Assembly: GCF_014109765.1 (NCBI RefSeq)
Contig: NZ_CP059139.1
Span: 1,860,001-1,924,000 of the forward strand
Origin: Pseudomonas berkeleyensis
GTDB lineage: Bacteria > Pseudomonadota > Gammaproteobacteria > Pseudomonadales > Pseudomonadaceae
Direction of reading: 5' to 3'
Length of the DNA stretch: 64,000 bases
Below the pieces are notes generated by a model, which worked only from the letters and a program-made list of their open reading frames with translations, was not told where the DNA came from and searched no databases. Positions 1 to 64,000 of the stretch are shown piece after piece; the stretch's first letter is position 1, and each line of letters starts with the position of its first letter. The translations under genes were made by a program, and so were the position numbers.

Positions 1-495
1 CCAGACCCCGCTCGGCACGGCGTCGAAATCCGGATTGAAGCCGTGAGCTTCCAGGCAGGGCAGGTAGTGCGGCTCGGCGCCGGCGAGAAACGCCGCACCT
101 TCGTAGATCTGGTAGAACGGGTTGGGGCTGACCACCAGGCCCTGGGCATTGCGGTCGACCACGGCCTGGGTGAAGGCGAACAGCGCTTCACGGGTGCCGT
201 TGACCGGCAGCACATGGCGCGCTGCATCCAGCCAGCCTTGCGGTACGCCGAAGCGGCGTTCGCACCAGGTGGCGATGCTCTGGCGCAGCTCTGGCAGGCC
301 CAGCGTGGTGGGGTATACCGCCAGCTTGTCGAGGTTGTCGGTCAGCGCCTTGCCGACGAACTCCGGCGAGCGGTGCTTGGGCTCGCCAATGGACAGGGCG
401 ATGGGGCGCTTGTCCGCCGCAGGCTGCACGTTGCCGAGCAGTTCACGGAGTTTCTCGAAGGGATAGGGCTGGAGCTGGTCGAGAGCTGGATTCAT
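1..495 (-). CDS. dapC: Succinyldiaminopimelate transaminase DapC (partial, 3' end missing)
   Basis: This is the N-terminal 165 codons of a PLP-dependent class I/II aminotransferase; the rest lies before base 1. The protein begins MNPALDQLQPYPFEKLRELL and contains SIGEPKHRSPEFV and VLPVNGTREALF, typical of the DapC/ArgD-like aminotransferase N-terminus. The family transfers an amino group to N-succinyl-2-amino-6-ketopimelate in lysine and meso-diaminopimelate synthesis in the cytoplasm. The start is the ATG at 493-495, 15 bases after the glnD stop on the same strand, so the two are probably co-transcribed. The name rests on protein pattern plus the dapC-glnD-map order known in Pseudomonas. The lysine of the PLP site is not in the window. 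Confidence 0.88.
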   Translation of the reverse strand, partial: MNPALDQLQPYPFEKLRELLGNVQPAADKRPIALSIGEPKHRSPEFVGKALTDNLDKLAVYPTTLGLPELRQSIATWCERRFGVPQGWLDAARHVLPVNGTREALFAFTQAVVDRNAQGLVVSPNPFYQIYEGAAFLAGAEPHYLPCLEAHGFNPDFDAVPSGVW

Positions 496-510
496 CGGTA
501 CGTCCGGAAA

Positions 511-3204
511 TCAGATGGAAAATTGCGTGGGTTGAGCGCTGGGCTCGGACAGGCGGCGGATGATGGTTTCCTGCAGGCGGGCGCAGAGCTCCGGATCCGA
601 CAGCGGCTGGTTATTGGCGTCGGTGACGAAGAACACGTCCTCGACGCGCTCGCCGAGAGTGGCGATCTTGGCGTTCTGCAGTGACAGATCGTATTCGAGG
701 AAGATCCGCCCGATGCGTGCCAGCAGACCGGGGCGATCCGGAGCGGTCAACTCCAGCACGGTCACCGGGCGCTGCGCGTCGTTGTGGATGGTCACCTGCG
801 GAGCGAAGGCGAAGTGCTTGAGCTGGCGTGGCACCCGGCGCTGGATGATGGTCGGGTAGTCGTCCGGGTTCTTCAGCGCTTCGATCAGGCCCGCGCGAAT
901 CTGCTGGATACGCGCCGGGTTGTCGCCGATCGAACCGCCGTCGGCATCCAGCACCACGTAGGTATCGAGGGTGAACTGGCTGCTCGAGGTAATGATCCGC
1001 GCATCGTGAATGTTCAGGTTGAGCTGACTCATCGCGGCTACGGTCACGGCGAAGAAGTCGTGCTGATCCGGCGCGTAGATGAAGATCTGCGTGCCACCCT
1101 CGAATTCGCGCTGGGTGGTTTCCTTCATCAACACCAGCGGGCCGCCATTGTTGGGGTGCTGGAGGATGGCGTCGGTATGCCAGGCCACGTCGCCAGCGGT
1201 GTGACGCAGGAAGTAGTCGTCACCGAGCTGGCTCCACAGTTGTTCTGCGTCGTCCGGGTCGATACCGCTGCGCACCAGGGTATCCAGCGCGGCGCTTTGT
1301 GTCTGGCGGATCTGCTCTTCGCGATCCAGCGGGTTTTCCAGGCCGCGGCGCAGGGCGCGTTTGGTCTCGGTGTAGAGCTGGCGCAGCAGGCTGGCGCGCC
1401 AGGAGTTCCACAGGCTGGGGTTGGTGGCGTTGATGTCGGCCACGGTCAGCACGTAGAGGTAGTCGAGGTGGGTCTGATCACCGACGAACTGGGCGAAGTC
1501 GTGGATTACCTGTGGGTCGGACAGATCCTTGCGCTGCGCAGTGGTGGACATCACCAGGTGGTTCTGCACCAGCCAGACGATCAAGGCACTGTCCCAGGCC
1601 GGCAGGTGATGGCGGCGGGCGAAGGCTTCGGCGTCCACCGCGCCCAGTTCCGAGTGGTCGCCGCCACGACCCTTGCCGATGTCGTGATAGAGGCCGGCGA
1701 GGTAGATCAGTTCGGACTTGGGCAGCTTGTCGATCAGTTTGCTGGCCAGCGGGAATTTCTCCGCCAGCTCTGGCCAGCGGAACTTGCGCAGGTGCTTGAT
1801 CAGGTTGAGCGTGTGCGCATCGACGGTATAGATGTGGAACAGGTCGTGCTGCATCTGCCCGACGATATGGCCGAACTCCGGCAGGTAGCGACCGAGGATG
1901 CCGTAGCGGTTCATCCGCCGCAGGTTGCGGTGGATGCCTTCCTTGCACTTGAACAGCTCGATGAACAGGCTGGTGTTGCGGATGTCCTTGCGGAAGTCGT
2001 CGTCGATCAGGTCGCGGCTGTCGCGTAGCAGGCGAATGCTGTCGGCACGAACGCCCTTGATCTCCGGGTTCTGCGCCATCAGCACGAACACTTCGATGAT
2101 GGCGAAGGGGGTGCGCTTGAAGACGTTCGGGTGGGTGACTTCGATATAGCCGTCACGCACCTGGAAGCGGCTGTTCAGCGGCGTCGCCGGGCCGCTTTCA
2201 CCTGCGCGCAGGATGACTTCCTCGAAGTGCTGGTTGATCAGGTCGGACAGCTCGGAGATGCCCATGACCACGCGGTAGTACTTCTGCATGAAGTGCTCGA
2301 TGCTGCGCTTGCCCTCACCGTCCTTGTAGCCGAACAGGGCGGCGATCTTCGCCTGGTGGTCGAACAGCAGGCGATCTTCGGCGCGACCGGCGAGCATGTG
2401 CAGGGCGTAGCGTACCTTCCACAGGAATTCCTGACTGGAGGAGAGCAGGGCGTACTCGCTTTCCAGCAGGAAGCCGTGGCCGACCAGAGCTTGCAGGTTG
2501 AGCGTGCCGAACTGGCGGCGCGCGACCCAGAGCACGGTCTGGATATCGCGCAGGCCGCCAGGCGAACCTTTGACGTTGGGTTCGAGGTTGTACTCGGTGT
2601 CGTTGTACTTGCCGTGGCGCGCCTTGCGCTCTTCGCGCTTGGCCAGATAGAAGTGTTTGCTCGGCCACATGGCGTCGGTGCTGGTCACCTGCTGCATGCG
2701 CTGGCGCAGGTGCTCGGGGCCGGCGATGGTACGGCTCTCCATCAGGTTGGTAATCACCGTCAGGTCGGCGCGCGCCTCTTCGGCGCATTCCTCTACCGAG
2801 CGCACGCTCTGCCCGACTTCCAGGCCGATGTCCCAGAGCAGGGTGAGGAAGCCTTCGATGGACTCGCGGAAGATCTCGTGGTCGGCGCTGTCGAGGAGGA
2901 TCAGCAGGTCGATGTCGGAGTAGGGGTGCAGCTCGCCGCGCCCGTAGCCGCCAACGGCGAGCAGGGCGATGTCAGCGTCTTCGCTCCAGGTGAAGCGTTT
3001 CCAGGCTTCCTGCAGGATCTGGTCGACGAACCAGGCGCGGTCCTCGACCAGGCGGCGGATGTCGCGTCCGCTGCGAAAGCGCTCATCCAGGACCTCGTGC
3101 GCGCCACGAATGGCTTTCTTGAATGCGGCGATGGGGCTGGATTTGAGGGCCAGCTCGGCCTGGAACTGACCGGGGTCAAACAGTTCGGGGTCCATCTGCG
3201 GCAT
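511..3204 (-). CDS. glnD: Bifunctional uridylyltransferase/uridylyl-removing enzyme GlnD
   Basis: The 897-residue protein matches the usual length of GlnD, the sensor that uridylylates and de-uridylylates the PII proteins in response to glutamine. The nucleotidyltransferase motif [16 protein letters not shown] sits at residues 85-100. An HD hydrolase motif, [14 protein letters not shown], is near residue 505. Two C-terminal ACT domains lie near 703-752 and 811-868; these bind glutamine in the family. The start [14 protein letters not shown] agrees with Pseudomonas homologues. It precedes dapC on the same strand and lies 85 bases downstream of the map stop, with an inverted repeat in between. 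Confidence 0.97.
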
Positions 3205-3230
3205 GCAGGTGCCTTCCTTATATAGAGGTC

Positions 3231-3287
3231 GTAGGGTGCGCGCTGTGCGCAGCGCTTCGGTTCATGGTGCGCATGGCGCACCCTGCG
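3231..3287. repeat. REP-like inverted repeat (GTAGGGTGCGC type), copy 1
   Basis: The stretch begins GTAGGGTGCGCGC and ends GGCGCACCCTGCGA, so its arms are inverted copies around a central TTCGGTTCATGG. The same element, nearly intact, recurs at 33034-33089, and a half copy lies at 33974-33998. All three lie between genes. This is the form of short interspersed palindromic repeats common in Pseudomonas. It lies between map and glnD and could act as an mRNA hairpin. Confidence 0.7.
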
Positions 3288-3289
3288 AG

Positions 3290-4078
3290 TCAGTGACCAG
3301 CCGAGGTGCGCGCGATGGTGTCATCACTGCGCAGGGTGAAAATCTCGTAACCATCGGCGGTGACCAGCACGGTGTGCTCCCACTGTGCCGAGAGCTTGCG
3401 ATCCTTGGTGATGGCCGTCCAGCCGTCGCCGAGCAGGCGGGTTTCCGGGCGGCCCTGGTTGATCATCGGCTCGATGGTGAAGGTCATGCCTTCTTTGAGC
3501 TCCATGCCGGTGCCGGCCTTGCCGTAGTGCAGTACCTGCGGCTCTTCATGGAAGACTGCGCCGATACCGTGGCCGCAGTATTCACGCACGACCGAGAAAC
3601 CATTCTTTTCCGCGTGCTTCTGGATCACTTCACCAATATCGCCCAGGCGAGCGCCCGGCTTGACCAGTTCGATGCCTTTATACATGCATTCCTGGGTGAT
3701 CTTGGCCAGGCGTTCGGCCCACTCGGCGACCTTGCCGACCATGAACATCTTGCTGGTGTCGCCGTGGTAGCCGTCCTTGATCACAGTGACGTCGATGTTC
3801 AGCACGTCGCCGTCCTTGAGCGGCTTGTCGTTGGGAATGCCGTGGCAGACGACGTGGTTGATCGAGGTGCAGATCGACTTGGGGAAGCCCTTGTAGTTGA
3901 GCGGGGCGGGAATGGCCTTCTGCACGTTGACGATGTAGTCGTGGCAGATGCGATCCAGCTCGTCGGTGGTGACGCCCGGTTTGACGTGCTCACCGATCAT
4001 CTCCAGCACTTCGGCGGCCAGGCGGCCAGCCACGCGCATTTTCTCGATTTCTTCGGGGGATTTGAGGGTGACGGTCAT
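3290..4078 (-). CDS. map: Methionine aminopeptidase type I
   Basis: The 262-residue protein removes the initiator methionine from nascent cytosolic proteins. It has no N-terminal extension, as in bacterial type I enzymes. Metal-ligand motifs are visible: DVLNIDVTVIKDGYHGDTSKMF, HGIGAVFHEEPQV and GMTFTIEPMI, with the final Glu in LSAQWEHTVLVT. I chose ATG 4076-4078 (MTVTLKSPEEIEKMRVAG) because homologues begin there. The longer open frame adds 19 unrelated residues. It is divergent from rpsB, an arrangement conserved in Pseudomonas. Confidence 0.97.
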   Translation of the reverse strand: MTVTLKSPEEIEKMRVAGRLAAEVLEMIGEHVKPGVTTDELDRICHDYIVNVQKAIPAPLNYKGFPKSICTSINHVVCHGIPNDKPLKDGDVLNIDVTVIKDGYHGDTSKMFMVGKVAEWAERLAKITQECMYKGIELVKPGARLGDIGEVIQKHAEKNGFSVVREYCGHGIGAVFHEEPQVLHYGKAGTGMELKEGMTFTIEPMINQGRPETRLLGDGWTAITKDRKLSAQWEHTVLVTADGYEIFTLRSDDTIARTSAGH

Positions 4079-4371
4079 ATCGGGCTCTCGGGTGCACACG
4101 GAAAAGGCGCTTATATTAACAGCTACGCGGCGCAAGCCCCACAGGCAGCGAAGGGCGAAGCAAGTGACATGCCGGTGATGAGGTGTTGTGGCGTGAGGTT
4201 TGTAGCTTGTCGCGGCTTTGTGTGGTATAAAACGCGCCGCTTTACGGGCGGTACGTCCGAAAGCTCAAACCCACACACGTATCGACACGGTTTCCTGGGT
4301 GCCTTTCGACAAGTTCGAGGGTTGGAAGCTGGGATACGTGGAGGCCTAACCCGACTTATCAAGGAACTATC

Positions 4372-5115
4372 ATGTCCCAAGTCAACATGCGCGATATGCT
4401 GAAGGCCGGTGTGCACTTCGGCCACCAGACTCGTTACTGGAACCCGAAAATGGGCAAGTACATTTTCGGCGCGCGTAACAAGATTCACATCATCAACCTC
4501 GAAAAAACCCTGCCGATGTTCAACGAAGCTCAGGCTTTCGTTGAGAAGCTGGCTGCTGGCAAGAACAAGATCCTGTTCGTCGGCACCAAGCGTTCCGCTG
4601 GCAAGATCGTTCGCGAAGAAGCTGCTCGTTGCGGCTCGCCGTTCGTCGATCACCGCTGGTTGGGCGGCATGCTGACCAACTACAAAACCATCCGCGCCTC
4701 GATCAAGCGTCTGCGTGAGCTGGAAGTTCAGTCCCAGGACGGTACTTTCGCCAAGCTGACCAAGAAAGAAGCTCTGATGCGTTCGCGTGATCTGGAAAAA
4801 CTGGATCGCAGCCTGGGCGGTATCAAGGACATGGGCGGCCTGCCGGACGCACTGTTCGTGATCGACGTTGACCACGAGCGCATCGCTATCACCGAAGCCA
4901 ACAAACTGGGCATCCCGGTTATCGGCATCGTCGATACCAACAGCAGCCCGGAAGGCGTTGACTACATCATCCCGGGTAACGACGACGCCATCCGCGCCAT
5001 CCAGCTGTACATGGGTGCCATGGCCGACGCCGTGATCCGTGGTCGCAGCAACGCTGGCGGCGCGACTGAAGAGTTCGTCGAAGAAGCCGCAGCTGCCGAG
5101 AGCGCCGAAGGCTAA
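4372..5115 (+). CDS. rpsB: 30S ribosomal protein S2
   Basis: The 247-residue protein starts [20 protein letters not shown] and contains [20 protein letters not shown] and [17 protein letters not shown], the S2 signatures. S2 is added late to the small subunit and is needed for binding of S1. AAGGAA at 4361-4366 is a good ribosome-binding site. The first gene of the rpsB-tsf unit, it is separated from tsf by a hairpin that may act as an attenuator. The Ala/Glu-rich C-terminus ([11 protein letters not shown]) is normal for Pseudomonas. Confidence 0.98.
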
Positions 5116-5154
5116 GCGGTAACGCAAAGCATCTAGCGTTACGCGCTGTGCAAG

Positions 5155-5176
5155 AAGGGGGCTAAGCCCCCTTTTT
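5155..5176 (+). terminator. Intrinsic terminator/attenuator between rpsB and tsf
   Basis: AAGGGGGC and GCCCCCTT form an 8-bp stem around a TAA loop, followed by TTT. It resembles the partial terminator found between rpsB and tsf in other bacteria, which would lower tsf expression relative to rpsB unless tsf has its own promoter. Confidence 0.75.
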
Positions 5177-5245
5177 GCCACTCACAGATTTGATCGCCCG
5201 CCATGCGGGTGAATGGTTGAAGACCTACCAAAGAGGATTTTCAAG

Positions 5246-6109
5246 ATGGCAGAAGTTACTGCAGCCCTGGTTAAAGAACTGCGCGAGCGTACCGGCCAAG
5301 GCATGATGGAGTGCAAGAAGGCTCTGGTTGCCGCTGGTGGCGACATCGAGAAGGCCATTGATGACATGCGCGCTTCCGGCGCCATCAAGGCTGCCAAAAA
5401 GGCTGGCAACATCGCCGCCGAAGGCTCCATCGCCGTTCGTGTCGAAGGCGGCCGTGGCCTGATCATCGAAGTCAACTCGCAGACCGACTTCCTGGCTCTG
5501 CAGGACGACTTCAAAGGTTTCGTGAAAGAAAGCCTGGACGAAGCCTTCGAGCAGAACCTGACCGACGCCGCTCCGCTGATCGCTTCGCGCGAATCCGCTC
5601 GTGAGGCTCTGGTTGCCAAGTGCGGCGAGAACGTCAACATCCGTCGCCTGACTGCCGTTACCGGCGAAACCGTTGGTGCCTACCTGCACGGTCACCGCAT
5701 TGGCGTTCTGGTTGTCCTGAAAGGCGGCAACGACGAACTGGCCAAGCACGTTGCCATGCACGTTGCTGCTTCCAACCCGGCCGTTGTATCGCCGGATCAG
5801 GTCTCCGAAGAGCTGGTTGCCAAGGAAAAAGAAATCTTCCTGCAACTGAACGCCGAGAAGATTGCTGGCAAGCCGGAAAACATCGTCGAGAACATGGTCA
5901 AAGGCCGTATCGCCAAGTTCCTGGCTGAAGCCAGCCTGGTTGAGCAAGCCTTCATCATGGATCCGGAAGTCAAGGTCGGTGACCTGGTCAAGAAAGCCGG
6001 CGCTGAAGTCGTTTCCTTCGTTCGTTACGAAGTGGGCGAGGGCATCGAGAAGGCCGAGACTGACTTCGCTGCCGAAGTTGCCGCTCAGGTTGCTGCCAGC
6101 AAGCAGTAA
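5246..6109 (+). CDS. tsf: Translation elongation factor Ts
   Basis: This 287-residue protein is the nucleotide exchange factor for EF-Tu. The N-terminal module contains ELRERTGQGMMECKKAL, and the core has NSQTDFLALQDDF (the TDF contact with EF-Tu). The start MAEVTAALVKELRERT at ATG 5246 follows the ribosome-binding site AGAGGAT at about 5232-5238. An in-frame ATG at 5213 would add 11 residues not found in the family. It lies downstream of rpsB. Confidence 0.98.
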   Translation: MAEVTAALVKELRERTGQGMMECKKALVAAGGDIEKAIDDMRASGAIKAAKKAGNIAAEGSIAVRVEGGRGLIIEVNSQTDFLALQDDFKGFVKESLDEAFEQNLTDAAPLIASRESAREALVAKCGENVNIRRLTAVTGETVGAYLHGHRIGVLVVLKGGNDELAKHVAMHVAASNPAVVSPDQVSEELVAKEKEIFLQLNAEKIAGKPENIVENMVKGRIAKFLAEASLVEQAFIMDPEVKVGDLVKKAGAEVVSFVRYEVGEGIEKAETDFAAEVAAQVAASKQ

Positions 6110-6134
6110 TCGGTTGTTCGGTATGTGTCCCCAG

Positions 6135-6166
6135 AGAGGCTGCCCGTTTGCGCGGGCGGCCTCTTT
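6135..6166 (+). terminator. Probable terminator after tsf
   Basis: AGAGGCTGCCCG and CGGGCGGCCTCT pair with one T-G wobble around a six-base loop, followed by a short TT run. The T tract is weak, so some readthrough into pyrH is possible. Confidence 0.6.
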
Positions 6167-6294
6167 GCCGAATAAGGGCTACTAATAAGTAGTGGTCGTA
6201 TCCAACGAACGGCCGCTGGCACTGTCGAAGTGCCGGACAAACGCAGTGCCAAGGTGCTGCTACAGCATTCATACCGCCGCAGGAGAGACTTGCA

Positions 6295-7038
6295 ATGGCT
6301 CAGCAGACGACTGGTCGCCAACCTCGCTATAAACGCATTCTGCTCAAACTTAGCGGCGAGGCCCTGATGGGCTCGGAAGATTTCGGCATCGATCCCAAGG
6401 TGCTCGATCGCATGGCGCTGGAAGTCGGTCAACTGGTCGGCATCGGCGTGCAGGTCGGCCTGGTGATCGGTGGCGGCAACCTGTTCCGCGGTGCGGCCCT
6501 GTCCGCCGCGGGCATGGATCGAGTGACCGGCGACCACATGGGCATGCTGGCAACGGTGATGAACGCCCTGGCCATGCGTGATGCGCTGGAGCGCTCGAAC
6601 ATCCCGGCCATCGTCATGTCGGCGATCTCCATGGTCGGCGTCACCGACCATTACGACCGCCGCAAGGCCATGCGCCACCTGAAGACCGGCGAGGTGGTGA
6701 TTTTCGCTGCCGGTACCGGCAACCCGTTCTTCACCACCGACTCTGCAGCCTGCCTGCGTGCCATCGAGATCGATGCCGACGTGGTGCTGAAGGCGACCAA
6801 GGTCGATGGCGTGTACACTGCCGACCCGTTCAAGGATCCACATGCCGAGAAATTCGAGCGCCTGACCTATGACGAGGTGCTTGATCGCAAGCTGGGCGTG
6901 ATGGATCTGACCGCCATCTGCCTGTGCCGTGATCACAACATGCCGCTGCGGGTCTTCAACATGAATAAGCCAGGCGCTCTGCTGAACGTTGTAGTGGGCG
7001 GCGCCGAAGGAACTCTGATCGAGGAGGATGCACAATGA
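6295..7038 (+). CDS. pyrH: Uridylate kinase
   Basis: The 247-residue protein phosphorylates UMP to UDP as a bacterial hexameric amino-acid-kinase-fold enzyme. The N-terminal [13 protein letters not shown] and IGGGNLFRG form the phosphate-binding loops. [15 protein letters not shown] and VDGVYTADP are further family motifs. AGGAGAG at 6281-6287 is a strong ribosome-binding site. It overlaps frr by ATGA, so the two are translationally coupled. Confidence 0.97.
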
Positions 7039-7592
7039 TCAACGACATCAAGAAAGACGCTCAGGAACGCATGAGCAAGTCCCTGGAAGCGCTGGGTCGT
7101 AACCTGGCCTCCATTCGAACCGGTCGTGCCCATCCGAGCATTCTCGATAGCATCAAGGTGCCGGCCTGGGGCAGTGACATGCCGCTGAACCAGGTTGCAG
7201 CGATCACCGTCGAGGACGCCCGTACCCTGAAGATCGTCGCGCATGACAAGAATCTCAGCGCCGCCATCGAGAAGGCGATTCTGACTTCCGACCTGGGCCT
7301 GAACCCAAGCAGCGCTGGCACTACCATCCGCGTGCCGATGCCGGCTCTGACCGAGGAAACTCGCAAGGGCTACACCAAGCAGGCACGTGGCGTGGCTGAA
7401 GATGCCAAGGTTGCCGTGCGCAACGTGCGTCGTGATGCCCTGGCCGACCTGAAAAAGCTGTCCAAGGCCAAGGAAATCAGCGAAGACGAAGAGCGTCGTG
7501 CTGCTGACGAGCTGCAGAAAATCACCGACAAATTCATCGGCGATGTGGATAAGGCCCTAGAGGTCAAGGAAGCGGATCTGATGGCCGTTTGA
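7035..7592 (+). CDS. frr: Ribosome recycling factor
   Basis: This 185-residue protein, with EF-G, splits post-termination ribosomes. It begins [20 protein letters not shown] and has the conserved [13 protein letters not shown] and [15 protein letters not shown]. Two long helical stretches rich in charged residues at the ends fit the tRNA-like L shape of RRF. The start overlaps the pyrH stop by four bases, and the next gene begins 17 bases downstream. Confidence 0.97.
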
Positions 7593-7609
7593 CGGCTGAG
7601 CGCCCATAC

Positions 7610-8356
7610 ATGGACAAAAACAAACAGGGGGCAGTGCCGCGGCATGTCGCCATCATCATGGATGGCAACAACCGTTGGGCGAAGAAGCGCCTGTTGCCGG
7701 GTGTGGCTGGGCACAAGGCTGGGGTCGACGCGGTTCGTGCGGTGATCGAGGTCTGTGCTGAGTCGGGTGTCGAGGTGCTGACCCTGTTCGCGTTCTCCAG
7801 TGAGAACTGGCAGCGCCCGGCCGAAGAGGTTGGGGCGCTGATGGAACTGTTTCTGGGCGCGCTGCGCCGAGAGGCCAAGCGCCTGCGGGATAACGACATC
7901 AGCTTGCGCATCATCGGTGACCGTTCGCGGTTTCACCCTGAGTTGCAGGCGGCCATGCGTGAGGCCGAGTTGCTGACTGCGGGTGAGCGTCGTTTCACCC
8001 TGCAGGTGGCTGCCAACTACGGCGGCCAGTGGGATATCGCTCAGGCCGCGCAGCGCCTGGCGCGCGAGGTGCAAGCTGGGCATCTGCAGGTGGAGGACAT
8101 CACGCCTGAACTGCTGCAGGGCTGTCTGGCGACTGGTGATCTGCCGCTTCCGGATCTGTGCATCCGCACCGGCGGTGAACATCGCATTAGCAATTTCCTG
8201 CTCTGGCAGTTGGCTTACAGCGAACTGTACTTCTCCGACCTCTACTGGCCGGATTTCAAGCACGAGGCCATGCGCAAAGCACTGGCCGATTTCGCCACCC
8301 GCCAGCGTCGCTTCGGTAAGACCAGCGAGCAGGTGGAGGCTGAGGCGCGCTCCTAA
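7610..8356 (+). CDS. uppS: Undecaprenyl diphosphate synthase (cis-prenyltransferase)
   Basis: The enzyme condenses isopentenyl diphosphate onto farnesyl diphosphate to make the C55 carrier lipid for peptidoglycan and O-antigen. The 248-residue chain has the family signature HVAIIMDGNNRWAKKR, with the catalytic Asp at about residue 18, then LFAFSSENWQRP and the C-terminal PDLCIRTGGEHRISNFLLW. I chose ATG 7610 (MDKNKQGAVPRH). A TTG at 7589 would overlap the frr stop and add seven residues; it cannot be excluded. The uppS stop overlaps the cdsA start. Confidence 0.95.
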   Translation: MDKNKQGAVPRHVAIIMDGNNRWAKKRLLPGVAGHKAGVDAVRAVIEVCAESGVEVLTLFAFSSENWQRPAEEVGALMELFLGALRREAKRLRDNDISLRIIGDRSRFHPELQAAMREAELLTAGERRFTLQVAANYGGQWDIAQAAQRLAREVQAGHLQVEDITPELLQGCLATGDLPLPDLCIRTGGEHRISNFLLWQLAYSELYFSDLYWPDFKHEAMRKALADFATRQRRFGKTSEQVEAEARS

Positions 8357-9171
8357 TGCTCAAGCAACGAATAATTACAGCGCTGATACTGCTGCCCATC
8401 GCCCTTTGCGGTTTTTTCCTGCTCGACGGCCTCGCCTTCGCCTTGTTCATCGGTGCAGTGGTGACCTTGGGCGCCTGGGAGTGGGCGCGTTTGGCGGGTT
8501 TCGAGGCTCAGGCGCTGCGGGTGGGGTATGCGGCAGTGGTCGCGGCCTTGCTGGTGGTGATCTATCTGCTACCGGCCCTCGCGCCGGTGTTGCTGCTGTT
8601 GGCGGTGCTCTGGTGGTTGGCCGCGATCTGGCTGGTGCTCGGCTATCCCGATAGCAGTCGTTACTGGGGCGGCTTGCCCGGGCGTTTGCTGATCGGCCTG
8701 CTGATCCTGTTGCCCGCCTGGCAGGGATTGGTACTGCTCAAGCAATGGCCGCAGGCCAACGCTTTGATCATCGCCGTGATGGTGCTGGTGTGGGGCGCGG
8801 ATATTGGTGCCTATTTCGCCGGCAAGACCTTCGGCAAGCGTAAGCTGGCGCCCAAGGTCAGCCCAGGCAAGAGCTGGGAAGGGCTCTATGGCGGCCTCGC
8901 TGCCAGCCTGCTGATCACGCTGCTGGTGGGTTTGCAGCAAGGCTGGTCTGTTTCCGGCCTGCTGCTGGCACTCGGTGGTGCGGCGCTGGTGGTGCTGATT
9001 TCGGTGGTTGGCGATCTGACCGAGAGCATGTTCAAGCGTCAGTCCGGTATCAAGGACAGCAGTAATCTGTTGCCGGGGCATGGTGGGGTGCTGGATCGCA
9101 TCGACAGTCTGACGGCGGCGATTCCGCTGTTCGCGGCGCTGCTGTGGCTGGCTGGCTGGGGTTCGCTGTGA
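8356..9171 (+). CDS. cdsA: Phosphatidate cytidylyltransferase
   Basis: This 271-residue polytopic inner-membrane enzyme makes CDP-diacylglycerol from phosphatidic acid and CTP. Several hydrophobic segments fill residues 5-200. The C-terminal CDS signature is present as [21 protein letters not shown] followed by [14 protein letters not shown]. The ATG shares its A with the uppS stop, so translation is coupled. The GTG start of dxr overlaps its stop. Confidence 0.96.
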
Positions 9172-10352
9172 GCGCTCCGCAGCTCGTTACCGTGCTGGGG
9201 GCAACCGGCTCCATCGGTCTCAGCACGCTTGATGTGATCGCGCGTCATCCCGAGCGCTACAGCGTTTTTGCATTGAGCGGTTTTTCACGTCTGGCGGAGC
9301 TGGGCGCGCTCTGCCAGCAACATCGCCCGCGTTATGCGGTGGTGCCTGATGCCGGTTCGGCGCAGACGCTGCAAGCCAGCCTACGCGCCGCAGGTCTGAC
9401 GACCGAAGTGCTGGTTGGCGAAGAAGGGCTGTGTGCCATCGCCGCTGCGGCAGAGGTCGATTGCGTGATGGCGGCGATCGTTGGCGCTGCCGGGCTGAGG
9501 CCGACTCTGGCTGCCGTGCAGGCTGGCAAGAAGGTGTTGCTGGCGAACAAGGAAGCGCTGGTCATGTCTGGTGCGCTGTTCATTCAGGCCGTCAAGCGTA
9601 GCGGTGCAGTTCTGCTGCCAATCGACAGCGAGCACAACGCTATTTTTCAGTGCCTGCCGGGCGATTACGCGCGCGGCCTGCAAGCGGTCGGTGTGCGGCG
9701 TGTGTTGTTGACGGCCTCCGGTGGGCCATTTCGCGAGACGCCATTGGCGGATCTTGAGCATGTCACGCCGGAACAGGCCTGCGCTCACCCGAACTGGTCG
9801 ATGGGGCGCAAGATCTCCGTCGATTCGGCCAGCATGATGAACAAGGGCCTGGAGATGATCGAGGCCTGCTGGTTGTTCGACGCCCGTCCTGAGCAGATTG
9901 AGGTGGTGATCCATCGGCAGAGCGTGATTCATTCCCTGGTCGATTACGTCGATGGTTCGGTGCTGGCCCAGTTGGGCAACCCTGATATGCGCACGCCCAT
10001 CGCTCATGCTCTGGCCTGGCCGCAACGTATCGATTCCGGGGTTGCGCCGCTGGACTTGTTTGCCGTCGGTCGCCTGGATTTCGAGCGTCCGGATGAGCAG
10101 CGCTTCCCTTGCCTGCGTCTGGCGCGCGAGGCTGCTCAGGCTGGTGGTAGTGCGCCGGCCATGCTCAATGCGGTCAATGAGGTAGCTGTCGAGGCCTTCC
10201 TGCAGCAGCGCATCCGTTTCAGCGATATCGCGCGTATGATTGAGTCCGTGTTGAACGCGCAGCCCGTGCAGGCAGTCGAAGCGCTCGACGTGGTGTTCGA
10301 GGTCGACCGCCAGGCGCGCGTATTGGCCGGTGAGTGGCTCGCCCGCTGCTGA
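9168..10352 (+). CDS. dxr: 1-deoxy-D-xylulose 5-phosphate reductoisomerase
   Basis: This 394-residue enzyme catalyses the first committed step of the MEP isoprenoid pathway. The N-terminal NADPH-binding motif is [18 protein letters not shown]. Substrate and metal motifs include [24 protein letters not shown] and [17 protein letters not shown]. The likely start is GTG 9168, overlapping the cdsA stop as GTGA. The upstream ATG at 9144 would extend into cdsA. It supplies precursors to UppS and lies in the same cluster as ispD and ispF further along. Confidence 0.95.
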
Positions 10353-10541
10353 TGGGGTTTGTTCAAAGCCTTGCGAGCTAGAGGCATGCAATACCGATGG
10401 TGGCCCCCAAAAAACAGGCGAAGAACGGCCGGGGTCGCGACCGACTTTACGGGCTGTAAGTGAGTATTCTGAGCCTGTTCTTAACACGGCAGGCCCGACG
10501 CGCAGCTGGCTTTGAGCAGGCTCTAAGGGCTGGAGAGAGAA

Positions 10542-11894
10542 ATGAGTGGGTTGTACATGCTGGTCGGCACCCTGATTGCTCTGGGTGTGTTGGTCACCTT
10601 TCATGAGTATGGGCACTTCTGGGTTGCCCGCCGTTGTGGGGTGAAAGTCCTGCGTTTCTCGGTCGGTTTCGGCACACCGCTGGTGCGTTGGCATGATCGG
10701 CATGGCACCGAATTCGTGATTGCCGCCATTCCGCTGGGCGGCTACGTCAAAATGCTCGATGAGCGCGAAGGCAATGTACCGCCGGAGTTGGTCGAGCAAT
10801 CCTTCAATCGTAAAAGCGTGCGCCAGCGCATCGCCATCGTGGCCGCCGGCCCTCTGGCCAACTTCCTGTTGGCGTTACTGTTCTTCTGGTTCGTCGCCAT
10901 GCTGGGCAGTCAGCAGGTGCGTCCTGTTATTGGTGCCGTGCAGCCGGACAGCATGGCGCAAGCAGCTGGCCTGCAGGCAGGGCAGGAGATCGTTGCGGTC
11001 AATGGTGAGGCCACCAGTGGCTGGGCTGCGGTCAATCTGCAGTTGATTCGCCGTCTTGGCGAGAGCGGCACGCTGAATCTGCGTGTGCTGGAACCTGGCT
11101 CCACGGTCGAGACGCCCAAGCAGGTGCAGTTGGATAACTGGCTGCGCGGTGTTGATGAGCCCGACCCGATTGGCTCGCTGGGTATCCGTCCTTGGCGCCC
11201 GGCCCTGGAACCGGTGCTGGCTGAGCTCGATCCGCAAGGGCCGGCGCAGGCCGCGGGTTTGCAGGCTGGGGATCGTTTGTTGGCGCTTGATGGGGAGTCA
11301 CTGGCTGACTGGCAGGCTCTGGTCGACCGTGTACGCGCCTTGCCGGGCGAGGCGATCACCCTGCGTATCGATCGTGACGGGCAGGCGCGCGATGTCGCGC
11401 TGACCCTGGCTTCGCGTGGCGAGGGTGAGGCCCGCAGTGGCTATCTGGGGGCCGGTGTACAGGGCGTTGAATGGCCGCCCGAGATGTTGCGCGAAGTGCG
11501 TTACGGGCCGCTCGAAGGTATTGCCGAAGGGGCTCGGCAAACCTGGGCGATGAGCCTGTTGACCCTCGATTCGCTGAAGAAAATGCTGTTCGGGGAGCTC
11601 TCGGTAAAAAACTTGAGTGGGCCGATAACCATTGCTAAAGTGGCGGGCGCTTCGGCTGAGTCGGGGGTAGGGGATTTCCTGAAATTCCTTGCATATCTGA
11701 GTATTAGCCTGGGTGTTCTCAATCTGCTGCCCATTCCCGTACTGGATGGTGGGCATCTGCTGTTTTATCTGGTCGAGTGGGTGCGTGGTCGCCCCTTGTC
11801 TGAGCGGGTTCAGGGTTGGGGGATGCAGATTGGTATCAGTCTGGTCATCGGGGTCATGTTGCTGGCCCTGGTCAACGATCTCAGCCGTCTGTAA
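10542..11894 (+). CDS. rseP: Site-2 metalloprotease RseP/MucP
   Basis: This 450-residue inner-membrane zinc protease cleaves the anti-sigma factor in regulated intramembrane proteolysis of the envelope stress response (MucA/AlgU in Pseudomonas). The zinc motif HEYGH is at residues 21-25 in the first membrane segment. Two PDZ domains follow (about 115-200 and 210-300), each with the repeated AQAAGLQAG. The third metal-ligand region is NLLPIPVLDGGHLL near the C-terminus. GGAGAGAG lies just upstream of the ATG. It is followed by bamA, whose substrates trigger this pathway. Confidence 0.96.
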   Translation: MSGLYMLVGTLIALGVLVTFHEYGHFWVARRCGVKVLRFSVGFGTPLVRWHDRHGTEFVIAAIPLGGYVKMLDEREGNVPPELVEQSFNRKSVRQRIAIVAAGPLANFLLALLFFWFVAMLGSQQVRPVIGAVQPDSMAQAAGLQAGQEIVAVNGEATSGWAAVNLQLIRRLGESGTLNLRVLEPGSTVETPKQVQLDNWLRGVDEPDPIGSLGIRPWRPALEPVLAELDPQGPAQAAGLQAGDRLLALDGESLADWQALVDRVRALPGEAITLRIDRDGQARDVALTLASRGEGEARSGYLGAGVQGVEWPPEMLREVRYGPLEGIAEGARQTWAMSLLTLDSLKKMLFGELSVKNLSGPITIAKVAGASAESGVGDFLKFLAYLSISLGVLNLLPIPVLDGGHLLFYLVEWVRGRPLSERVQGWGMQIGISLVIGVMLLALVNDLSRL

Positions 11895-11978
11895 GCATTG
11901 CTGAATTACGTTCTTGAGATTTACAAGTGTCGCCTTACGCGGCAGTTTTTATCGTCAGTTGGAATAAGAAAGGACTTC

Positions 11979-14339
11979 ATGAAACGTCTGCTGCTACCTG
12001 CGGTACTGTCCGCATTGATGATCGCCGAAGTTCACGCCGAGTCCTTCACCATCTCCGATATACGCGTCAACGGCCTGCAGCGGGTTTCCGCTGGCAGCGT
12101 GTTTGGTGCACTGCCGCTGAACGTCGGTGAGCGCATCGATGATCGTCAGCTGGTCGACGCGACTCGTTCCCTGTTCCGTACCGGTTTCTTCCAGGACATC
12201 CAGCTCGGTCGCGATGGCGATGTGCTGGTCATCACCGTGGTCGAGCGTCCTTCCATCTCCGGCATCGAGATCGAGGGCAACAAGGCCATCACCACCGAAG
12301 ACCTGCTCAAGGGCCTGAACCAGTCCGGTCTGGCCGAAGGCGAGATCTTCCAGCGTGCGACCCTCGAAGGCGTGCGCAACGAGTTGCAACGTCAGTATGT
12401 GGCTCAGGGCCGCTACTCGGCCGAGATCGAAGCCGAGGTGATTCCGCAGCCGCGTAACCGCGTGGCGCTGAAAATCACCATCAACGAAGGCACCGTCGCC
12501 GCCATTTCCCACATCAACGTGGTCGGCAACACCGTCTTCTCCGATGAAGACCTGAGCGACCTGTTCGAGCTGAAGACCACCAACTGGTTGTCCTTCTTCA
12601 AGAACGACGATAAGTACGCCCGCGAGAAATTGTCCGGTGACCTCGAGCGCCTGCGTTCCTATTACCTGGATCGCGGCTACATCAACATGGATATCAGCTC
12701 CACTCAGGTATCCATCACCCCGGACAAGAAGCACGTCTACATCACCGTCAACGTCGAAGAAGGTGAGAAGTACAGCGTCCGTGAAGTGAAGCTGTCTGGT
12801 GACCTCAAAGTGCCGGAAGAAGATGTTCGCGCTCTGCTGCTGGTCAAGGAAGGTCAGGTCTTCTCGCGCAAGATCATGACCACTACCAGCGAGCTGATCA
12901 CCCGCCGTCTGGGTAACGAGGGTTACACCTTCGCCAACGTCAACGGCGTGCCGGAAGCGCATGACGACGATAAGAGCGTGTCGATCACCTTCTTCGTCGA
13001 CCCGGGCAAGCGTGCCTACGTCAACCGCATCAACTTCCGTGGCAACACCAAGTCCGAGGACGAAGTGCTGCGTCGTGAAATGCGCCAGATGGAAGGTGGC
13101 TGGGCGTCGACCTACTTGATCGACCAATCCAAGGTTCGCCTCGAGCGTCTGGGCTTCTTCAAGGAAGTCAACGTCGAAACTCCGCAAGTGCCGGGTACCG
13201 ACGATCAGATCGACGTCAACTACAGCGTCGAAGAACAACCGTCCGGTTCCATCACCGCCAGCGTTGGTTTCGCGCAGAACGCTGGTCTGATCCTGGGCGG
13301 CTCGATCAGCCAGAACAACTTCCTGGGTACCGGTAACCGCGTCAGCATCGGTCTGACCCGCAGTGAATACCAGACCCGGTACAGCTTCGGCTTCGTTGAC
13401 CCCTACTGGACGGTCGATGGCGTCAGCCTGGGCTACAACGCCTTCTATCGCACCACCGATTACGATGAGCTCGATGTCGATGTATCCAGCTACTCGGTGG
13501 ACAGCCTGGGTGCTGGTATCAGCATCGGTTACCCGATCAGCGAGACTTCGCGTCTGACTTATGGTCTGACCGTGCAGCAGGACAGCATCGATACCGGTCG
13601 TTACACCGTTGATGAAATCTTCGATTTCATCGATGCCGAAGGCGACAACTACCTGAACTTCAAGGGTTCGATCGGTTGGTCCGAGTCGACTCTGAACCGT
13701 GGTGTGCTGGCCAACCGTGGTCATTCGCAAAGCCTGGTGCTGGAAACCACCCTGCCGGGTAGCGACCTGTCGTTCTACAAGCTCGACTACCGTGGCCAGA
13801 TATTCACCCCGATCAGCGACAACTACACCCTGCGTTTCCACACCCAATTGGGTTACGGCGACAGCTACGGCTCCACTGCTGAGCTGCCGTTCTACGAGCA
13901 CTACTACGCCGGTGGTTTCAACTCGGTACGTGGTTTCGAAGACAGCAGCCTGGGCCCACGTAGTACTCCGAGCACCGGTACCAAGCCAGGCACCCTGCGT
14001 GACCCGGATCAGGATCCGCTGCCGTTCGGTGGTAACGTGCTGGTGCAAGGCGGTGTCGAGATGCTTTTCCCGCTGCCATTCGTCAAGGATCAGCGCTCGT
14101 TGCGTACTGCTCTGTTCTGGGACGTGGGTAACGTATTCGACACCAACTGCAGCTCGACGCAGAAGCGCCTGAGCGACAGCTGTAACATCGACTTCAGCAG
14201 CATGGCCAGCTCCGTGGGTGTTGGTCTGACCTGGATCACCGCACTCGGCCCGTTGAGTTTCAGCCTGGCCATGCCGATCAAGAAGCCTAATGATGCCGAT
14301 ACCCAGGTATTCCAGTTCTCCCTGGGTCAAACTTTCTAA
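11979..14339 (+). CDS. bamA: Outer membrane protein assembly factor BamA (Omp85)
   Basis: This 786-residue essential outer-membrane protein inserts beta-barrel proteins. It starts MKRLLLPAVLSALMIAEVHA, a signal peptide cleaved before ESF. Five POTRA domains occupy about residues 24-420. The C-terminal barrel carries the lid-lock motif VRGF near residue 650 and ends with a beta signal, FQFSLGQTF, with terminal Phe. The start was chosen for the signal peptide and the AAAGGA ribosome-binding site. The longer open frame adds 27 unrelated residues. It lies between rseP and the chaperone gene skp. Confidence 0.97.
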   Translation: MKRLLLPAVLSALMIAEVHAESFTISDIRVNGLQRVSAGSVFGALPLNVGERIDDRQLVDATRSLFRTGFFQDIQLGRDGDVLVITVVERPSISGIEIEGNKAITTEDLLKGLNQSGLAEGEIFQRATLEGVRNELQRQYVAQGRYSAEIEAEVIPQPRNRVALKITINEGTVAAISHINVVGNTVFSDEDLSDLFELKTTNWLSFFKNDDKYAREKLSGDLERLRSYYLDRGYINMDISSTQVSITPDKKHVYITVNVEEGEKYSVREVKLSGDLKVPEEDVRALLLVKEGQVFSRKIMTTTSELITRRLGNEGYTFANVNGVPEAHDDDKSVSITFFVDPGKRAYVNRINFRGNTKSEDEVLRREMRQMEGGWASTYLIDQSKVRLERLGFFKEVNVETPQVPGTDDQIDVNYSVEEQPSGSITASVGFAQNAGLILGGSISQNNFLGTGNRVSIGLTRSEYQTRYSFGFVDPYWTVDGVSLGYNAFYRTTDYDELDVDVSSYSVDSLGAGISIGYPISETSRLTYGLTVQQDSIDTGRYTVDEIFDFIDAEGDNYLNFKGSIGWSESTLNRGVLANRGHSQSLVLETTLPGSDLSFYKLDYRGQIFTPISDNYTLRFHTQLGYGDSYGSTAELPFYEHYYAGGFNSVRGFEDSSLGPRSTPSTGTKPGTLRDPDQDPLPFGGNVLVQGGVEMLFPLPFVKDQRSLRTALFWDVGNVFDTNCSSTQKRLSDSCNIDFSSMASSVGVGLTWITALGPLSFSLAMPIKKPNDADTQVFQFSLGQTF

Positions 14340-14383
14340 ACCCGTACCACCGAAAGCCAACAGTTTTGTTGCAGGAGTGCATT

Positions 14384-14887
14384 GTGCGTAAGTTGACTCA
14401 ACTGGTTCTGTTCACCGCCGCTCTGATCGCCACTCCGGCGTTCGCTGAAATGAAGGTGGCCGTGCTGAACTATCAGATGGCGCTGCTCGAGTCGGATGCA
14501 GCCAAGCGTTACGCCGTCGATGCCGAGAAGAAATTCGGCCCGCAGCTGAACAAGCTCAAGACTCTGGAAAGCGACGCCAAGCGCATCCAGGATCGCATGG
14601 TCAAAGATGGCGAGAAGATGCAGCAGGCCGAACGCGAGCGCCTCGAGCTCGAATTCAAGCAAAAGGCCCGTGATTTCCAGTTCCAGTCCAAGGAGCTCAA
14701 TGAAGCCAAGGCCATCGCTGACCGCGAAATGCTGGCCAAGCTGAAGCCGAATCTGGACAAGGCGGTCGAAGAAGTCATCAAGAACGGTAACTTCGACCTG
14801 GTGCTCGAGCGCGGTGCAGTGATCGAGGTCAAACCTCAGTACGACATCACTCGCCAAGTCATCGAGCGCATGAATCAGATGCGTTAA
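14384..14887 (+). CDS. skp: Periplasmic chaperone Skp/OmpH
   Basis: The 167-residue precursor has a signal peptide ([21 protein letters not shown], cleaved before EMKVAVLN) and a long charged, Gln/Lys/Glu-rich helical body. This is typical of the trimeric jellyfish-like chaperone that carries unfolded outer-membrane proteins to BamA. The start is GTG 14384, seven bases after GCAGGAG. An in-frame ATG at 14366 would displace the signal peptide. It is tightly spaced with lpxD. Confidence 0.93.
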
Positions 14888-14889
14888 GC

Positions 14890-15945
14890 ATGACTGTGAC
14901 AATTACCCTCGGCCAATTGGCTGAGCGCTTGGGCGCCACCTTGCGTGGCGCCCAAGGTAAGGTCATCACGGGCCTGGCCACCTTACAGGAGGCCAGGCCC
15001 GAACAGTTGAGCTTCCTGGCCAATGCCCAGTACCGCAAGTTTCTGGCCCAGACCCAGGCCGGTGCTGTGCTGCTGACCGCTGCAGATGCCGACGGTTACG
15101 CTGGCGATGCCTTGATCGTGGCCAATCCTTATCTGGCTTATGCTCAGCTTTCTCACCTGTTCGATCGCAAGCCCAAGGCCGCCGCTGGTATTCATGCCAC
15201 TGCACAGGTCGCAGATGATGCTCAGGTCGATCCTAGCGCCAGCATTGGTGCCTACGCGGTCATCGAGAGCGGCGCCCGCATTGGTGCCGAGGTCAGCATT
15301 GGCGCGCATTGCGTGGTTGGTGCGCGCAGCGTGATTGGCGATGGCGGCTGGCTGGCTCCGCGCGTGACGCTGTATCACGACGTGCAGATCGGCAAACGTG
15401 TGGTGATTCAATCCGGTGCCGTGATCGGCGGTGAAGGTTTCGGCTTCGCCAACGAGAAGGGCGTCTGGCAGAAGATCGCGCAGATCGGTGGCGTGACCAT
15501 CGGTGATGACGTCGAGATCGGCGCCAATACCACCGTGGATCGCGGTGCGTTGTCCGATACCCTGATCGGCAATGGCGTGAAGCTGGATAACCAGATCATG
15601 ATCGCGCACAACGTGCAGATCGGTGACAACACCGCCATGGCAGGCTGCTGCGGCATTTCCGGTAGTACCAAGATCGGCAAGAACTGCATGATCGCCGGCG
15701 GTGTCGGCATGGTCGGCCATATCGAGGTGTGCGACAACGTGTTCGTCACCGGTATGACCATGGTGACGCGCTCTATCACCGAGCCGGGTGCCTATTCTTC
15801 CGGTACCGCCATGCAGCCGGCGGGCGAGTGGAAGAAGAGCGCTGCCCGTATTCGTCAGTTGGACGAGATGGCCAAACGTCTGCGTGAGCTGGAAAAACAG
15901 CTGGCCGCCGTGACCCAAGCGGCAAACGTCTCATCTGATGCCTGA
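14890..15945 (+). CDS. lpxD: UDP-3-O-(3-hydroxyacyl)glucosamine N-acyltransferase
   Basis: This 351-residue enzyme performs the third step of lipid A synthesis. The N-terminal domain (residues 1-100) binds the nucleotide. Residues 105-310 form a left-handed beta helix of hexapeptide repeats (for example [17 protein letters not shown]), with the catalytic His in [14 protein letters not shown]-terminal helix closes the trimer. It starts two bases after the skp stop and precedes fabZ-lpxA-lpxB. Confidence 0.97.
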
Positions 15946-15992
15946 GCACGGCGTTGCCGTGCTCTTTTCTTTTCTTACAGGCTTAACCGGAC

Positions 15993-16433
15993 ATGATGGA
16001 CATCAACGAAATTCGTGAATATTTGCCGCACCGCTATCCGTTCCTGCTGGTGGATCGTGTGGTGGACCTGGACGTCGAAGGCAAGACTGTTCGCGCCTAC
16101 AAGAATGTCAGCATCAACGAGCCGTTCTTCAACGGTCACTTTCCCGAGCATCCGATCATGCCGGGCGTGCTGATCATCGAGGCCATGGCTCAGGCCGCCG
16201 GTATCCTCGGTTTCAAGATGATGGGCGTGAAGCCGGCCGATGGCACCCTGTACTATTTCGTCGGCTCCGACAAGCTGCGTTTCCGCTCTCCCGTTACCCC
16301 CGGTGACCAGCTGGTGCTGGAGGCCAAGTACCTGAGCGACCGTCGCAGCATCTGGAAATTCGAGTGCCGCGCCACTGTCGATGGCAAGGAAGTCTGCTCC
16401 GCTGAAATCATCTGTGCGGAACGCAAGCTATGA
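15993..16433 (+). CDS. fabZ: 3-hydroxyacyl-ACP dehydratase FabZ
   Basis: This 146-residue hot-dog-fold enzyme dehydrates 3-hydroxyacyl-ACP and competes with LpxA/LpxD for the same substrate. Catalytic His49 is in [12 protein letters not shown] and Glu63 in [10 protein letters not shown]. The start [21 protein letters not shown] agrees with Pseudomonas homologues. The stop overlaps the lpxA start (ATGA), which suggests coupled expression of the competing enzymes. Confidence 0.97.
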
Positions 16434-17206
16434 GTTCGATTGACCCCCGCGCGATCATCGACCCCAGTGCCAGATTGGCCGACGACGTCGTCGTCGGCCC
16501 TTGGAGCATTGTCGGGCCCGATGTGGAAATCGGCGAGGGTACAGTCATCGGCCCGCACGTAGTGCTCAAAGGGCCGACAGTGATCGGCAAGCACAACCGC
16601 ATCTACCAGTTTTCTTCGATTGGTGAAGACACGCCTGATCTGAAGTACAAGGGCGAACCGACTCGCCTGGTGATCGGTGATCACAACACCATCCGTGAAG
16701 GTGTGACCATTCACCGTGGTACCGTGCAGGATCGCAGCGAAACCACCCTTGGTGATCACAACCTGATCATGGCCTATGCCCACATCGGCCATGACAGCGT
16801 AATCGGCAACCACTGCATTCTGGTCAACAACACGGCGTTGGCCGGGCATGTCTGGGTCGATGACTGGGCGATTCTGTCTGGCTATACCCTGGTGCATCAG
16901 TTCTGCCATATCGGTGCGCACAGCTTCTCCGGCATGGGCACTGCCATTGGCAAGGACGTCCCCGCGTTTGTCACCGTCTTCGGCAACCCGGCCGAAGCGC
17001 GCAGCATGAACTTCGAAGGCATGCGCCGTCGCGGCTTTTCTGCCGAGGCCATCGCCGCGTTGCGCAAGGGTTACAAGCTGGTCTATCGCCAGGGGCTGAC
17101 CGTCGAGCAGGCGCTGGCCGAATTGGCCGAATCTGCCGCCCAGTTCCCGGAAGTGGCGATCTTTCGCGATTCCATCCAGGCCTCTACGCGCGGCATTACC
17201 CGCTGA
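16430..17206 (+). CDS. lpxA: UDP-N-acetylglucosamine acyltransferase
   Basis: This 258-residue protein catalyses the first acylation of lipid A synthesis. It is a left-handed beta helix built of hexapeptide repeats ([21 protein letters not shown]), followed by a helical C-terminus. The probable catalytic base is His121 in [13 protein letters not shown]. It overlaps fabZ and is followed six bases later by lpxB. Confidence 0.97.
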
Positions 17207-17211
17207 TTCTC

Positions 17212-18345
17212 ATGACTAGACCTCTTCGCGTCGCACTGGTCGCTGGTGAGGCGTCCGGTGATATTCTCGGTGCTGGCCTGATGCAGGCCCTCAAAGCGCG
17301 TCACCCGGATGCCGAGTTCATTGGCGTCGGTGGTGCACGCATGGAAGCCGAAGGCCTGAAATCCTATTTCCCGATGGAACGCCTGGCCGTCATGGGCCTG
17401 GTCGAGGTGCTTGGCCGTCTGTTCGAACTGCTTGGCCGTCGCCGTCAGCTCGCCCGTGACCTGATCGCCGCGCAGCCCGACGTGTTCATCGGCATCGATG
17501 CGCCTGATTTCAACCTGGGGCTGGAGCTCAAGCTGCGCCGCGCTGGGATCAAGACCGTGCACTACGTCAGCCCTTCGGTCTGGGCCTGGCGGCAGAAGCG
17601 GGTGCTGAAGATTCGTGAAGCCTGCGACCTGATGCTGACGTTGTTCCCCTTCGAGGCGCAGTTCTATGACGCGCATCAGGTGCCGGTGCGCTTCGTCGGC
17701 CATCCGCTCGCCGATGCCATTGCGCCACAGGCTGATCGTGCTGCTGCGCGCGAGGCGCTGGATCTGCCGCAGGATGAGCCCGTGGTGGCCTTGATGCCCG
17801 GCAGTCGTGGTGGTGAGGTCGCGCGTCTCGGTGAGCTGTTTCTCGATGCGGCGATTCGTTTGCGTGCACTTCGTCCTGGCATTCGTTTCCTGCTGCCTTG
17901 CGCTACGCCCGAGCGTCGGGAACAGCTGGAGCAGATGCTGGCCGGGCGCGATTTGCCCCTGACCCTGCTCAACGGCCGTTCCCACGAGGCGCTGGCAGCT
18001 TGCGATGCGGTGTTGATTGCCTCCGGTACCGCGACTCTGGAAGCGCTGCTGTACAAGCGCCCCATGGTGGTGGCTTATCGTGTGGCGCCGCTGACCTATC
18101 GCATCCTCAAGCGCCTGGTGAAAAGTCCCTATATCTCACTGCCCAATCTCCTGGCCGAGCGCCTGCTGGTGCCTGAGCTGATTCAGGATGCGGCGACTCC
18201 TGAGGCTCTGGCGCAGGCCGTGGCGCCGTTGATCGACGGTGGCCAGGTACAGACCGAAGGCTTCGACGTGATTCACCGCGCGTTGCGTCGCGACGCTTCG
18301 GTGTCGGCTGCCGATGCCGTGCTCAAATTGGCAGGGCGCGGCTGA
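17212..18345 (+). CDS. lpxB: Lipid-A-disaccharide synthase
   Basis: This 377-residue GT19 glycosyltransferase joins UDP-diacylglucosamine and lipid X at the inner face of the membrane. Signatures are [18 protein letters not shown] at the N-terminus, [28 protein letters not shown] and [13 protein letters not shown]. The stop overlaps the rnhB start (TGATG). Confidence 0.97.
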
Positions 18346-18944
18346 TGCAACTGGGGCTTGATTTCACGCTGGTCGAGGAGTTGGTTGCAGGCGTCGATGA
18401 GGTCGGCCGTGGCCCGCTTTGTGGCGCGGTGGTCACGGCGGCTGTGATCCTCGATCCGGCGCGGCCGATCATTGGTCTGAACGACTCGAAGAAGCTTTCC
18501 GAGGCGCGTCGCGAAGCGCTGTTCGACGAGATTCGCGAAAAAGCCCTGGCCTGGTGCATCGCTCGCGCCGAGGTCGAGGAGATCGACCGGTTGAATATCC
18601 TGCATGCCACCATGCTGGCCATGCAGCGTGCCGTCGAAGGGCTGAGCGTGACACCCAGACTGGCACTGATCGACGGCAATCGCTGCCCAAAACTGGCAGT
18701 GCCGAGCGCGCCGGTGGTCAAGGGCGATAGCCGGGTGCCGGCCATCGCCGCCGCTTCGATTCTGGCCAAGGTCAGTCGCGACCGCGAAATGGTCGAGATG
18801 GATCGCCTCTATCCTGGTTACGGCATCGCCGGCCACAAGGGCTACCCCACGCCCGTTCATCTCGAGGCCCTGCTGCGCCTGGGGCCGACGCCGATTCATC
18901 GACGTTCCTTCGCCCCGGTGCGCGCTTTGTTGGAAAACGTGTAG
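18345..18944 (+). CDS. rnhB: Ribonuclease HII
   Basis: This 199-residue enzyme cleaves the RNA strand of RNA-DNA hybrids and removes single ribonucleotides. The catalytic acidic residues are visible in [17 protein letters not shown] (Asp18, Glu19), [10 protein letters not shown] and [17 protein letters not shown]. It overlaps lpxB by one base. Together with dnaE downstream it marks the DNA-synthesis end of the lipid A cluster. Confidence 0.96.
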
Positions 18945-18948
18945 CTGC

Positions 18949-18970
18949 GTAGCCCGGATGCAATCCGGGA
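18949..18970. repeat. Short REP-type palindrome (GTAGCCCGGATGCAATCCGGG)
   Basis: CCCGGAT and ATCCGGG form a perfect inverted repeat around GCA. This is a form of intergenic palindrome frequent in Pseudomonas. It lies five bases after the rnhB stop and may act as a 3' mRNA hairpin. Confidence 0.6.
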
Positions 18971-19058
18971 TATGCCATCCCTGTTGAACCTCTGGCCCTC
19001 AGCCAGACCCTCTTAGGCTACAATCCGCGCTTTGTCGTTTTCACCTGCAAGGCCGCCC

Positions 19059-22589
<3,531 letters not shown>

Positions 22590-22593
22590 TGCA

Positions 22594-22614
22594 AGAGGGG
22601 CAATTGCCCCTTTG
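22594..22614 (+). terminator. Probable terminator after dnaE
   Basis: AGGGGCAATTGCCCCT at 22596-22611 is a perfect palindrome followed by TTG. The T run is short, so efficiency is uncertain. Confidence 0.55.
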
Positions 22615-22727
22615 TGTTGGCATCGACACCAACGGGTGTCGACCCGCTGCGTCCTATCCCTTAAGGTAGGGCGCCTAATGGATACAAGCTCCCCGGCCAC
22701 TTGGCCGTCGACGCAAGACGGATGACT

Positions 22728-23678
22728 ATGAACCCGAATTTCCTCGATTTCGAACAGCCGATCGCCGACCTGCAAGCCAAGATCGAAGAGCTGCGCCTGG
22801 TTGGTAACGACAACTCGCTGAACATCGGCGACGAGATTGCCCGCCTGCAGGACAAGAGCAGTGCCCTGACCGAAAGCATCTTCGGTAACCTGAGCAGCTG
22901 GCAGATCGCCCAACTGGCTCGCCATCCGCGCCGTCCGTACACCCTGGATTACATCCAGCACATCTTCACCGAGTTCGACGAGCTGCATGGTGATCGTCAT
23001 TTCTCCGACGACGCTGCCATCGTCGGCGGCGTTGCTCGTCTGGGCGACCAGCCGGTGATGATCATCGGTCATCAGAAGGGCCGTGAAGTGCGTGAGAAGG
23101 TGCGCCGCAACTTCGGTATGCCGCGCCCCGAGGGCTATCGCAAAGCCTGCCGCCTGATGGAAATGGCTGAGCGCTTCAAGATGCCGATCCTCACTTTCAT
23201 CGACACCCCCGGCGCCTATCCGGGTATCGATGCCGAGGAGCGTGGCCAGAGTGAAGCCATCGCCTGGAACCTGCGCGTTATGGCACGCCTGAAAACCCCG
23301 ATCATCGCCACCGTCATCGGTGAAGGTGGTTCTGGCGGCGCACTGGCCATCGGCGTCTGCGACCAACTGAACATGCTGCAGTACTCCACCTACTCGGTGA
23401 TCTCGCCGGAAGGCTGCGCCTCGATTCTCTGGCGTACCGCCGAGAAGGCGCCGGATGCCGCCGAAGCCATGGGCATCACCGCCGAGCGCCTGAAGGATCT
23501 GGGTATCGTCGATCAGGTGATCGGCGAGCCGCTGGGTGGTGCTCACCGCGATCCGGCAGCCGCCTCCGAGTCGATCCGTCAAGAACTGACCAAGCAACTG
23601 GCCAGCCTGCAGAAGCACGACACCGACGCGCTGCTCAAGCGTCGATACGAGCGCCTGATGAGTTATGGCATCGCCTGA
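22728..23678 (+). CDS. accA: Acetyl-CoA carboxylase carboxyltransferase subunit alpha
   Basis: This 316-residue alpha subunit works with AccD to carboxylate acetyl-CoA for fatty acid synthesis. It starts [21 protein letters not shown] with a helical N-terminus and has the crotonase-like core: [37 protein letters not shown] and [17 protein letters not shown] 22728 is preceded by GACGGATGAC. The in-frame start at 22701 is not supported by the family. Confidence 0.97.
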
Positions 23679-23698
23679 GTTCTTTCTGCGTACATCTC

Positions 23699-23725
23699 AA
23701 CGGGCCTTCGGGCCCGTTGTTGTTT
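23699..23725 (+). terminator. Intrinsic terminator after accA
   Basis: AACGGGCC and GGCCCGTT form an 8-bp stem with a TTCG loop, followed by TTGTTT. It lies 20 bases past the accA stop and ends 11 bases before tilS. Confidence 0.75.
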
Positions 23726-23736
23726 AAGCTTGAACG

Positions 23737-25059
23737 ATGACTGCTCTCGATCTTCGCTTGCGCCAAGCCTTGCAGCCCTGGCGAGCGGCTCCTGTCTGGC
23801 GCATCGCCTTCTCTGGTGGCCTGGACTCCAGCGTATTGCTACATCTGCTCGCCGATTGGGCTCGGCATGAGCAATTGCCGCCGCTTTCTGCGGTTCATGT
23901 CCATCATGGCCTGCAATCGGCAGCCGATGCTTGGCCTGGGCATTGCGCACGCGTCTGTGAACAGTTGGGCATTGCTCTAGAGGTCGTCAGGGTTCAGGTC
24001 GCATCAGGTGCCAGCCTTGAACAGGCTGCGCGGCGTGCGCGCTATGAGGCTTTCAGCGAACGGCTTAAGCTGGGCGAGGTGTTGCTCAGCGCTCAGCATC
24101 GTGACGATCAAGCCGAGACCCTGCTGTTTCGTTTGTTGCGTGGGGCGGGTGTGCGTGGACTGGCAGCCATGCCGGCAAGCCGCTCGTTGGGGCCGGGCAA
24201 CCTGGTTCGGCCACTACTCGACTGCTCCAGGGGCGACTTACAGGCCTATGCGCAGATCCACGGCCTCTGCTGGATCGAGGATCCGAGCAATGCCGATGAG
24301 CGCTTCAGTCGCAATTTCCTGCGGCGACAAGTGATGCCATTACTGGCGCAGCGCTGGCCGCAAGTGTCGAGCAGTCTGGTGCGCTGCGCAGATCATCTGT
24401 CTGAGGCGCAGCAGCTGCTGAATGAATTGGCCGAGATCGATCTTGCCGCTGCCCGTGGCGGCTCAGCGTTTGCCTGGCTGCCGTTGCCATCGCTGCAACT
24501 ACCGGCTGTAACTGCGTTGAGTGAGGCGCGCCAGCGCAATTTGTTGCGCCACTGGTTGGCCCCATTGACGCGTATGCCCGATAGCGATCATTGGGCGGGT
24601 TGGTGTGACCTGCGTGATGCGGGTGGGGATGCATCACCGATCTGGCGACTGGCCGATGGTGAGCTGCACCGTGCCGATGGTCGGCTCTGGTGGCTTGGCG
24701 GTGAGTGGCTGCAGCCGTTAGAGCCGCTCGATCTTCCCTGTGGCTCGTTTTCCGAGCCTATCGAGCTGCCCGGTAACGGTTGTGTGCATTTACGGGGCGA
24801 ACTGCCGCCAGGTCGCTGGCACTTGCGCTATCGCCAGGGCGGTGAGTCGTTGCAGGTGCCCGAGCGTGGCAGGCGCGATCTCAAGCGCCTGCTCAATGAA
24901 ATGCGCGTACCGGCATTTGTGCGCCCACGCCTGCCGCTGCTGTTCGATGGCGATGAGCTGATGGCGGTGGCGAACCTGACGCAGTCGCCAGGAATCGAGG
25001 CTTGCGGGGCGCGCCTGCACTGGTCGCCGCCTATCGGCGCGCAAGGTTTGAGCTGGTAA
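23737..25059 (+). CDS. tilS: tRNA(Ile)-lysidine synthase
   Basis: This 440-residue enzyme modifies C34 of the CAU-anticodon tRNA(Ile) so that it reads AUA. The ATP pyrophosphatase P-loop is FSGGLDSSVLLHLL near residue 27. The HRDDQAETLLFRLLRGAG motif follows near residue 122. The C-terminal half carries the TilS substrate-binding domains (RRDLKRLLNEMRVPAFVR). The gene has its own upstream terminator, and a 151-bp gap separates it from pyrG. Confidence 0.94.
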   Translation: MTALDLRLRQALQPWRAAPVWRIAFSGGLDSSVLLHLLADWARHEQLPPLSAVHVHHGLQSAADAWPGHCARVCEQLGIALEVVRVQVASGASLEQAARRARYEAFSERLKLGEVLLSAQHRDDQAETLLFRLLRGAGVRGLAAMPASRSLGPGNLVRPLLDCSRGDLQAYAQIHGLCWIEDPSNADERFSRNFLRRQVMPLLAQRWPQVSSSLVRCADHLSEAQQLLNELAEIDLAAARGGSAFAWLPLPSLQLPAVTALSEARQRNLLRHWLAPLTRMPDSDHWAGWCDLRDAGGDASPIWRLADGELHRADGRLWWLGGEWLQPLEPLDLPCGSFSEPIELPGNGCVHLRGELPPGRWHLRYRQGGESLQVPERGRRDLKRLLNEMRVPAFVRPRLPLLFDGDELMAVANLTQSPGIEACGARLHWSPPIGAQGLSW

Positions 25060-25180
25060 GGCCTTTCGGGTAGACTACGCTCCCGTCTTACTACAGCTTT
25101 TGCCGACTCCCTCAGGGAGCTTGGCGAGCTTGCCATTGTTCGTACTGATGGCGCTCCTTCGCTTTCCCCGGCGGCACTGA

Positions 25181-27691
<2,511 letters not shown>

Positions 27692-27736
27692 GCCGGTCGT
27701 AATCCGGTAAAGTGCCGCCCCAGAAATTCCCCCTGA

Positions 27737-29128
<1,392 letters not shown>

Positions 29129-29142
29129 TTTTCGCGTGACGG

Positions 29143-29170
29143 AAAAGGGCGACGCGAGTCGCCCTTTTTT
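29143..29170 (+). terminator. Intrinsic terminator after eno
   Basis: AAAAGGGCGAC and GTCGCCCTTTT pair around GCGA and run into six T residues. This is a strong terminator for the pyrG-kdsA-eno unit. Confidence 0.85.
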
Positions 29171-29330
29171 GTAGGCGAGGGCTGCTGCGAATCCGCAGTG
29201 CGTTTTATCGGTCTCTTGGAACCTTTGCACGGATGCAGGTACAGAAAATCCATGTCACTCATCAGACGGCTTCTTTTCAAGCATGATCGCAGCCCCTACC
29301 ATGCCGATGACTCAATCTGCGAGCCGCTCC

Positions 29331-29609
29331 ATGCGTAGTCCGTATTGGCTGTTTATCGTGCTGATCCTGTTGCTGGTCGGTCTGCAGTATCGCCTGTGGG
29401 TTGGCGAAGGCAGTCTTGCCCAGGTAAGCCGCCTGCAGCAGCAGATCGCCGAGCAGCAAGGCGAGAATGAGCGACTGCTGGAGCGTAACCGAATCCTCGA
29501 GGCCGAGGTGATGGAGCTCAAGCGCGGTATGGAGACCGTGGAAGAGCGCGCGCGTCAGGAGCTGGGCATGCTCAAAGAGGGCGAAACCCTCTACCTGCTG
29601 ACCGAATGA
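29331..29609 (+). CDS. ftsB: Cell division protein FtsB
   Basis: This 92-residue bitopic protein starts MRSPYWLFIVLILLLVGLQY, a short cytoplasmic tail and one membrane span. A periplasmic coiled coil follows (RLQQQIAEQQGENERLLERN). FtsB bridges FtsL and FtsQ in the divisome. In-frame ATGs at 29283, 29301 and 29307 give longer forms, and no start has a strong ribosome-binding site. I chose 29331 from the usual family start. It overlaps ispD by ATGA, a conserved ftsB-ispD pairing. Confidence 0.88.
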   Translation: MRSPYWLFIVLILLLVGLQYRLWVGEGSLAQVSRLQQQIAEQQGENERLLERNRILEAEVMELKRGMETVEERARQELGMLKEGETLYLLTE

Positions 29610-30304
29610 CCACGAAATTCTGGCTGGTGATTCCAGCTGCCGGTGTCGGCGCACGCATGGCTGCCGATCGACCCAAGCAGTACCTGCAAATTGCCGGTCG
29701 CAGCATCCTCGAACACACCCTGCATTGTTTTCTCGATCACCCCGGTTTGCTTGGTGCCGTGGTCTGCGTAGCTGTAGACGATCCGTTCTGGCCACATCTG
29801 CCCGTAGCCAGCGACTCGTGTATTCGTCGAGCTGCTGGTGGTCGCGAGCGGGCCGACTCGGTACTGGCAGGGCTGCAAGCGCTACTCACTGACGGTGCTG
29901 ACGGCAACGACTGGGTACTGGTGCACGATGCCGCGCGTCCCAATCTCGCCAGAGAAGATCTGGATGGCCTGCTGGACAGTCTGGCCGATGATCCGGTGGG
30001 TGGCCTGCTAGCCGTACCGGCGCGCGATACGCTCAAGCGTGCCGCAAGCGATGGTCGGGTGGCTGAAACGGTGGATCGCAGCGTGATCTGGCAGGCCTAC
30101 ACACCGCAGATGTTCCGCCTGGGCGCCTTGCGTGAGGCGTTGGCGCAGGCGTTGCAGGAGGGCGCGGCAGTGACGGATGAAGCCTCGGCCATGGAGTGGG
30201 CAGGGCTGGCGCCGCGTTTGGTCGAAGGCCGGGCGGACAACCTCAAGGTCACCCGCCCGGAAGATCTGCATTATCTACAACGTATTTGGCGCGAAGGTCG
30301 CTGA
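29606..30304 (+). CDS. ispD: 2-C-methyl-D-erythritol 4-phosphate cytidylyltransferase
   Basis: This 232-residue MEP-pathway enzyme attaches CMP to methylerythritol phosphate. The N-terminal nucleotide-binding motif is VIPAAGVGARMAADRPKQYLQ. VLVHDAARPNLAREDL and TDEASAMEWAG are further signatures. It is coupled to ftsB through ATGA. ispF lies about 4 kb downstream rather than adjacent, as is usual in Pseudomonas. Confidence 0.95.
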   Translation: MTTKFWLVIPAAGVGARMAADRPKQYLQIAGRSILEHTLHCFLDHPGLLGAVVCVAVDDPFWPHLPVASDSCIRRAAGGRERADSVLAGLQALLTDGADGNDWVLVHDAARPNLAREDLDGLLDSLADDPVGGLLAVPARDTLKRAASDGRVAETVDRSVIWQAYTPQMFRLGALREALAQALQEGAAVTDEASAMEWAGLAPRLVEGRADNLKVTRPEDLHYLQRIWREGR

Positions 30305-30317
30305 GCGATCCGCGGCA

Positions 30318-30641
30318 TCAGTGCGTCCAGCGTTTGGCATCTTTGCCCAGGTTGCGATCCAGCACGCTGGTCAGCTTGTTCATGGCGCCATCAAGGGCTT
30401 GGTGCAGTTCGCAGGCATCATAGGACACCGTTAACGGGTCGCGACCTTTCATGCGTGCCTCGACCTTGCAGCGTTTGTCCTGCGGCCCATTCTTGAGCGC
30501 GTTCTCGTCGGAGAGATGGATCTCGATCCGGGTGAGGTGATCCTCGTAGCGCTGCAGCTTGTCTCGAACGCGACTGCGGATATCGTCCTTCAGGGCCATC
30601 GAGGAGGCGACGTGCTTACCACTGTTGACCAGAACCTGCAT
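30318..30641 (-). CDS. HPF/RaiA-family ribosome-associated protein
   Basis: This 107-residue protein starts MQVLVNSGKHVASSMALKDD and continues with RVRDKLQRYEDHLTRIEIHL and CKVEARMKGRDPLTVSY. This is the beta-alpha-beta-beta-beta-alpha pattern of ribosome hibernation factors, in short form without the long dimerisation tail. I chose ATG 30639-30641 because AGGA lies seven bases upstream; an ATG two codons earlier sits on that ribosome-binding site. Binding to the 30S decoding centre is known for the family but not shown here. It is convergent with ispD and has unrelated neighbours. Confidence 0.85.
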   Translation of the reverse strand: MQVLVNSGKHVASSMALKDDIRSRVRDKLQRYEDHLTRIEIHLSDENALKNGPQDKRCKVEARMKGRDPLTVSYDACELHQALDGAMNKLTSVLDRNLGKDAKRWTH

Positions 30642-30782
30642 AACCATGTCCTCATGCTGATGAGTTCGTGAGCGCCATCTGACGGGGCTCATTGGTTGTG
30701 ACGCGGTCGCTTCGCTCAAGTTTCGCTTCGGCTTGTGACATTCCATGACCGTTCAGGTGGGCGACAAGGTTGTTGCAGAACA

Positions 30783-31679
30783 TCAGGGCAGATCGCGGTA
30801 TTCGACGCGCTGGCTCAGACCCTGGCGTAGCGAATCGATCAACTGGCGAACCTTGGGTGATAGATGGCGTTGCTGTGGATAAATCGCCCATACCGCCGTA
30901 TGTGGCGGGCGATGTTGTTCCAGCAGGGAAACCAGGCGCCCGCTACGCAGGTGTTCGAGTACGTAGTAGTCGGGCAACTGACATAAGCCAAAACCGCGCA
31001 ACGCCGCATCGAGCACGGCCTGTCCGCTGTTGCAGCGCCAGTTACCCTGGATGCGCACCTGGGTTTCCCGCCCGCTCTCGGCGAAGCTCCAGGTTTCGCT
31101 GCTGCCGATCAGGCAGTTGTGGCGTGCCAGCTCCGAGAGCGAGTGCGGGCGACCATAGCGCTGTAAATATTCGGGGGCGGCACACAGATACATTTCGCGG
31201 GGTGCCAGGCGCGCGGCCATCAGGCGCGAGTCCTGTAGACGTCCCAGGCGGATGGCCAGATCCAGGCCTTCGTGCAACAGATCGAGTTGGCGATTGGACA
31301 GTTCGATCTCGACGCGCAGTTGGGGGTGCAGCGCGATGAAGTCATTGACCAGCGGCACGATGAAGCGCTCGCCATACGCCACGGCGCAGGTCATGCGCAG
31401 CAGCCCCTTGGGTTCCGCGCCGAGATCGCCAACCGCCCGCAAGGCTTCTTCGCGGGCATCCTGCAAGCGCTGACAGTGCTGCAGGAAAAGCTGGCCGGCT
31501 TCGGTCAGGGCCACGCGGCGGGTGCTGCGGTAGAACAGGCGGCTTTGTAGTCGATCCTCCAGGCGCGCCACCTGGCGGCTGACCTGTGAGGTGGACAGGC
31601 CCAGGCGTTCGGCGGCAGCGCTGAATTGCCCACACTCGGCGACGGCGACGAATTCGTCCAGACCTTCCCAGCGGTTCAT
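30783..31679 (-). CDS. gfnR: LysR-family regulator, probable GfnR-type activator of formaldehyde detoxification
   Basis: This 298-residue regulator has an N-terminal winged helix-turn-helix (FVAVAECGQFSAAAERLGLS, residues 10-30) and a periplasmic-binding-like effector domain from about residue 90. The start at 31679 follows AAGGAGCGCAC, a strong ribosome-binding site. It faces adhC across 177 bp, the classic LysR arrangement. In P. aeruginosa the LysR gene at this place (gfnR) controls adhC-fghA. The symbol is transferred by position and type. The open frame continues antisense through adhC to 33014, which I treat as spurious. Confidence 0.85.
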   Translation of the reverse strand: MNRWEGLDEFVAVAECGQFSAAAERLGLSTSQVSRQVARLEDRLQSRLFYRSTRRVALTEAGQLFLQHCQRLQDAREEALRAVGDLGAEPKGLLRMTCAVAYGERFIVPLVNDFIALHPQLRVEIELSNRQLDLLHEGLDLAIRLGRLQDSRLMAARLAPREMYLCAAPEYLQRYGRPHSLSELARHNCLIGSSETWSFAESGRETQVRIQGNWRCNSGQAVLDAALRGFGLCQLPDYYVLEHLRSGRLVSLLEQHRPPHTAVWAIYPQQRHLSPKVRQLIDSLRQGLSQRVEYRDLP

Positions 31680-31752
31680 GTGCGCTCCTTCCTGCGGAAA
31701 ATAGGGAAAACGTCCCGGATTGCTTTCGGGCCGTTCTTGACCGATGCGGAAT

Positions 31753-31774
31753 ATTATCCCTGTATGGCAATAAT
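31753..31774. promoter_or_regulatory. Candidate LysR operator in the gfnR-adhC gap
   Basis: ATTAT, a 12-base spacer and ATAAT form an inverted repeat consistent with the T-N11-A type LysR box. It lies between the two divergent genes, about 40 bases upstream of a possible adhC -35/-10 pair (TTATCT 31793-31798, TAGACT 31815-31820). Assignment to this regulator is inferred from position. Confidence 0.5.
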
Positions 31775-31817
31775 GTTTTGCTCTTCTGGTGATTATCTCG
31801 TTTTGGCTCTGAACTAG

Positions 31818-32969
<1,152 letters not shown>

Positions 32970-33033
32970 TAGCTGCAAGCGACACGCTTCAGGCGACGGG
33001 GGGCCCAGCGCCACTCGACGCCTGCGGTTGTTT

Positions 33034-33089
33034 CGTAGGGTGCGCCATGCGCACCGCTAATCCCCTGGTGCGCGTGGCGCACCCTACGG
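33034..33089. repeat. REP-like inverted repeat, copy 2, abutting the fghA start
   Basis: The element runs CGTAGGGTGCGCCATGCGCACC to GGTGCGCGTGGCGCACCCTACGG and is close to copy 1 at 3231-3287. Its right edge ends in ACGGAG, which doubles as the fghA ribosome-binding site, eight bases before ATG 33097. Confidence 0.75.
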
Positions 33090-33096
33090 AGTGGTC

Positions 33097-33939
33097 ATGA
33101 GCCTCGAAATCGTTTCCAGCAACAAGAGCTTTGGTGGCTGGCACAAGCGCTACAAGCACCGTTCCTCCAGCCTCAACTGCGACATGGTGTTCGCCGTTTA
33201 TCTGCCGCCGCAGGCGGAGCAGGGCGCCAAGCTGCCGGTGCTGTACTGGCTGAGCGGCCTGACCTGCACCGACGAGAACTTCATGCAGAAAGCCGGTGCC
33301 CAGCGCATGGCGGCTGAGCTGGGGCTGATCATCGTCGCGCCGGATACCAGTCCGCGTGGCGAAGGTGTCGCCGACGACGCCAATGGCGCCTATGACTTCG
33401 GCCTCGGTGCGGGTTTCTACCTCAATGCCACCCAGGAGCCATTCGCGCGGCATTACCGCATGTATGACTATGTGGTGCAGGAGTTGCCGGCACTGATCGA
33501 GGCCAACTTCCCTGTTTCGGACAAGCGCGGCATCGCCGGCCATTCCATGGGTGGCCATGGCGCGTTGATCTGTGCGCTGAAGAACCCAGGGCGTTATCAG
33601 TCGGTGTCGGCGTTCTCGCCGATCAGCAACCCGATGAACTGCCCATGGGGTGAGAAGGCGTTTTCGCTGTACCTGGGCGAGGAGCGCTCGCGCTGGCGCG
33701 AGTGGGATGCCAGCGTGCTGGTTGCCGAGGCGAGCGAAAAGTTGCCGATCCTGGTCGATCAGGGCGATCGTGATGATTTCCTCGAGGGCCAGCTCAAACC
33801 GCAGACTTTGCAGGCGGCGGCCAAGGCGGCCGGTCATCCGCTGACGCTGCGCATGCAGCCTGGCTATGACCACAGCTATTACTTCATCGCCAGCTTCATC
33901 GACGATCACCTGCGCCATCACGCCGAGGCGTTGGCGTAG
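33097..33939 (+). CDS. fghA: S-formylglutathione hydrolase
   Basis: This 280-residue alpha/beta hydrolase splits S-formylglutathione to formate and glutathione. The nucleophile Ser150 is in [12 protein letters not shown]. The N-terminal [20 protein letters not shown] and [19 protein letters not shown] are family motifs. The catalytic His is in [23 protein letters not shown] 33097 has GGAG at 33088-33091. A GTG two codons upstream is less likely. With adhC it forms the two-step formaldehyde route. Confidence 0.96.
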
Positions 33940-33973
33940 GAGATGTTGCGCGTATCAGGGCAAACACTGCCCC

Positions 33974-33998
33974 TTGGTGCGTGCGGCACACCCTACGG
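33974..33998. repeat. REP-like repeat, copy 3 (half element)
   Basis: TTGGTGCGTGCGGCACACCCTACGG matches the right arm of the elements at 33034-33089 and 3231-3287, with a few changes. The left arm is missing. Confidence 0.55.
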
Positions 33999-34019
33999 TA
34001 GTCTGTGCATGTAGAATCA

Positions 34020-34045
34020 CGCCCTGACTTTTTCAGGGCGTTGTT
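34020..34045 (+). terminator. Hairpin with short T run just upstream of ispF
   Basis: CGCCCTGA and TCAGGGCG form a perfect 8-bp stem with a CTTTT loop, followed by TTGTT. It could terminate fghA transcripts. It also ends ten bases before the ispF ATG and contains the only AGGG that could serve as a ribosome-binding site, so it may instead lie in the ispF leader. Confidence 0.55.
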
Positions 34046-34049
34046 CTCT

Positions 34050-34523
34050 ATGCGTATCGGTCATGGTTATGACGTACACCGCTTCGGCGAAGGCGATTTC
34101 ATCACCCTCGGCGGCGTGCGGATTCCTCATAAATTCGGTCTCGTCGCTCATTCCGACGGTGACGTGCTGCTGCATGCCCTGAGCGATGCCCTGCTGGGCG
34201 CCGTGGCGCTGGGCGACATCGGCAAGCACTTCCCCGATACCGACCCGAACTTCAAGGGTGCTGACAGCCGTGCGCTGCTGCGTCATGTGCTGGGGCTGGT
34301 ACGCGACAAGGGCTATGCGGTGGGGAACGTCGACGCCACCATCATCGCCCAGGCACCAAAGATGGCGCCGCATATCCAGAGCATGCGCGAGCGTATCGCC
34401 GAGGATCTTGGCGTGGTGCTGGATCAGGTCAACGTCAAGGCCACCACCACCGAGAAGCTTGGGTTCACCGGGCGTGAGGAAGGCATTGCGGTGCACGCTG
34501 TCGCCCTGTTGGTCAAGGCATGA
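34050..34523 (+). CDS. ispF: 2-C-methyl-D-erythritol 2,4-cyclodiphosphate synthase
   Basis: This 157-residue MEP-pathway enzyme has metal ligands Asp8 and His10 in GHGYDVHRF and the conserved [18 protein letters not shown] and [19 protein letters not shown] 34050 begins [12 protein letters not shown] as in homologues. The upstream in-frame start at 34005 adds 15 residues and runs through the hairpin. The stop overlaps the truD start (ATGA). Confidence 0.96.
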
Positions 34524-35578
34524 ACGAGCTGCAGTTGCTTGGGCCGCGCGCCCATGGCGAAGCCTGTGGGCGCGCCGTGCTCAAGGCCACGGCCGAGGAC
34601 TTCCAGGTCGACGAAGTGCTGGATATCCCGCTCACCGGCCAGGGTGAGCACCTGTGGTTGTGGGTGGAAAAACGTGGCCTGAACACCGAGGAGGCGGCGC
34701 GGCGTATCGCCCGCGCCGCCGGTCTGCCGCTCAAGGTTGTCAGCTACGCCGGCCTCAAGGATCGTCAGGCGCTGACCCGGCAGTGGTTCAGCCTGCATCT
34801 GCCGGGCAAGGCCGATCCCGATCTGGCGGCTGCTCAGAGTGATGATCTGACGATCCTGCGCAGTCAGCGGCACAACCGCAAACTGCAACGCGGCGCTCAT
34901 GTGGCCAATGGTTTCACCCTGCGCCTGACGGCCCTGGAAGCGGATCGCGATGCGCTGGAGCAGCGTCTGCAGCGCGTTGCCAAGCAGGGTGTGCCGAACT
35001 ACTTCGGTCTGCAGCGCTTCGGTTTTGACGGTGGCAATGTCGAACAGGCGCGCGACTTCGCCTCCCGGCAAGAGCTGCCGGTGCAGCGCAACCTGCGCTC
35101 GCGCCTGCTGTCCTCGGCGCGCAGCTATCTGTTCAACCGGGTGTTGGCCAAGCGTGTCGCTGCCGGTACCTGGAACCAGGCGCAGGTCGGTGATCTGCTG
35201 GCTTTCACCGCCAGTCGCAGTTTCTTCATGGCGGGTGAGGCCGAGTGCGTTGATTCTCGCTTGGCCATTCTCGATCTGCATCCCACCGGCCCGCTCTGGG
35301 GCGAAGGCACTTCGCCGACGGCGGGTAGCGTGCAGAGCCTGGAGCAGGGGATAGCCGAGACTGAACAGAATTTGCCCAATTGGCTGGCCAAGGCGGGCAT
35401 GGCGCACGAACGGCGCATTCTGCGCCTCCCCATCCAGAGCCTTACGTGGCATTATCCGGAACCCGATATTCTGCAACTTGCATTCGTCCTGCCGGCCGGG
35501 TGTTTCGCCACCGTTGTGGTGCGCGAACTCGTCGATCTGGTGCCAGCAGGGCAGACGGATACTCCATGCGAATTCTGA
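34520..35578 (+). CDS. truD: tRNA pseudouridine(13) synthase TruD
   Basis: This 352-residue pseudouridine synthase acts on U13 of tRNA(Glu). The catalytic Asp81 lies in [15 protein letters not shown]. The N-terminal [20 protein letters not shown] and the later [12 protein letters not shown] and [15 protein letters not shown] are family signatures. It is coupled to ispF upstream and overlaps surE by 13 bases downstream. Confidence 0.95.
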
Positions 35579-36315
35579 TTTCCAACGACGACGGGGTGAA
35601 TGCCCCCGGGATCGCCGCGTTGCACCAGGCGCTGGCCGACTATGCCGAGTGCGTGGTGATTGCTCCAGTTGAAGACAGGAGTGGCGCCAGCAGCGCGCTG
35701 ACCCTGGATCGTCCGCTGCACCCGGTGGCCTTGGCCAACGGCTATATCAGTCTCAATGGCACGCCAACCGACTGCGTGCACCTGGGGCTCAACGGTCTGC
35801 TCGAGCAGGTGCCGGAGATGGTCGTGTCCGGCATCAACCTGGGCGCCAACCTGGGTGATGACGTGCTCTATTCCGGCACCGTCGCCGCGGCGCTGGAGGG
35901 GCGTTTCCTGGCCAAGCCCGCGTTCGCCTTTTCGCTGCTGTCGCGCCTTCCCGACAACCTGCCGACTGCGGCTTATTTCGCCCGCAAGTTGGTCGAGGCG
36001 CACGAGCGTCTCGAATTGCCGCCGCGCACCGTGCTCAACGTCAACGTGCCGAATCTGCCGTTGGAGCACATCCGTGGTGTGCAACTGACCCGTTTGGGGC
36101 ATCGCGCCCGCGCTGCGGCGCCGGTCAAGGTGGTCAACCCGCGTGGTAAGGAGGGGTACTGGATTGCTGCGGCTGGCGATGTCGAGGACGGCAGCCAGGG
36201 CACCGATTTCCATGCCGTGATGCAGGGGTATGTATCGATCACGCCGCTACGGCTCGATCGCACGTTCAATGAAGCCCTCGAAACGATGGATGGCTGGTTG
36301 GAGGGCATCTTCTGA
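35566..36315 (+). CDS. surE: 5'/3'-nucleotidase SurE
   Basis: This 249-residue metal-dependent survival phosphatase begins [19 protein letters not shown], with ligands Asp8 and Asp9. It contains [10 protein letters not shown] and [20 protein letters not shown]. The start lies inside the 3' end of truD. A longer upstream open frame from 35380 is in another frame of truD and was rejected. The surE-pcm-nlpD-rpoS order is conserved and linked to stationary phase. Confidence 0.96.
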
Positions 36316-36989
36316 TGCGCGGACAGGACGATCTACAACGCCACGGGATTGGTATGACCTCGCAACGCACCCGCGAGCGTTTGATTCAGCGCCTTTATGA
36401 AGAAGGCCTGTCGAATGCCCGGGTTCTCGAAGTGATCCGGCGGACGCCGCGGCATCTGTTCGTCGACGAGGCGCTGGCGCACCGCGCATACGAAGACACT
36501 GCACTGCCCATCGGGCACAACCAGACCATCTCGCAGCCCTACATGGTTGGGCGCATGACCGAATTGCTGCTAGCCGCCGGCCCGCTCGACAAGGTGCTGG
36601 AGATCGGCACCGGTTCCGGTTACCAGACCGCCGTGCTGGCGCAACTGGTGGAGCGGGTGTTCTCGGTGGAGCGCATTCAGGTGCTGCAGGAGCGCGCCAA
36701 GGAACGCCTGGCCGAACTCAAGTTGCGCAATGTGGTCTTCCGCTGGGGCGACGGCTGGGAGGGCTGGAATGCACTCGGGCCGTACAACGGCATCATCGTC
36801 ACGGCGGCGGCGGCTGACGTGCCACAGGCACTGCTCGATCAGCTGGCTCCGGGCGGTCGCATGGTGATTCCAGTCGGTACTGGCGATGTGCAGCAATTAT
36901 TGCTGATCGTGCGCGAAGAGAATGGCTTCTCTCGCCACGTGCTCGATGCGGTGCGCTTCGTGCCGCTGCTCAATGGCCCATTGTTGTGA
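36315..36989 (+). CDS. pcm: Protein-L-isoaspartate O-methyltransferase
   Basis: This SAM-dependent enzyme repairs isoaspartyl residues in aged proteins. The SAM motif is [18 protein letters not shown]. Substrate-loop residues lie in [18 protein letters not shown] chose ATG 36315, overlapping the surE stop, because GGAGGG lies eight bases upstream (224 residues). ATG 36354 ([12 protein letters not shown]) would give the 211-residue form used for some homologues. Confidence 0.94.
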
Positions 36990-37005
36990 GGTTTTACCAG
37001 GGACG

Positions 37006-37947
37006 ATGAAACATAACCTGATGTTGTATTGCAAAGGTCTGGCCATGGGCGCCGTGGATGTGGTGCCGGGCTTTTCGGGGGGCACGGTCGCGCTGATCAC
37101 AGGTATCTACCACCGGCTTCTCGCGGCCTTTTCAGCAATTCCCAATGCGCTGCTGCTGTTCTTTCGCGGTCGTATCGTTGAGTCCTGGCAGCGCTGCGAT
37201 GCGACGTTCCTGTTGGTTCTGGTGCTTGGCATCCTGACCAGCATCTTCACTCTGGCCAAGGTCATCAGCCATCTGATGGTGGCGCACCCGGTTCTGCTCT
37301 GGTCGTTCTTTTTTGGCCTGGTGGTGGTTTCGGTCTATCTGGTTGGCCGCGAGGTCGCGGTCTGGAGTGCTGATCGTGTGGTCGCTGCCGTGCTTGGTCT
37401 GGTGCTGGCACTGTTCATTACCCTGGCAGCGCCGCTGCAACTGGCGGCCGACCCTCTGATTCTGTTCATCGCCGGGGCCATTGCCATCAGCGCGATGCTG
37501 CTGCCTGGCATTTCCGGCAGTTTCATTCTGGTACTGCTGGGCCTGTATCCGGTTGTGTTGGGCGCGGTGAAGAATTTCGACCTTCCAGTACTGGCGGTCT
37601 TCAGTGCCGGCTGTCTGCTGGGGCTGTTGGCCTTCTCCCGTCTGCTGACCTGGCTGCTGGCCAGGTTGCGCGATCTGACCATGGCATTTCTGGCCGGGTT
37701 GATGCTGGGCTCGCTGGTCAAGGTCTGGCCCTGGAAGCAGACGCTGACCTGGCAGACCAATCGCCACGGCGAGTCCTACCCGCTGCTGCAGGAGAATCTG
37801 CTGCCTCATCGTTTCTTCGAGATCACGGGGGAGGCACACCAGCTGGGGCTGGCCATTTTCCTGGCCGTCAGCGCCATAGGGCTGGTGTTGTTGCTGGAAT
37901 GGATGGCACGTAGACGCGCCACGCTGGTCGAACAGCCGGTATCCTGA
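37006..37947 (+). CDS. DUF368 membrane protein, probable undecaprenyl-phosphate translocase type
   Basis: This 313-residue polytopic protein begins MKHNLMLYCKGLAMGAVDVV, followed by the DUF368 signature PGFSGGTVALITGIY. About eight hydrophobic segments follow, with a second glycine-rich LLPGISGSFILVLLGLY. Members of this family have been reported to recycle the C55-phosphate carrier across the membrane (PopT). I infer the same role only from family membership. ATG 37006 is close to AGGGA. It sits between pcm and nlpD. Confidence 0.85.
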   Translation: MKHNLMLYCKGLAMGAVDVVPGFSGGTVALITGIYHRLLAAFSAIPNALLLFFRGRIVESWQRCDATFLLVLVLGILTSIFTLAKVISHLMVAHPVLLWSFFFGLVVVSVYLVGREVAVWSADRVVAAVLGLVLALFITLAAPLQLAADPLILFIAGAIAISAMLLPGISGSFILVLLGLYPVVLGAVKNFDLPVLAVFSAGCLLGLLAFSRLLTWLLARLRDLTMAFLAGLMLGSLVKVWPWKQTLTWQTNRHGESYPLLQENLLPHRFFEITGEAHQLGLAIFLAVSAIGLVLLLEWMARRRATLVEQPVS

Positions 37948-37977
37948 AATGGCCATGGAACTGAAAAGGAGCGTTGG

Positions 37978-38859
37978 GTGATTCGTACGGCTAGGCAGGC
38001 ATCGAGCCATCTGCATGCTGTAGCGCCTGCGCTGCTGTTGGCGCTGGGCATGCTGCTGGTCGGCTGTGCCAGCTCGCCGCCAGGTGGGGTGCAGGTGGTC
38101 GACCGTGGGCAGAACCGGGGTAATGCTCCCGTGATGCAGCGTCAGCCGGTGCGCAGTGGTCAGTACGTGGTGCAGCGCGGCGATACCCTGTATTCGATTG
38201 CCTTTCGCTTCGGATGGGACTGGAAGGCTCTGGCTGCCCATAACGGCCTGCGTGAGCCTTACCTGATTCGTGTCGGGCAGACCATTCGCTTCGACAATAA
38301 CCGTACGACGTCTTCTCAGCCGGTTGCGGTAGCCTCGCCGCGCGTGACTACTCCGGTCATCACTCAGCCGGTTCCGAGCCGTCCTCCGGTAGCCTCTGGC
38401 CCGACTGCACAGCCATCCACCCAGCCTGCCAGGCCCCCTGTGGCCACGACGCCAGCGACGACACCGGTCACCCCGGTGACGCGCTCCTCCAGCGGTTGGG
38501 CCTGGCCTGCGCAAGGCACGGTAATCAGTCGGTTTTCCTCAAACGGTAGTTTGAATAAAGGCATTGATATCGCCGGGGAATTAGGACAGCCTGTTTTAGC
38601 TGCGTCTGATGGGTCAGTGGTGTACGCCGGGAGTGGTTTGCGGGGCTACGGCGAATTGATCATCATCAAGCACAGCGACACCTACGTAAGTGCCTACGGA
38701 CATAACCGTAGGCTGTTGGTACGGGAGGGGCAGCAGGTCAAGGCCGGGCAAACCATTGCTGAAATGGGGTCTACAGGTGCGGATCGAGTGAAATTGCATT
38801 TCGAGATTCGCCGCCAAGGAAAACCTGTCGATCCACTGCAATACCTGCCACGTCGTTGA
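37978..38859 (+). CDS. nlpD: NlpD-type lipoprotein, LysM plus degenerate LytM domain
   Basis: This 293-residue outer-membrane lipoprotein starts at GTG 37978, seven bases after AAGGAG. Its lipobox LVGC puts Cys at about residue 29. A LysM domain spans about 60-105 (YVVQRGDTLYSIAFRFGWDW). A Pro/Thr-rich linker follows. An M23/LytM domain fills residues 180-290. The usual zinc His of the first motif is replaced (NKGIDIAG), as in E. coli NlpD, so it is probably an amidase activator rather than an enzyme. In Pseudomonas, rpoS promoters lie within or near nlpD. Confidence 0.93.
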   Translation: MIRTARQASSHLHAVAPALLLALGMLLVGCASSPPGGVQVVDRGQNRGNAPVMQRQPVRSGQYVVQRGDTLYSIAFRFGWDWKALAAHNGLREPYLIRVGQTIRFDNNRTTSSQPVAVASPRVTTPVITQPVPSRPPVASGPTAQPSTQPARPPVATTPATTPVTPVTRSSSGWAWPAQGTVISRFSSNGSLNKGIDIAGELGQPVLAASDGSVVYAGSGLRGYGELIIIKHSDTYVSAYGHNRRLLVREGQQVKAGQTIAEMGSTGADRVKLHFEIRRQGKPVDPLQYLPRR

Positions 38860-38868
38860 TCCGCCGCC

Positions 38869-38897
38869 AGCCCGTCCATCCGTAGGAGGGACGGGCT
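38869..38897 (+). other. Hairpin with a GGA-rich loop in the rpoS leader
   Basis: AGCCCGTCC and GGACGGGCT form a 9-bp stem around an 11-base loop containing GTAGGAG. There is no T run, so it is not a terminator. It lies between nlpD and rpoS in the probable rpoS leader. Confidence 0.45.
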
Positions 38898-38958
38898 CAG
38901 GTATGGCCAGGATGGTTCCGCCAGAGTCTGTTGTCGAACTCAGCTAGGGACAACAACA

Positions 38959-39966
38959 ATGGCTCTCATCAAAAAAGAAGCGCCGGAGTTTGACGTCGAC
39001 GATGAGCTGCTCCTCATGGAGCCAGGCATCGTTTTGGGCGAGGATCAGAGTGATGAGGTGGAAACACCCGTTGCGCGTACCAAGGCCAAGCACGCCACCC
39101 CCTCCAAGCAACACAAGTACATCGACTACACCCGGGCGCTGGACGCCACTCAGCTTTACCTCAACGAAATCGGCTTTTCTCCCCTGCTTACTCCCGAAGA
39201 GGAAGTGCACTTCGCGCGGCTGGCGCAGAAGGGCGACCCTGCCGGGCGCAAGCGCATGATCGAAAGCAACCTGCGCCTGGTGGTGAAGATTGCTCGACGC
39301 TACGTCAATCGTGGTCTTTCTCTGCTCGATCTGATCGAGGAGGGCAACCTGGGCCTGATTCGCGCCGTGGAGAAATTCGATCCGGAGCGGGGGTTCCGGT
39401 TTTCGACTTATGCGACCTGGTGGATTCGCCAGACCATCGAACGCGCCATCATGAACCAGACTCGCACCATTCGTCTGCCGATTCATGTGGTCAAAGAGCT
39501 GAACGTATACCTGCGTGCGGCTCGCGAGCTGACCCAGAAGCTCGATCATGAGCCTTCCGCGGAAGAGATTGCCAACCTGCTGGAAAAACCGGTGGGCGAG
39601 GTCAAGCGCATGCTCGGTCTCAACGAGCGAGTGTCCTCGGTGGATGTCTCTCTCGGCCCGGACTCGGACAAGACGTTGCTCGATACGCTGACCGATGACC
39701 GACCGACAGACCCCTGCGAGTTGTTGCAGGATGACGATCTGTCGCAGAGCATCGACCAGTGGTTGTCGGATCTGACCGACAAGCAGCGCGAAGTCGTCGT
39801 GCGCCGCTTTGGTTTACGTGGTCACGAGAGCTGCACTCTGGAAGAGGTGGGGCAGGAGATCGGCTTGACGCGTGAGCGGGTGCGGCAGATTCAGGTCGAA
39901 GCACTCAAGCGTCTGCGTGAGATTCTCGAGAAGAACGGCCTTTCCAGTGATGCGCTGTTTCAGTAG
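38959..39966 (+). CDS. rpoS: RNA polymerase sigma factor RpoS
   Basis: This 335-residue stationary-phase sigma factor has region 1.2 ([17 protein letters not shown]), region 2 ([31 protein letters not shown] and [18 protein letters not shown]), region 3 and region 4.2 ([20 protein letters not shown]). AGGGA lies 11 bases before the ATG. It is followed by a strong terminator and the rsmZ locus. Confidence 0.98.
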
Positions 39967-39984
39967 CGCGCAGTCTTGATCATG

Positions 39985-40009
39985 AACCCGGCTTCGGCCG
40001 GGTTTTTTC
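39985..40009 (+). terminator. Intrinsic terminator after rpoS
   Basis: AACCCGGC and GCCGGGTT pair around TTCG and continue into six T residues, 19 bases after the rpoS stop. Confidence 0.88.
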
Positions 40010-40019
40010 TGTGCGGCCA

Positions 40020-40037
40020 TGTAAGTCATCACTTACA
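40020..40037. promoter_or_regulatory. GacA-type upstream activating sequence for rsmZ
   Basis: TGTAAG-TCATCA-CTTACA is a perfect match to the palindromic TGTAAG-N6-CTTACA box bound by GacA upstream of rsm small RNA genes. Its centre is about 180 bases before the predicted rsmZ start, the usual distance. Confidence 0.9.
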
Positions 40038-40175
40038 GCTGCTGTCAGTGTTCGTGCCGCGCGAGTGACGGTATCTCTTGATTATTTAATGCGTCTTTTC
40101 TCAAGTATTTGTTTTTAAAGTATTTTTACCTTATTGATCAAAGTGCTTGAACGTATTTATGGTCATTCAGTCGGG

Positions 40176-40203
40176 TTGTCCTGGCTGCTGTAGAGGCTAC
40201 TAT
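40176..40203 (+). promoter_or_regulatory. Predicted sigma-70 promoter of rsmZ
   Basis: TTGTCC (40176-40181) and TACTAT (40198-40203) are spaced by 16 bases and place the transcription start near 40209-40211, just before the first rsmZ stem-loop. Confidence 0.65.
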
Positions 40204-40209
40204 CACCCA

Positions 40210-40340
40210 CGTGCTCAGGGACAAGCACAGATCATCAGGACGTGATCAGGAACATCGCAAGAGGCGATTCATCAGGACGATGAGTTGGGAAACAAAGGGA
40301 CTAGGGAATAAAAGTGGGCGGCGCGAGCCGCCCCTTTTTT
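40210..40340 (+). ncRNA. rsmZ: RsmZ small RNA (RsmA/CsrA antagonist)
   Basis: The 131-base region has seven GGA motifs. Three are shown in hairpin loops: GTGCT/AGCAC at 40211-40228, GATCA/TGATC at 40230-40247 and TCAT/ATGA at 40269-40283. Single-stranded GGGA motifs and a terminator follow. This is the design of Rsm RNAs that sequester RsmA. The position between rpoS and fdxA and the orientation opposite to fdxA match known rsmZ. The perfect GacA box upstream supports GacS/GacA control. Confidence 0.92.
40316..40340 (+). terminator. rsmZ terminator
   Basis: GGGCGGC and GCCGCCC form a 7-bp stem with a GCGA loop, followed by C and six T residues. Confidence 0.9.
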
Positions 40341-40397
40341 GCCTGCAATTCAGGGTGACCGCCCGCTGATCCGTGCGCAAAGCTTGCCCCTGGAAAG

Positions 40398-40423
40398 TAA
40401 AAGACCCGCACTTGGCGGGTCTT
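40398..40423 (-). terminator. Intrinsic terminator of fdxA
   Basis: On the minus strand AAGACCCGC and GCGGGTCTT form a 9-bp stem with a 5-base loop and run into TTTTA. It lies 18 bases past the fdxA stop. Confidence 0.8.
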
Positions 40424-40440
40424 CGTGTTTCTGGGCGAGC

Positions 40441-40764
40441 TCAGCGCTCCAGGTGTTGCAGCTTGTCCTTCACGCCATCCCACTCTTCGGCGTCCGGCAG
40501 AGCATCTTTCCTTTCGGTGATGTTTGGCCAGACTTCTGCCAGTTCGGCGTTCAGCTCGATGAACTCCTGCATGCCGTCAGGCACTTCGTCTTCGGAGAAA
40601 ATTGCCTGGGCTGGGCATTCTGGCTCGCACAGGGCGCAGTCGATGCACTCGTCCGGATGGATGACCAGAAAGTTCGGGCCTTCGTAGAAGCAATCGACCG
40701 GGCAGACCTCCACACAGTCGGTGTATTTGCACTTGATGCAGTTGTCGGTGACGACGAAGGTCAT
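40441..40764 (-). CDS. fdxA: 7Fe ferredoxin FdxA
   Basis: This 107-residue soluble electron carrier begins [20 protein letters not shown]. The Cys pattern ([18 protein letters not shown], then [12 protein letters not shown]) matches a 3Fe-4S plus 4Fe-4S ferredoxin of the Azotobacter FdI type. The acidic C-terminal extension is normal for this subfamily. It is convergent with rsmZ, and mutS lies 140 bases upstream on the same strand. Confidence 0.95.
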
Positions 40765-40904
40765 GTCTGATTCTCTCCTCGGGCGGCAGTCTGGGCCCTT
40801 TCTGCGAAGGGCTGCCAGGCGCTTTGTCAGTAGCCGCGGCTCAGGCTGTAAACCGGGGCGGTCGTAAAATTGCGCGCGATTCTAGCAGTTTGCGCGCGGC
40901 AGCG

Positions 40905-43484
40905 TTAGATCCGCGTCTTCCATGCATATAACAGCTCAAGGGCTTTGCGCGGCGTCAGATCATCGGGGTTGATCTTGCCCAGCTCTTCCACGAGTGGATG
41001 CGGCACGCTGGCGAACAGGTCGCTCTGCATCGGTGCCGAGCTGTTGCCTGGAGTCTGCGAGGGCAAGTCATGCGGCAGGCTGGTGGTTTCCAGGCGTGCC
41101 AGATGCTCGCGAGCGCGGCTGATTACCGTGCCAGGCACGCCTGCCAGTTGTGCCACGGCCAGACCATAGCTCTGGCTTGCCGGCCCGGGTTGGACATGAT
41201 GAAGGAAGACGATGCGTTCGTTGTGTTCGGTCGCTGAAAGATGCACGTTGGCCACTACAGGCTCGCTTTCCGGCAATACGGTCAGCTCGAAGTAATGGGT
41301 GGCGAACAGGGTGAATGCACGCAGGCGGGCCAGGTGTTCGGCTGCCGACCACGCTAGCGACAGACCATCGAAGGTGCTGGTGCCGCGACCGACTTCATCC
41401 ATCAGCACCAGGCTGCGCTCGCTGGCGTTGTGCAGGATATTGGCGGTTTCGCTCATCTCGACCATGAAGGTCGAGCGTCCGCCTGCCAGGTCGTCCGAAG
41501 AGCCGATACGGGTGAATATACGGTCGACCAGAGATAGTTCGCAGGCTGCTGCCGGTACGAAGCTGCCGATATGGGCCAGCAGGACGATCAGTGCGGTCTG
41601 GCGCATGTAGGTGGATTTACCACCCATGTTCGGGCCGGTGATGATCAGCATGCGGCGACTGTCGTCGAGATCCAGGTCGTTGGCTACGAATGGCGTGGTC
41701 AATACCTGCTCGACTACCGGGTGACGGCCTTGGTCGATGCGCATGCATGGCTCGTCGACGAAGCGCGGGCGGTTCAGGTCGAGGTTCAGCGCGCGCTCGG
41801 CCAGGTTGCTCAGCACGTCCAGTTCGGCCAGGGCGGCAGCGCTGTCCTGCAATGGCGCCAGGTGACCAATCAGGCGCTCCAGCAATTCGTCGTAGAGCAT
41901 CTTCTCGCGGGCCAGGGCACGGCTCTTGGCGGAAAGCGCCTTGTCTTCGAACTCCTTCAGCTCAGGGGTGATGAAACGCTCGGCACCTTTGAGCGTCTGC
42001 CTGCGGATGTAGTCGGCCGGTGCCGATTCGGCCTGTTTGCTCGGCAGTTCGATGAAGTAGCCGTGTACGCGGTTGTAGCCGACCTTGAGATTGGCCAGGC
42101 CGGTACGCGTTTTTTCGCGGGCTTCGAGATCCATGAGGAACTGGCCGGCGTTCTCGCTCATCGCCTGCAGTTCATCGAGTTCGGCGTCGTAGCCGGTCTT
42201 GAGGACTCCGCCGTCGCGGATCACCGCAGGTGGATTGTCAATGATCGCCCGGGACAGCAGCTCGGCCAGTTCGGGGTAGGTGGCAATGCTTGCGGCCAAC
42301 TGTTGCAGGTGCGGTGTGTCCAGCGAACTCATTGCCTGCTGCAGTTCGGGGAGGGCGGCCAGGGCGTCACGTAGCCGTGCCAGGTCACGCGGGCGCGCAT
42401 TGCGCAGGCCGATGCGGGCGAGAATGCGCTCGAGATCGCCAATCTCCTTGAGTTGCGGTTGCAGGGTTTCGAAGCGGTAACCGTCGAGCAGGCGAGCGAT
42501 GGCGTCCTGGCGTGCCTCAAGCACGCTACGGTCGCGTAGCGGGCGGTTCAGCCAGCGCCCCAGCAGGCGACTTGCCATGGCGGTCTGGCAGCGATCCATC
42601 ACCGATTGCAGGGTGTTGTCGCGGCCACCTGCAAGGTTGATGTCCAGCTCCAGGTTACGGCGGCTGGCGCCATCGAGGATCACCGTATCATCTAGGCGTT
42701 CATGGCGCAGGCTGCGCAGGTGAGGCAGAGCAGTGCGCTGGGTTTCCTTGGCATAACCGAGCAGGCAGCCGGCGGCGCCGATTGCCAGGGTAAGGTTCTC
42801 GCAGCCGAAGCCTTTCAGATCCTGGGTGCTGAATTGCTGGCACAGGCTCTTGAACGCGCTGTCGCGGTCGAAATCCCATGGCGCGCGACGGCGCGAGCCT
42901 TTGCGTTTTTCGGCTGGCAAGCCCTGGGGCCAGTCGTCGGGGATCAGCAGCTCGGCGGGGCTCAGCCGTTCCAGTTCGGCCAGCAGGTTTTCCCAGCCCT
43001 TGATCTCCTGCACGCTGAAGCGACCGCTGGTGATATCCAGCACAGCCAGGCCGAACAGGCGTTCATCGCCAAGTACGGCGGCTAGCAGGTTGTCGCGGTG
43101 CTCATCGAGCAAGGCTTCATCGCTGATGGTGCCGGGGGTAATGATGCGCACCACCTGACGCTCGACCGGCCCTTTGCTGGTGGCCGGGTCGCCGATCTGT
43201 TCGCAGATCACCACCGATTCGCCGAGCTTGACCAGCTTGGCCAGGTAGCCTTCGAGCGAATGGAAAGGAATGCCACACATGGGGATCGATTGGCCTGCCG
43301 ACTGGCCGCGTGCGGTCAGGGTGATATCGAGCAGCTTGGCTGCCTTCTTCGCGTCTTCGTAGAAAATCTCGTAGAAGTCACCCATGCGATAGAACATCAA
43401 CTGATCCGGGTGCTGGTTCTTCAGCTTCCAGTACTGCTGCATCATCGGAGTGTGCTGAGAGAAATCGGAAATAGCTTTATTCAT
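40905..43484 (-). CDS. mutS: DNA mismatch repair protein MutS
   Basis: This 859-residue mismatch sensor has the mismatch-intercalating Phe37-x-Glu39 in [16 protein letters not shown]. The Walker A is [15 protein letters not shown] near residue 615, the Walker B region is [17 protein letters not shown], and a C-terminal dimer region follows. The start is ATG 43482-43484 ([19 protein letters not shown]). Upstream in-frame codons extend into prophage DNA. No good ribosome-binding site precedes it. The phage integrase stop codon is only 50 bases upstream on the same strand, so the native promoter region may be displaced. Confidence 0.96.
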
Positions 43485-43534
43485 CAGTAGCTTAGAGATT
43501 AGTACAAATTTTTGTGGGGCAGGATTGGGGCAAT
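43485..43534. other. Candidate host-prophage junction (attachment-site region)
   Basis: The 50 bases between mutS and the integrase must contain or abut one prophage end, since mutS is host and int is phage. Two direct copies of TGGGGCA lie at 43515-43521 and 43526-43532, 11 bases apart, and could be integrase arm sites. The core cannot be defined without the other end of the prophage. Confidence 0.55.
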
Positions 43535-44776
43535 TCAGTTGGTGCTTTGCATGCCTGACCAGATGTGCTGCAGCTCGTTTGGGGACTCGTCGTCCATCCA
43601 TTTGGCGTACACCTGAACCAGCATGGTGAAGTCCTTGTGACCCATCTGCTTGGCGATGAACGCGAGGTTACCACGGGCGACCAGGCACCAGCAGGCATAG
43701 GTGTGCCGAGTTTGGTACGGACGGCGCGGGCGGATCTTCGCGCGGCGCTGGATGTTCGCCCACTTGCAGTTCCATGAGGACGGGATGAACCATGGATTGA
43801 CGTGCTTCTTGCGCGCCTGCACGACGGGCGAGAGCAGCGGGGTCACTGTCTCTTGCATAGACTCATGCCTGCTCAACTGCACGTCGATGGTCTGCGGCTC
43901 GATGCCGTGCTCGATGGCCAGCAGCTCGCGGCAGGCTTCCAGTGCTGGCGGGAACAGCAGCACCGTGCGGCGCTTGCCGGTCTTTGGCAGCTTGAAGGTG
44001 CCCTGGCTGGTGATGGCACGGTTGATGTGGATCTGCCCCTTCGCCAGGTCGATGTCCTCCCTGGCCAGCGCACCCAGTTCGCCGGGGCGTATGCCGGTGT
44101 ACACGGCCAGGGTCACTGCTGCCCGATCCATGGGGTGAAGGCATCCCTTGTTTAGCAGCTCGGCCAGCTCGGCTTTGGTGAGTGGGTCGGGGTCGCGGTC
44201 GGTCATCTCGAAACGGGTGCAGGCACTTGCCAGCCCCGGCCGGCAATAGCCGTTTGCTTCGCACCAGCCCAGGAACCCGGCGAGGACGGCCAGGTAGTGG
44301 TTCACCGTCGAGGTGGTGCGGGTAGTGATCAGCGTGACGCGCAGGTTCTGGATGTCCTCGGGCATCAGTACGCTGGCCAGTCGGTCTTTGCCCAGTAACT
44401 CGATGCAGATGTCGAGTGCCAGGACATAGCGGCGTTCGGTTTCCTCGGTGATGTCGACGGCCTTGAGCGGCTTGTAACGGGCCAGCAACAGGTGCAGGCG
44501 CTCGTCGCGGTTGCTGCTGTAGTTGCCGGCCTGGCGGGACTCGGGGAAGTGCTGGGCATAGTCGAAGGTGCCGGTCTTGATGGCATGAAGCACTGCCGCC
44601 CGGAGCTGGGAGGCGTGCTTGATGTTGGCCTTGGTGACCGGTAAACCGAGGGTTTCGCGGCAGCGGCGGCGCTTCCACATGAACACGATGCGGATGCTGT
44701 TGCCGTGGATCTCGACCCCGGTGTGCTTCGCCAGCTCGGCCTCTAGGCCGCTTCCTGGGGTGACTGCTCTACCCAC
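43535..44776 (-). CDS. int: Prophage tyrosine recombinase (integrase)
   Basis: This 413-residue protein has an N-terminal arm-binding region, a core-binding domain (about 95-185) and a catalytic domain (about 195-400). Catalytic residues are Arg230 in [12 protein letters not shown], Arg357 in [10 protein letters not shown], His380 in MGHKD and the nucleophile Tyr390 in VQVYAKWM. The usual His of the HxxR box is Tyr354 here. The likely start is GTG 44776, overlapping the excisionase-like gene by 34 bases. It is the last gene of the leftward phage operon, and transcription would continue into mutS. Confidence 0.95.
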
Positions 44777-44940
44777 TTATCTACCTCCTCGATGTTGATG
44801 AAAATCCGCCCGTCACGCGCCTTGCGCCACATGCGGCCTTGCGACCACATGCCACTCTTAACCTTGTGCTCGATGGCGTTGACGGTGTAACCGAGCAATT
44901 CGGCGGCTTTGGGGATGAGTACCCAGCGAGGTGTGCTCAT
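44743..44940 (-). CDS. Excisionase-like small DNA-binding protein
   Basis: This 65-residue protein starts MSTPRWVLIPKAAELLGYTV and has a predicted winged helix-turn-helix with [14 protein letters not shown] at the end, as in excisionase/AlpA-type proteins. It sits directly upstream of int and overlaps it, the standard xis-int arrangement. Its ATG overlaps the stop of the PP-loop gene (ATGA). The role in directing excision is inferred from fold and position. Confidence 0.8.
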   Translation of the reverse strand: MSTPRWVLIPKAAELLGYTVNAIEHKVKSGMWSQGRMWRKARDGRIFINIEEVDKWVEQSPQEAA

Positions 44941-46007
44941 GCTGCCTCCTCTATCTTCACTGGCTGCCAGTCGCTATCGCATAGGCCGTAGGCGCTGCTG
45001 CAGGCGGTGGAGTCGGCTTCGCCGTCGATGGCCATGAGGTCGTACTGGATGCCGCCGCGTGTTGTTTTCGACCACTCCACGGCCTCGCGAATATTCGCCA
45101 GTGCAACGATCTGCTCCGAGCTCATGTGCTTGATTGATCCTTTCTGGTGCTTGGCGTTGGCCCCTGCGAAGAAGGTTGCTGCGCCGCGCTTGCTGGCCAG
45201 TCGGGTGAGGTGTTCCCACTGCTCAATGCGGTCGATGTGCTCGGGGAAGCGGGCCGCGATCTCGCGCAGCTCGCCTTTGCGGCAGTTGATGCAGGGCATG
45301 CAGCCGACGCGCCCCATGCCGAGGCTGTAGAGCGGGTTCGGTTTAATGCCCATGTAGCGGTGCGCCTCGAACACGCCGGCTACGTCCCAGTTCAGCAGGG
45401 GGCGGTAGTTGTAGAGATTGCCGCCGACGTGTTCGGCCTCGGGCAGATAGCGCCGTGCCTCGGACTCGTCGCGCCTGACGCCTTGCCAGCTGAGAATCAT
45501 GTTCTGGCCATCCATTAGTGGCAGCATCACCTGTTCGATGATGACGTCGCGCTTGAGCGCCTCGGTGCAGAACTGCGCTTTGCGGCTTGGGAAGCGGCCG
45601 CGCCACAGGCATAGGTCAAGGAATGGGATTCCTGTTGGCTGCAGCACCTGCAGCGCTGCTTCTACGACGGTTTCTGCTATGCCCTGGGCGCGCCACTTGG
45701 TGGCGATGAACTCGCGCTTGCGGGCGATCTGGCGGGAGAAGTCCGCGCTGCGGCGTTCAATGGTTACGCCCGTGGCTTGCTCAAGATAGTCGATGTACTC
45801 CAGCGTCAGCTCGTGCTCGTTGCCGGTGTCCGCGAACACGGCGCGCAGGTTGGGCGCACCCTGGGCGATGGCCAGCAGCAGGAGGGCGGTGGAGTCCTTG
45901 CCGCCCGAGACGCTGACGATGTTGTGCTGTTCGCCCAGCAGGATCTCGGTCGGGTGGAATGGCCAACGGATCGCTGTGGCCAGGTCGATTTGGGTTAGGA
46001 CGGTCAT
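44937..46007 (-). CDS. Phage PAPS-reductase-family PP-loop protein
   Basis: This 356-residue protein has the PP-loop SVSGGKDSTALLLL at residues 32-45 and VFADTGNEHELTLEYI, typical of ATP-pyrophosphatase enzymes of the PAPS reductase/DndC group. Cysteines at 147 (RKAQFCTEALKRD) and 236, 239 and 242 (GCMPCINC) could hold an iron-sulfur cluster. It is not in a sulfate-assimilation setting: its neighbours are xis and int, and it is coupled to xis by ATGA. Possible roles are nucleic-acid sulfuration or other modification, or defence and anti-defence. The substrate cannot be read from the sequence. Confidence 0.85.
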   Translation of the reverse strand: MTVLTQIDLATAIRWPFHPTEILLGEQHNIVSVSGGKDSTALLLLAIAQGAPNLRAVFADTGNEHELTLEYIDYLEQATGVTIERRSADFSRQIARKREFIATKWRAQGIAETVVEAALQVLQPTGIPFLDLCLWRGRFPSRKAQFCTEALKRDVIIEQVMLPLMDGQNMILSWQGVRRDESEARRYLPEAEHVGGNLYNYRPLLNWDVAGVFEAHRYMGIKPNPLYSLGMGRVGCMPCINCRKGELREIAARFPEHIDRIEQWEHLTRLASKRGAATFFAGANAKHQKGSIKHMSSEQIVALANIREAVEWSKTTRGGIQYDLMAIDGEADSTACSSAYGLCDSDWQPVKIEEAA

Positions 46008-46075
46008 GCTGCACCCCGCTGGACATGGTGGCAGGGTGCCGGCAAGCTCGGTGTCGCTAGGGCATTGAGGAGTGT

Positions 46076-46702
46076 ATGGACGTGTCCATTCCTAAAAAAA
46101 TGGTGGAGCGGTCCTTGTGGGCGCTCTGGGTATTGCTTGTCGGTGGTGCGTTTCTCTGGATGCTGGTCGGGTCGGTTGCTTACTGGTCTCTGCATGGATG
46201 GCTGCCGGACAAGGCCGCCGATTGGGTGCAAGCAATTGGTAGTGTGGTCGCAATACTGGCGGTCATAGGTGTCAGTTACTGGGAGCGGCGTAATGTCCAG
46301 CTCGATAAGTCCCGCAGCGATTACCAGTACCTTATGCGCGCGTTCAACGCCTCGGTTAGGCTTCAAGGCGCATGCCGCGTGGTGGGGGCATGCATCCAGG
46401 CCGGCCCCGAAGGCACAGCCTTGGAGATATACCAGCGACGCCTCAAGGATCTCTACGAGGGCGTCTGCGAACACAGCTACTCCACATTTGTGGATCTGCA
46501 GTTCGCCGAGGCCTGGGCAGCTCACAAGCGCTGCGTTGCATTGCTCATTGAGGAGCTGGATCTCTACCTTGCCGGTAGTTCTGAGGCAATACTCGATGGC
46601 TGCGAGCACTTGGTTACAGCTGCCGATGATTACGTAGACCAGCTTAAGACTGCATTGCAGCGGCATAGTCGGCTCGTAGGTGAGGGTGCTTGGTCGCATT
46701 AG
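46076..46702 (+). CDS. Two-span membrane protein of unknown function (prophage accessory gene)
   Basis: This 208-residue protein has two hydrophobic spans, about 13-35 (SLWALWVLLVGGAFLWMLVG) and 50-67 (VQAIGSVVAILAVIGVSYW), with a long cytoplasmic C-terminal part predicted to be helical. GAGGAG lies four bases before the ATG. It is transcribed against the surrounding leftward operon, so it needs its own promoter and may be expressed in the lysogen. I do not recognise a named family. Superinfection exclusion is a reasonable but unproven guess. Confidence 0.75.
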   Translation: MDVSIPKKMVERSLWALWVLLVGGAFLWMLVGSVAYWSLHGWLPDKAADWVQAIGSVVAILAVIGVSYWERRNVQLDKSRSDYQYLMRAFNASVRLQGACRVVGACIQAGPEGTALEIYQRRLKDLYEGVCEHSYSTFVDLQFAEAWAAHKRCVALLIEELDLYLAGSSEAILDGCEHLVTAADDYVDQLKTALQRHSRLVGEGAWSH

Positions 46703-46989
46703 CTTGTAGTGCGTATACCCCTCGACAAGCTGCGCGTGCAGGCGGTTTTGAGGGCGGAGCGATGGGCTCAACTCGCGGGCGCGGCGCACGCCTGTCGTGG
46801 GGTGTGCAGCTGCTGCGCAGCTGGCGGGCAGGGGATGGGATGTTGTCGCGCCTTCGGCGCGGCGGTTTATAACGCCCCCGCGCGAGTCCTGCAGGCGGCC
46901 GGCCGGCACCGTGCAAGGCAGGTTCAGCGGGTGGCGGCCGCCGCCGTGCTGTCGCACGGCAGTGGCTACGGTGGTGGCGGGGGCTTGGG
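46703..46989. other. GC-rich stretch with no confident gene
   Basis: Several frames stay open here because of high GC. On the minus strand an ATG near 46992 overlaps the stop of the upstream gene as ATGA and opens a frame that reads on antisense through the membrane-protein gene to 46004. Another minus frame (46644-46916) has only a TTG start. CGCCTTCGGCGCG near 46848 is a small hairpin. I cannot decide whether a short protein is made. Confidence 0.4.
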
Positions 46990-47457
46990 TCATTGGTCGC
47001 CCCCTTGCTGTGGCTGCTTGAGCCCTTCGGGCGAGCCGGACTGTAGGCGCTCGATTGCCTGGCGCGCGGCTTGCTCCGGTGTTGCGCCTTTTCCTGTCGC
47101 GATGGGTTCCGGCTCTTCGCCGAACAGTTCTGCGTGCCACGGCCCCTCGTATTCAGGCGTCAGCGCAATGCGGTACTGCTGCAGGATCTGGCTGAGGTTC
47201 TGGCCATCCAGCATCGGCAGCCAGCCCAGTGGCGTGCCCTGGCCATCGGTGAACTTGTCGTGTGTCCAGTTCCAGCCTGCGAACTGCCAGCGATCTATCT
47301 GGTCGTTCTGGAAGTTGTTCTGGCCGATTGTTGCGAAGGGTTCGTCGCCATCGTCAATGGCGTTCTCATCGAAGCTCACGAGCAAGCGGATAAGCCGCCC
47401 GTCTTTGGGCGCTGAGTGCATGGAAAGCCACGGTGCTGGCAAGGTTTGGACGTTCAC
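46990..47457 (-). CDS. Phage protein of the DUF551-like type
   Basis: This 155-residue protein begins at GTG 47455-47457 (MNVQTLPAPWLSMHSAPKDG). The W-x-M-x-S-A-P-K-D-G opening and the later GWLPM resemble a widespread small phage family of unknown role. GGAGGT is a strong ribosome-binding site six bases upstream. The start overlaps the stop of the HD-domain gene (GTGA), so the pair is coupled. The longer open frame to 47664 is antisense-like and rejected. Confidence 0.72.
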   Translation of the reverse strand: MNVQTLPAPWLSMHSAPKDGRLIRLLVSFDENAIDDGDEPFATIGQNNFQNDQIDRWQFAGWNWTHDKFTDGQGTPLGWLPMLDGQNLSQILQQYRIALTPEYEGPWHAELFGEEPEPIATGKGATPEQAARQAIERLQSGSPEGLKQPQQGGDQ

Positions 47458-48221
47458 GCCTTCACCTCCTGCGCGATGCTCATGAGTCCTGCAGGCGAGG
47501 CAGTTGAGGTGCCGTGGATCAGTTCGCGCTCGGCCTGGGCAAACACCTTGGTGCGGTGGGTGGTGGCCAGCAGCTCCATCAGCTGATGGTGGTAGACCTG
47601 GCGGGCGTGAGTGGGCGTCCATTCGGGGATGGCCTTGGCCAGGGGCTCGACGCCTTCGAGGCATTCCCAGGGCTCGGGGTGCAGGGGCATGAGCTGCTGC
47701 CGCTCGGTGGCCAGGGCGATCATGTCCGCCTCGTGCACGCAGTCAGGCAGCGCCGGGTCAAGGTCGAAGCGTTCGCAGATGGCCAGCCATAGGCGGCGCT
47801 CTATCTGCTTGTAAGTGTCGATCAGGATCGACAGCCCGCCGAACTCAGGGTCGCTGAAAATTCGCTGCTGCTTGGCGAACTCCCAGGCGCTGACAGGGCT
47901 GTGGCTGTGCTGGTTGAGTACCGCCCTCCAGGCGGCGTTGCGGCGCTTGGCGGCCTCGATCATCAGCAGCTTGATGGGGCGGGCAATGTCGGCTATGTAG
48001 GCCTCGGCCGCGTCGTGCAGCAGGGCGGCCAGCTTGTGTTCCTGCGGCACGATGTCGGCGACGATCAGGGAATGCTGGGCGACCGAGTAGTGGTGGCGGG
48101 TCTGGCCATTGAAGCGGCAGACGTGGGCCAGGCCGTGGCAGATGTCGTCAATGCGGATCTGCTTGGCCTGGGGCTTGAGGATGTCCACCTGGGTGGCGCT
48201 TTGGGTGAGTATCCAAGTCAT
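47454..48221 (-). CDS. HD-domain phosphohydrolase (YfbR-like nucleotidase type)
   Basis: This 255-residue protein has the HD signature spread over RHHYSVAQHSLIVADIV (first His) and LAALLHDAAEAYIADIARPI (HD pair), with a later Asp in CVHEADMIALATE. This fits metal-dependent 5'-deoxynucleotidases of the YfbR class. Phage members may act on nucleotide pools during infection. The N-terminal QVDILKPQAKQIRIDDICHGLAHVCRF is typical of the phage group. It is coupled to its downstream neighbour. Confidence 0.85.
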   Translation of the reverse strand: MTWILTQSATQVDILKPQAKQIRIDDICHGLAHVCRFNGQTRHHYSVAQHSLIVADIVPQEHKLAALLHDAAEAYIADIARPIKLLMIEAAKRRNAAWRAVLNQHSHSPVSAWEFAKQQRIFSDPEFGGLSILIDTYKQIERRLWLAICERFDLDPALPDCVHEADMIALATERQQLMPLHPEPWECLEGVEPLAKAIPEWTPTHARQVYHHQLMELLATTHRTKVFAQAERELIHGTSTASPAGLMSIAQEVKA

Positions 48222-48222
48222 G

Positions 48223-48447
48223 TCAGGCGGCCTCTTTCTTAAGGTCGACCAGCAGCACCGCGTTGCGGGTGTCGGTGCGCAGCTTCCAGAGCGTTTCGGC
48301 GCCGAGTTGGGCGCGGATCTGGTTCTGCAGCTCGGTGTGTTCGCGCTCCAGTTGGGCCAGCTTGGCGGTGGCTCGGTCGTAGTCGTGTTGCAGCTTGCCG
48401 GCCGCCTCGGGCGTGAGGCGCAGCAGGGGGAAGTTACGGCGCATCAT
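48223..48447 (-). CDS. Small phage protein, coiled-coil
   Basis: This 74-residue protein starts MMRRNFPLLRLTPEAAGKLQ and has a heptad-like helix (KLAQLEREHTELQNQIRAQL). The ATG overlaps the stop of the upstream gene as ATGA. Its stop is one base before the HD gene start region, so it belongs to the same operon. I do not recognise the family. Confidence 0.65.
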   Translation of the reverse strand: MMRRNFPLLRLTPEAAGKLQHDYDRATAKLAQLEREHTELQNQIRAQLGAETLWKLRTDTRNAVLLVDLKKEAA

Positions 48448-49118
48448 GCTGCGTCCTCCATGTCCCGTGCTGCTTCCTGGGCTTCTTCGTGCTCGTTCTC
48501 CAGCTTCTCCAGTTCTGTCTGGTAATGGCGAATGACCTCTCGCCAGTTGGCGTTGCGGTGCGGCTGGAACATCACCGGCAACTCGACACACCACTCGCCG
48601 TCGGACTCTTTCAGGTTGGCAATGGTGGCCAGGAAGTCGATCAACTCGCTGTCCGGGTGGGGCTTGGTGTTGGCTGCGGCGATCTTGAGGCGGTCGGCCA
48701 TGCCCAGCACCTGGGCCATGAGGTGGCGGGTGGTGCGGGCGTGGTCGGGGGAGTTCAGGCTGTCGAAGGTGCTGGCGGCGAGCATCAGTTTGTCGGTGAC
48801 TGCCAGCAGAACAGCCTGATCCGCAGGCGTCAGTGGGGCGGCGGCGCCGAGGCGCTGGAGTAGGTCGCGCTCAAGGTGCTGCATGCTCTCGCGCAGGCTG
48901 GCGGTGTCGCGTGTGCGGATGTCGAGCTGGTCGCGGGCTTCGGCCAGGTCGGCGCGGATGCCGGCGACGATCTTCTTCCAGTAGTGCTTCCCGGTGGTGC
49001 GGCCTTGTTCGTATCCGGCTGCTTTGCCGGTGCGCAGGCCGATGCAGTAGAAGATGAAGCCGGCGAGCGCGGCAACGGTGAGCATGGCGAACAGGCCATA
49101 GATTTGCGGGGTGGTCAT
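48444..49118 (-). CDS. Phage protein with one N-terminal membrane span and coiled coils
   Basis: This 224-residue protein begins MTTPQIYGLFAMLTVAALAG, with a single span at about residues 6-28. A basic stretch and helical regions follow; the C-terminal HYQTELEKLENEHEEAQEAA is probably coiled coil. GAGGAG precedes the start. No enzymatic motif is seen. It is anchored in the inner membrane facing the cytoplasm by prediction, and its function is unknown. Confidence 0.7.
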   Translation of the reverse strand: MTTPQIYGLFAMLTVAALAGFIFYCIGLRTGKAAGYEQGRTTGKHYWKKIVAGIRADLAEARDQLDIRTRDTASLRESMQHLERDLLQRLGAAAPLTPADQAVLLAVTDKLMLAASTFDSLNSPDHARTTRHLMAQVLGMADRLKIAAANTKPHPDSELIDFLATIANLKESDGEWCVELPVMFQPHRNANWREVIRHYQTELEKLENEHEEAQEAARDMEDAA

Positions 49119-49189
49119 GGTGGTGCTCCTCGTGTTTGCCGGTCGCTGGTGGTGGCAGCGGGTGCGGCGTCAGGTGGTTTTTGGGTGGA

Positions 49190-49384
49190 TCAGTCGTCGT
49201 CGGGGTCGGGTGGATCTGCCAGGCCGGCCATCAGCTTGGCGGCGTAGGCACTGTGGCCTTCCTCCCGTAGGACGTCGTAACGGTGCCAGTCTTCGCAAAG
49301 GGCGACGTGTTCCTGACAAAGCCCGATTTCTTCGTGGTCGTACTCGCCGAGTTCTGCGCGGCATTCGCGGCAATAGCGGTACAT
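49190..49384 (-). CDS. Small Cys/His protein, possible zinc finger
   Basis: This 64-residue acidic protein begins MYRYCRECRAELGEYDHEEI. The pattern C-x2-C-x13-C-x3-H could bind zinc. It starts one base after the stop of the 56-residue gene upstream, within the leftward operon. The family is not recognised. Confidence 0.6.
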   Translation of the reverse strand: MYRYCRECRAELGEYDHEEIGLCQEHVALCEDWHRYDVLREEGHSAYAAKLMAGLADPPDPDDD

Positions 49385-49385
49385 G

Positions 49386-49556
49386 TCAGCCGGCCTTCGC
49401 TTGCTTGTGGGCAGCCTGCAGGCTGGCGTAGGTCTTGAATCCGTGGTTGCGTGCGATGGCCTCCAGCGCCTGCATGTGGGTGAGTTCGGTGGCCTTGCGG
49501 AGCTGCTTGGCCTGCTTTTTGATGCGGTCGAGGCTGGGTAGCGGGTTGGCTTGCAT
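49386..49556 (-). CDS. 56-residue helical phage protein
   Basis: The minus strand reads MQANPLPSLDRIKKQAKQLR, then KATELTHMQALEAIARNHGF and KTYASLQAAHKQAKAG, and stops at 49386-49388. The motif KxLRKAxxLTHxQALExIAxxxGFxxxxxLxxA is one I associate with short plasmid and phage proteins of unknown role. It is tightly packed: its stop is followed by ATG after one base, and it begins three bases after the PrtN-like stop. Confidence 0.65.
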   Translation of the reverse strand: MQANPLPSLDRIKKQAKQLRKATELTHMQALEAIARNHGFKTYASLQAAHKQAKAG

Positions 49557-49559
49557 GGC

Positions 49560-49886
49560 TTAGTCCTCTTGCTCTTTGCCCAGCACCTTGGCTAGGGCGT
49601 CGTCGGCTTGGCCGGCGCGTTGGTCGATGTGGGCGGCCAGGTGGTGGATCTCGATGTAGCGCATGGCCTTGTTGCTGTCCTGCAGGGTCGTGACCGGTAG
49701 GGGGATGGCTGCGGTGCCGACTTGATTGCGGAAGCGCTCGATGTTGAGGTTGCGGAACAGCTCGGCGCGCACGGCCTCCAGTGGGATCAGGACGGTGCCG
49801 AACATGCGAAAGAGCATGTCCAGCGTGGTCGGCCTGGGGGCTGGCAGCAGGCGCAGTGGCTGCTGTTGGTCGTTGGGTGGGCTCAT
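49560..49886 (-). CDS. PrtN-like transcription activator
   Basis: The 108-residue protein has the layout of pyocin activator PrtN: LDMLFRMFGTVLIPLEAVRA, then LNIERFRNQVGTAAIPLPVT, then KAMRYIEIHHLAAHIDQRAG. In P. aeruginosa, PrtN turns on pyocin genes after DNA damage. Here the gene is part of the leftward phage operon, coupled by ATGA to its upstream neighbour. Control of phage or host bacteriocin genes is inferred from the family only. Confidence 0.72.
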   Translation of the reverse strand: MSPPNDQQQPLRLLPAPRPTTLDMLFRMFGTVLIPLEAVRAELFRNLNIERFRNQVGTAAIPLPVTTLQDSNKAMRYIEIHHLAAHIDQRAGQADDALAKVLGKEQED

Positions 49887-50350
49887 GCCTTGCGGGCCTC
49901 ACGAGGGCGGCGCGGCAGCAGGCGCAGCGGGTCTTTGTTGGGGTGGCGGGGCTTTGGCTTGGCCGGGCCGACGTTGATGCCGAAGGCCGCGATTGCCTGA
50001 TTCAGCCTGGCCAGCACGCCCTGGGCGGTGGAGCCGTAGCCGGTGAAGCGGATCTCGTCGGCCTTGCCGATGGCTTCGATGGAGGCGAACAGCTCGATGC
50101 CTTGCACATCCGGGCCGATGCGCAGTGCGGAGCGGTGGGTGAAGCCGGTGCCCAGGGCTTCGGTGAGGCGGGCGACGGCGCCTGCGAGCTGCATGTGCTG
50201 CAGCTGCAGGTCGGTGGCCTGGCCAAGGCGCAGGCCGGCCGCACTGGCGGCCAGGTGCAGGGCGCTGCTGATGACTTCGCTGTTGCGCTGTGCCTCGGGC
50301 ATGCGCAGCAGCTCGATCAGGGTGTCGTCGAGTAGCTTGATGTCTTTCAT
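49883..50350 (-). CDS. Hypothetical phage protein
   Basis: This 155-residue protein starts MKDIKLLDDTLIELLRMPEA at ATG 50348-50350, after GGAGCAAACA. The body is Ala-rich and helical. The C-terminus is basic with Pro (PAKPKPRHPNKDPLRLLPRR), which could contact nucleic acid. The stop overlaps the PrtN-like start. I recognise no family. Upstream in-frame codons to 50488 run through the neighbouring gene and were rejected. Confidence 0.65.
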   Translation of the reverse strand: MKDIKLLDDTLIELLRMPEAQRNSEVISSALHLAASAAGLRLGQATDLQLQHMQLAGAVARLTEALGTGFTHRSALRIGPDVQGIELFASIEAIGKADEIRFTGYGSTAQGVLARLNQAIAAFGINVGPAKPKPRHPNKDPLRLLPRRPREARKA

Positions 50351-50553
50351 TGTTTGCTCCGGGCTGGGTGTTCCCAGGCTATGCGGCCCATGGTGCGAAC
50401 GAGTTCGCGCAGGTGCTCGGGCACTTGGTTGGCGATTGCCGCTTTGCGGTCGGCGAGGGTCGGCAGCTTGGAGATCACGGTCACCCACTGGCGGGCAGAG
50501 GTCGGGGTGATCTGCCGCCCGTCCGGGGTGGTGTATTTCAGCTCAGGCAACAT
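50347..50553 (-). CDS. Small hypothetical phage protein
   Basis: This 68-residue protein begins MLPELKYTTPDGRQITPTSA and has a helical middle (LADRKAAIANQVPEHLRELV). It overlaps the gene before it by 11 bases and the gene after it by ATGA, which supports real coding in a tightly coupled operon. Function unknown. Confidence 0.6.
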   Translation of the reverse strand: MLPELKYTTPDGRQITPTSARQWVTVISKLPTLADRKAAIANQVPEHLRELVRTMGRIAWEHPARSKQ

Positions 50554-50833
50554 CGCGCGGATCTGCCTGGGGTTCGGGCATCTGGCGCTCGATGCCGAGT
50601 TTGTCGGCGAGCCAGGGGATGCCTGCGTCGGTTACGCGGGTGCTGCGCGGGTACTGCATGCCTAGCCTGGGGTGCGGGTAGCGAAACTCGCGCGTGACCA
50701 GATAGAGCTTGGTCATTTCGGGGTTGGCGGGCAGGTTGAATTTGTCCAGCAGGCCTTTCTCGCGCATGCGCTTCATCAGCTCGCGATGCTTGAGGCCGAG
50801 GCTCTCGGCGGTGTCTTTGAGTGAGTGGCTCAT
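50543..50833 (-). CDS. KilAC/ANT-domain-like phage protein
   Basis: This 96-residue protein begins MSHSLKDTAESLGLKHRELM, then KRMREKGLLDKFNLPANPEM and TRVTDAGIPWLADKLG. This resembles the C-terminal ANT (KilAC) domain of phage antirepressors: a helix-turn-helix followed by a strand pair and a terminal helix. No N-terminal BRO or Rha domain is attached. DNA binding is likely by analogy. Start ATG 50831-50833. Confidence 0.65.
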   Translation of the reverse strand: MSHSLKDTAESLGLKHRELMKRMREKGLLDKFNLPANPEMTKLYLVTREFRYPHPRLGMQYPRSTRVTDAGIPWLADKLGIERQMPEPQADPRDVA

Positions 50834-50841
50834 GTGACCTC

Positions 50842-51444
50842 CTACGCTGCGGCCGCGCGCTGGGGCGTGGCGATGATGTGCAGATGCTCGATGCTGATCA
50901 GCAGGCGCTTGAGGCATTCGCGCTGGTCGCCGCGCACGGTGAAGCACTTGGTGCGCGGGCGAGCGGTGCCAATGCTGGCGATGACGGTCACGCCATCGGC
51001 CGGGCGGGTGCGGTGCACGGCGACGTTGATGGGGTGTTCGTGGCCGGTTTCGAGGCTGGTGAAGCCGCCGTGGCGCACCATGTGCTTGAGCCGGCCCAGC
51101 TGGGTATCGTTCAGCAGGGCGTCGGGCTCGGGCAGCAGGGGCTGGCGGGTGACACGGGGCGGCGCCAGCTCGCCACCGTCCACGCGACCATTGGCGATGG
51201 CGTCGATGAAGTCAGCTACCTGCAGGTGCTTCTCGGGGTGTACGGTTTGCACGTCGAGGGTGTGCACCTGGTCGCCCATTTCGATGCGCACGGCGGTGGT
51301 GGGCTGGCCGCGTTCGATCTTGATGCGGAACATCACCTGATCGCGGCTGTAGGGCATGCGAGACACGGTGTGATTGAAGGTGCCGGACATGTTCAGCTGG
51401 GCCTGCAGGCGCAGCAGGTTGTCTTCGGGGAGGGCGAAGTTCAT
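50842..51444 (-). CDS. Hypothetical phage protein, 200 residues
   Basis: The protein begins MNFALPEDNLLRLQAQLNMS. It has two similar-looking beta-rich halves: VMFRIKIERGQPTTAVRIEM near residue 37 and INVAVHRTRPADGVTVIASI near residue 139. It ends in an Ala tail. The ATG overlaps the stop of the upstream gene (ATGA). I do not recognise the family. Confidence 0.68.
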   Translation of the reverse strand: MNFALPEDNLLRLQAQLNMSGTFNHTVSRMPYSRDQVMFRIKIERGQPTTAVRIEMGDQVHTLDVQTVHPEKHLQVADFIDAIANGRVDGGELAPPRVTRQPLLPEPDALLNDTQLGRLKHMVRHGGFTSLETGHEHPINVAVHRTRPADGVTVIASIGTARPRTKCFTVRGDQRECLKRLLISIEHLHIIATPQRAAAA

Positions 51445-51743
51445 GCGGCCACCTCCTGCGTGGGAGTGGCAGGCATATCGAGGTAGCCCTGCAGCCAGGT
51501 AAGCGTTCTAGTTAGCGCGCTTAGGCAAGCCTGTTGCTTCTGATGCTCGGAATGCCAGTAACCGGTTCGACGGTCGACTTCGTGGCTCGTGTCCTGATAG
51601 TTGGTGTCAGCCGAACAAACGCGAACACAGAACGCGCAGACGTGGCCTTGGAGGTCTACAAAGGCGTGCCATTTACCTTGCTGATTGATGATCAACACGG
51701 TGCTGACGATCTGCAGCAGCAGTTCTTCGATGGTGGGTTTCAT
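51441..51743 (-). CDS. Hypothetical phage protein, 100 residues
   Basis: It begins MKPTIEELLLQIVSTVLIIN and contains HVCAFCVRVCSADTNYQD, with three closely spaced Cys. The ATG overlaps the preceding gene's stop and the stop overlaps the next ATG, so it lies in a coupled string. Function unknown. Confidence 0.62.
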   Translation of the reverse strand: MKPTIEELLLQIVSTVLIINQQGKWHAFVDLQGHVCAFCVRVCSADTNYQDTSHEVDRRTGYWHSEHQKQQACLSALTRTLTWLQGYLDMPATPTQEVAA

Positions 51744-51961
51744 GCCGCATGCCCTCCATCGTTCGGATCGAAGGGCGGCTGATCGGCCACGGTGTAGCGG
51801 CGGTCGGCGGCTTCCTTGGGCAGGAAATCGACGTGGCCGGTCGTGAACAGGTACTTGGGTTTTACGCGGGAGAACTGGCAGCCGGCCGACTGGGCGGCAC
51901 GGCGTAGTTCAAAAAGGCGCTCGTGCCCGCAGGACGGGAGAGCGTGGACAGATGCAGACAT
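51740..51961 (-). CDS. First gene of the leftward phage operon, hypothetical
   Basis: This 73-residue protein begins MSASVHALPSCGHERLFELR and contains SRVKPKYLFTTGHVDFLPKE. GAGGTAAACC is a good ribosome-binding site. It is the first gene after the leftward promoter at 51997-52025. Function unknown. First genes of such operons are often anti-host or regulatory, but nothing in this sequence shows that. Confidence 0.62.
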   Translation of the reverse strand: MSASVHALPSCGHERLFELRRAAQSAGCQFSRVKPKYLFTTGHVDFLPKEAADRRYTVADQPPFDPNDGGHAA

Positions 51962-51996
51962 GGTTTACCTCGGCTCTGTGGTGGAGAGACGAGGCA

Positions 51997-52025
51997 AATA
52001 AAACGCATCGTTGTTGGTATGTCAA
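51997..52025 (-). promoter_or_regulatory. Leftward early promoter (pL-like)
   Basis: On the minus strand a perfect TTGACA (52025-52020) and TTTATT (52002-51997) are spaced by 17 bases. The -35 lies inside the operator palindrome, so repressor binding would block it. It drives the operon from 51961 down to int. Confidence 0.8.
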
Positions 52026-52032
52026 CAACGAT
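52007..52032. promoter_or_regulatory. Operator palindrome over the leftward promoter
   Basis: ATCGTTGTTG and CAACAACGAT are perfect 10-base inverted arms around GTATGT. The half-site CAACAACG recurs in the cI-cro gap at 52801-52817, which argues for a common repressor, probably CI and/or Cro. Confidence 0.8.
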
Positions 52033-52062
52033 TTGTTGTATTTTGAGATTTGGCGTGTATCG

Positions 52063-52746
52063 CTAGAGGGCACCTCCGTGCCAGACAACGCGACCGACGA
52101 TGCAAAGCTGTTCGAGGTCTGAATCTGAAACGGGCTGATCGGGGTAGGAGCGCTTATCTTCGTTGTCGCTTCGGATGATCCAGCCGCCTGTCAGGGACTG
52201 TATCAGGCGCTTGATGATCAGTTCGCCGTCTGGCTTGCGTAGCGCGTAGATGCGTCCATCGCGCGCCTGGGTCTGGCTTTCGTCGAGCAGCACGACGTCG
52301 CCATCGCAGACTGTCGGTTCCATGCTGTGTCCTTGCACGTAGATCACGTGCAGGTTTCGCTCTCTCAGGCTCATTCGCGACAGCCATGCGCGCTTGAATA
52401 CCAGGCCGCCCTTTACCTCAATGTGATCATTAAGTTGGCCATTGCCTGCCGCGCCATGCGCTGTGTACTGGGGCACTAACGCGTACTCGGTGGCATCGGG
52501 TACGTGGCCGTAGGTTGCGGGCGTTTCTGCGGCTTGGGTTGGTGTGCCCTCAATCAGCTCCATAAGAGATACGTCGAGTGCAGTAGCCAGAGTGCGAAGG
52601 TCTGCCAGGTTTGGTTCGCGCAGCCCTTTCTCGTAGTTGCTGACGCGCGCCTGCCCTCTTTCCCAATTGCATTCGTTGCCGAGCTGCGTTTGGGAAAGGC
52701 CTTTTGCCTTGCGAAGGCGGGCGATTCGTGTGCCTAGATTTTCCAT
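52063..52746 (-). CDS. CI-type repressor, XRE helix-turn-helix plus S24 peptidase
   Basis: This 227-residue repressor has an N-terminal XRE domain (RIARLRKAKGLSQTQLGNEC, residues 7-26) and a C-terminal LexA/UmuD-type domain. The catalytic pair is Ser141 in GHSMEPT and Lys179 in IIKRLIQ. The probable autocleavage bond is Ala100-Gly101 in HGAAGNG. RecA-stimulated self-cleavage would induce the prophage. No ribosome-binding site lies close to the ATG, so the mRNA may be leaderless. It is divergent from cro. Confidence 0.93.
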   Translation of the reverse strand: MENLGTRIARLRKAKGLSQTQLGNECNWERGQARVSNYEKGLREPNLADLRTLATALDVSLMELIEGTPTQAAETPATYGHVPDATEYALVPQYTAHGAAGNGQLNDHIEVKGGLVFKRAWLSRMSLRERNLHVIYVQGHSMEPTVCDGDVVLLDESQTQARDGRIYALRKPDGELIIKRLIQSLTGGWIIRSDNEDKRSYPDQPVSDSDLEQLCIVGRVVWHGGAL

Positions 52747-52766
52747 ACAGGGAAAATATCACGCTC

Positions 52767-52791
52767 CGTTTAATTCAATGACGACTAAACG
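52767..52791. promoter_or_regulatory. Second inverted repeat in the cI-cro gap
   Basis: CGTTTA and TAAACG face each other across 13 bases, between the cI start and the rightward promoter. The arms differ from the CAACAACG operators. It could be a site for another regulator or overlap the cI promoter. Confidence 0.4.
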
Positions 52792-52793
52792 TG

Positions 52794-52822
52794 TTGCAAA
52801 AACAACGAATCGTTGTTAGGTT
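52794..52822 (+). promoter_or_regulatory. Rightward early promoter (pR-like) with operator in its spacer
   Basis: TTGCAA (52794-52799) and TAGGTT (52817-52822) are spaced by 17 bases. AACAACG-AAT-CGTTGTT (52801-52817) is a perfect palindrome that fills the spacer and shares its half-site with the leftward operator. Confidence 0.68.
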
Positions 52823-52850
52823 TCTTGCCGTACCAACTGGAGGCCGCAAG

Positions 52851-53078
52851 ATGAACCGCATTTCCGAGATCCGCCGAGCTGCTGGAATCTCGCAGCTCGC
52901 CCTGGTCGATCAGCTCCGCTGGTCGCAGGGGCGCGTCAGCAACTATGAGTCGGGTCGTCGAGTGCCAGGCCTCACTGAGTGTCGTGCCATTGTGCGTGCG
53001 CTCAATGTGCTGGGTGCTGACTGCTCGCTTGATGACGTATTCCCGCCTGAGGCTGAACAGGTTCCGGCTGCTGCATAG
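52851..53078 (+). CDS. Cro-like XRE regulator
   Basis: This 75-residue protein is little more than a helix-turn-helix domain (ISEIRRAAGISQLALVDQLR, then WSQGRVSNYESGRRVPGL), with a short tail. CTGGAGG precedes ATG 52851 by seven bases. It faces cI across the operator region, as the Cro of a genetic switch does. The open frame starting at 52791 lies in the promoter and is rejected. Confidence 0.85.
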   Translation: MNRISEIRRAAGISQLALVDQLRWSQGRVSNYESGRRVPGLTECRAIVRALNVLGADCSLDDVFPPEAEQVPAAA

Positions 53079-53482
53079 AAAAAAGGCGCCGTTAGGCGCC
53101 CTGTTTCCCGGTCGCCGTTTGCGCGGTGACCGCCAGAGCCCTAGGGCTCTGTGTTGCCTGCCTCTCCACCACAGATCAGCAGGCTAGCGTGACCACCTGA
53201 CTAAGGGGAGCCACGGCGTGACTATAGCAACACGTCATGCCGTGGTCACTGGCAGCCTTGCTCCATGGCTGCCACACCCAAGGCGCGCACCACCACTGCG
53301 CGCCGCGCCTGGGCCGGGATGCCTGGGGTTGTTCGTTCGCTGCCACCACCAGCGGGCGAGCTGTAAGGGCAGGGCTTGTGCGGAGCACAGGCCTTGCTCG
53401 GGGTGCGGTCGGTTCGCCGGCTGCATGCGACCACCTGACTATGGGGGCCGTGCCTTCGGGCATGGCTCCGGGAGTTTCTGCC
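53079..53482 (+). other. Structured noncoding region between cro and the CII-like gene
   Basis: No convincing gene lies here. GGCGCC-GTTA-GGCGCC at 53086-53101 is a hairpin just after cro. A strong hairpin spans 53211-53245 (CCACGGCGTGAC against GTCATGCCGTGG, one mismatch, 11-base loop). An 18-base direct repeat, GACCACCTGACTAAGGGG, is at 53191-53208 and 53429-53446 (one change). The leader of the rightward operon may carry RNA signals here. Confidence 0.6.
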
Positions 53483-54004
53483 ATGCCTTACCGTTCACGC
53501 TGGAGCAGTATCGAGCGCGCCAAGCGTACGATCCTGCTGCCTACCCAAGCCTGTCGCCATGCTGTTGATGAGTATCCTGGCGGTGCCACTGGCATCGCCG
53601 GGGCTCACGGCTCCATGAGCCCTTCTACCCTCAACCATAAGCTGAGCCTGACCGGCTCGAACCCGAAGCATCGGCTGAACATCGATGAGCTGGGGCTGAT
53701 CATGGAGCTGACCCGTGATCCGCGCATCGTCGATGCGCTGTTGCACCCGATTGGCTTCGTTGGCATCGATGTCAGCGACCTGCGCGAGGGCGAAACGGCC
53801 GAGGCGCTGCTGGAAAGCCTCGGCTCGATGCTGAGCCGTGAGGGTGAGTTGATCACCCACCTGACCAAGTCCCTTGCTGACAATCATGTGAACTGCGACG
53901 AGCTGGACGAGTTCGAGCTGCTGACCGAGCGCCTGGCTCAGGCGGTTTTCAAGCTGCTTTTCGTGGTGCGCCAGAAGCATCGGGAGGGCCGGGCTAATGG
54001 CTGA
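53483..54004 (+). CDS. CII-like phage regulatory protein (CP76 type)
   Basis: This 173-residue protein starts MPYRSRWSSIERAKRTILLP and then has AVDEYPGGATGIAGAHGSMS followed by PSTLNHKLSLTG and IDELGLIMELTRDPRIVDAL. That is the phage regulatory CII family pattern, a DNA-binding helical domain. GGGAG lies eight bases before ATG 53483. The open frame upstream to 53237 crosses the structured region and is rejected. It is the first protein gene after cro and overlaps the next gene by eight bases. Confidence 0.82.
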   Translation: MPYRSRWSSIERAKRTILLPTQACRHAVDEYPGGATGIAGAHGSMSPSTLNHKLSLTGSNPKHRLNIDELGLIMELTRDPRIVDALLHPIGFVGIDVSDLREGETAEALLESLGSMLSREGELITHLTKSLADNHVNCDELDEFELLTERLAQAVFKLLFVVRQKHREGRANG

Positions 54005-54212
54005 CAACGCAGATCGCGCGGCGGATGAATACGCCGTGCACGAACAGGCCCGCGCCGCTTCCCGCGTGAACGCGGCGCCTGTGCATCGGCTGGGTTGTGA
54101 AGAGTGCGATGCGCCGATCCCGCTGGAGCGTCGTCAGGCGCTGGTGGGGCATGACTGCCTGCTGTGCATCGACTGCCAGCAGCTGCTGGAGCGGAAAGGG
54201 GGTGTGTGGTGA
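53997..54212 (+). CDS. TraR/DksA-type C4 zinc finger protein
   Basis: This 71-residue protein has CEECDAPIPLERRQALVGHD followed by CLLCIDCQQLLE. The Cys-x2-Cys and Cys-x2-Cys pairs match the TraR/DksA C-terminal zinc finger, in the short TraR-like form with a helical N-terminus. Such proteins bind the RNA polymerase secondary channel and mimic DksA with ppGpp. It overlaps genes on both sides. Confidence 0.85.
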   Translation: MADNADRAADEYAVHEQARAASRVNAAPVHRLGCEECDAPIPLERRQALVGHDCLLCIDCQQLLERKGGVW

Positions 54213-54760
54213 AGGTCTCGAATCCTGTTGTAAGACTTCACCTTGTGCGCGAGCCGGCCCATGGTGGCTTGCGTATCCGTCAATGGGACACCCTGGACGA
54301 CATTGGCCCAGGTGTCCACGAGCTGTACGCCGGCCCGGCCGAGCTGGAGGGAGTCACCGAAGCGCTGGCCGAGGGACATGGCTTCTGGCGCAGCTGCTCC
54401 GGCTGCCATGAGACCGAGGACGGCCACCCTGTTGGCAGCTACGCCTATAGCAGCGTGCTGCAGTGCTCGCTCGGCAGCGGGTGCAGCGAGTGTGGCGGCT
54501 TGGGGGCGACCTGGGACAACACCGACTATGACCGGATCGCGCAGGAGGACGGGCTGAACGATGCGGTTGAGGAAATTGCTAAGTGCTCAGCCTGTGCCTG
54601 TGGCCGCACCGATCCCCACGCCCAAACGCTTGCCTGCATAAAGGCGGCCGGTGACGCGATGCGTAACAGCGGCTCGATCCGCTCCATGCTTCAGTCTCTG
54701 GATGCGCCAGGCGCTGTCTTTGGTGGGCAGGACGCGAAGGGAGGCCGCGCCAATGACTGA
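54209..54760 (+). CDS. Cys-rich phage protein of unknown function
   Basis: This 183-residue protein starts at GTG 54209, overlapping the previous stop as GTGA. It contains WRSCSGCHETEDGHPVGSYA and LQCSLGSGCSECGGLG, plus KCSACACGRTDPH, so several metal-binding clusters are possible. It overlaps the primase-helicase gene by eight bases. The family is not recognised. Confidence 0.72.
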   Translation: MKVSNPVVRLHLVREPAHGGLRIRQWDTLDDIGPGVHELYAGPAELEGVTEALAEGHGFWRSCSGCHETEDGHPVGSYAYSSVLQCSLGSGCSECGGLGATWDNTDYDRIAQEDGLNDAVEEIAKCSACACGRTDPHAQTLACIKAAGDAMRNSGSIRSMLQSLDAPGAVFGGQDAKGGRAND

Positions 54761-56993
54761 CCGTCACGAACTACTCGACGACGTGCTGGCCCAGCTGCAG
54801 GACGCTGGGCTTGATCCTGATCTGCCGTTGATCCTCGACGTGCGCACGCGCTGTCGTGCGGGAAACGACAAGGGTCGGACGAAAACCGGCTTCTATGTGA
54901 TCTATGAACACACGAACGAGGGGCGCACCTATTACGCGGGCGCCTTCGGCTCGTGGCGTGAGGGTGAGAAGGGCGACTTCCATAAGCTGAAGCCTGTGGG
55001 CGGCCGGATGACGGATGAGGATCGCAAGGTCATCAGGGCGCGGGTGGAGGCGGCAAAGGTCAAGGAAGAGGCGAAGCGGGCTGCTCGCGCAGCGAGTGCT
55101 CGACGCCGGGCCGCGCGGGCCTGGCAGAAGCTGCCGGAGCGAGGGCGCTGCGGGTATCTGGAGCGTAAGGGCGTGCCGGCAGTGGGCTTGAAGTTCGGCC
55201 GCAAGGGCGATACGGCGCTGGTGCCGATGGTGAATGTGCATGGCCAGGTCGTTGGCCTGCAGGCGCTGTTCGGCCAGCCGGATGAGGATGGATTGAGCAA
55301 GCGGTTTTGGCCGTTCGGTGTTGACCCCGTGGGGGCGTTTCACCTGCTCGGGCCGCACCCTGAGCCGGGTGAGCCGCTGTTGATCTGTGAAGGGTATGCC
55401 ACGGCGGCGAGCGTGCACCTGGCCACTGGTCTGTGCGCCTGCGCAGCCTTTACAGCAGGGAATTTGATGCCGGTAGCCGAGGGGTTGCGCGAGATCTTCC
55501 CTGGTCGGCAGTTCCTGTTCTGTGCGGATGACGATTGGCAGACGAAGACGGCCAAGGGCGAGCCATGGAACCCTGGCATCGAGAAGGCCGAGCACGCGGC
55601 GCAGGTTGTCGGCGGGCGTGTGGTGTTCCCGGTGTTCAGTGTTGAGCGGGACGAGAAGTGGACGGACTTCAATGACCTGCAGCTGGCCGAGGGGCTGGAT
55701 GCTGTGCGGCGCCAGGTGCTGGCGTCGGTTCGGCCGCCTGTTGATGCCGAGTGGAAGGTCGCGCTGCATCGCAATGGCAAGGGCGCGCTGTTGCCGGTGG
55801 TGGCCAATGTGGTGTTGATCCTTGAGAACGATGAGCGCTGGGACGGCGTGATTGGTGAGGATCTGTTCGCGGGGCGGACGGTGAAGCGCCGGGCGACGCC
55901 TTATGGCGGCCGTTCTGGCGAGTGGACTGACCTCGATGACACGCGCACGTCGATCTGGCTGGCCGAGCAATATGGCTTGATGGTGAAGTCTCTGGCGGTG
56001 CTGGAGGCGGTGGCGGTGATCGCGCATCAGAACCCGTTCCACCCGGTGCGGGATTACCTGCAGGGGCTGAAGTGGGATGGCACGCCGCGCTTGCGGTCGT
56101 GGGTGAAGGATTACCTGGGCGGCGTTGCGCTGGCCGGGGACGATGACTATCCGGGCGTCATGGGGATGCGCTATCTGATTTCGGCGGTGGCGCGGGTGAT
56201 GGTGCCGGGGGCGAAGGCTGACTGTGTGATCATCCTTGAGGGTGAGCAGGGGCTGAACAAGTCGTCGGCGTTGCGTGTGTTGGGCGGCGAGTGGTTCATG
56301 GATACGCCGATCCCGCTGGGGGAGAAAGAGGCGTACCAGGCGATTCAGGGGATGTGGATCATCGAGCTGGCCGAGCTGGATGCGTTCAACAAGGTTGAGA
56401 GCACCAAGGCGAAGTCGTTCTTCGGGGCTGAGGTGGACATTTTCCGGCCGAGCTACGGGCGGCGGAACATTCGGTTGCCGCGTCAGTGTGTGTTCGCCGG
56501 CTCGACGAACCAGGACGAGTACCTGCGCGACCCGACTGGGAACCGGCGTTACTGGCCGGTGCTGTGCATGAAGGTGAACCTGGCCGGCCTGCGCGAGGTG
56601 CGCGACCAGCTGTGGGCCGAGGCGCTGCAGCTGTATGAGGCTGGTGAGCCTTGGTGGCCGCAGGATGATGAAAAGGCGATGTTCGAGTCTGAACAGGACG
56701 TGCGCTTTCAGGGTGACGCTTGGGAGCCGAAAATCGTTGCGTATCTGCAGGGCAATCCTTGCAAGAGCGTGGGCAGCGATGAGTTGCTGGATAAGGCGTT
56801 GAACCTTGAGCCGGGCCATTGGGGGCGGCCTGAGCAGACGCGGCTTGGCCAGATCATGCATCGGTTGAAGTGGCGGCGCAGGCGCATGGCGCCGGAGGGC
56901 CGAGGCGGCGTGCGGCCGTACAGGTATGAGCGGCCGGAGAGCTGGAAGGAACCTGGCCAGATCCCGATGGAGCCGGGGGAGTCGTTCGCATGA
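54753..56993 (+). CDS. Phage primase-helicase: TOPRIM plus VirE/VapE-type P-loop ATPase
   Basis: This 746-residue protein has an N-terminal region with a Lys/Arg-rich helix (about 95-125), a TOPRIM domain (PLLICEGYATAASVHLATGL near residue 208, FLFCADDDWQT near 250) and a C-terminal ATPase. Walker A, LEGEQGLNKSSALR, is near residue 494; IIELAELDAFNK and FAGSTNQDEYLRDPTGNRRY follow. The fusion suits phage DNA replication initiation. GGGAGG lies nine bases before ATG 54753. A gene-free stretch resembling an origin lies shortly downstream. Confidence 0.9.
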   Translation: MTDRHELLDDVLAQLQDAGLDPDLPLILDVRTRCRAGNDKGRTKTGFYVIYEHTNEGRTYYAGAFGSWREGEKGDFHKLKPVGGRMTDEDRKVIRARVEAAKVKEEAKRAARAASARRRAARAWQKLPERGRCGYLERKGVPAVGLKFGRKGDTALVPMVNVHGQVVGLQALFGQPDEDGLSKRFWPFGVDPVGAFHLLGPHPEPGEPLLICEGYATAASVHLATGLCACAAFTAGNLMPVAEGLREIFPGRQFLFCADDDWQTKTAKGEPWNPGIEKAEHAAQVVGGRVVFPVFSVERDEKWTDFNDLQLAEGLDAVRRQVLASVRPPVDAEWKVALHRNGKGALLPVVANVVLILENDERWDGVIGEDLFAGRTVKRRATPYGGRSGEWTDLDDTRTSIWLAEQYGLMVKSLAVLEAVAVIAHQNPFHPVRDYLQGLKWDGTPRLRSWVKDYLGGVALAGDDDYPGVMGMRYLISAVARVMVPGAKADCVIILEGEQGLNKSSALRVLGGEWFMDTPIPLGEKEAYQAIQGMWIIELAELDAFNKVESTKAKSFFGAEVDIFRPSYGRRNIRLPRQCVFAGSTNQDEYLRDPTGNRRYWPVLCMKVNLAGLREVRDQLWAEALQLYEAGEPWWPQDDEKAMFESEQDVRFQGDAWEPKIVAYLQGNPCKSVGSDELLDKALNLEPGHWGRPEQTRLGQIMHRLKWRRRRMAPEGRGGVRPYRYERPESWKEPGQIPMEPGESFA

Positions 56994-57364
56994 TCAGATA
57001 TATCGACGAGGCGCTGCAGCTGTGGGCGGCTGAGTTGCATCCGCCTGATGATGCAACGCCGATGATTTGCGGTGGTGGCGGTAGCGTGCTGGCGGCTCTG
57101 ATAGACTCGCGCGGCGAGTTGATCCGGGGTACGCGCGGCAGCAAGGTGCTGCTGGAGCAGTCAGCCGAGATCGAGCTGCTGGTGAACAAGTATCTGCCGG
57201 ATAAGGAACGACAGGTGGTGATCGAGCACTACACGAACCATGACAGCCTGGACAGCCAGAAGTGGGCGGCGTGCGGGTGTAGTCGGCCGCAGTATTACCG
57301 ACGATTGCACCAGGCACATGAGAGCCTGGAGCGAGGGTTGATCAACCGGAAGCGCGCCGCATGA
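56990..57364 (+). CDS. Probable late-gene antiterminator (Q-like), helix-turn-helix protein
   Basis: This 124-residue protein begins MIRYIDEALQLWAAELHPPD, has a glycine cluster GGGGS, and ends with a sigma-region-4-like helix-turn-helix (WAACGCSRPQYYRRLHQAHE). It overlaps the primase-helicase stop by ATGA and is the last early gene. A late-type promoter and two terminators lie just downstream, before the holin, the arrangement of Q-controlled phages. The antiterminator role is inferred from position and size, and no named family is recognised with certainty. Confidence 0.62.
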   Translation: MIRYIDEALQLWAAELHPPDDATPMICGGGGSVLAALIDSRGELIRGTRGSKVLLEQSAEIELLVNKYLPDKERQVVIEHYTNHDSLDSQKWAACGCSRPQYYRRLHQAHESLERGLINRKRAA

Positions 57365-57380
57365 GGCGCGCTTTTCTTTT
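57350..57380 (+). terminator. Terminator of the rightward early operon
   Basis: AAGCGCGCC and GGCGCGCTT form a 9-bp stem with a six-base loop, followed by TTCTTTT. It overlaps the stop codon of the Q-like gene. Confidence 0.8.
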
Positions 57381-57632
57381 GTGCCCCACCTGGCCTACCG
57401 GGTTTTGCCGGTGGGGCACGCTTGAGGCCGCGTGTTTGCTGGTTGCGTCCAACCTCCCCACCTTTCCCATTGGCGCCCGTGTGCAGGTACGACGCGTGTA
57501 TACACGCGCACGCGTGCTCGCGCGCTCTCACGATCTACTTATCTCTTTACAGAGGTGGGGAGGTGGGGAACAGTCAGTGGGGATGCGGGGTTTAGCGTTG
57601 CCTCACCTTGAAACGCGGTGGGGCATGTGGGG
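57381..57632. repeat. Cluster of GGTGGGG motifs with palindromes; candidate replication origin
   Basis: GGTGGGG occurs six times exactly in either orientation (57384-57390, 57410-57416, 57456-57462, 57554-57560, 57562-57568, 57617-57623), with two near copies. GTGCCCCACC and GGTGGGGCAC form an inverted repeat at 57381-57419. CGCGTGTATACACGCG at 57493-57508 is a perfect palindrome next to GCACGCGTGC. No gene is evident. Repeats beside the primase-helicase gene suggest an origin, not proven. Confidence 0.55.
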
Positions 57633-57673
57633 TTGGCGCCTGCGGCGCGGTAGCCGAGGGTTGTTATATTGCC

Positions 57674-57717
57674 GGCGCATTGCGGGCGCTTTGTCGGCGC
57701 ATTGCTGGTGCATTGCT
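57674..57717. repeat. Four tandem 11-base repeats
   Basis: GGCGCATTGCG, GGCGCTTTGTC, GGCGCATTGCT and GGTGCATTGCT follow one another with no gap. The 11-base period puts every copy on about the same face of the helix, as in binding-site arrays. They end 20 bases before the late promoter -35. Confidence 0.75.
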
Positions 57718-57737
57718 GTGGTGGCAGCGTTTCGCTA

Positions 57738-57766
57738 TTGCTGCCATGAGAATCAGGGGGTATAAA
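57738..57766 (+). promoter_or_regulatory. Predicted late promoter (pR'-like)
   Basis: TTGCTG (57738-57743) and TATAAA (57761-57766) are spaced by 17 bases, which puts the start near 57773. The -35 overlaps the right arm of an inverted repeat, GGCAGC/GCTGCC (57723-57728, 57740-57745). Two terminators lie within 145 bases downstream and the late genes begin at 57939. Confidence 0.65.
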
Positions 57767-57806
57767 TCAGCCACCTTCGAAGAAGTCCGCTACAGGGCTT
57801 CACTGC

Positions 57807-57835
57807 AAACCCGGCCACCGCGCCGGGTTTTTTGT
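57807..57835 (+). terminator. First leader terminator upstream of the late genes (tR'-like)
   Basis: AAACCCGGC and GCCGGGTTT form a 9-bp stem with a six-base loop, followed by TTTG. It would stop late transcripts after about 60 bases unless the polymerase is antiterminated. Confidence 0.82.
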
Positions 57836-57888
57836 TTATGGCGCTCCGGTGGTCGTAGCGCCTTGCCCAGGGACGGGCTACCTATTCG

Positions 57889-57916
57889 AGCCTCGGCATG
57901 TGCCGGGGCTTTTTTG
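57889..57916 (+). terminator. Second leader terminator upstream of the holin gene
   Basis: AGCCTCGGCA and TGCCGGGGCT pair with one T-G wobble and run into five more T residues. It lies 23 bases before the holin ATG. Confidence 0.78.
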
Positions 57917-57938
57917 TTTCCGCCAACTGGAGAGCGGT

Positions 57939-58286
57939 ATGTCGACTGAACAGCAGATCCAGCAGGGCTTGGCCGAGTTGCCGACGTGGCTGCTCATTCT
58001 GGTTGCCCTTGCTGGGTTGGTTGGCGAGATGGGCCGTGCTGACCTGCCGGGCATTGCCATGGCCGAGATCATCAAGCGCGTGATGATGCGCTTCGGCAGC
58101 TCGGCGCTGTGTGGCATGGCTGCGCTGCTGGCGGGCATGTACTACTGGAACAACGTCTATCTGGCTGGTGCCGTTGCCATCGGCGTCGGCTTGGTTGGCG
58201 CGGATATCGTCGTTGGCATCTACGCCCGCTACATCGCTAAGCGGGCTGGAGTGGATGTGCCGCCTGCCCGTGAGGGTGAGCGCTGA
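57939..58286 (+). CDS. Phage holin, three membrane spans
   Basis: This 115-residue protein begins MSTEQQIQQGLAELPTWLLI and has hydrophobic spans at about 14-31, 49-67 and 71-92, with a charged C-terminus (KRAGVDVPPAREGER). Size, topology and position at the head of the late genes fit a holin. ACTGGAGAG is a good ribosome-binding site. No endolysin is adjacent; it presumably lies past the window. Confidence 0.82.
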   Translation: MSTEQQIQQGLAELPTWLLILVALAGLVGEMGRADLPGIAMAEIIKRVMMRFGSSALCGMAALLAGMYYWNNVYLAGAVAIGVGLVGADIVVGIYARYIAKRAGVDVPPAREGER

Positions 58287-58747
58287 TGCCGTCCGCACCG
58301 AGTGCGGTCTGCTCGGCGCCTGGTTGCCTGCGTCTTGCGATGCCGGGGAAGACTCGATGCGAGCAGCATCAGGCTGAGGCCGATGAGGCGCGGGCTGAGT
58401 ACCGCTCACGGCAGAACAAGGACTACAACGCACGTCGCCCGAAGTCGGACAGCTTCTACTGGACGAACCGTTGGAAGCGTAAGAGCGAGGAGTACCGTAA
58501 GGCTCACCCGTTGTGCGTTGAGTGCGAGCGGATCGGTCTGGTGGTTGAGGCGACGATGGTCGACCACATCATTCCCTATCGGCTGCGACCGGATCTCGGG
58601 TTGGTGGACAGCAACCTGCGCGCGCTCTGCTGGCAGTGTCACAACCGCATCGGTGCGAAGGTTCGAGAGAAGGATTGCGGGGTGGCCGTGCGGGTGGAAC
58701 CGGCGATGCCGTTCCGGCTGTCGAGCCCGGCGCCCCGGCAGGGGTAG
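58286..58747 (+). CDS. Phage HNH endonuclease
   Basis: This 153-residue protein has an N-terminal zinc-like CSAPGCLRLAMPGKTRCEQH. The HNH core comes later as HPLCVECERIGLVVEATMVD, HIIPYRLRPDLG and LRALCWQCHNRIGAK. HNH proteins next to the terminase genes are needed for DNA packaging in HK97-like cos phages. The start overlaps the holin stop (TGATG). Confidence 0.9.
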   Translation: MPSAPSAVCSAPGCLRLAMPGKTRCEQHQAEADEARAEYRSRQNKDYNARRPKSDSFYWTNRWKRKSEEYRKAHPLCVECERIGLVVEATMVDHIIPYRLRPDLGLVDSNLRALCWQCHNRIGAKVREKDCGVAVRVEPAMPFRLSSPAPRQG

Positions 58748-58827
58748 GGGGGTGTAAATCCTTCCCGCCGCCGTTTGCCCGAACGACGTATGGAGCGCTG
58801 TGTACCCGCGCTCCGGAAATTTTTATA

Positions 58828-58836
58828 GGGGGGGGG
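58828..58836 (+). repeat. Run of nine G residues upstream of the small terminase gene
   Basis: TTTTTATA is followed by nine G residues and TTAAACC in the 115-base gap between HNH and terminase. Such a run is prone to slippage. The gap is also where cos sites lie in related phages. Confidence 0.7.
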
Positions 58837-58862
58837 TTAAACCATCCCAGGGTATTAGGACG

Positions 58863-59339
58863 ATGACGAACCCACCGATGACTGTTGCACCGGCTGGCAG
58901 TGAAGACGCCCAGGCGTCGGCCGGCACTGTGGTCGAGTCGCCTGACTGCCCGATCCAGTTTTCACCCGAAGAGCAGCAGGTTTGGGACTACATCTGCGAC
59001 CAGCTGCGCAAGGCCGGCTTGCTGCACATGACGGCCGGTCTCGCGATCTCCGTGATCGTGAAGAAGTACCGCCGCTGGCTCACGGCCATTGAGGATCTCG
59101 ACCGGGTGATCGATGAGAACCACGGCTCGATCATGGTCAAGACGCCGAACGGCTACGAGCAGCCGCACCAGGCCGTCCACTACGTCGACAAGCAAGAGAA
59201 GGAATTGCTGCGATGGCTTCCGTCCTGCTGTCTGACAATCCCGGCCTTTGCGAAGGTCAAGGCGTTGGAAAAAGGCGCCGAGCAAGGCGATCTTTTCCTG
59301 GACGAGATCCGAAGCTTTATGCAGGGGCGTCCAAGCTAA
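58863..59339 (+). CDS. Phage terminase small subunit (P27 type)
   Basis: This 158-residue protein begins MTNPPMTVAPAGSEDAQASA and then has WDYICDQLRKAGLLHMTAGL, VIVKKYRRWLTAIEDLDRVI and LRWLPSCCLTIPAFAKVKAL, the helical layout of P27-family small terminases that recognise the packaging site. AGGA precedes ATG 58863. It is followed by, and overlaps, the large subunit. Confidence 0.85.
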   Translation: MTNPPMTVAPAGSEDAQASAGTVVESPDCPIQFSPEEQQVWDYICDQLRKAGLLHMTAGLAISVIVKKYRRWLTAIEDLDRVIDENHGSIMVKTPNGYEQPHQAVHYVDKQEKELLRWLPSCCLTIPAFAKVKALEKGAEQGDLFLDEIRSFMQGRPS

Positions 59340-61030
59340 TCCCGAAAGAGTTGCACCCGTGGGACGCCTACGGCGTTGCGGTGCTGCGTGGCGAGATCGT
59401 GGTGGGTCGGCTGACCTTTCTGGCGGTCAAGCGGCATTACGTGGATCTGCGCAAGGGCGCCAAGCGTGGGCTGTGGTTCGACCCGGCTCGCGCGGCGTAC
59501 ATGATCGACTTCTTCCCGAAGTTCCTGCGGCATATCCGTGGCGAGCTGACTGGGCAGAAGATCCAGCTGGAGGGCTGGCAACAGTTCTGGCGAGCCGTCC
59601 AATTCGGCTGGCGTCGCGAGGATGGCACCCGCCGTTTCCGGCAGTGGTACGAGGAAGTAGCGCGCAAGAACGGCAAGAGCACCACGCTCAGCGGCATCGG
59701 CATCCACCTGGCTGCCTTCGACGCTGAGCCGGGCGCGAAGGTCTACACCGCCGCGACCAAGCTGGCGCAGGCCAAGATCGTGCATGCCGACGCCGAGCTG
59801 ATGGTGGAGTTCTCGCCGGGGCTCAAGAAGCTGTTCACCAGTCATCGCGACCGACTGTTTGTGAAGGGCACGGCCAACGAATACATCCCGCTTGGCGCTG
59901 ACGCGCAGACGCTGGACGGCCTCGACCCGCATGGCGCCATCGTCGACGAGCTGCACGCGCATAAGACGCGCGATCTGTGGGACGTCCTCGTGTCTGCCAT
60001 GGGCTCGCGCCGCGAGCCGATGCTGACGGCGATCACCACGGCCGGATTCAACCAGCACGGCATTTGCTACGAACAGCGGCAGATGCTGGCGGACATCCTC
60101 GAAGGTCGAGCCGCCAACGACAGCGTGGGCGGCGTGATCTACACCCTGGACGAGGGCGACGACTGGACGGACGAGCGGGTTTGGATCAAAGCCAACCCGA
60201 ACCTGGGGGTATCGGTGCGGCTCGGCTACCTGCGCGATCAGGTGGCCAACGCGAAGATGGTCATCGCCCAGCAGGTCAACGTGCTGACCAAGCACTTCAA
60301 CGTCTGGTGCCAGCAGGATGACCGGTGGCTTGATCTGGTCAAGGTGTGGGACCCGTGCGCGGCGCCGTTCGACGTTGAGGCGCTGGAAGGCCGGGTTTGC
60401 TACGGCGGCCTTGACCTCTCGACCGAAACCGACCTCACGGCCTTCGTGCTGGTGTTCGAGCCAACGCCCGAAGACCCGCACGTCTACGTTGTGCCGTTCT
60501 TCTTCGTGCCGGTTGAGAACATCGAGCACCGCGCCAAAGTCGACCGCGTGCCTTACCCCAAGTGGGTGCAGGAAGGCTTTCTGGAGGCCACGCCAGGCAA
60601 CGTCGTCGATTACGAGCGCGTGCGCGCGGTGATCAACGAATGCGCCGCCAAGTACGACTTGCGCGAGATTGGCTATGACCCATGGAACGCTTCGCACTTG
60701 GTGACGCAGCTTACCGGTGACGGACGCTCGATGGTCAAGCTAGGGCAGAACCTCGGCAACCTGAGCGCGCCGACCAAGCGAGTCGAGGGCCTGCTGCTGA
60801 GCGAGCTGCTTCGGCATGGCGGGCACCCGGTGCTGCGCTGGTGCGCCGGTAACGTGGCGCTGCTGCGCGATAGCAACGGCAACTACCGCCCCCACAAAGG
60901 CAAGAGCCGCGAACGGATCGACGGCATCGCGGCGTTGATCAATGCCATCAACCGGCTGATGGGTGCGACCGCTGAGATCCTTGAAGGGGTCAACGCGGCC
61001 TATGCAAACCGAGGCATCAGGACAACCTAA
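59213..61030 (+). CDS. Phage terminase large subunit
   Basis: This packaging ATPase-nuclease of up to 605 residues has Walker A in EVARKNGKSTTLSGIG near residue 150, Walker B in HGAIVDELHAHKTRDLWD near 245, and nuclease-domain acidic residues in CYGGLDLSTETDLTAF and EIGYDPWNA. ATG 59213 is preceded by AGAAGGA with good spacing but overlaps the small subunit by 127 bases. A TTG at 59351 would avoid the overlap but lacks a ribosome-binding site. The stop overlaps the portal start. Confidence 0.92.
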   Translation: MASVLLSDNPGLCEGQGVGKRRRARRSFPGRDPKLYAGASKLIPKELHPWDAYGVAVLRGEIVVGRLTFLAVKRHYVDLRKGAKRGLWFDPARAAYMIDFFPKFLRHIRGELTGQKIQLEGWQQFWRAVQFGWRREDGTRRFRQWYEEVARKNGKSTTLSGIGIHLAAFDAEPGAKVYTAATKLAQAKIVHADAELMVEFSPGLKKLFTSHRDRLFVKGTANEYIPLGADAQTLDGLDPHGAIVDELHAHKTRDLWDVLVSAMGSRREPMLTAITTAGFNQHGICYEQRQMLADILEGRAANDSVGGVIYTLDEGDDWTDERVWIKANPNLGVSVRLGYLRDQVANAKMVIAQQVNVLTKHFNVWCQQDDRWLDLVKVWDPCAAPFDVEALEGRVCYGGLDLSTETDLTAFVLVFEPTPEDPHVYVVPFFFVPVENIEHRAKVDRVPYPKWVQEGFLEATPGNVVDYERVRAVINECAAKYDLREIGYDPWNASHLVTQLTGDGRSMVKLGQNLGNLSAPTKRVEGLLLSELLRHGGHPVLRWCAGNVALLRDSNGNYRPHKGKSRERIDGIAALINAINRLMGATAEILEGVNAAYANRGIRTT

Positions 61031-62259
61031 TGAAATGGCTCAAAAGCTGGAGTCCGCCCTGGCGGAAAGGCGCCGCCGCGGCCGCGCCAGTTGGGTCGCG
61101 CGAGCTGCTGGAGATGATCGCGGCCGGTGCTGTCGCGGTGTCTGGGGTGAGCGTCAACGCCTCCTCGGCACTGCGCTACGCCCCGTTCTTCGCCTGCCTC
61201 AAGGTGCTGGCCGAGGACGTGGGCAAGCTGCCGATCAAGCTCTACAAGGAACGCGAAACACGCGGCGCCGACGTGGCACGGCAGCACCCGGTGCACAGGC
61301 TGATCAGTCGTCGCCCGAACGACTTCATGACGGCCTCTGAGTTCTGGGAAATGTGCACCGCGCACCTTGTGTTGCGCGGCAACTTCTACGCCTGGAAGAA
61401 CATCGTCAACGGCGTGGTTGTCGAGCTGCTGCCGCTGAGCCCGCTCACCACCAAGCCCAAGCTACGCGAGGACTGGAGCCTGGTCTACGACGTGACCTTC
61501 GCCAATGGCAAACGGGACATCCTGTCAGCTGATGAAGTGTTCCACGTTCGCTCGCTCAGCCTGGATGGGGTGCGCGGCTTGGGTGCGCTGGAGTACGCCC
61601 GTGAATGCCTCGGCGCTGGGATCGCCGCAGAGCGGCACGGCGCCAAGCTGTTCGTGAACGGTGCCAACCCTGGCGGCGTGTTGCAGACCGACGGCACGCT
61701 TACAGACGAAGTCTTCGCCCGTGTACGCGATAGCTGGAACGAGAAGCACCAAGGCCTCGATAACTCACACAAGGTGGCCATTCTCGAAGGCGGCCTGAAG
61801 TGGGCGACGGTAACCATGACCAACGCCGACGCGCAGTGGCTGGAGAACCGCAAGCACACCGATAACCAGCTGTGCGGGATGCTCCGGGTGCCGCCGCACA
61901 AGGTGGCCATCCTCGACCGTTCCACGAACAACAACATCGAGCACCAATCGCTCGACTACGTGAACGACGGTTTGATGCCCTATCTGAACCGTATCGAGGA
62001 TCGCATTCGTGTCTCGCTGCTCAACGAGCGCGACGAGGAAAGCCACTTTGCCAAGTTCAACGTGGCTGCGCTGCTGCGCGGTGACATGAAGGCGCGCAGC
62101 CAGTTCTACAAGGACATGGTTGGCATCGGTGCGTTTAGCCCCAACGACGTGCTGGAGCTGGAAGATCGCAACCCTCGCGAGGGCGGCGATATCTACCTGA
62201 CCCCATCGAACATGATCATCAACGGACGGCCGACAGATGAGAACGAAAAACGCGCTTAG
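61030..62259 (+). CDS. HK97-type portal protein
   Basis: This 409-residue protein begins MKWLKSWSPPWRKGAAAAAP and contains YAPFFACLKVLAEDVGKLPI, VLRGNFYAWKNIVNG, LENRKHTDNQLCGMLRVPPH and NNNIEHQSLDYVNDGLMPYL, which are HK97 gp3-like portal signatures. It forms the dodecameric ring for DNA entry. It is coupled to the terminase and overlaps the protease gene by 23 bases. Confidence 0.94.
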   Translation: MKWLKSWSPPWRKGAAAAAPVGSRELLEMIAAGAVAVSGVSVNASSALRYAPFFACLKVLAEDVGKLPIKLYKERETRGADVARQHPVHRLISRRPNDFMTASEFWEMCTAHLVLRGNFYAWKNIVNGVVVELLPLSPLTTKPKLREDWSLVYDVTFANGKRDILSADEVFHVRSLSLDGVRGLGALEYARECLGAGIAAERHGAKLFVNGANPGGVLQTDGTLTDEVFARVRDSWNEKHQGLDNSHKVAILEGGLKWATVTMTNADAQWLENRKHTDNQLCGMLRVPPHKVAILDRSTNNNIEHQSLDYVNDGLMPYLNRIEDRIRVSLLNERDEESHFAKFNVAALLRGDMKARSQFYKDMVGIGAFSPNDVLELEDRNPREGGDIYLTPSNMIINGRPTDENEKRA

Positions 62260-62902
62260 CAATAAGCACCTGTCCACCGCCTTCAAGGTCAAGCAGGTGG
62301 GCGACGACGGCACCTTCTCCGGTTATGGGTCGGTGTTCGACATCCCTGACAGTTATTCCGACGTGGTGCACCCCGGTGCGTTTCTGGAATCGCTGAAAAC
62401 CTGGGGGCGGAAAGGGGCATTCCCCGCGATGCTCTGGCAGCACAAATTCGACGAACCCTTGGGCGTGTATACGCGCATGGAGGAAGACGATCACGGCCTG
62501 TATCTGGAGGGCCGGCTGCTCATCGACGATGACCCTCTGGCGCGCCGCGCCTATGCCCACTTGAAGGCAGGCAGCATCACGGGGCTGTCCATCGGCTACA
62601 GCATCCCGGCCGGTGGCGGCACCTGGGACAACGGTGCTGGGGTGTACCACCTCAACCAGATCGACCTGTGGGAAGTGTCCCTGGTGACCTTCCCCGCGAA
62701 CGACGCGGCCCGCGTGGATACGGTGAAAACCTCTCTGCAGGGGCCGCGTCAATTCGAGAAGTTCCTGCGTGACGCCGGCCTGTCTCGAACCGAAGCCAAG
62801 GCCTTGATGGCTGACGGCTATAAGGGCATCGCCCAGCGTGACGCTGGAGTGGGTGGCCTTCTCGATGACCTCAACAAACTTACCGAAATGCTGAGAGGCT
62901 GA
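62237..62902 (+). CDS. HK97-family prohead protease
   Basis: This 221-residue protein matures the capsid. FSGYGSVFDIPDSYSDVVHP and MLWQHKFDEPLGVYT hold the catalytic His. AGSITGLSIGY holds the catalytic Ser. LWEVSLVTFPANDAA is the family C-terminal motif. It overlaps the portal gene and is followed three bases later by the capsid gene, as in HK97. Confidence 0.93.
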   Translation: MRTKNALSNKHLSTAFKVKQVGDDGTFSGYGSVFDIPDSYSDVVHPGAFLESLKTWGRKGAFPAMLWQHKFDEPLGVYTRMEEDDHGLYLEGRLLIDDDPLARRAYAHLKAGSITGLSIGYSIPAGGGTWDNGAGVYHLNQIDLWEVSLVTFPANDAARVDTVKTSLQGPRQFEKFLRDAGLSRTEAKALMADGYKGIAQRDAGVGGLLDDLNKLTEMLRG

Positions 62903-62905
62903 CCC

Positions 62906-64000
62906 ATGCAAAAATCCATCATTGCCGCTTCGGTGGCCGAAAACGCGGGCCGCTCGCTGCCGAGCCTGCGCACCCTGCACCGCCGTAACGAGGGCGGTGA
63001 TTCCTTCGCTGAGCTGCGCCAGGGTATCAAGCAGCTCGGCGAGGCGTTCCAGCAGTTCAAGGCTACCAACGACGAGCAGCTGGAAAAGCTCAAGAAAGGC
63101 CAGGGCGACCCGTTGCTGGAAACCAAGCTGGCTGAGCTGAATACCAAGCTCAGCGAGCTGGAAGCCTTCAAGAAGAACACCGAAGAGAACCTGAAGAAAA
63201 AGAATCGTCCCGGTCGTGATACCGGTGCGGACGATGAAGCTGTCACCGAGCACAAGTCGGCCTTTGACGGCTACCTGCGCAAGGGGCGCGAGGATGGCCT
63301 GCGTGATCTGGAGCAGAAGGCGCTGAACCTGGGCACGGGGGAAGATGGTGGCTTTGGTGTGCCCGAGGAGCTGGATCGTAATATCGTCGAGCTGGAGCGC
63401 GATCTGAGCATCATGCGCAGCCTGGCCAACGTGATTTCGGTCGGCTCTGAAGAGTACAAACGCCTGGTGAACATCGGTGGCTCTGGCTCGGGTTGGGTCG
63501 GTGAGACCGACGAGCGCACGGAAACCAACACGCCGAAGCTGGCTCAGATCGCGCCGTTCTTCGGCGAGATCTACGCGAACCCGGCGATCACGCAAAAGGC
63601 GCTGGACGATATCTTCTTCGATGTCGAGGCCTGGCTGGCTCAGGAGCTGTCGTGGGACTTCGACGAGAAGGAGGGCGACGCCTATGTGGTCGGCAATGGC
63701 AGCAATAAGCCGAAAGGCTTCCTGGCCTATCCGAACTCGGCGGTGACCGATAAGGCCGGCTCTCGTCCGTTCGGCACCCTGCAGTTCGTTACCTCTGGTG
63801 CCGCTGCAGCCCTGAACAACCCGGATCGCCTGATCGACCTCGTGCACAGCCTCAAGCGTGGCTATCGCAAGAACGCAGTCTGGCTCGGCAACGGCCTCAC
63901 CCTGGCTGCCCTGCGCAAGCTCAAGGACAGTGAAGGCAACTACCTGTGGCGTCCGGGCCTGGAGGCTGGCGAGCCGGGCATTCTGCTGGGCTACCGCTAC
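62906..64000 (+). CDS. HK97-type major capsid protein (partial, 3' end beyond window)
   Basis: The open frame runs from ATG 62906 (MQKSIIAASVAENAGRSLPS) to the last base, 365 codons, with no stop. The N-terminus has a coiled-coil scaffold-like region (QLEKLKKGQGDPLLETKLAE, about 35-95), removed by the prohead protease in this family. HK97-fold motifs follow: GTGEDGGFGVPEELDRNIVE, VGETDERTETNTP, FDEKEGDAYVVGNGSNKPKG and AVWLGNGLTLAALRKLKDS. The remaining C-terminal part lies outside. Confidence 0.93.
   Translation, partial: MQKSIIAASVAENAGRSLPSLRTLHRRNEGGDSFAELRQGIKQLGEAFQQFKATNDEQLEKLKKGQGDPLLETKLAELNTKLSELEAFKKNTEENLKKKNRPGRDTGADDEAVTEHKSAFDGYLRKGREDGLRDLEQKALNLGTGEDGGFGVPEELDRNIVELERDLSIMRSLANVISVGSEEYKRLVNIGGSGSGWVGETDERTETNTPKLAQIAPFFGEIYANPAITQKALDDIFFDVEAWLAQELSWDFDEKEGDAYVVGNGSNKPKGFLAYPNSAVTDKAGSRPFGTLQFVTSGAAAALNNPDRLIDLVHSLKRGYRKNAVWLGNGLTLAALRKLKDSEGNYLWRPGLEAGEPGILLGYRY

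Follow-up and report, generated by a model that had tools for sequence, protein, structure and literature searches.

A prophage within mutS of Pseudomonas berkeleyensis probably supplies the start of the gene

The prophage and its junctions with mutS

The window, a stretch of 64,000 nucleotides of the genome under study (G000:C1:1860001-1924000), was read on to 1964000, and positions past its right edge are given as extended coordinates. At the junction analyzed here, mutS lies next to the integrase gene of a prophage:

40905..43484, minus strand: mutS, 859 aa, Pfam domains MutS I-V; junction placed by attL/attR comparison
43444..43448, minus strand: attL core CCGAT (codon 13 and the first two bases of codon 14), from attL/attR comparison
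83777-83781, extended (G000:C1:1943777-1943781): partner of the attL core
43446..43484, minus strand: substitute mutS start, 13 codons, at the left end of the prophage; like the cassette in attP of phage contigs L122 and L131
43535..44776, minus strand: tyrosine integrase, 413 aa, GTG start; PF12167 (Arm-DNA-bind_2), PF00589 (Phage_integrase), phrog_1
44743..44940, minus strand: excisionase-like protein, 65 aa, overlapping the integrase start; phrog_539 (E 2.2e-13), no Pfam match

The mutS ATG (43484) and the integrase stop codon (43537-43535) are both on the minus strand with 50 bases between them, exactly as the first-pass annotation had described. That annotation also placed the insertion 50 bp upstream of mutS, which is wrong: the core CCGAT (43448-43444) falls inside the gene, at codons 13-14. 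We located this core by comparing both ends of the prophage with the ends of 14 further elements of the same integrase type (type A; the second integrase type found at mutS is called type B). The left end reads ATGAATAAAGCT...CACACTCCGAT, followed by GATGCAGCAG, which is the remainder of mutS; codons 1-13 (43484-43446) are on the prophage side and the host portion begins at about codon 14. The far end, on the same strand as mutS, reads ATGACCGATCTCTCAGCACACACCCCGAT followed by TGTG, which is a mutS start (MTDLSAHTP) truncated after codon 9. This displaced host start occupies extended positions 83805-83777, 40.3 kb away (about 1943.8 kb on G000:C1), and resembles both the mutS start of a relative, G012, and the displaced start of another genome, G198.

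With the displaced host start at the far end and the rest of mutS at the left end, the prophage must lie inside mutS, and the 50-base gap together with the first 13 codons, being on the prophage side, is phage attachment-site DNA as judged by this comparison of ends. The mutS frame of the lysogen is whole (859 aa, all five MutS domains). The earlier suggestion that the host promoter lies in the gap, has been replaced or has been lost thus holds in part: the host leader has been moved off and mutS starts in phage DNA, but that leader is found at the far end of the prophage, not in the gap. Both landmarks that the first-pass annotation proposed to look for, the right end of the prophage and attB in a prophage-free relative, could be located. 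The host side of the displaced start has an MCP-like gene and a recX-like gene, both assigned by reading, as well as cinA and recA, assigned by Pfam. In G012, a natural empty site, a recA motif is 0.9 kb from mutS with cinA between them (by reading), and the mutS start, MTDLSAHTPMMQQ, is the one predicted for G000 after excision.

The mutS-cinA-recA region had been called a prophage hot spot in pseudomonads, in accord with the accessible text of PMC2647930; the prophage 01-like insertions reported there for P. fluorescens share the chromosomal site, but are described as lying between mutS and cinA, not inside mutS. The precedent named at first, a phage-like element at mutL of S. pyogenes (the SpyCI islands, PMC3430984), likewise concerns the 5′ end of a mismatch-repair gene, but a closer precedent exists. 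According to the available part of PMC5296598, mobile elements that integrate into mutS were first described in 2017 by Chu et al. in V. splendidus 12B01, P. putida F1, E. coli 536 and B. multivorans CF2. They use the HTPMMQQ motif of mutS, have their integrase adjacent to mutS, supply a start of their own and leave the displaced host start at their far end; they range from 4 to >150 kb, include prophages and occur in Beta- and Gammaproteobacteria. By sequence, the G000 prophage is a further member of this class. Its insertion is likewise in HTPMMQQ, between HTP and MMQQ; its integrase is 50 bases from mutS, inside the 300-bp limit that defines the class; an orphaned host-type mutS start is present at its other end; and the element gives mutS an in-frame start. 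Relative to what is accessible of PMC5296598, the present analysis adds attP in phage contigs, the arm-site frame, another integrase type that uses these codons, leaders with arm relics in relatives free of both integrases, and a umuDC pair. Among the papers listed by a literature search at the level of titles and the beginnings of abstracts, with subscription papers mostly outside its scope, no further one concerned mutS attachment sites in Pseudomonas.

Core, arm repeats and the predicted outcome of excision

To compare attachment sites across the genus, we ran a mutS-start pattern over 219 genomes and found at least two matches in 27. Pairs were read at both ends in 21 cases (15 type A and 6 type B) with a pattern that demanded ...CAYACNCCNAT at both ends, so that in-register pairs are favored and out-of-register ones would be missed. 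G160 was read later and is outside the 21; G004, G072, G107, G179 and G222 were left out, their places being on other contigs or not fitting an element. The reading gave a mutS junction without a displaced partner in G025 and G127, a displaced start alone in G075, and a type B integrase without a displaced partner in G008.

The base that follows CCNAT differs between the two ends in 15/15 type A pairs (T at the displaced end, G in mutS), while the five core letters are identical at both ends in 14 of the 15, G164 differing at N. The in-register core of G000 is 5 bp only. Paired TGCCCCA-like repeats, 11 bp apart, flank the core in all 15 (≤1 mismatch each). The left repeats are at -89/-78 in 14 pairs and at -90/-79 in one; the right repeats are at +120/131 or +121/132 in 14 and at +133/144 in one. 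We infer that these repeats are integrase arm sites; the left pair in G000 is

43515..43521, minus strand: predicted integrase arm site TGCCCCA, 78 bases before the core end
43526..43532, minus strand: predicted integrase arm site TGCCCCA, 89 bases before the core end

The mutS start codon sits between the left repeats and the core, so that, if the repeats are read as arm sites, the part of attL bound by integrase would overlap with the leader of mutS.

All 21 lysogenic mutS frames have an in-frame ATG, as do 20 of the 21 frames obtained by rejoining the flanks, G000 being in frame in both. Because the rejoined flanks restore an in-frame start in these 20 pairs, excision most likely swaps mutS leaders and does not break mutS. 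A switch between repair and mutator states of the kind known at S. pyogenes mutL, which had been proposed for this locus, is therefore not supported as stated: the mutS frame is intact in the lysogen and the excised gene is predicted to be in frame, which argues for a change of leader. The one exception is G162 (L055/L056), whose displaced start has no in-frame ATG; there, a return to the host leader would fail, and the phage-supplied start would be the sole working one. A short element in mutS was also seen (L041, G164:C115:2000-12000), with att sites 4.8 kb apart and a shortened integrase frame.

A longer repeat is present at the ends of the G000 prophage, in a different register:

43450..43462, minus strand: 13-bp exact direct repeat TCTCTCAGCACAC; second copy at the far end, 83785-83797

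Its register is 2 bp off relative to the mutS reading frame, and recombination at TCTCTCAGCACAC would delete 2 bp and frameshift mutS. Cured cells would then be stable hypermutators, as reported for Vibrio splendidus 12B01, and the repeat does join both ends on one strand, its use removing exactly 2 bp, the size of the deletion that excision leaves in 12B01 (PMC5296598, accessible text). We consider this outcome very improbable. Three further matches, 13-14 bp long, came up in the same repeat scan in unrelated positions; such lengths arise by chance, and the evidence for the prophage ends is therefore their context and not the length of the repeat. The arm-like sites, by comparison, keep a near-fixed distance to the in-register CCNAT over 15 elements whose ends differ at the very next base, and at attL the whole of the 13-bp match falls to the phage side of this differing base. 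Use of TCTCTCAGCACAC for excision is thus unlikely, since the other elements share one register; the core comparison predicts no 2-bp deletion, but the out-of-register repeat is present. Chu et al. measured excision, and in the available part of their paper the elements of P. putida F1, E. coli 536 and B. multivorans CF2 excise scar-free; the G000 prophage is predicted to behave as the F1 element and not to scar as that of 12B01. The integrase frame is intact and an excisionase-like gene is present; attP was seen in relatives only.

Related integrases, phage contigs and putative relic leaders

How general is this arrangement? The type A integrase occurs in 18/219 genomes of the genus (E ≤ 1e-70), with mutS in frame at most 3.1 kb away in 17 of them; the exception is G075, where the 16.8 kb read downstream holds no mutS motif. 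The type B tyrosine integrase (328 aa, MRPRKKDRHLPA...) uses the same mutS codons (L037, L039, L058, L060, L061, L071, L249) and shows no meaningful pairwise similarity to type A (best E 0.05). It occurs in 8/219 genomes (E ≤ 1e-100), within 2.3 kb of mutS in every one, and the two types together lie beside mutS in 25 of the 219. In named genomes mutS is open downstream of a related integrase at 49/78 loci, in Pseudomonas, Stutzerimonas, Thiobacillus, Allopusillimonas and other hosts; 36 of these 49 have the arm pair 84-85 bases before the proline codon, and an ATG is not seen in two. The related strain Pseudomonas alcaliphila JCM 10630 shares the G000 junction and has an integrase of 95% identity. 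Lysogenic frames without an ATG before HTPMMQQ were observed in L212 (Paracidovorax) and L215 (Hydrogenophaga), which may use other starts or be damaged.

Viral sequences place the mutS start on related phages. Among the best 80 of 591 IMG/VR contigs with a related integrase, 61 have a P[MIL][MIL]QQ mutS motif downstream of the integrase, 17 have neither this motif nor attP (11 of them with <700 bases after int), and two (L122, L131) have an intact attP with a mutS start cassette. The order in both is left repeats, ATGAATAAAGC...CACACNCCNAT, TGTG and right repeats, with one mismatch in each left repeat of L131; past attP come phage-type genes that we read, from their translations, as an endolysin and a DNA adenine methylase. 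Since the start cassette sits within an attP that is followed by phage-type genes, we conclude on sequence that the mutS start is part of the phage in L122 and L131, a statement that applies to these relatives and not to the G000 phage itself. Against 50,697 phage records, a megablast of the 20.6-kb stretch 43400-64000 gave no match, and tblastn of the integrase gave 17 records, all at <60% identity.

The mutS leaders of the relatives appear to carry traces of the same elements. In the 6 type B pairs, the leader bears a native-like GTAGTATTAGAC box (as in some native leaders) in 6/6, and the displaced start is of the phage type. Leaders were read in 30 relatives, 4 of which are type A lysogens with perfect arms. 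Among the other 26, a 13-codon start beginning M[NS] occurs in 16, which have neither integrase, and in 12 of these 16 an arm pair is found at the expected place (≤4/14 mismatches; the misses are G006, G022, G026 and G027). The same test was positive in 0/10 relatives with other starts and at 53/20,000 random positions. At the displaced starts of the 21 pairs, it was positive for 12/14 of the phage type and 0/7 of the native type.

Elements of other bacterial families have arms at this distance as well, and we therefore favor a phage-to-host origin for these relic leaders, with fixation in hosts that lack both integrases. It is possible instead that a phage captured a host mutS leader, and possible that other kinds of element have used the mutS site. 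Six integrase-free genomes with phage-type leaders (G019, G034, G032, G005, G018, G020) have no orphan native start near cinA at ≤3 mismatches; the distance from recA to mutS is 1.3 kb in G018 and G020 and 7 to 36 kb in the other four. With no second scar near cinA, the idea of a fixed leader rests on the arm-site relics.

Probable expression of mutS from the phage leader

The leftward genes of the prophage end in xis-int-mutS, with a PAPS-reductase-domain gene (44937-46007) directly upstream of xis-int. The regulatory features at the start of this leftward series are

51997..52025, minus strand: putative leftward promoter TTGACA-17-TTTATT, toward int and mutS; read by eye, overlapping the palindrome 52007-52032
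52007..52032, no strand assigned: operator-like palindrome ATCGTTGTTGACATACCAACAACGAT; half-site AACAACGAT 3 times in the window against 0.23 expected
52063..52746, minus strand: CI-like repressor, S24 peptidase domain
52801..52817, no strand assigned: second operator-like palindrome, between the repressor gene and the helix-turn-helix regulator gene
52851-53072, plus strand: helix-turn-helix regulator gene, in the position of Cro

A 17-base operator pattern (≤2 mismatches) matches four times here, on three stretches, but also three times elsewhere in the genome, and its reversed control gives 2 hits. From the putative leftward promoter to mutS, a scan that is weak (shuffle level) lists no terminator-like site on the minus strand.

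The gap itself contains no recognizable Shine-Dalgarno sequence: its pairing energy with the 16S tail is -0.5 kcal/mol, compared with -3.7 for the displaced host start, which bears out the earlier remark that mutS lacks a clear ribosome-binding site there. A full mutS promoter within the 50 bases, which that annotation had considered as well, does not emerge above shuffles in the sigma-70 scans, although these scans are weak here, the shuffle-based one missing displaced host leaders too. The best sigma-70-like site in about 150 bp scores 6, which 98.5% of 200 shuffles equal or beat, and a stricter second scan of 40700-53220 gave no promoter-like site on the minus strand. (TTGACA-17-TTTATT is absent from the stricter scan, which requires an A as the second base of the second hexamer.) By scan, then, no element-supplied promoter of consensus type stands out for mutS. 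Translational coupling through a TGATG overlap at the mutS start was rejected for G000, where the overlapping frame is open for 5 codons only and has no start; this frame is longer in some other elements.

Because the gap has no recognizable promoter or Shine-Dalgarno sequence, mutS in the lysogen would depend on a weak, unrecognized promoter or on transcription from the leftward genes that end in xis-int. The putative leftward promoter overlaps the likely operator of the CI-like repressor; low mutS expression in the quiescent lysogen, and read-through from the leftward genes into mutS on induction, are therefore plausible. Upon excision, mutS would regain its own host leader in frame. We are thus highly confident, on sequence comparison, in the following reading: the prophage, 40.3 kb long, is inserted in mutS at codons 13-14 and supplies the start and 13 codons; the host start is at its right end; transcription and translation of mutS in the lysogen likely begin in phage DNA; and excision would return the gene's own leader in frame. 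The phage is likely to influence the amount of MutS made; our best guess is a modest lowering in the quiescent lysogen, restored by excision. Read-through from int cannot be the general rule, since in many other type A elements int and mutS are 0.8 to 3.8 kb apart, and both of those examined (G066, G088) have long divergent frames in that interval.

A stronger effect would be that lysogeny silences mutS as SpyCI does mutL, making the lysogen a mutator until excision restores repair. The phage leader has no recognized promoter or Shine-Dalgarno sequence, and most of the SpyCI strains tested were mutators, according to the accessible text of PMC3430984. That system differs in gene and host and in its growth-dependent mutator state, and in one strain a promoter within int rescued mutL (same source); the insertion in G000 is not of the SpyCI/mutL type, its target being mutS and the reading frame being kept. 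Against silencing, the family's phage contigs have an in-frame start cassette in attP, which makes little sense if mutS expression in the lysogen is not under selection. In addition, many relatives have a resident mutS start of this kind, with a weak Shine-Dalgarno sequence or none, and in G162 the in-frame ATG of the displaced start is gone, a loss suggesting that it is the phage-supplied start that is used. With mutS itself intact, we regard silencing as improbable.

At the opposite extreme, mutS might be just a conserved landing site, with a cassette that leaves the host undamaged and no effect on regulation with or without the prophage. An in-frame start in both states in 20 of the 21 pairs fits this proposal, as does the fact that two integrase types so dissimilar keep mutS open at the same codons. 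The leaders, however, are not equivalent: Shine-Dalgarno pairing over 14 type A pairs (G162 has no displaced start to score) averages -0.3 kcal/mol for the phage leaders and -2.5 for the starts they displaced, and the type B leaders, with their GTAGTATTAGAC box in every pair, range from -2.1 to -3.9, a better pairing than that of most type A leaders (+1.8 to -2.2). Site choice without consequence is accordingly possible but rather doubtful.

The rate of mutation is set by mismatch repair. If phages repeatedly exchange the mutS leader, and the new leader is sometimes kept, mutation rate would be a trait that phages can edit. The pairs make this proposal testable, lysogen against cured form, in that each presents one host gene with two leaders, nearly always in frame in both states. 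We suggest tentatively, a little short of even confidence, that this phage family has rewritten mutS regulation across Pseudomonas, its attachment site carrying a ready-made mutS front end that became fixed as the resident leader in phage-free lineages; in strains like G000 the prophage would also bring the genome's only umuDC, placing repair and error-prone synthesis under phage and SOS control.

The umuDC pair is at the right end of the prophage, past the right edge of the window, and consists of S24/UmuD-like and UmuC-like genes (IMS domains) at extended positions 81804-83571 (L033:17804-19571). Near the uncertain umuD start is the LexA-box-like sequence TACTGTTTGCATATACAGTA. The idea that umuDC is a constant part of these elements was rejected: umuC lies between attL and attR in 4/21 pairs (G000, G198, G088, G174), while the remaining 17 gave no umuC hit in that interval; two of these, G199 and G098, are split over contigs and may still have one. 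The prophage umuC is the sole umuC hit in the G000 genome (E ≤ 1e-40), and the elements of G198, G088 and G174 likewise hold the only umuC hit of their genomes.
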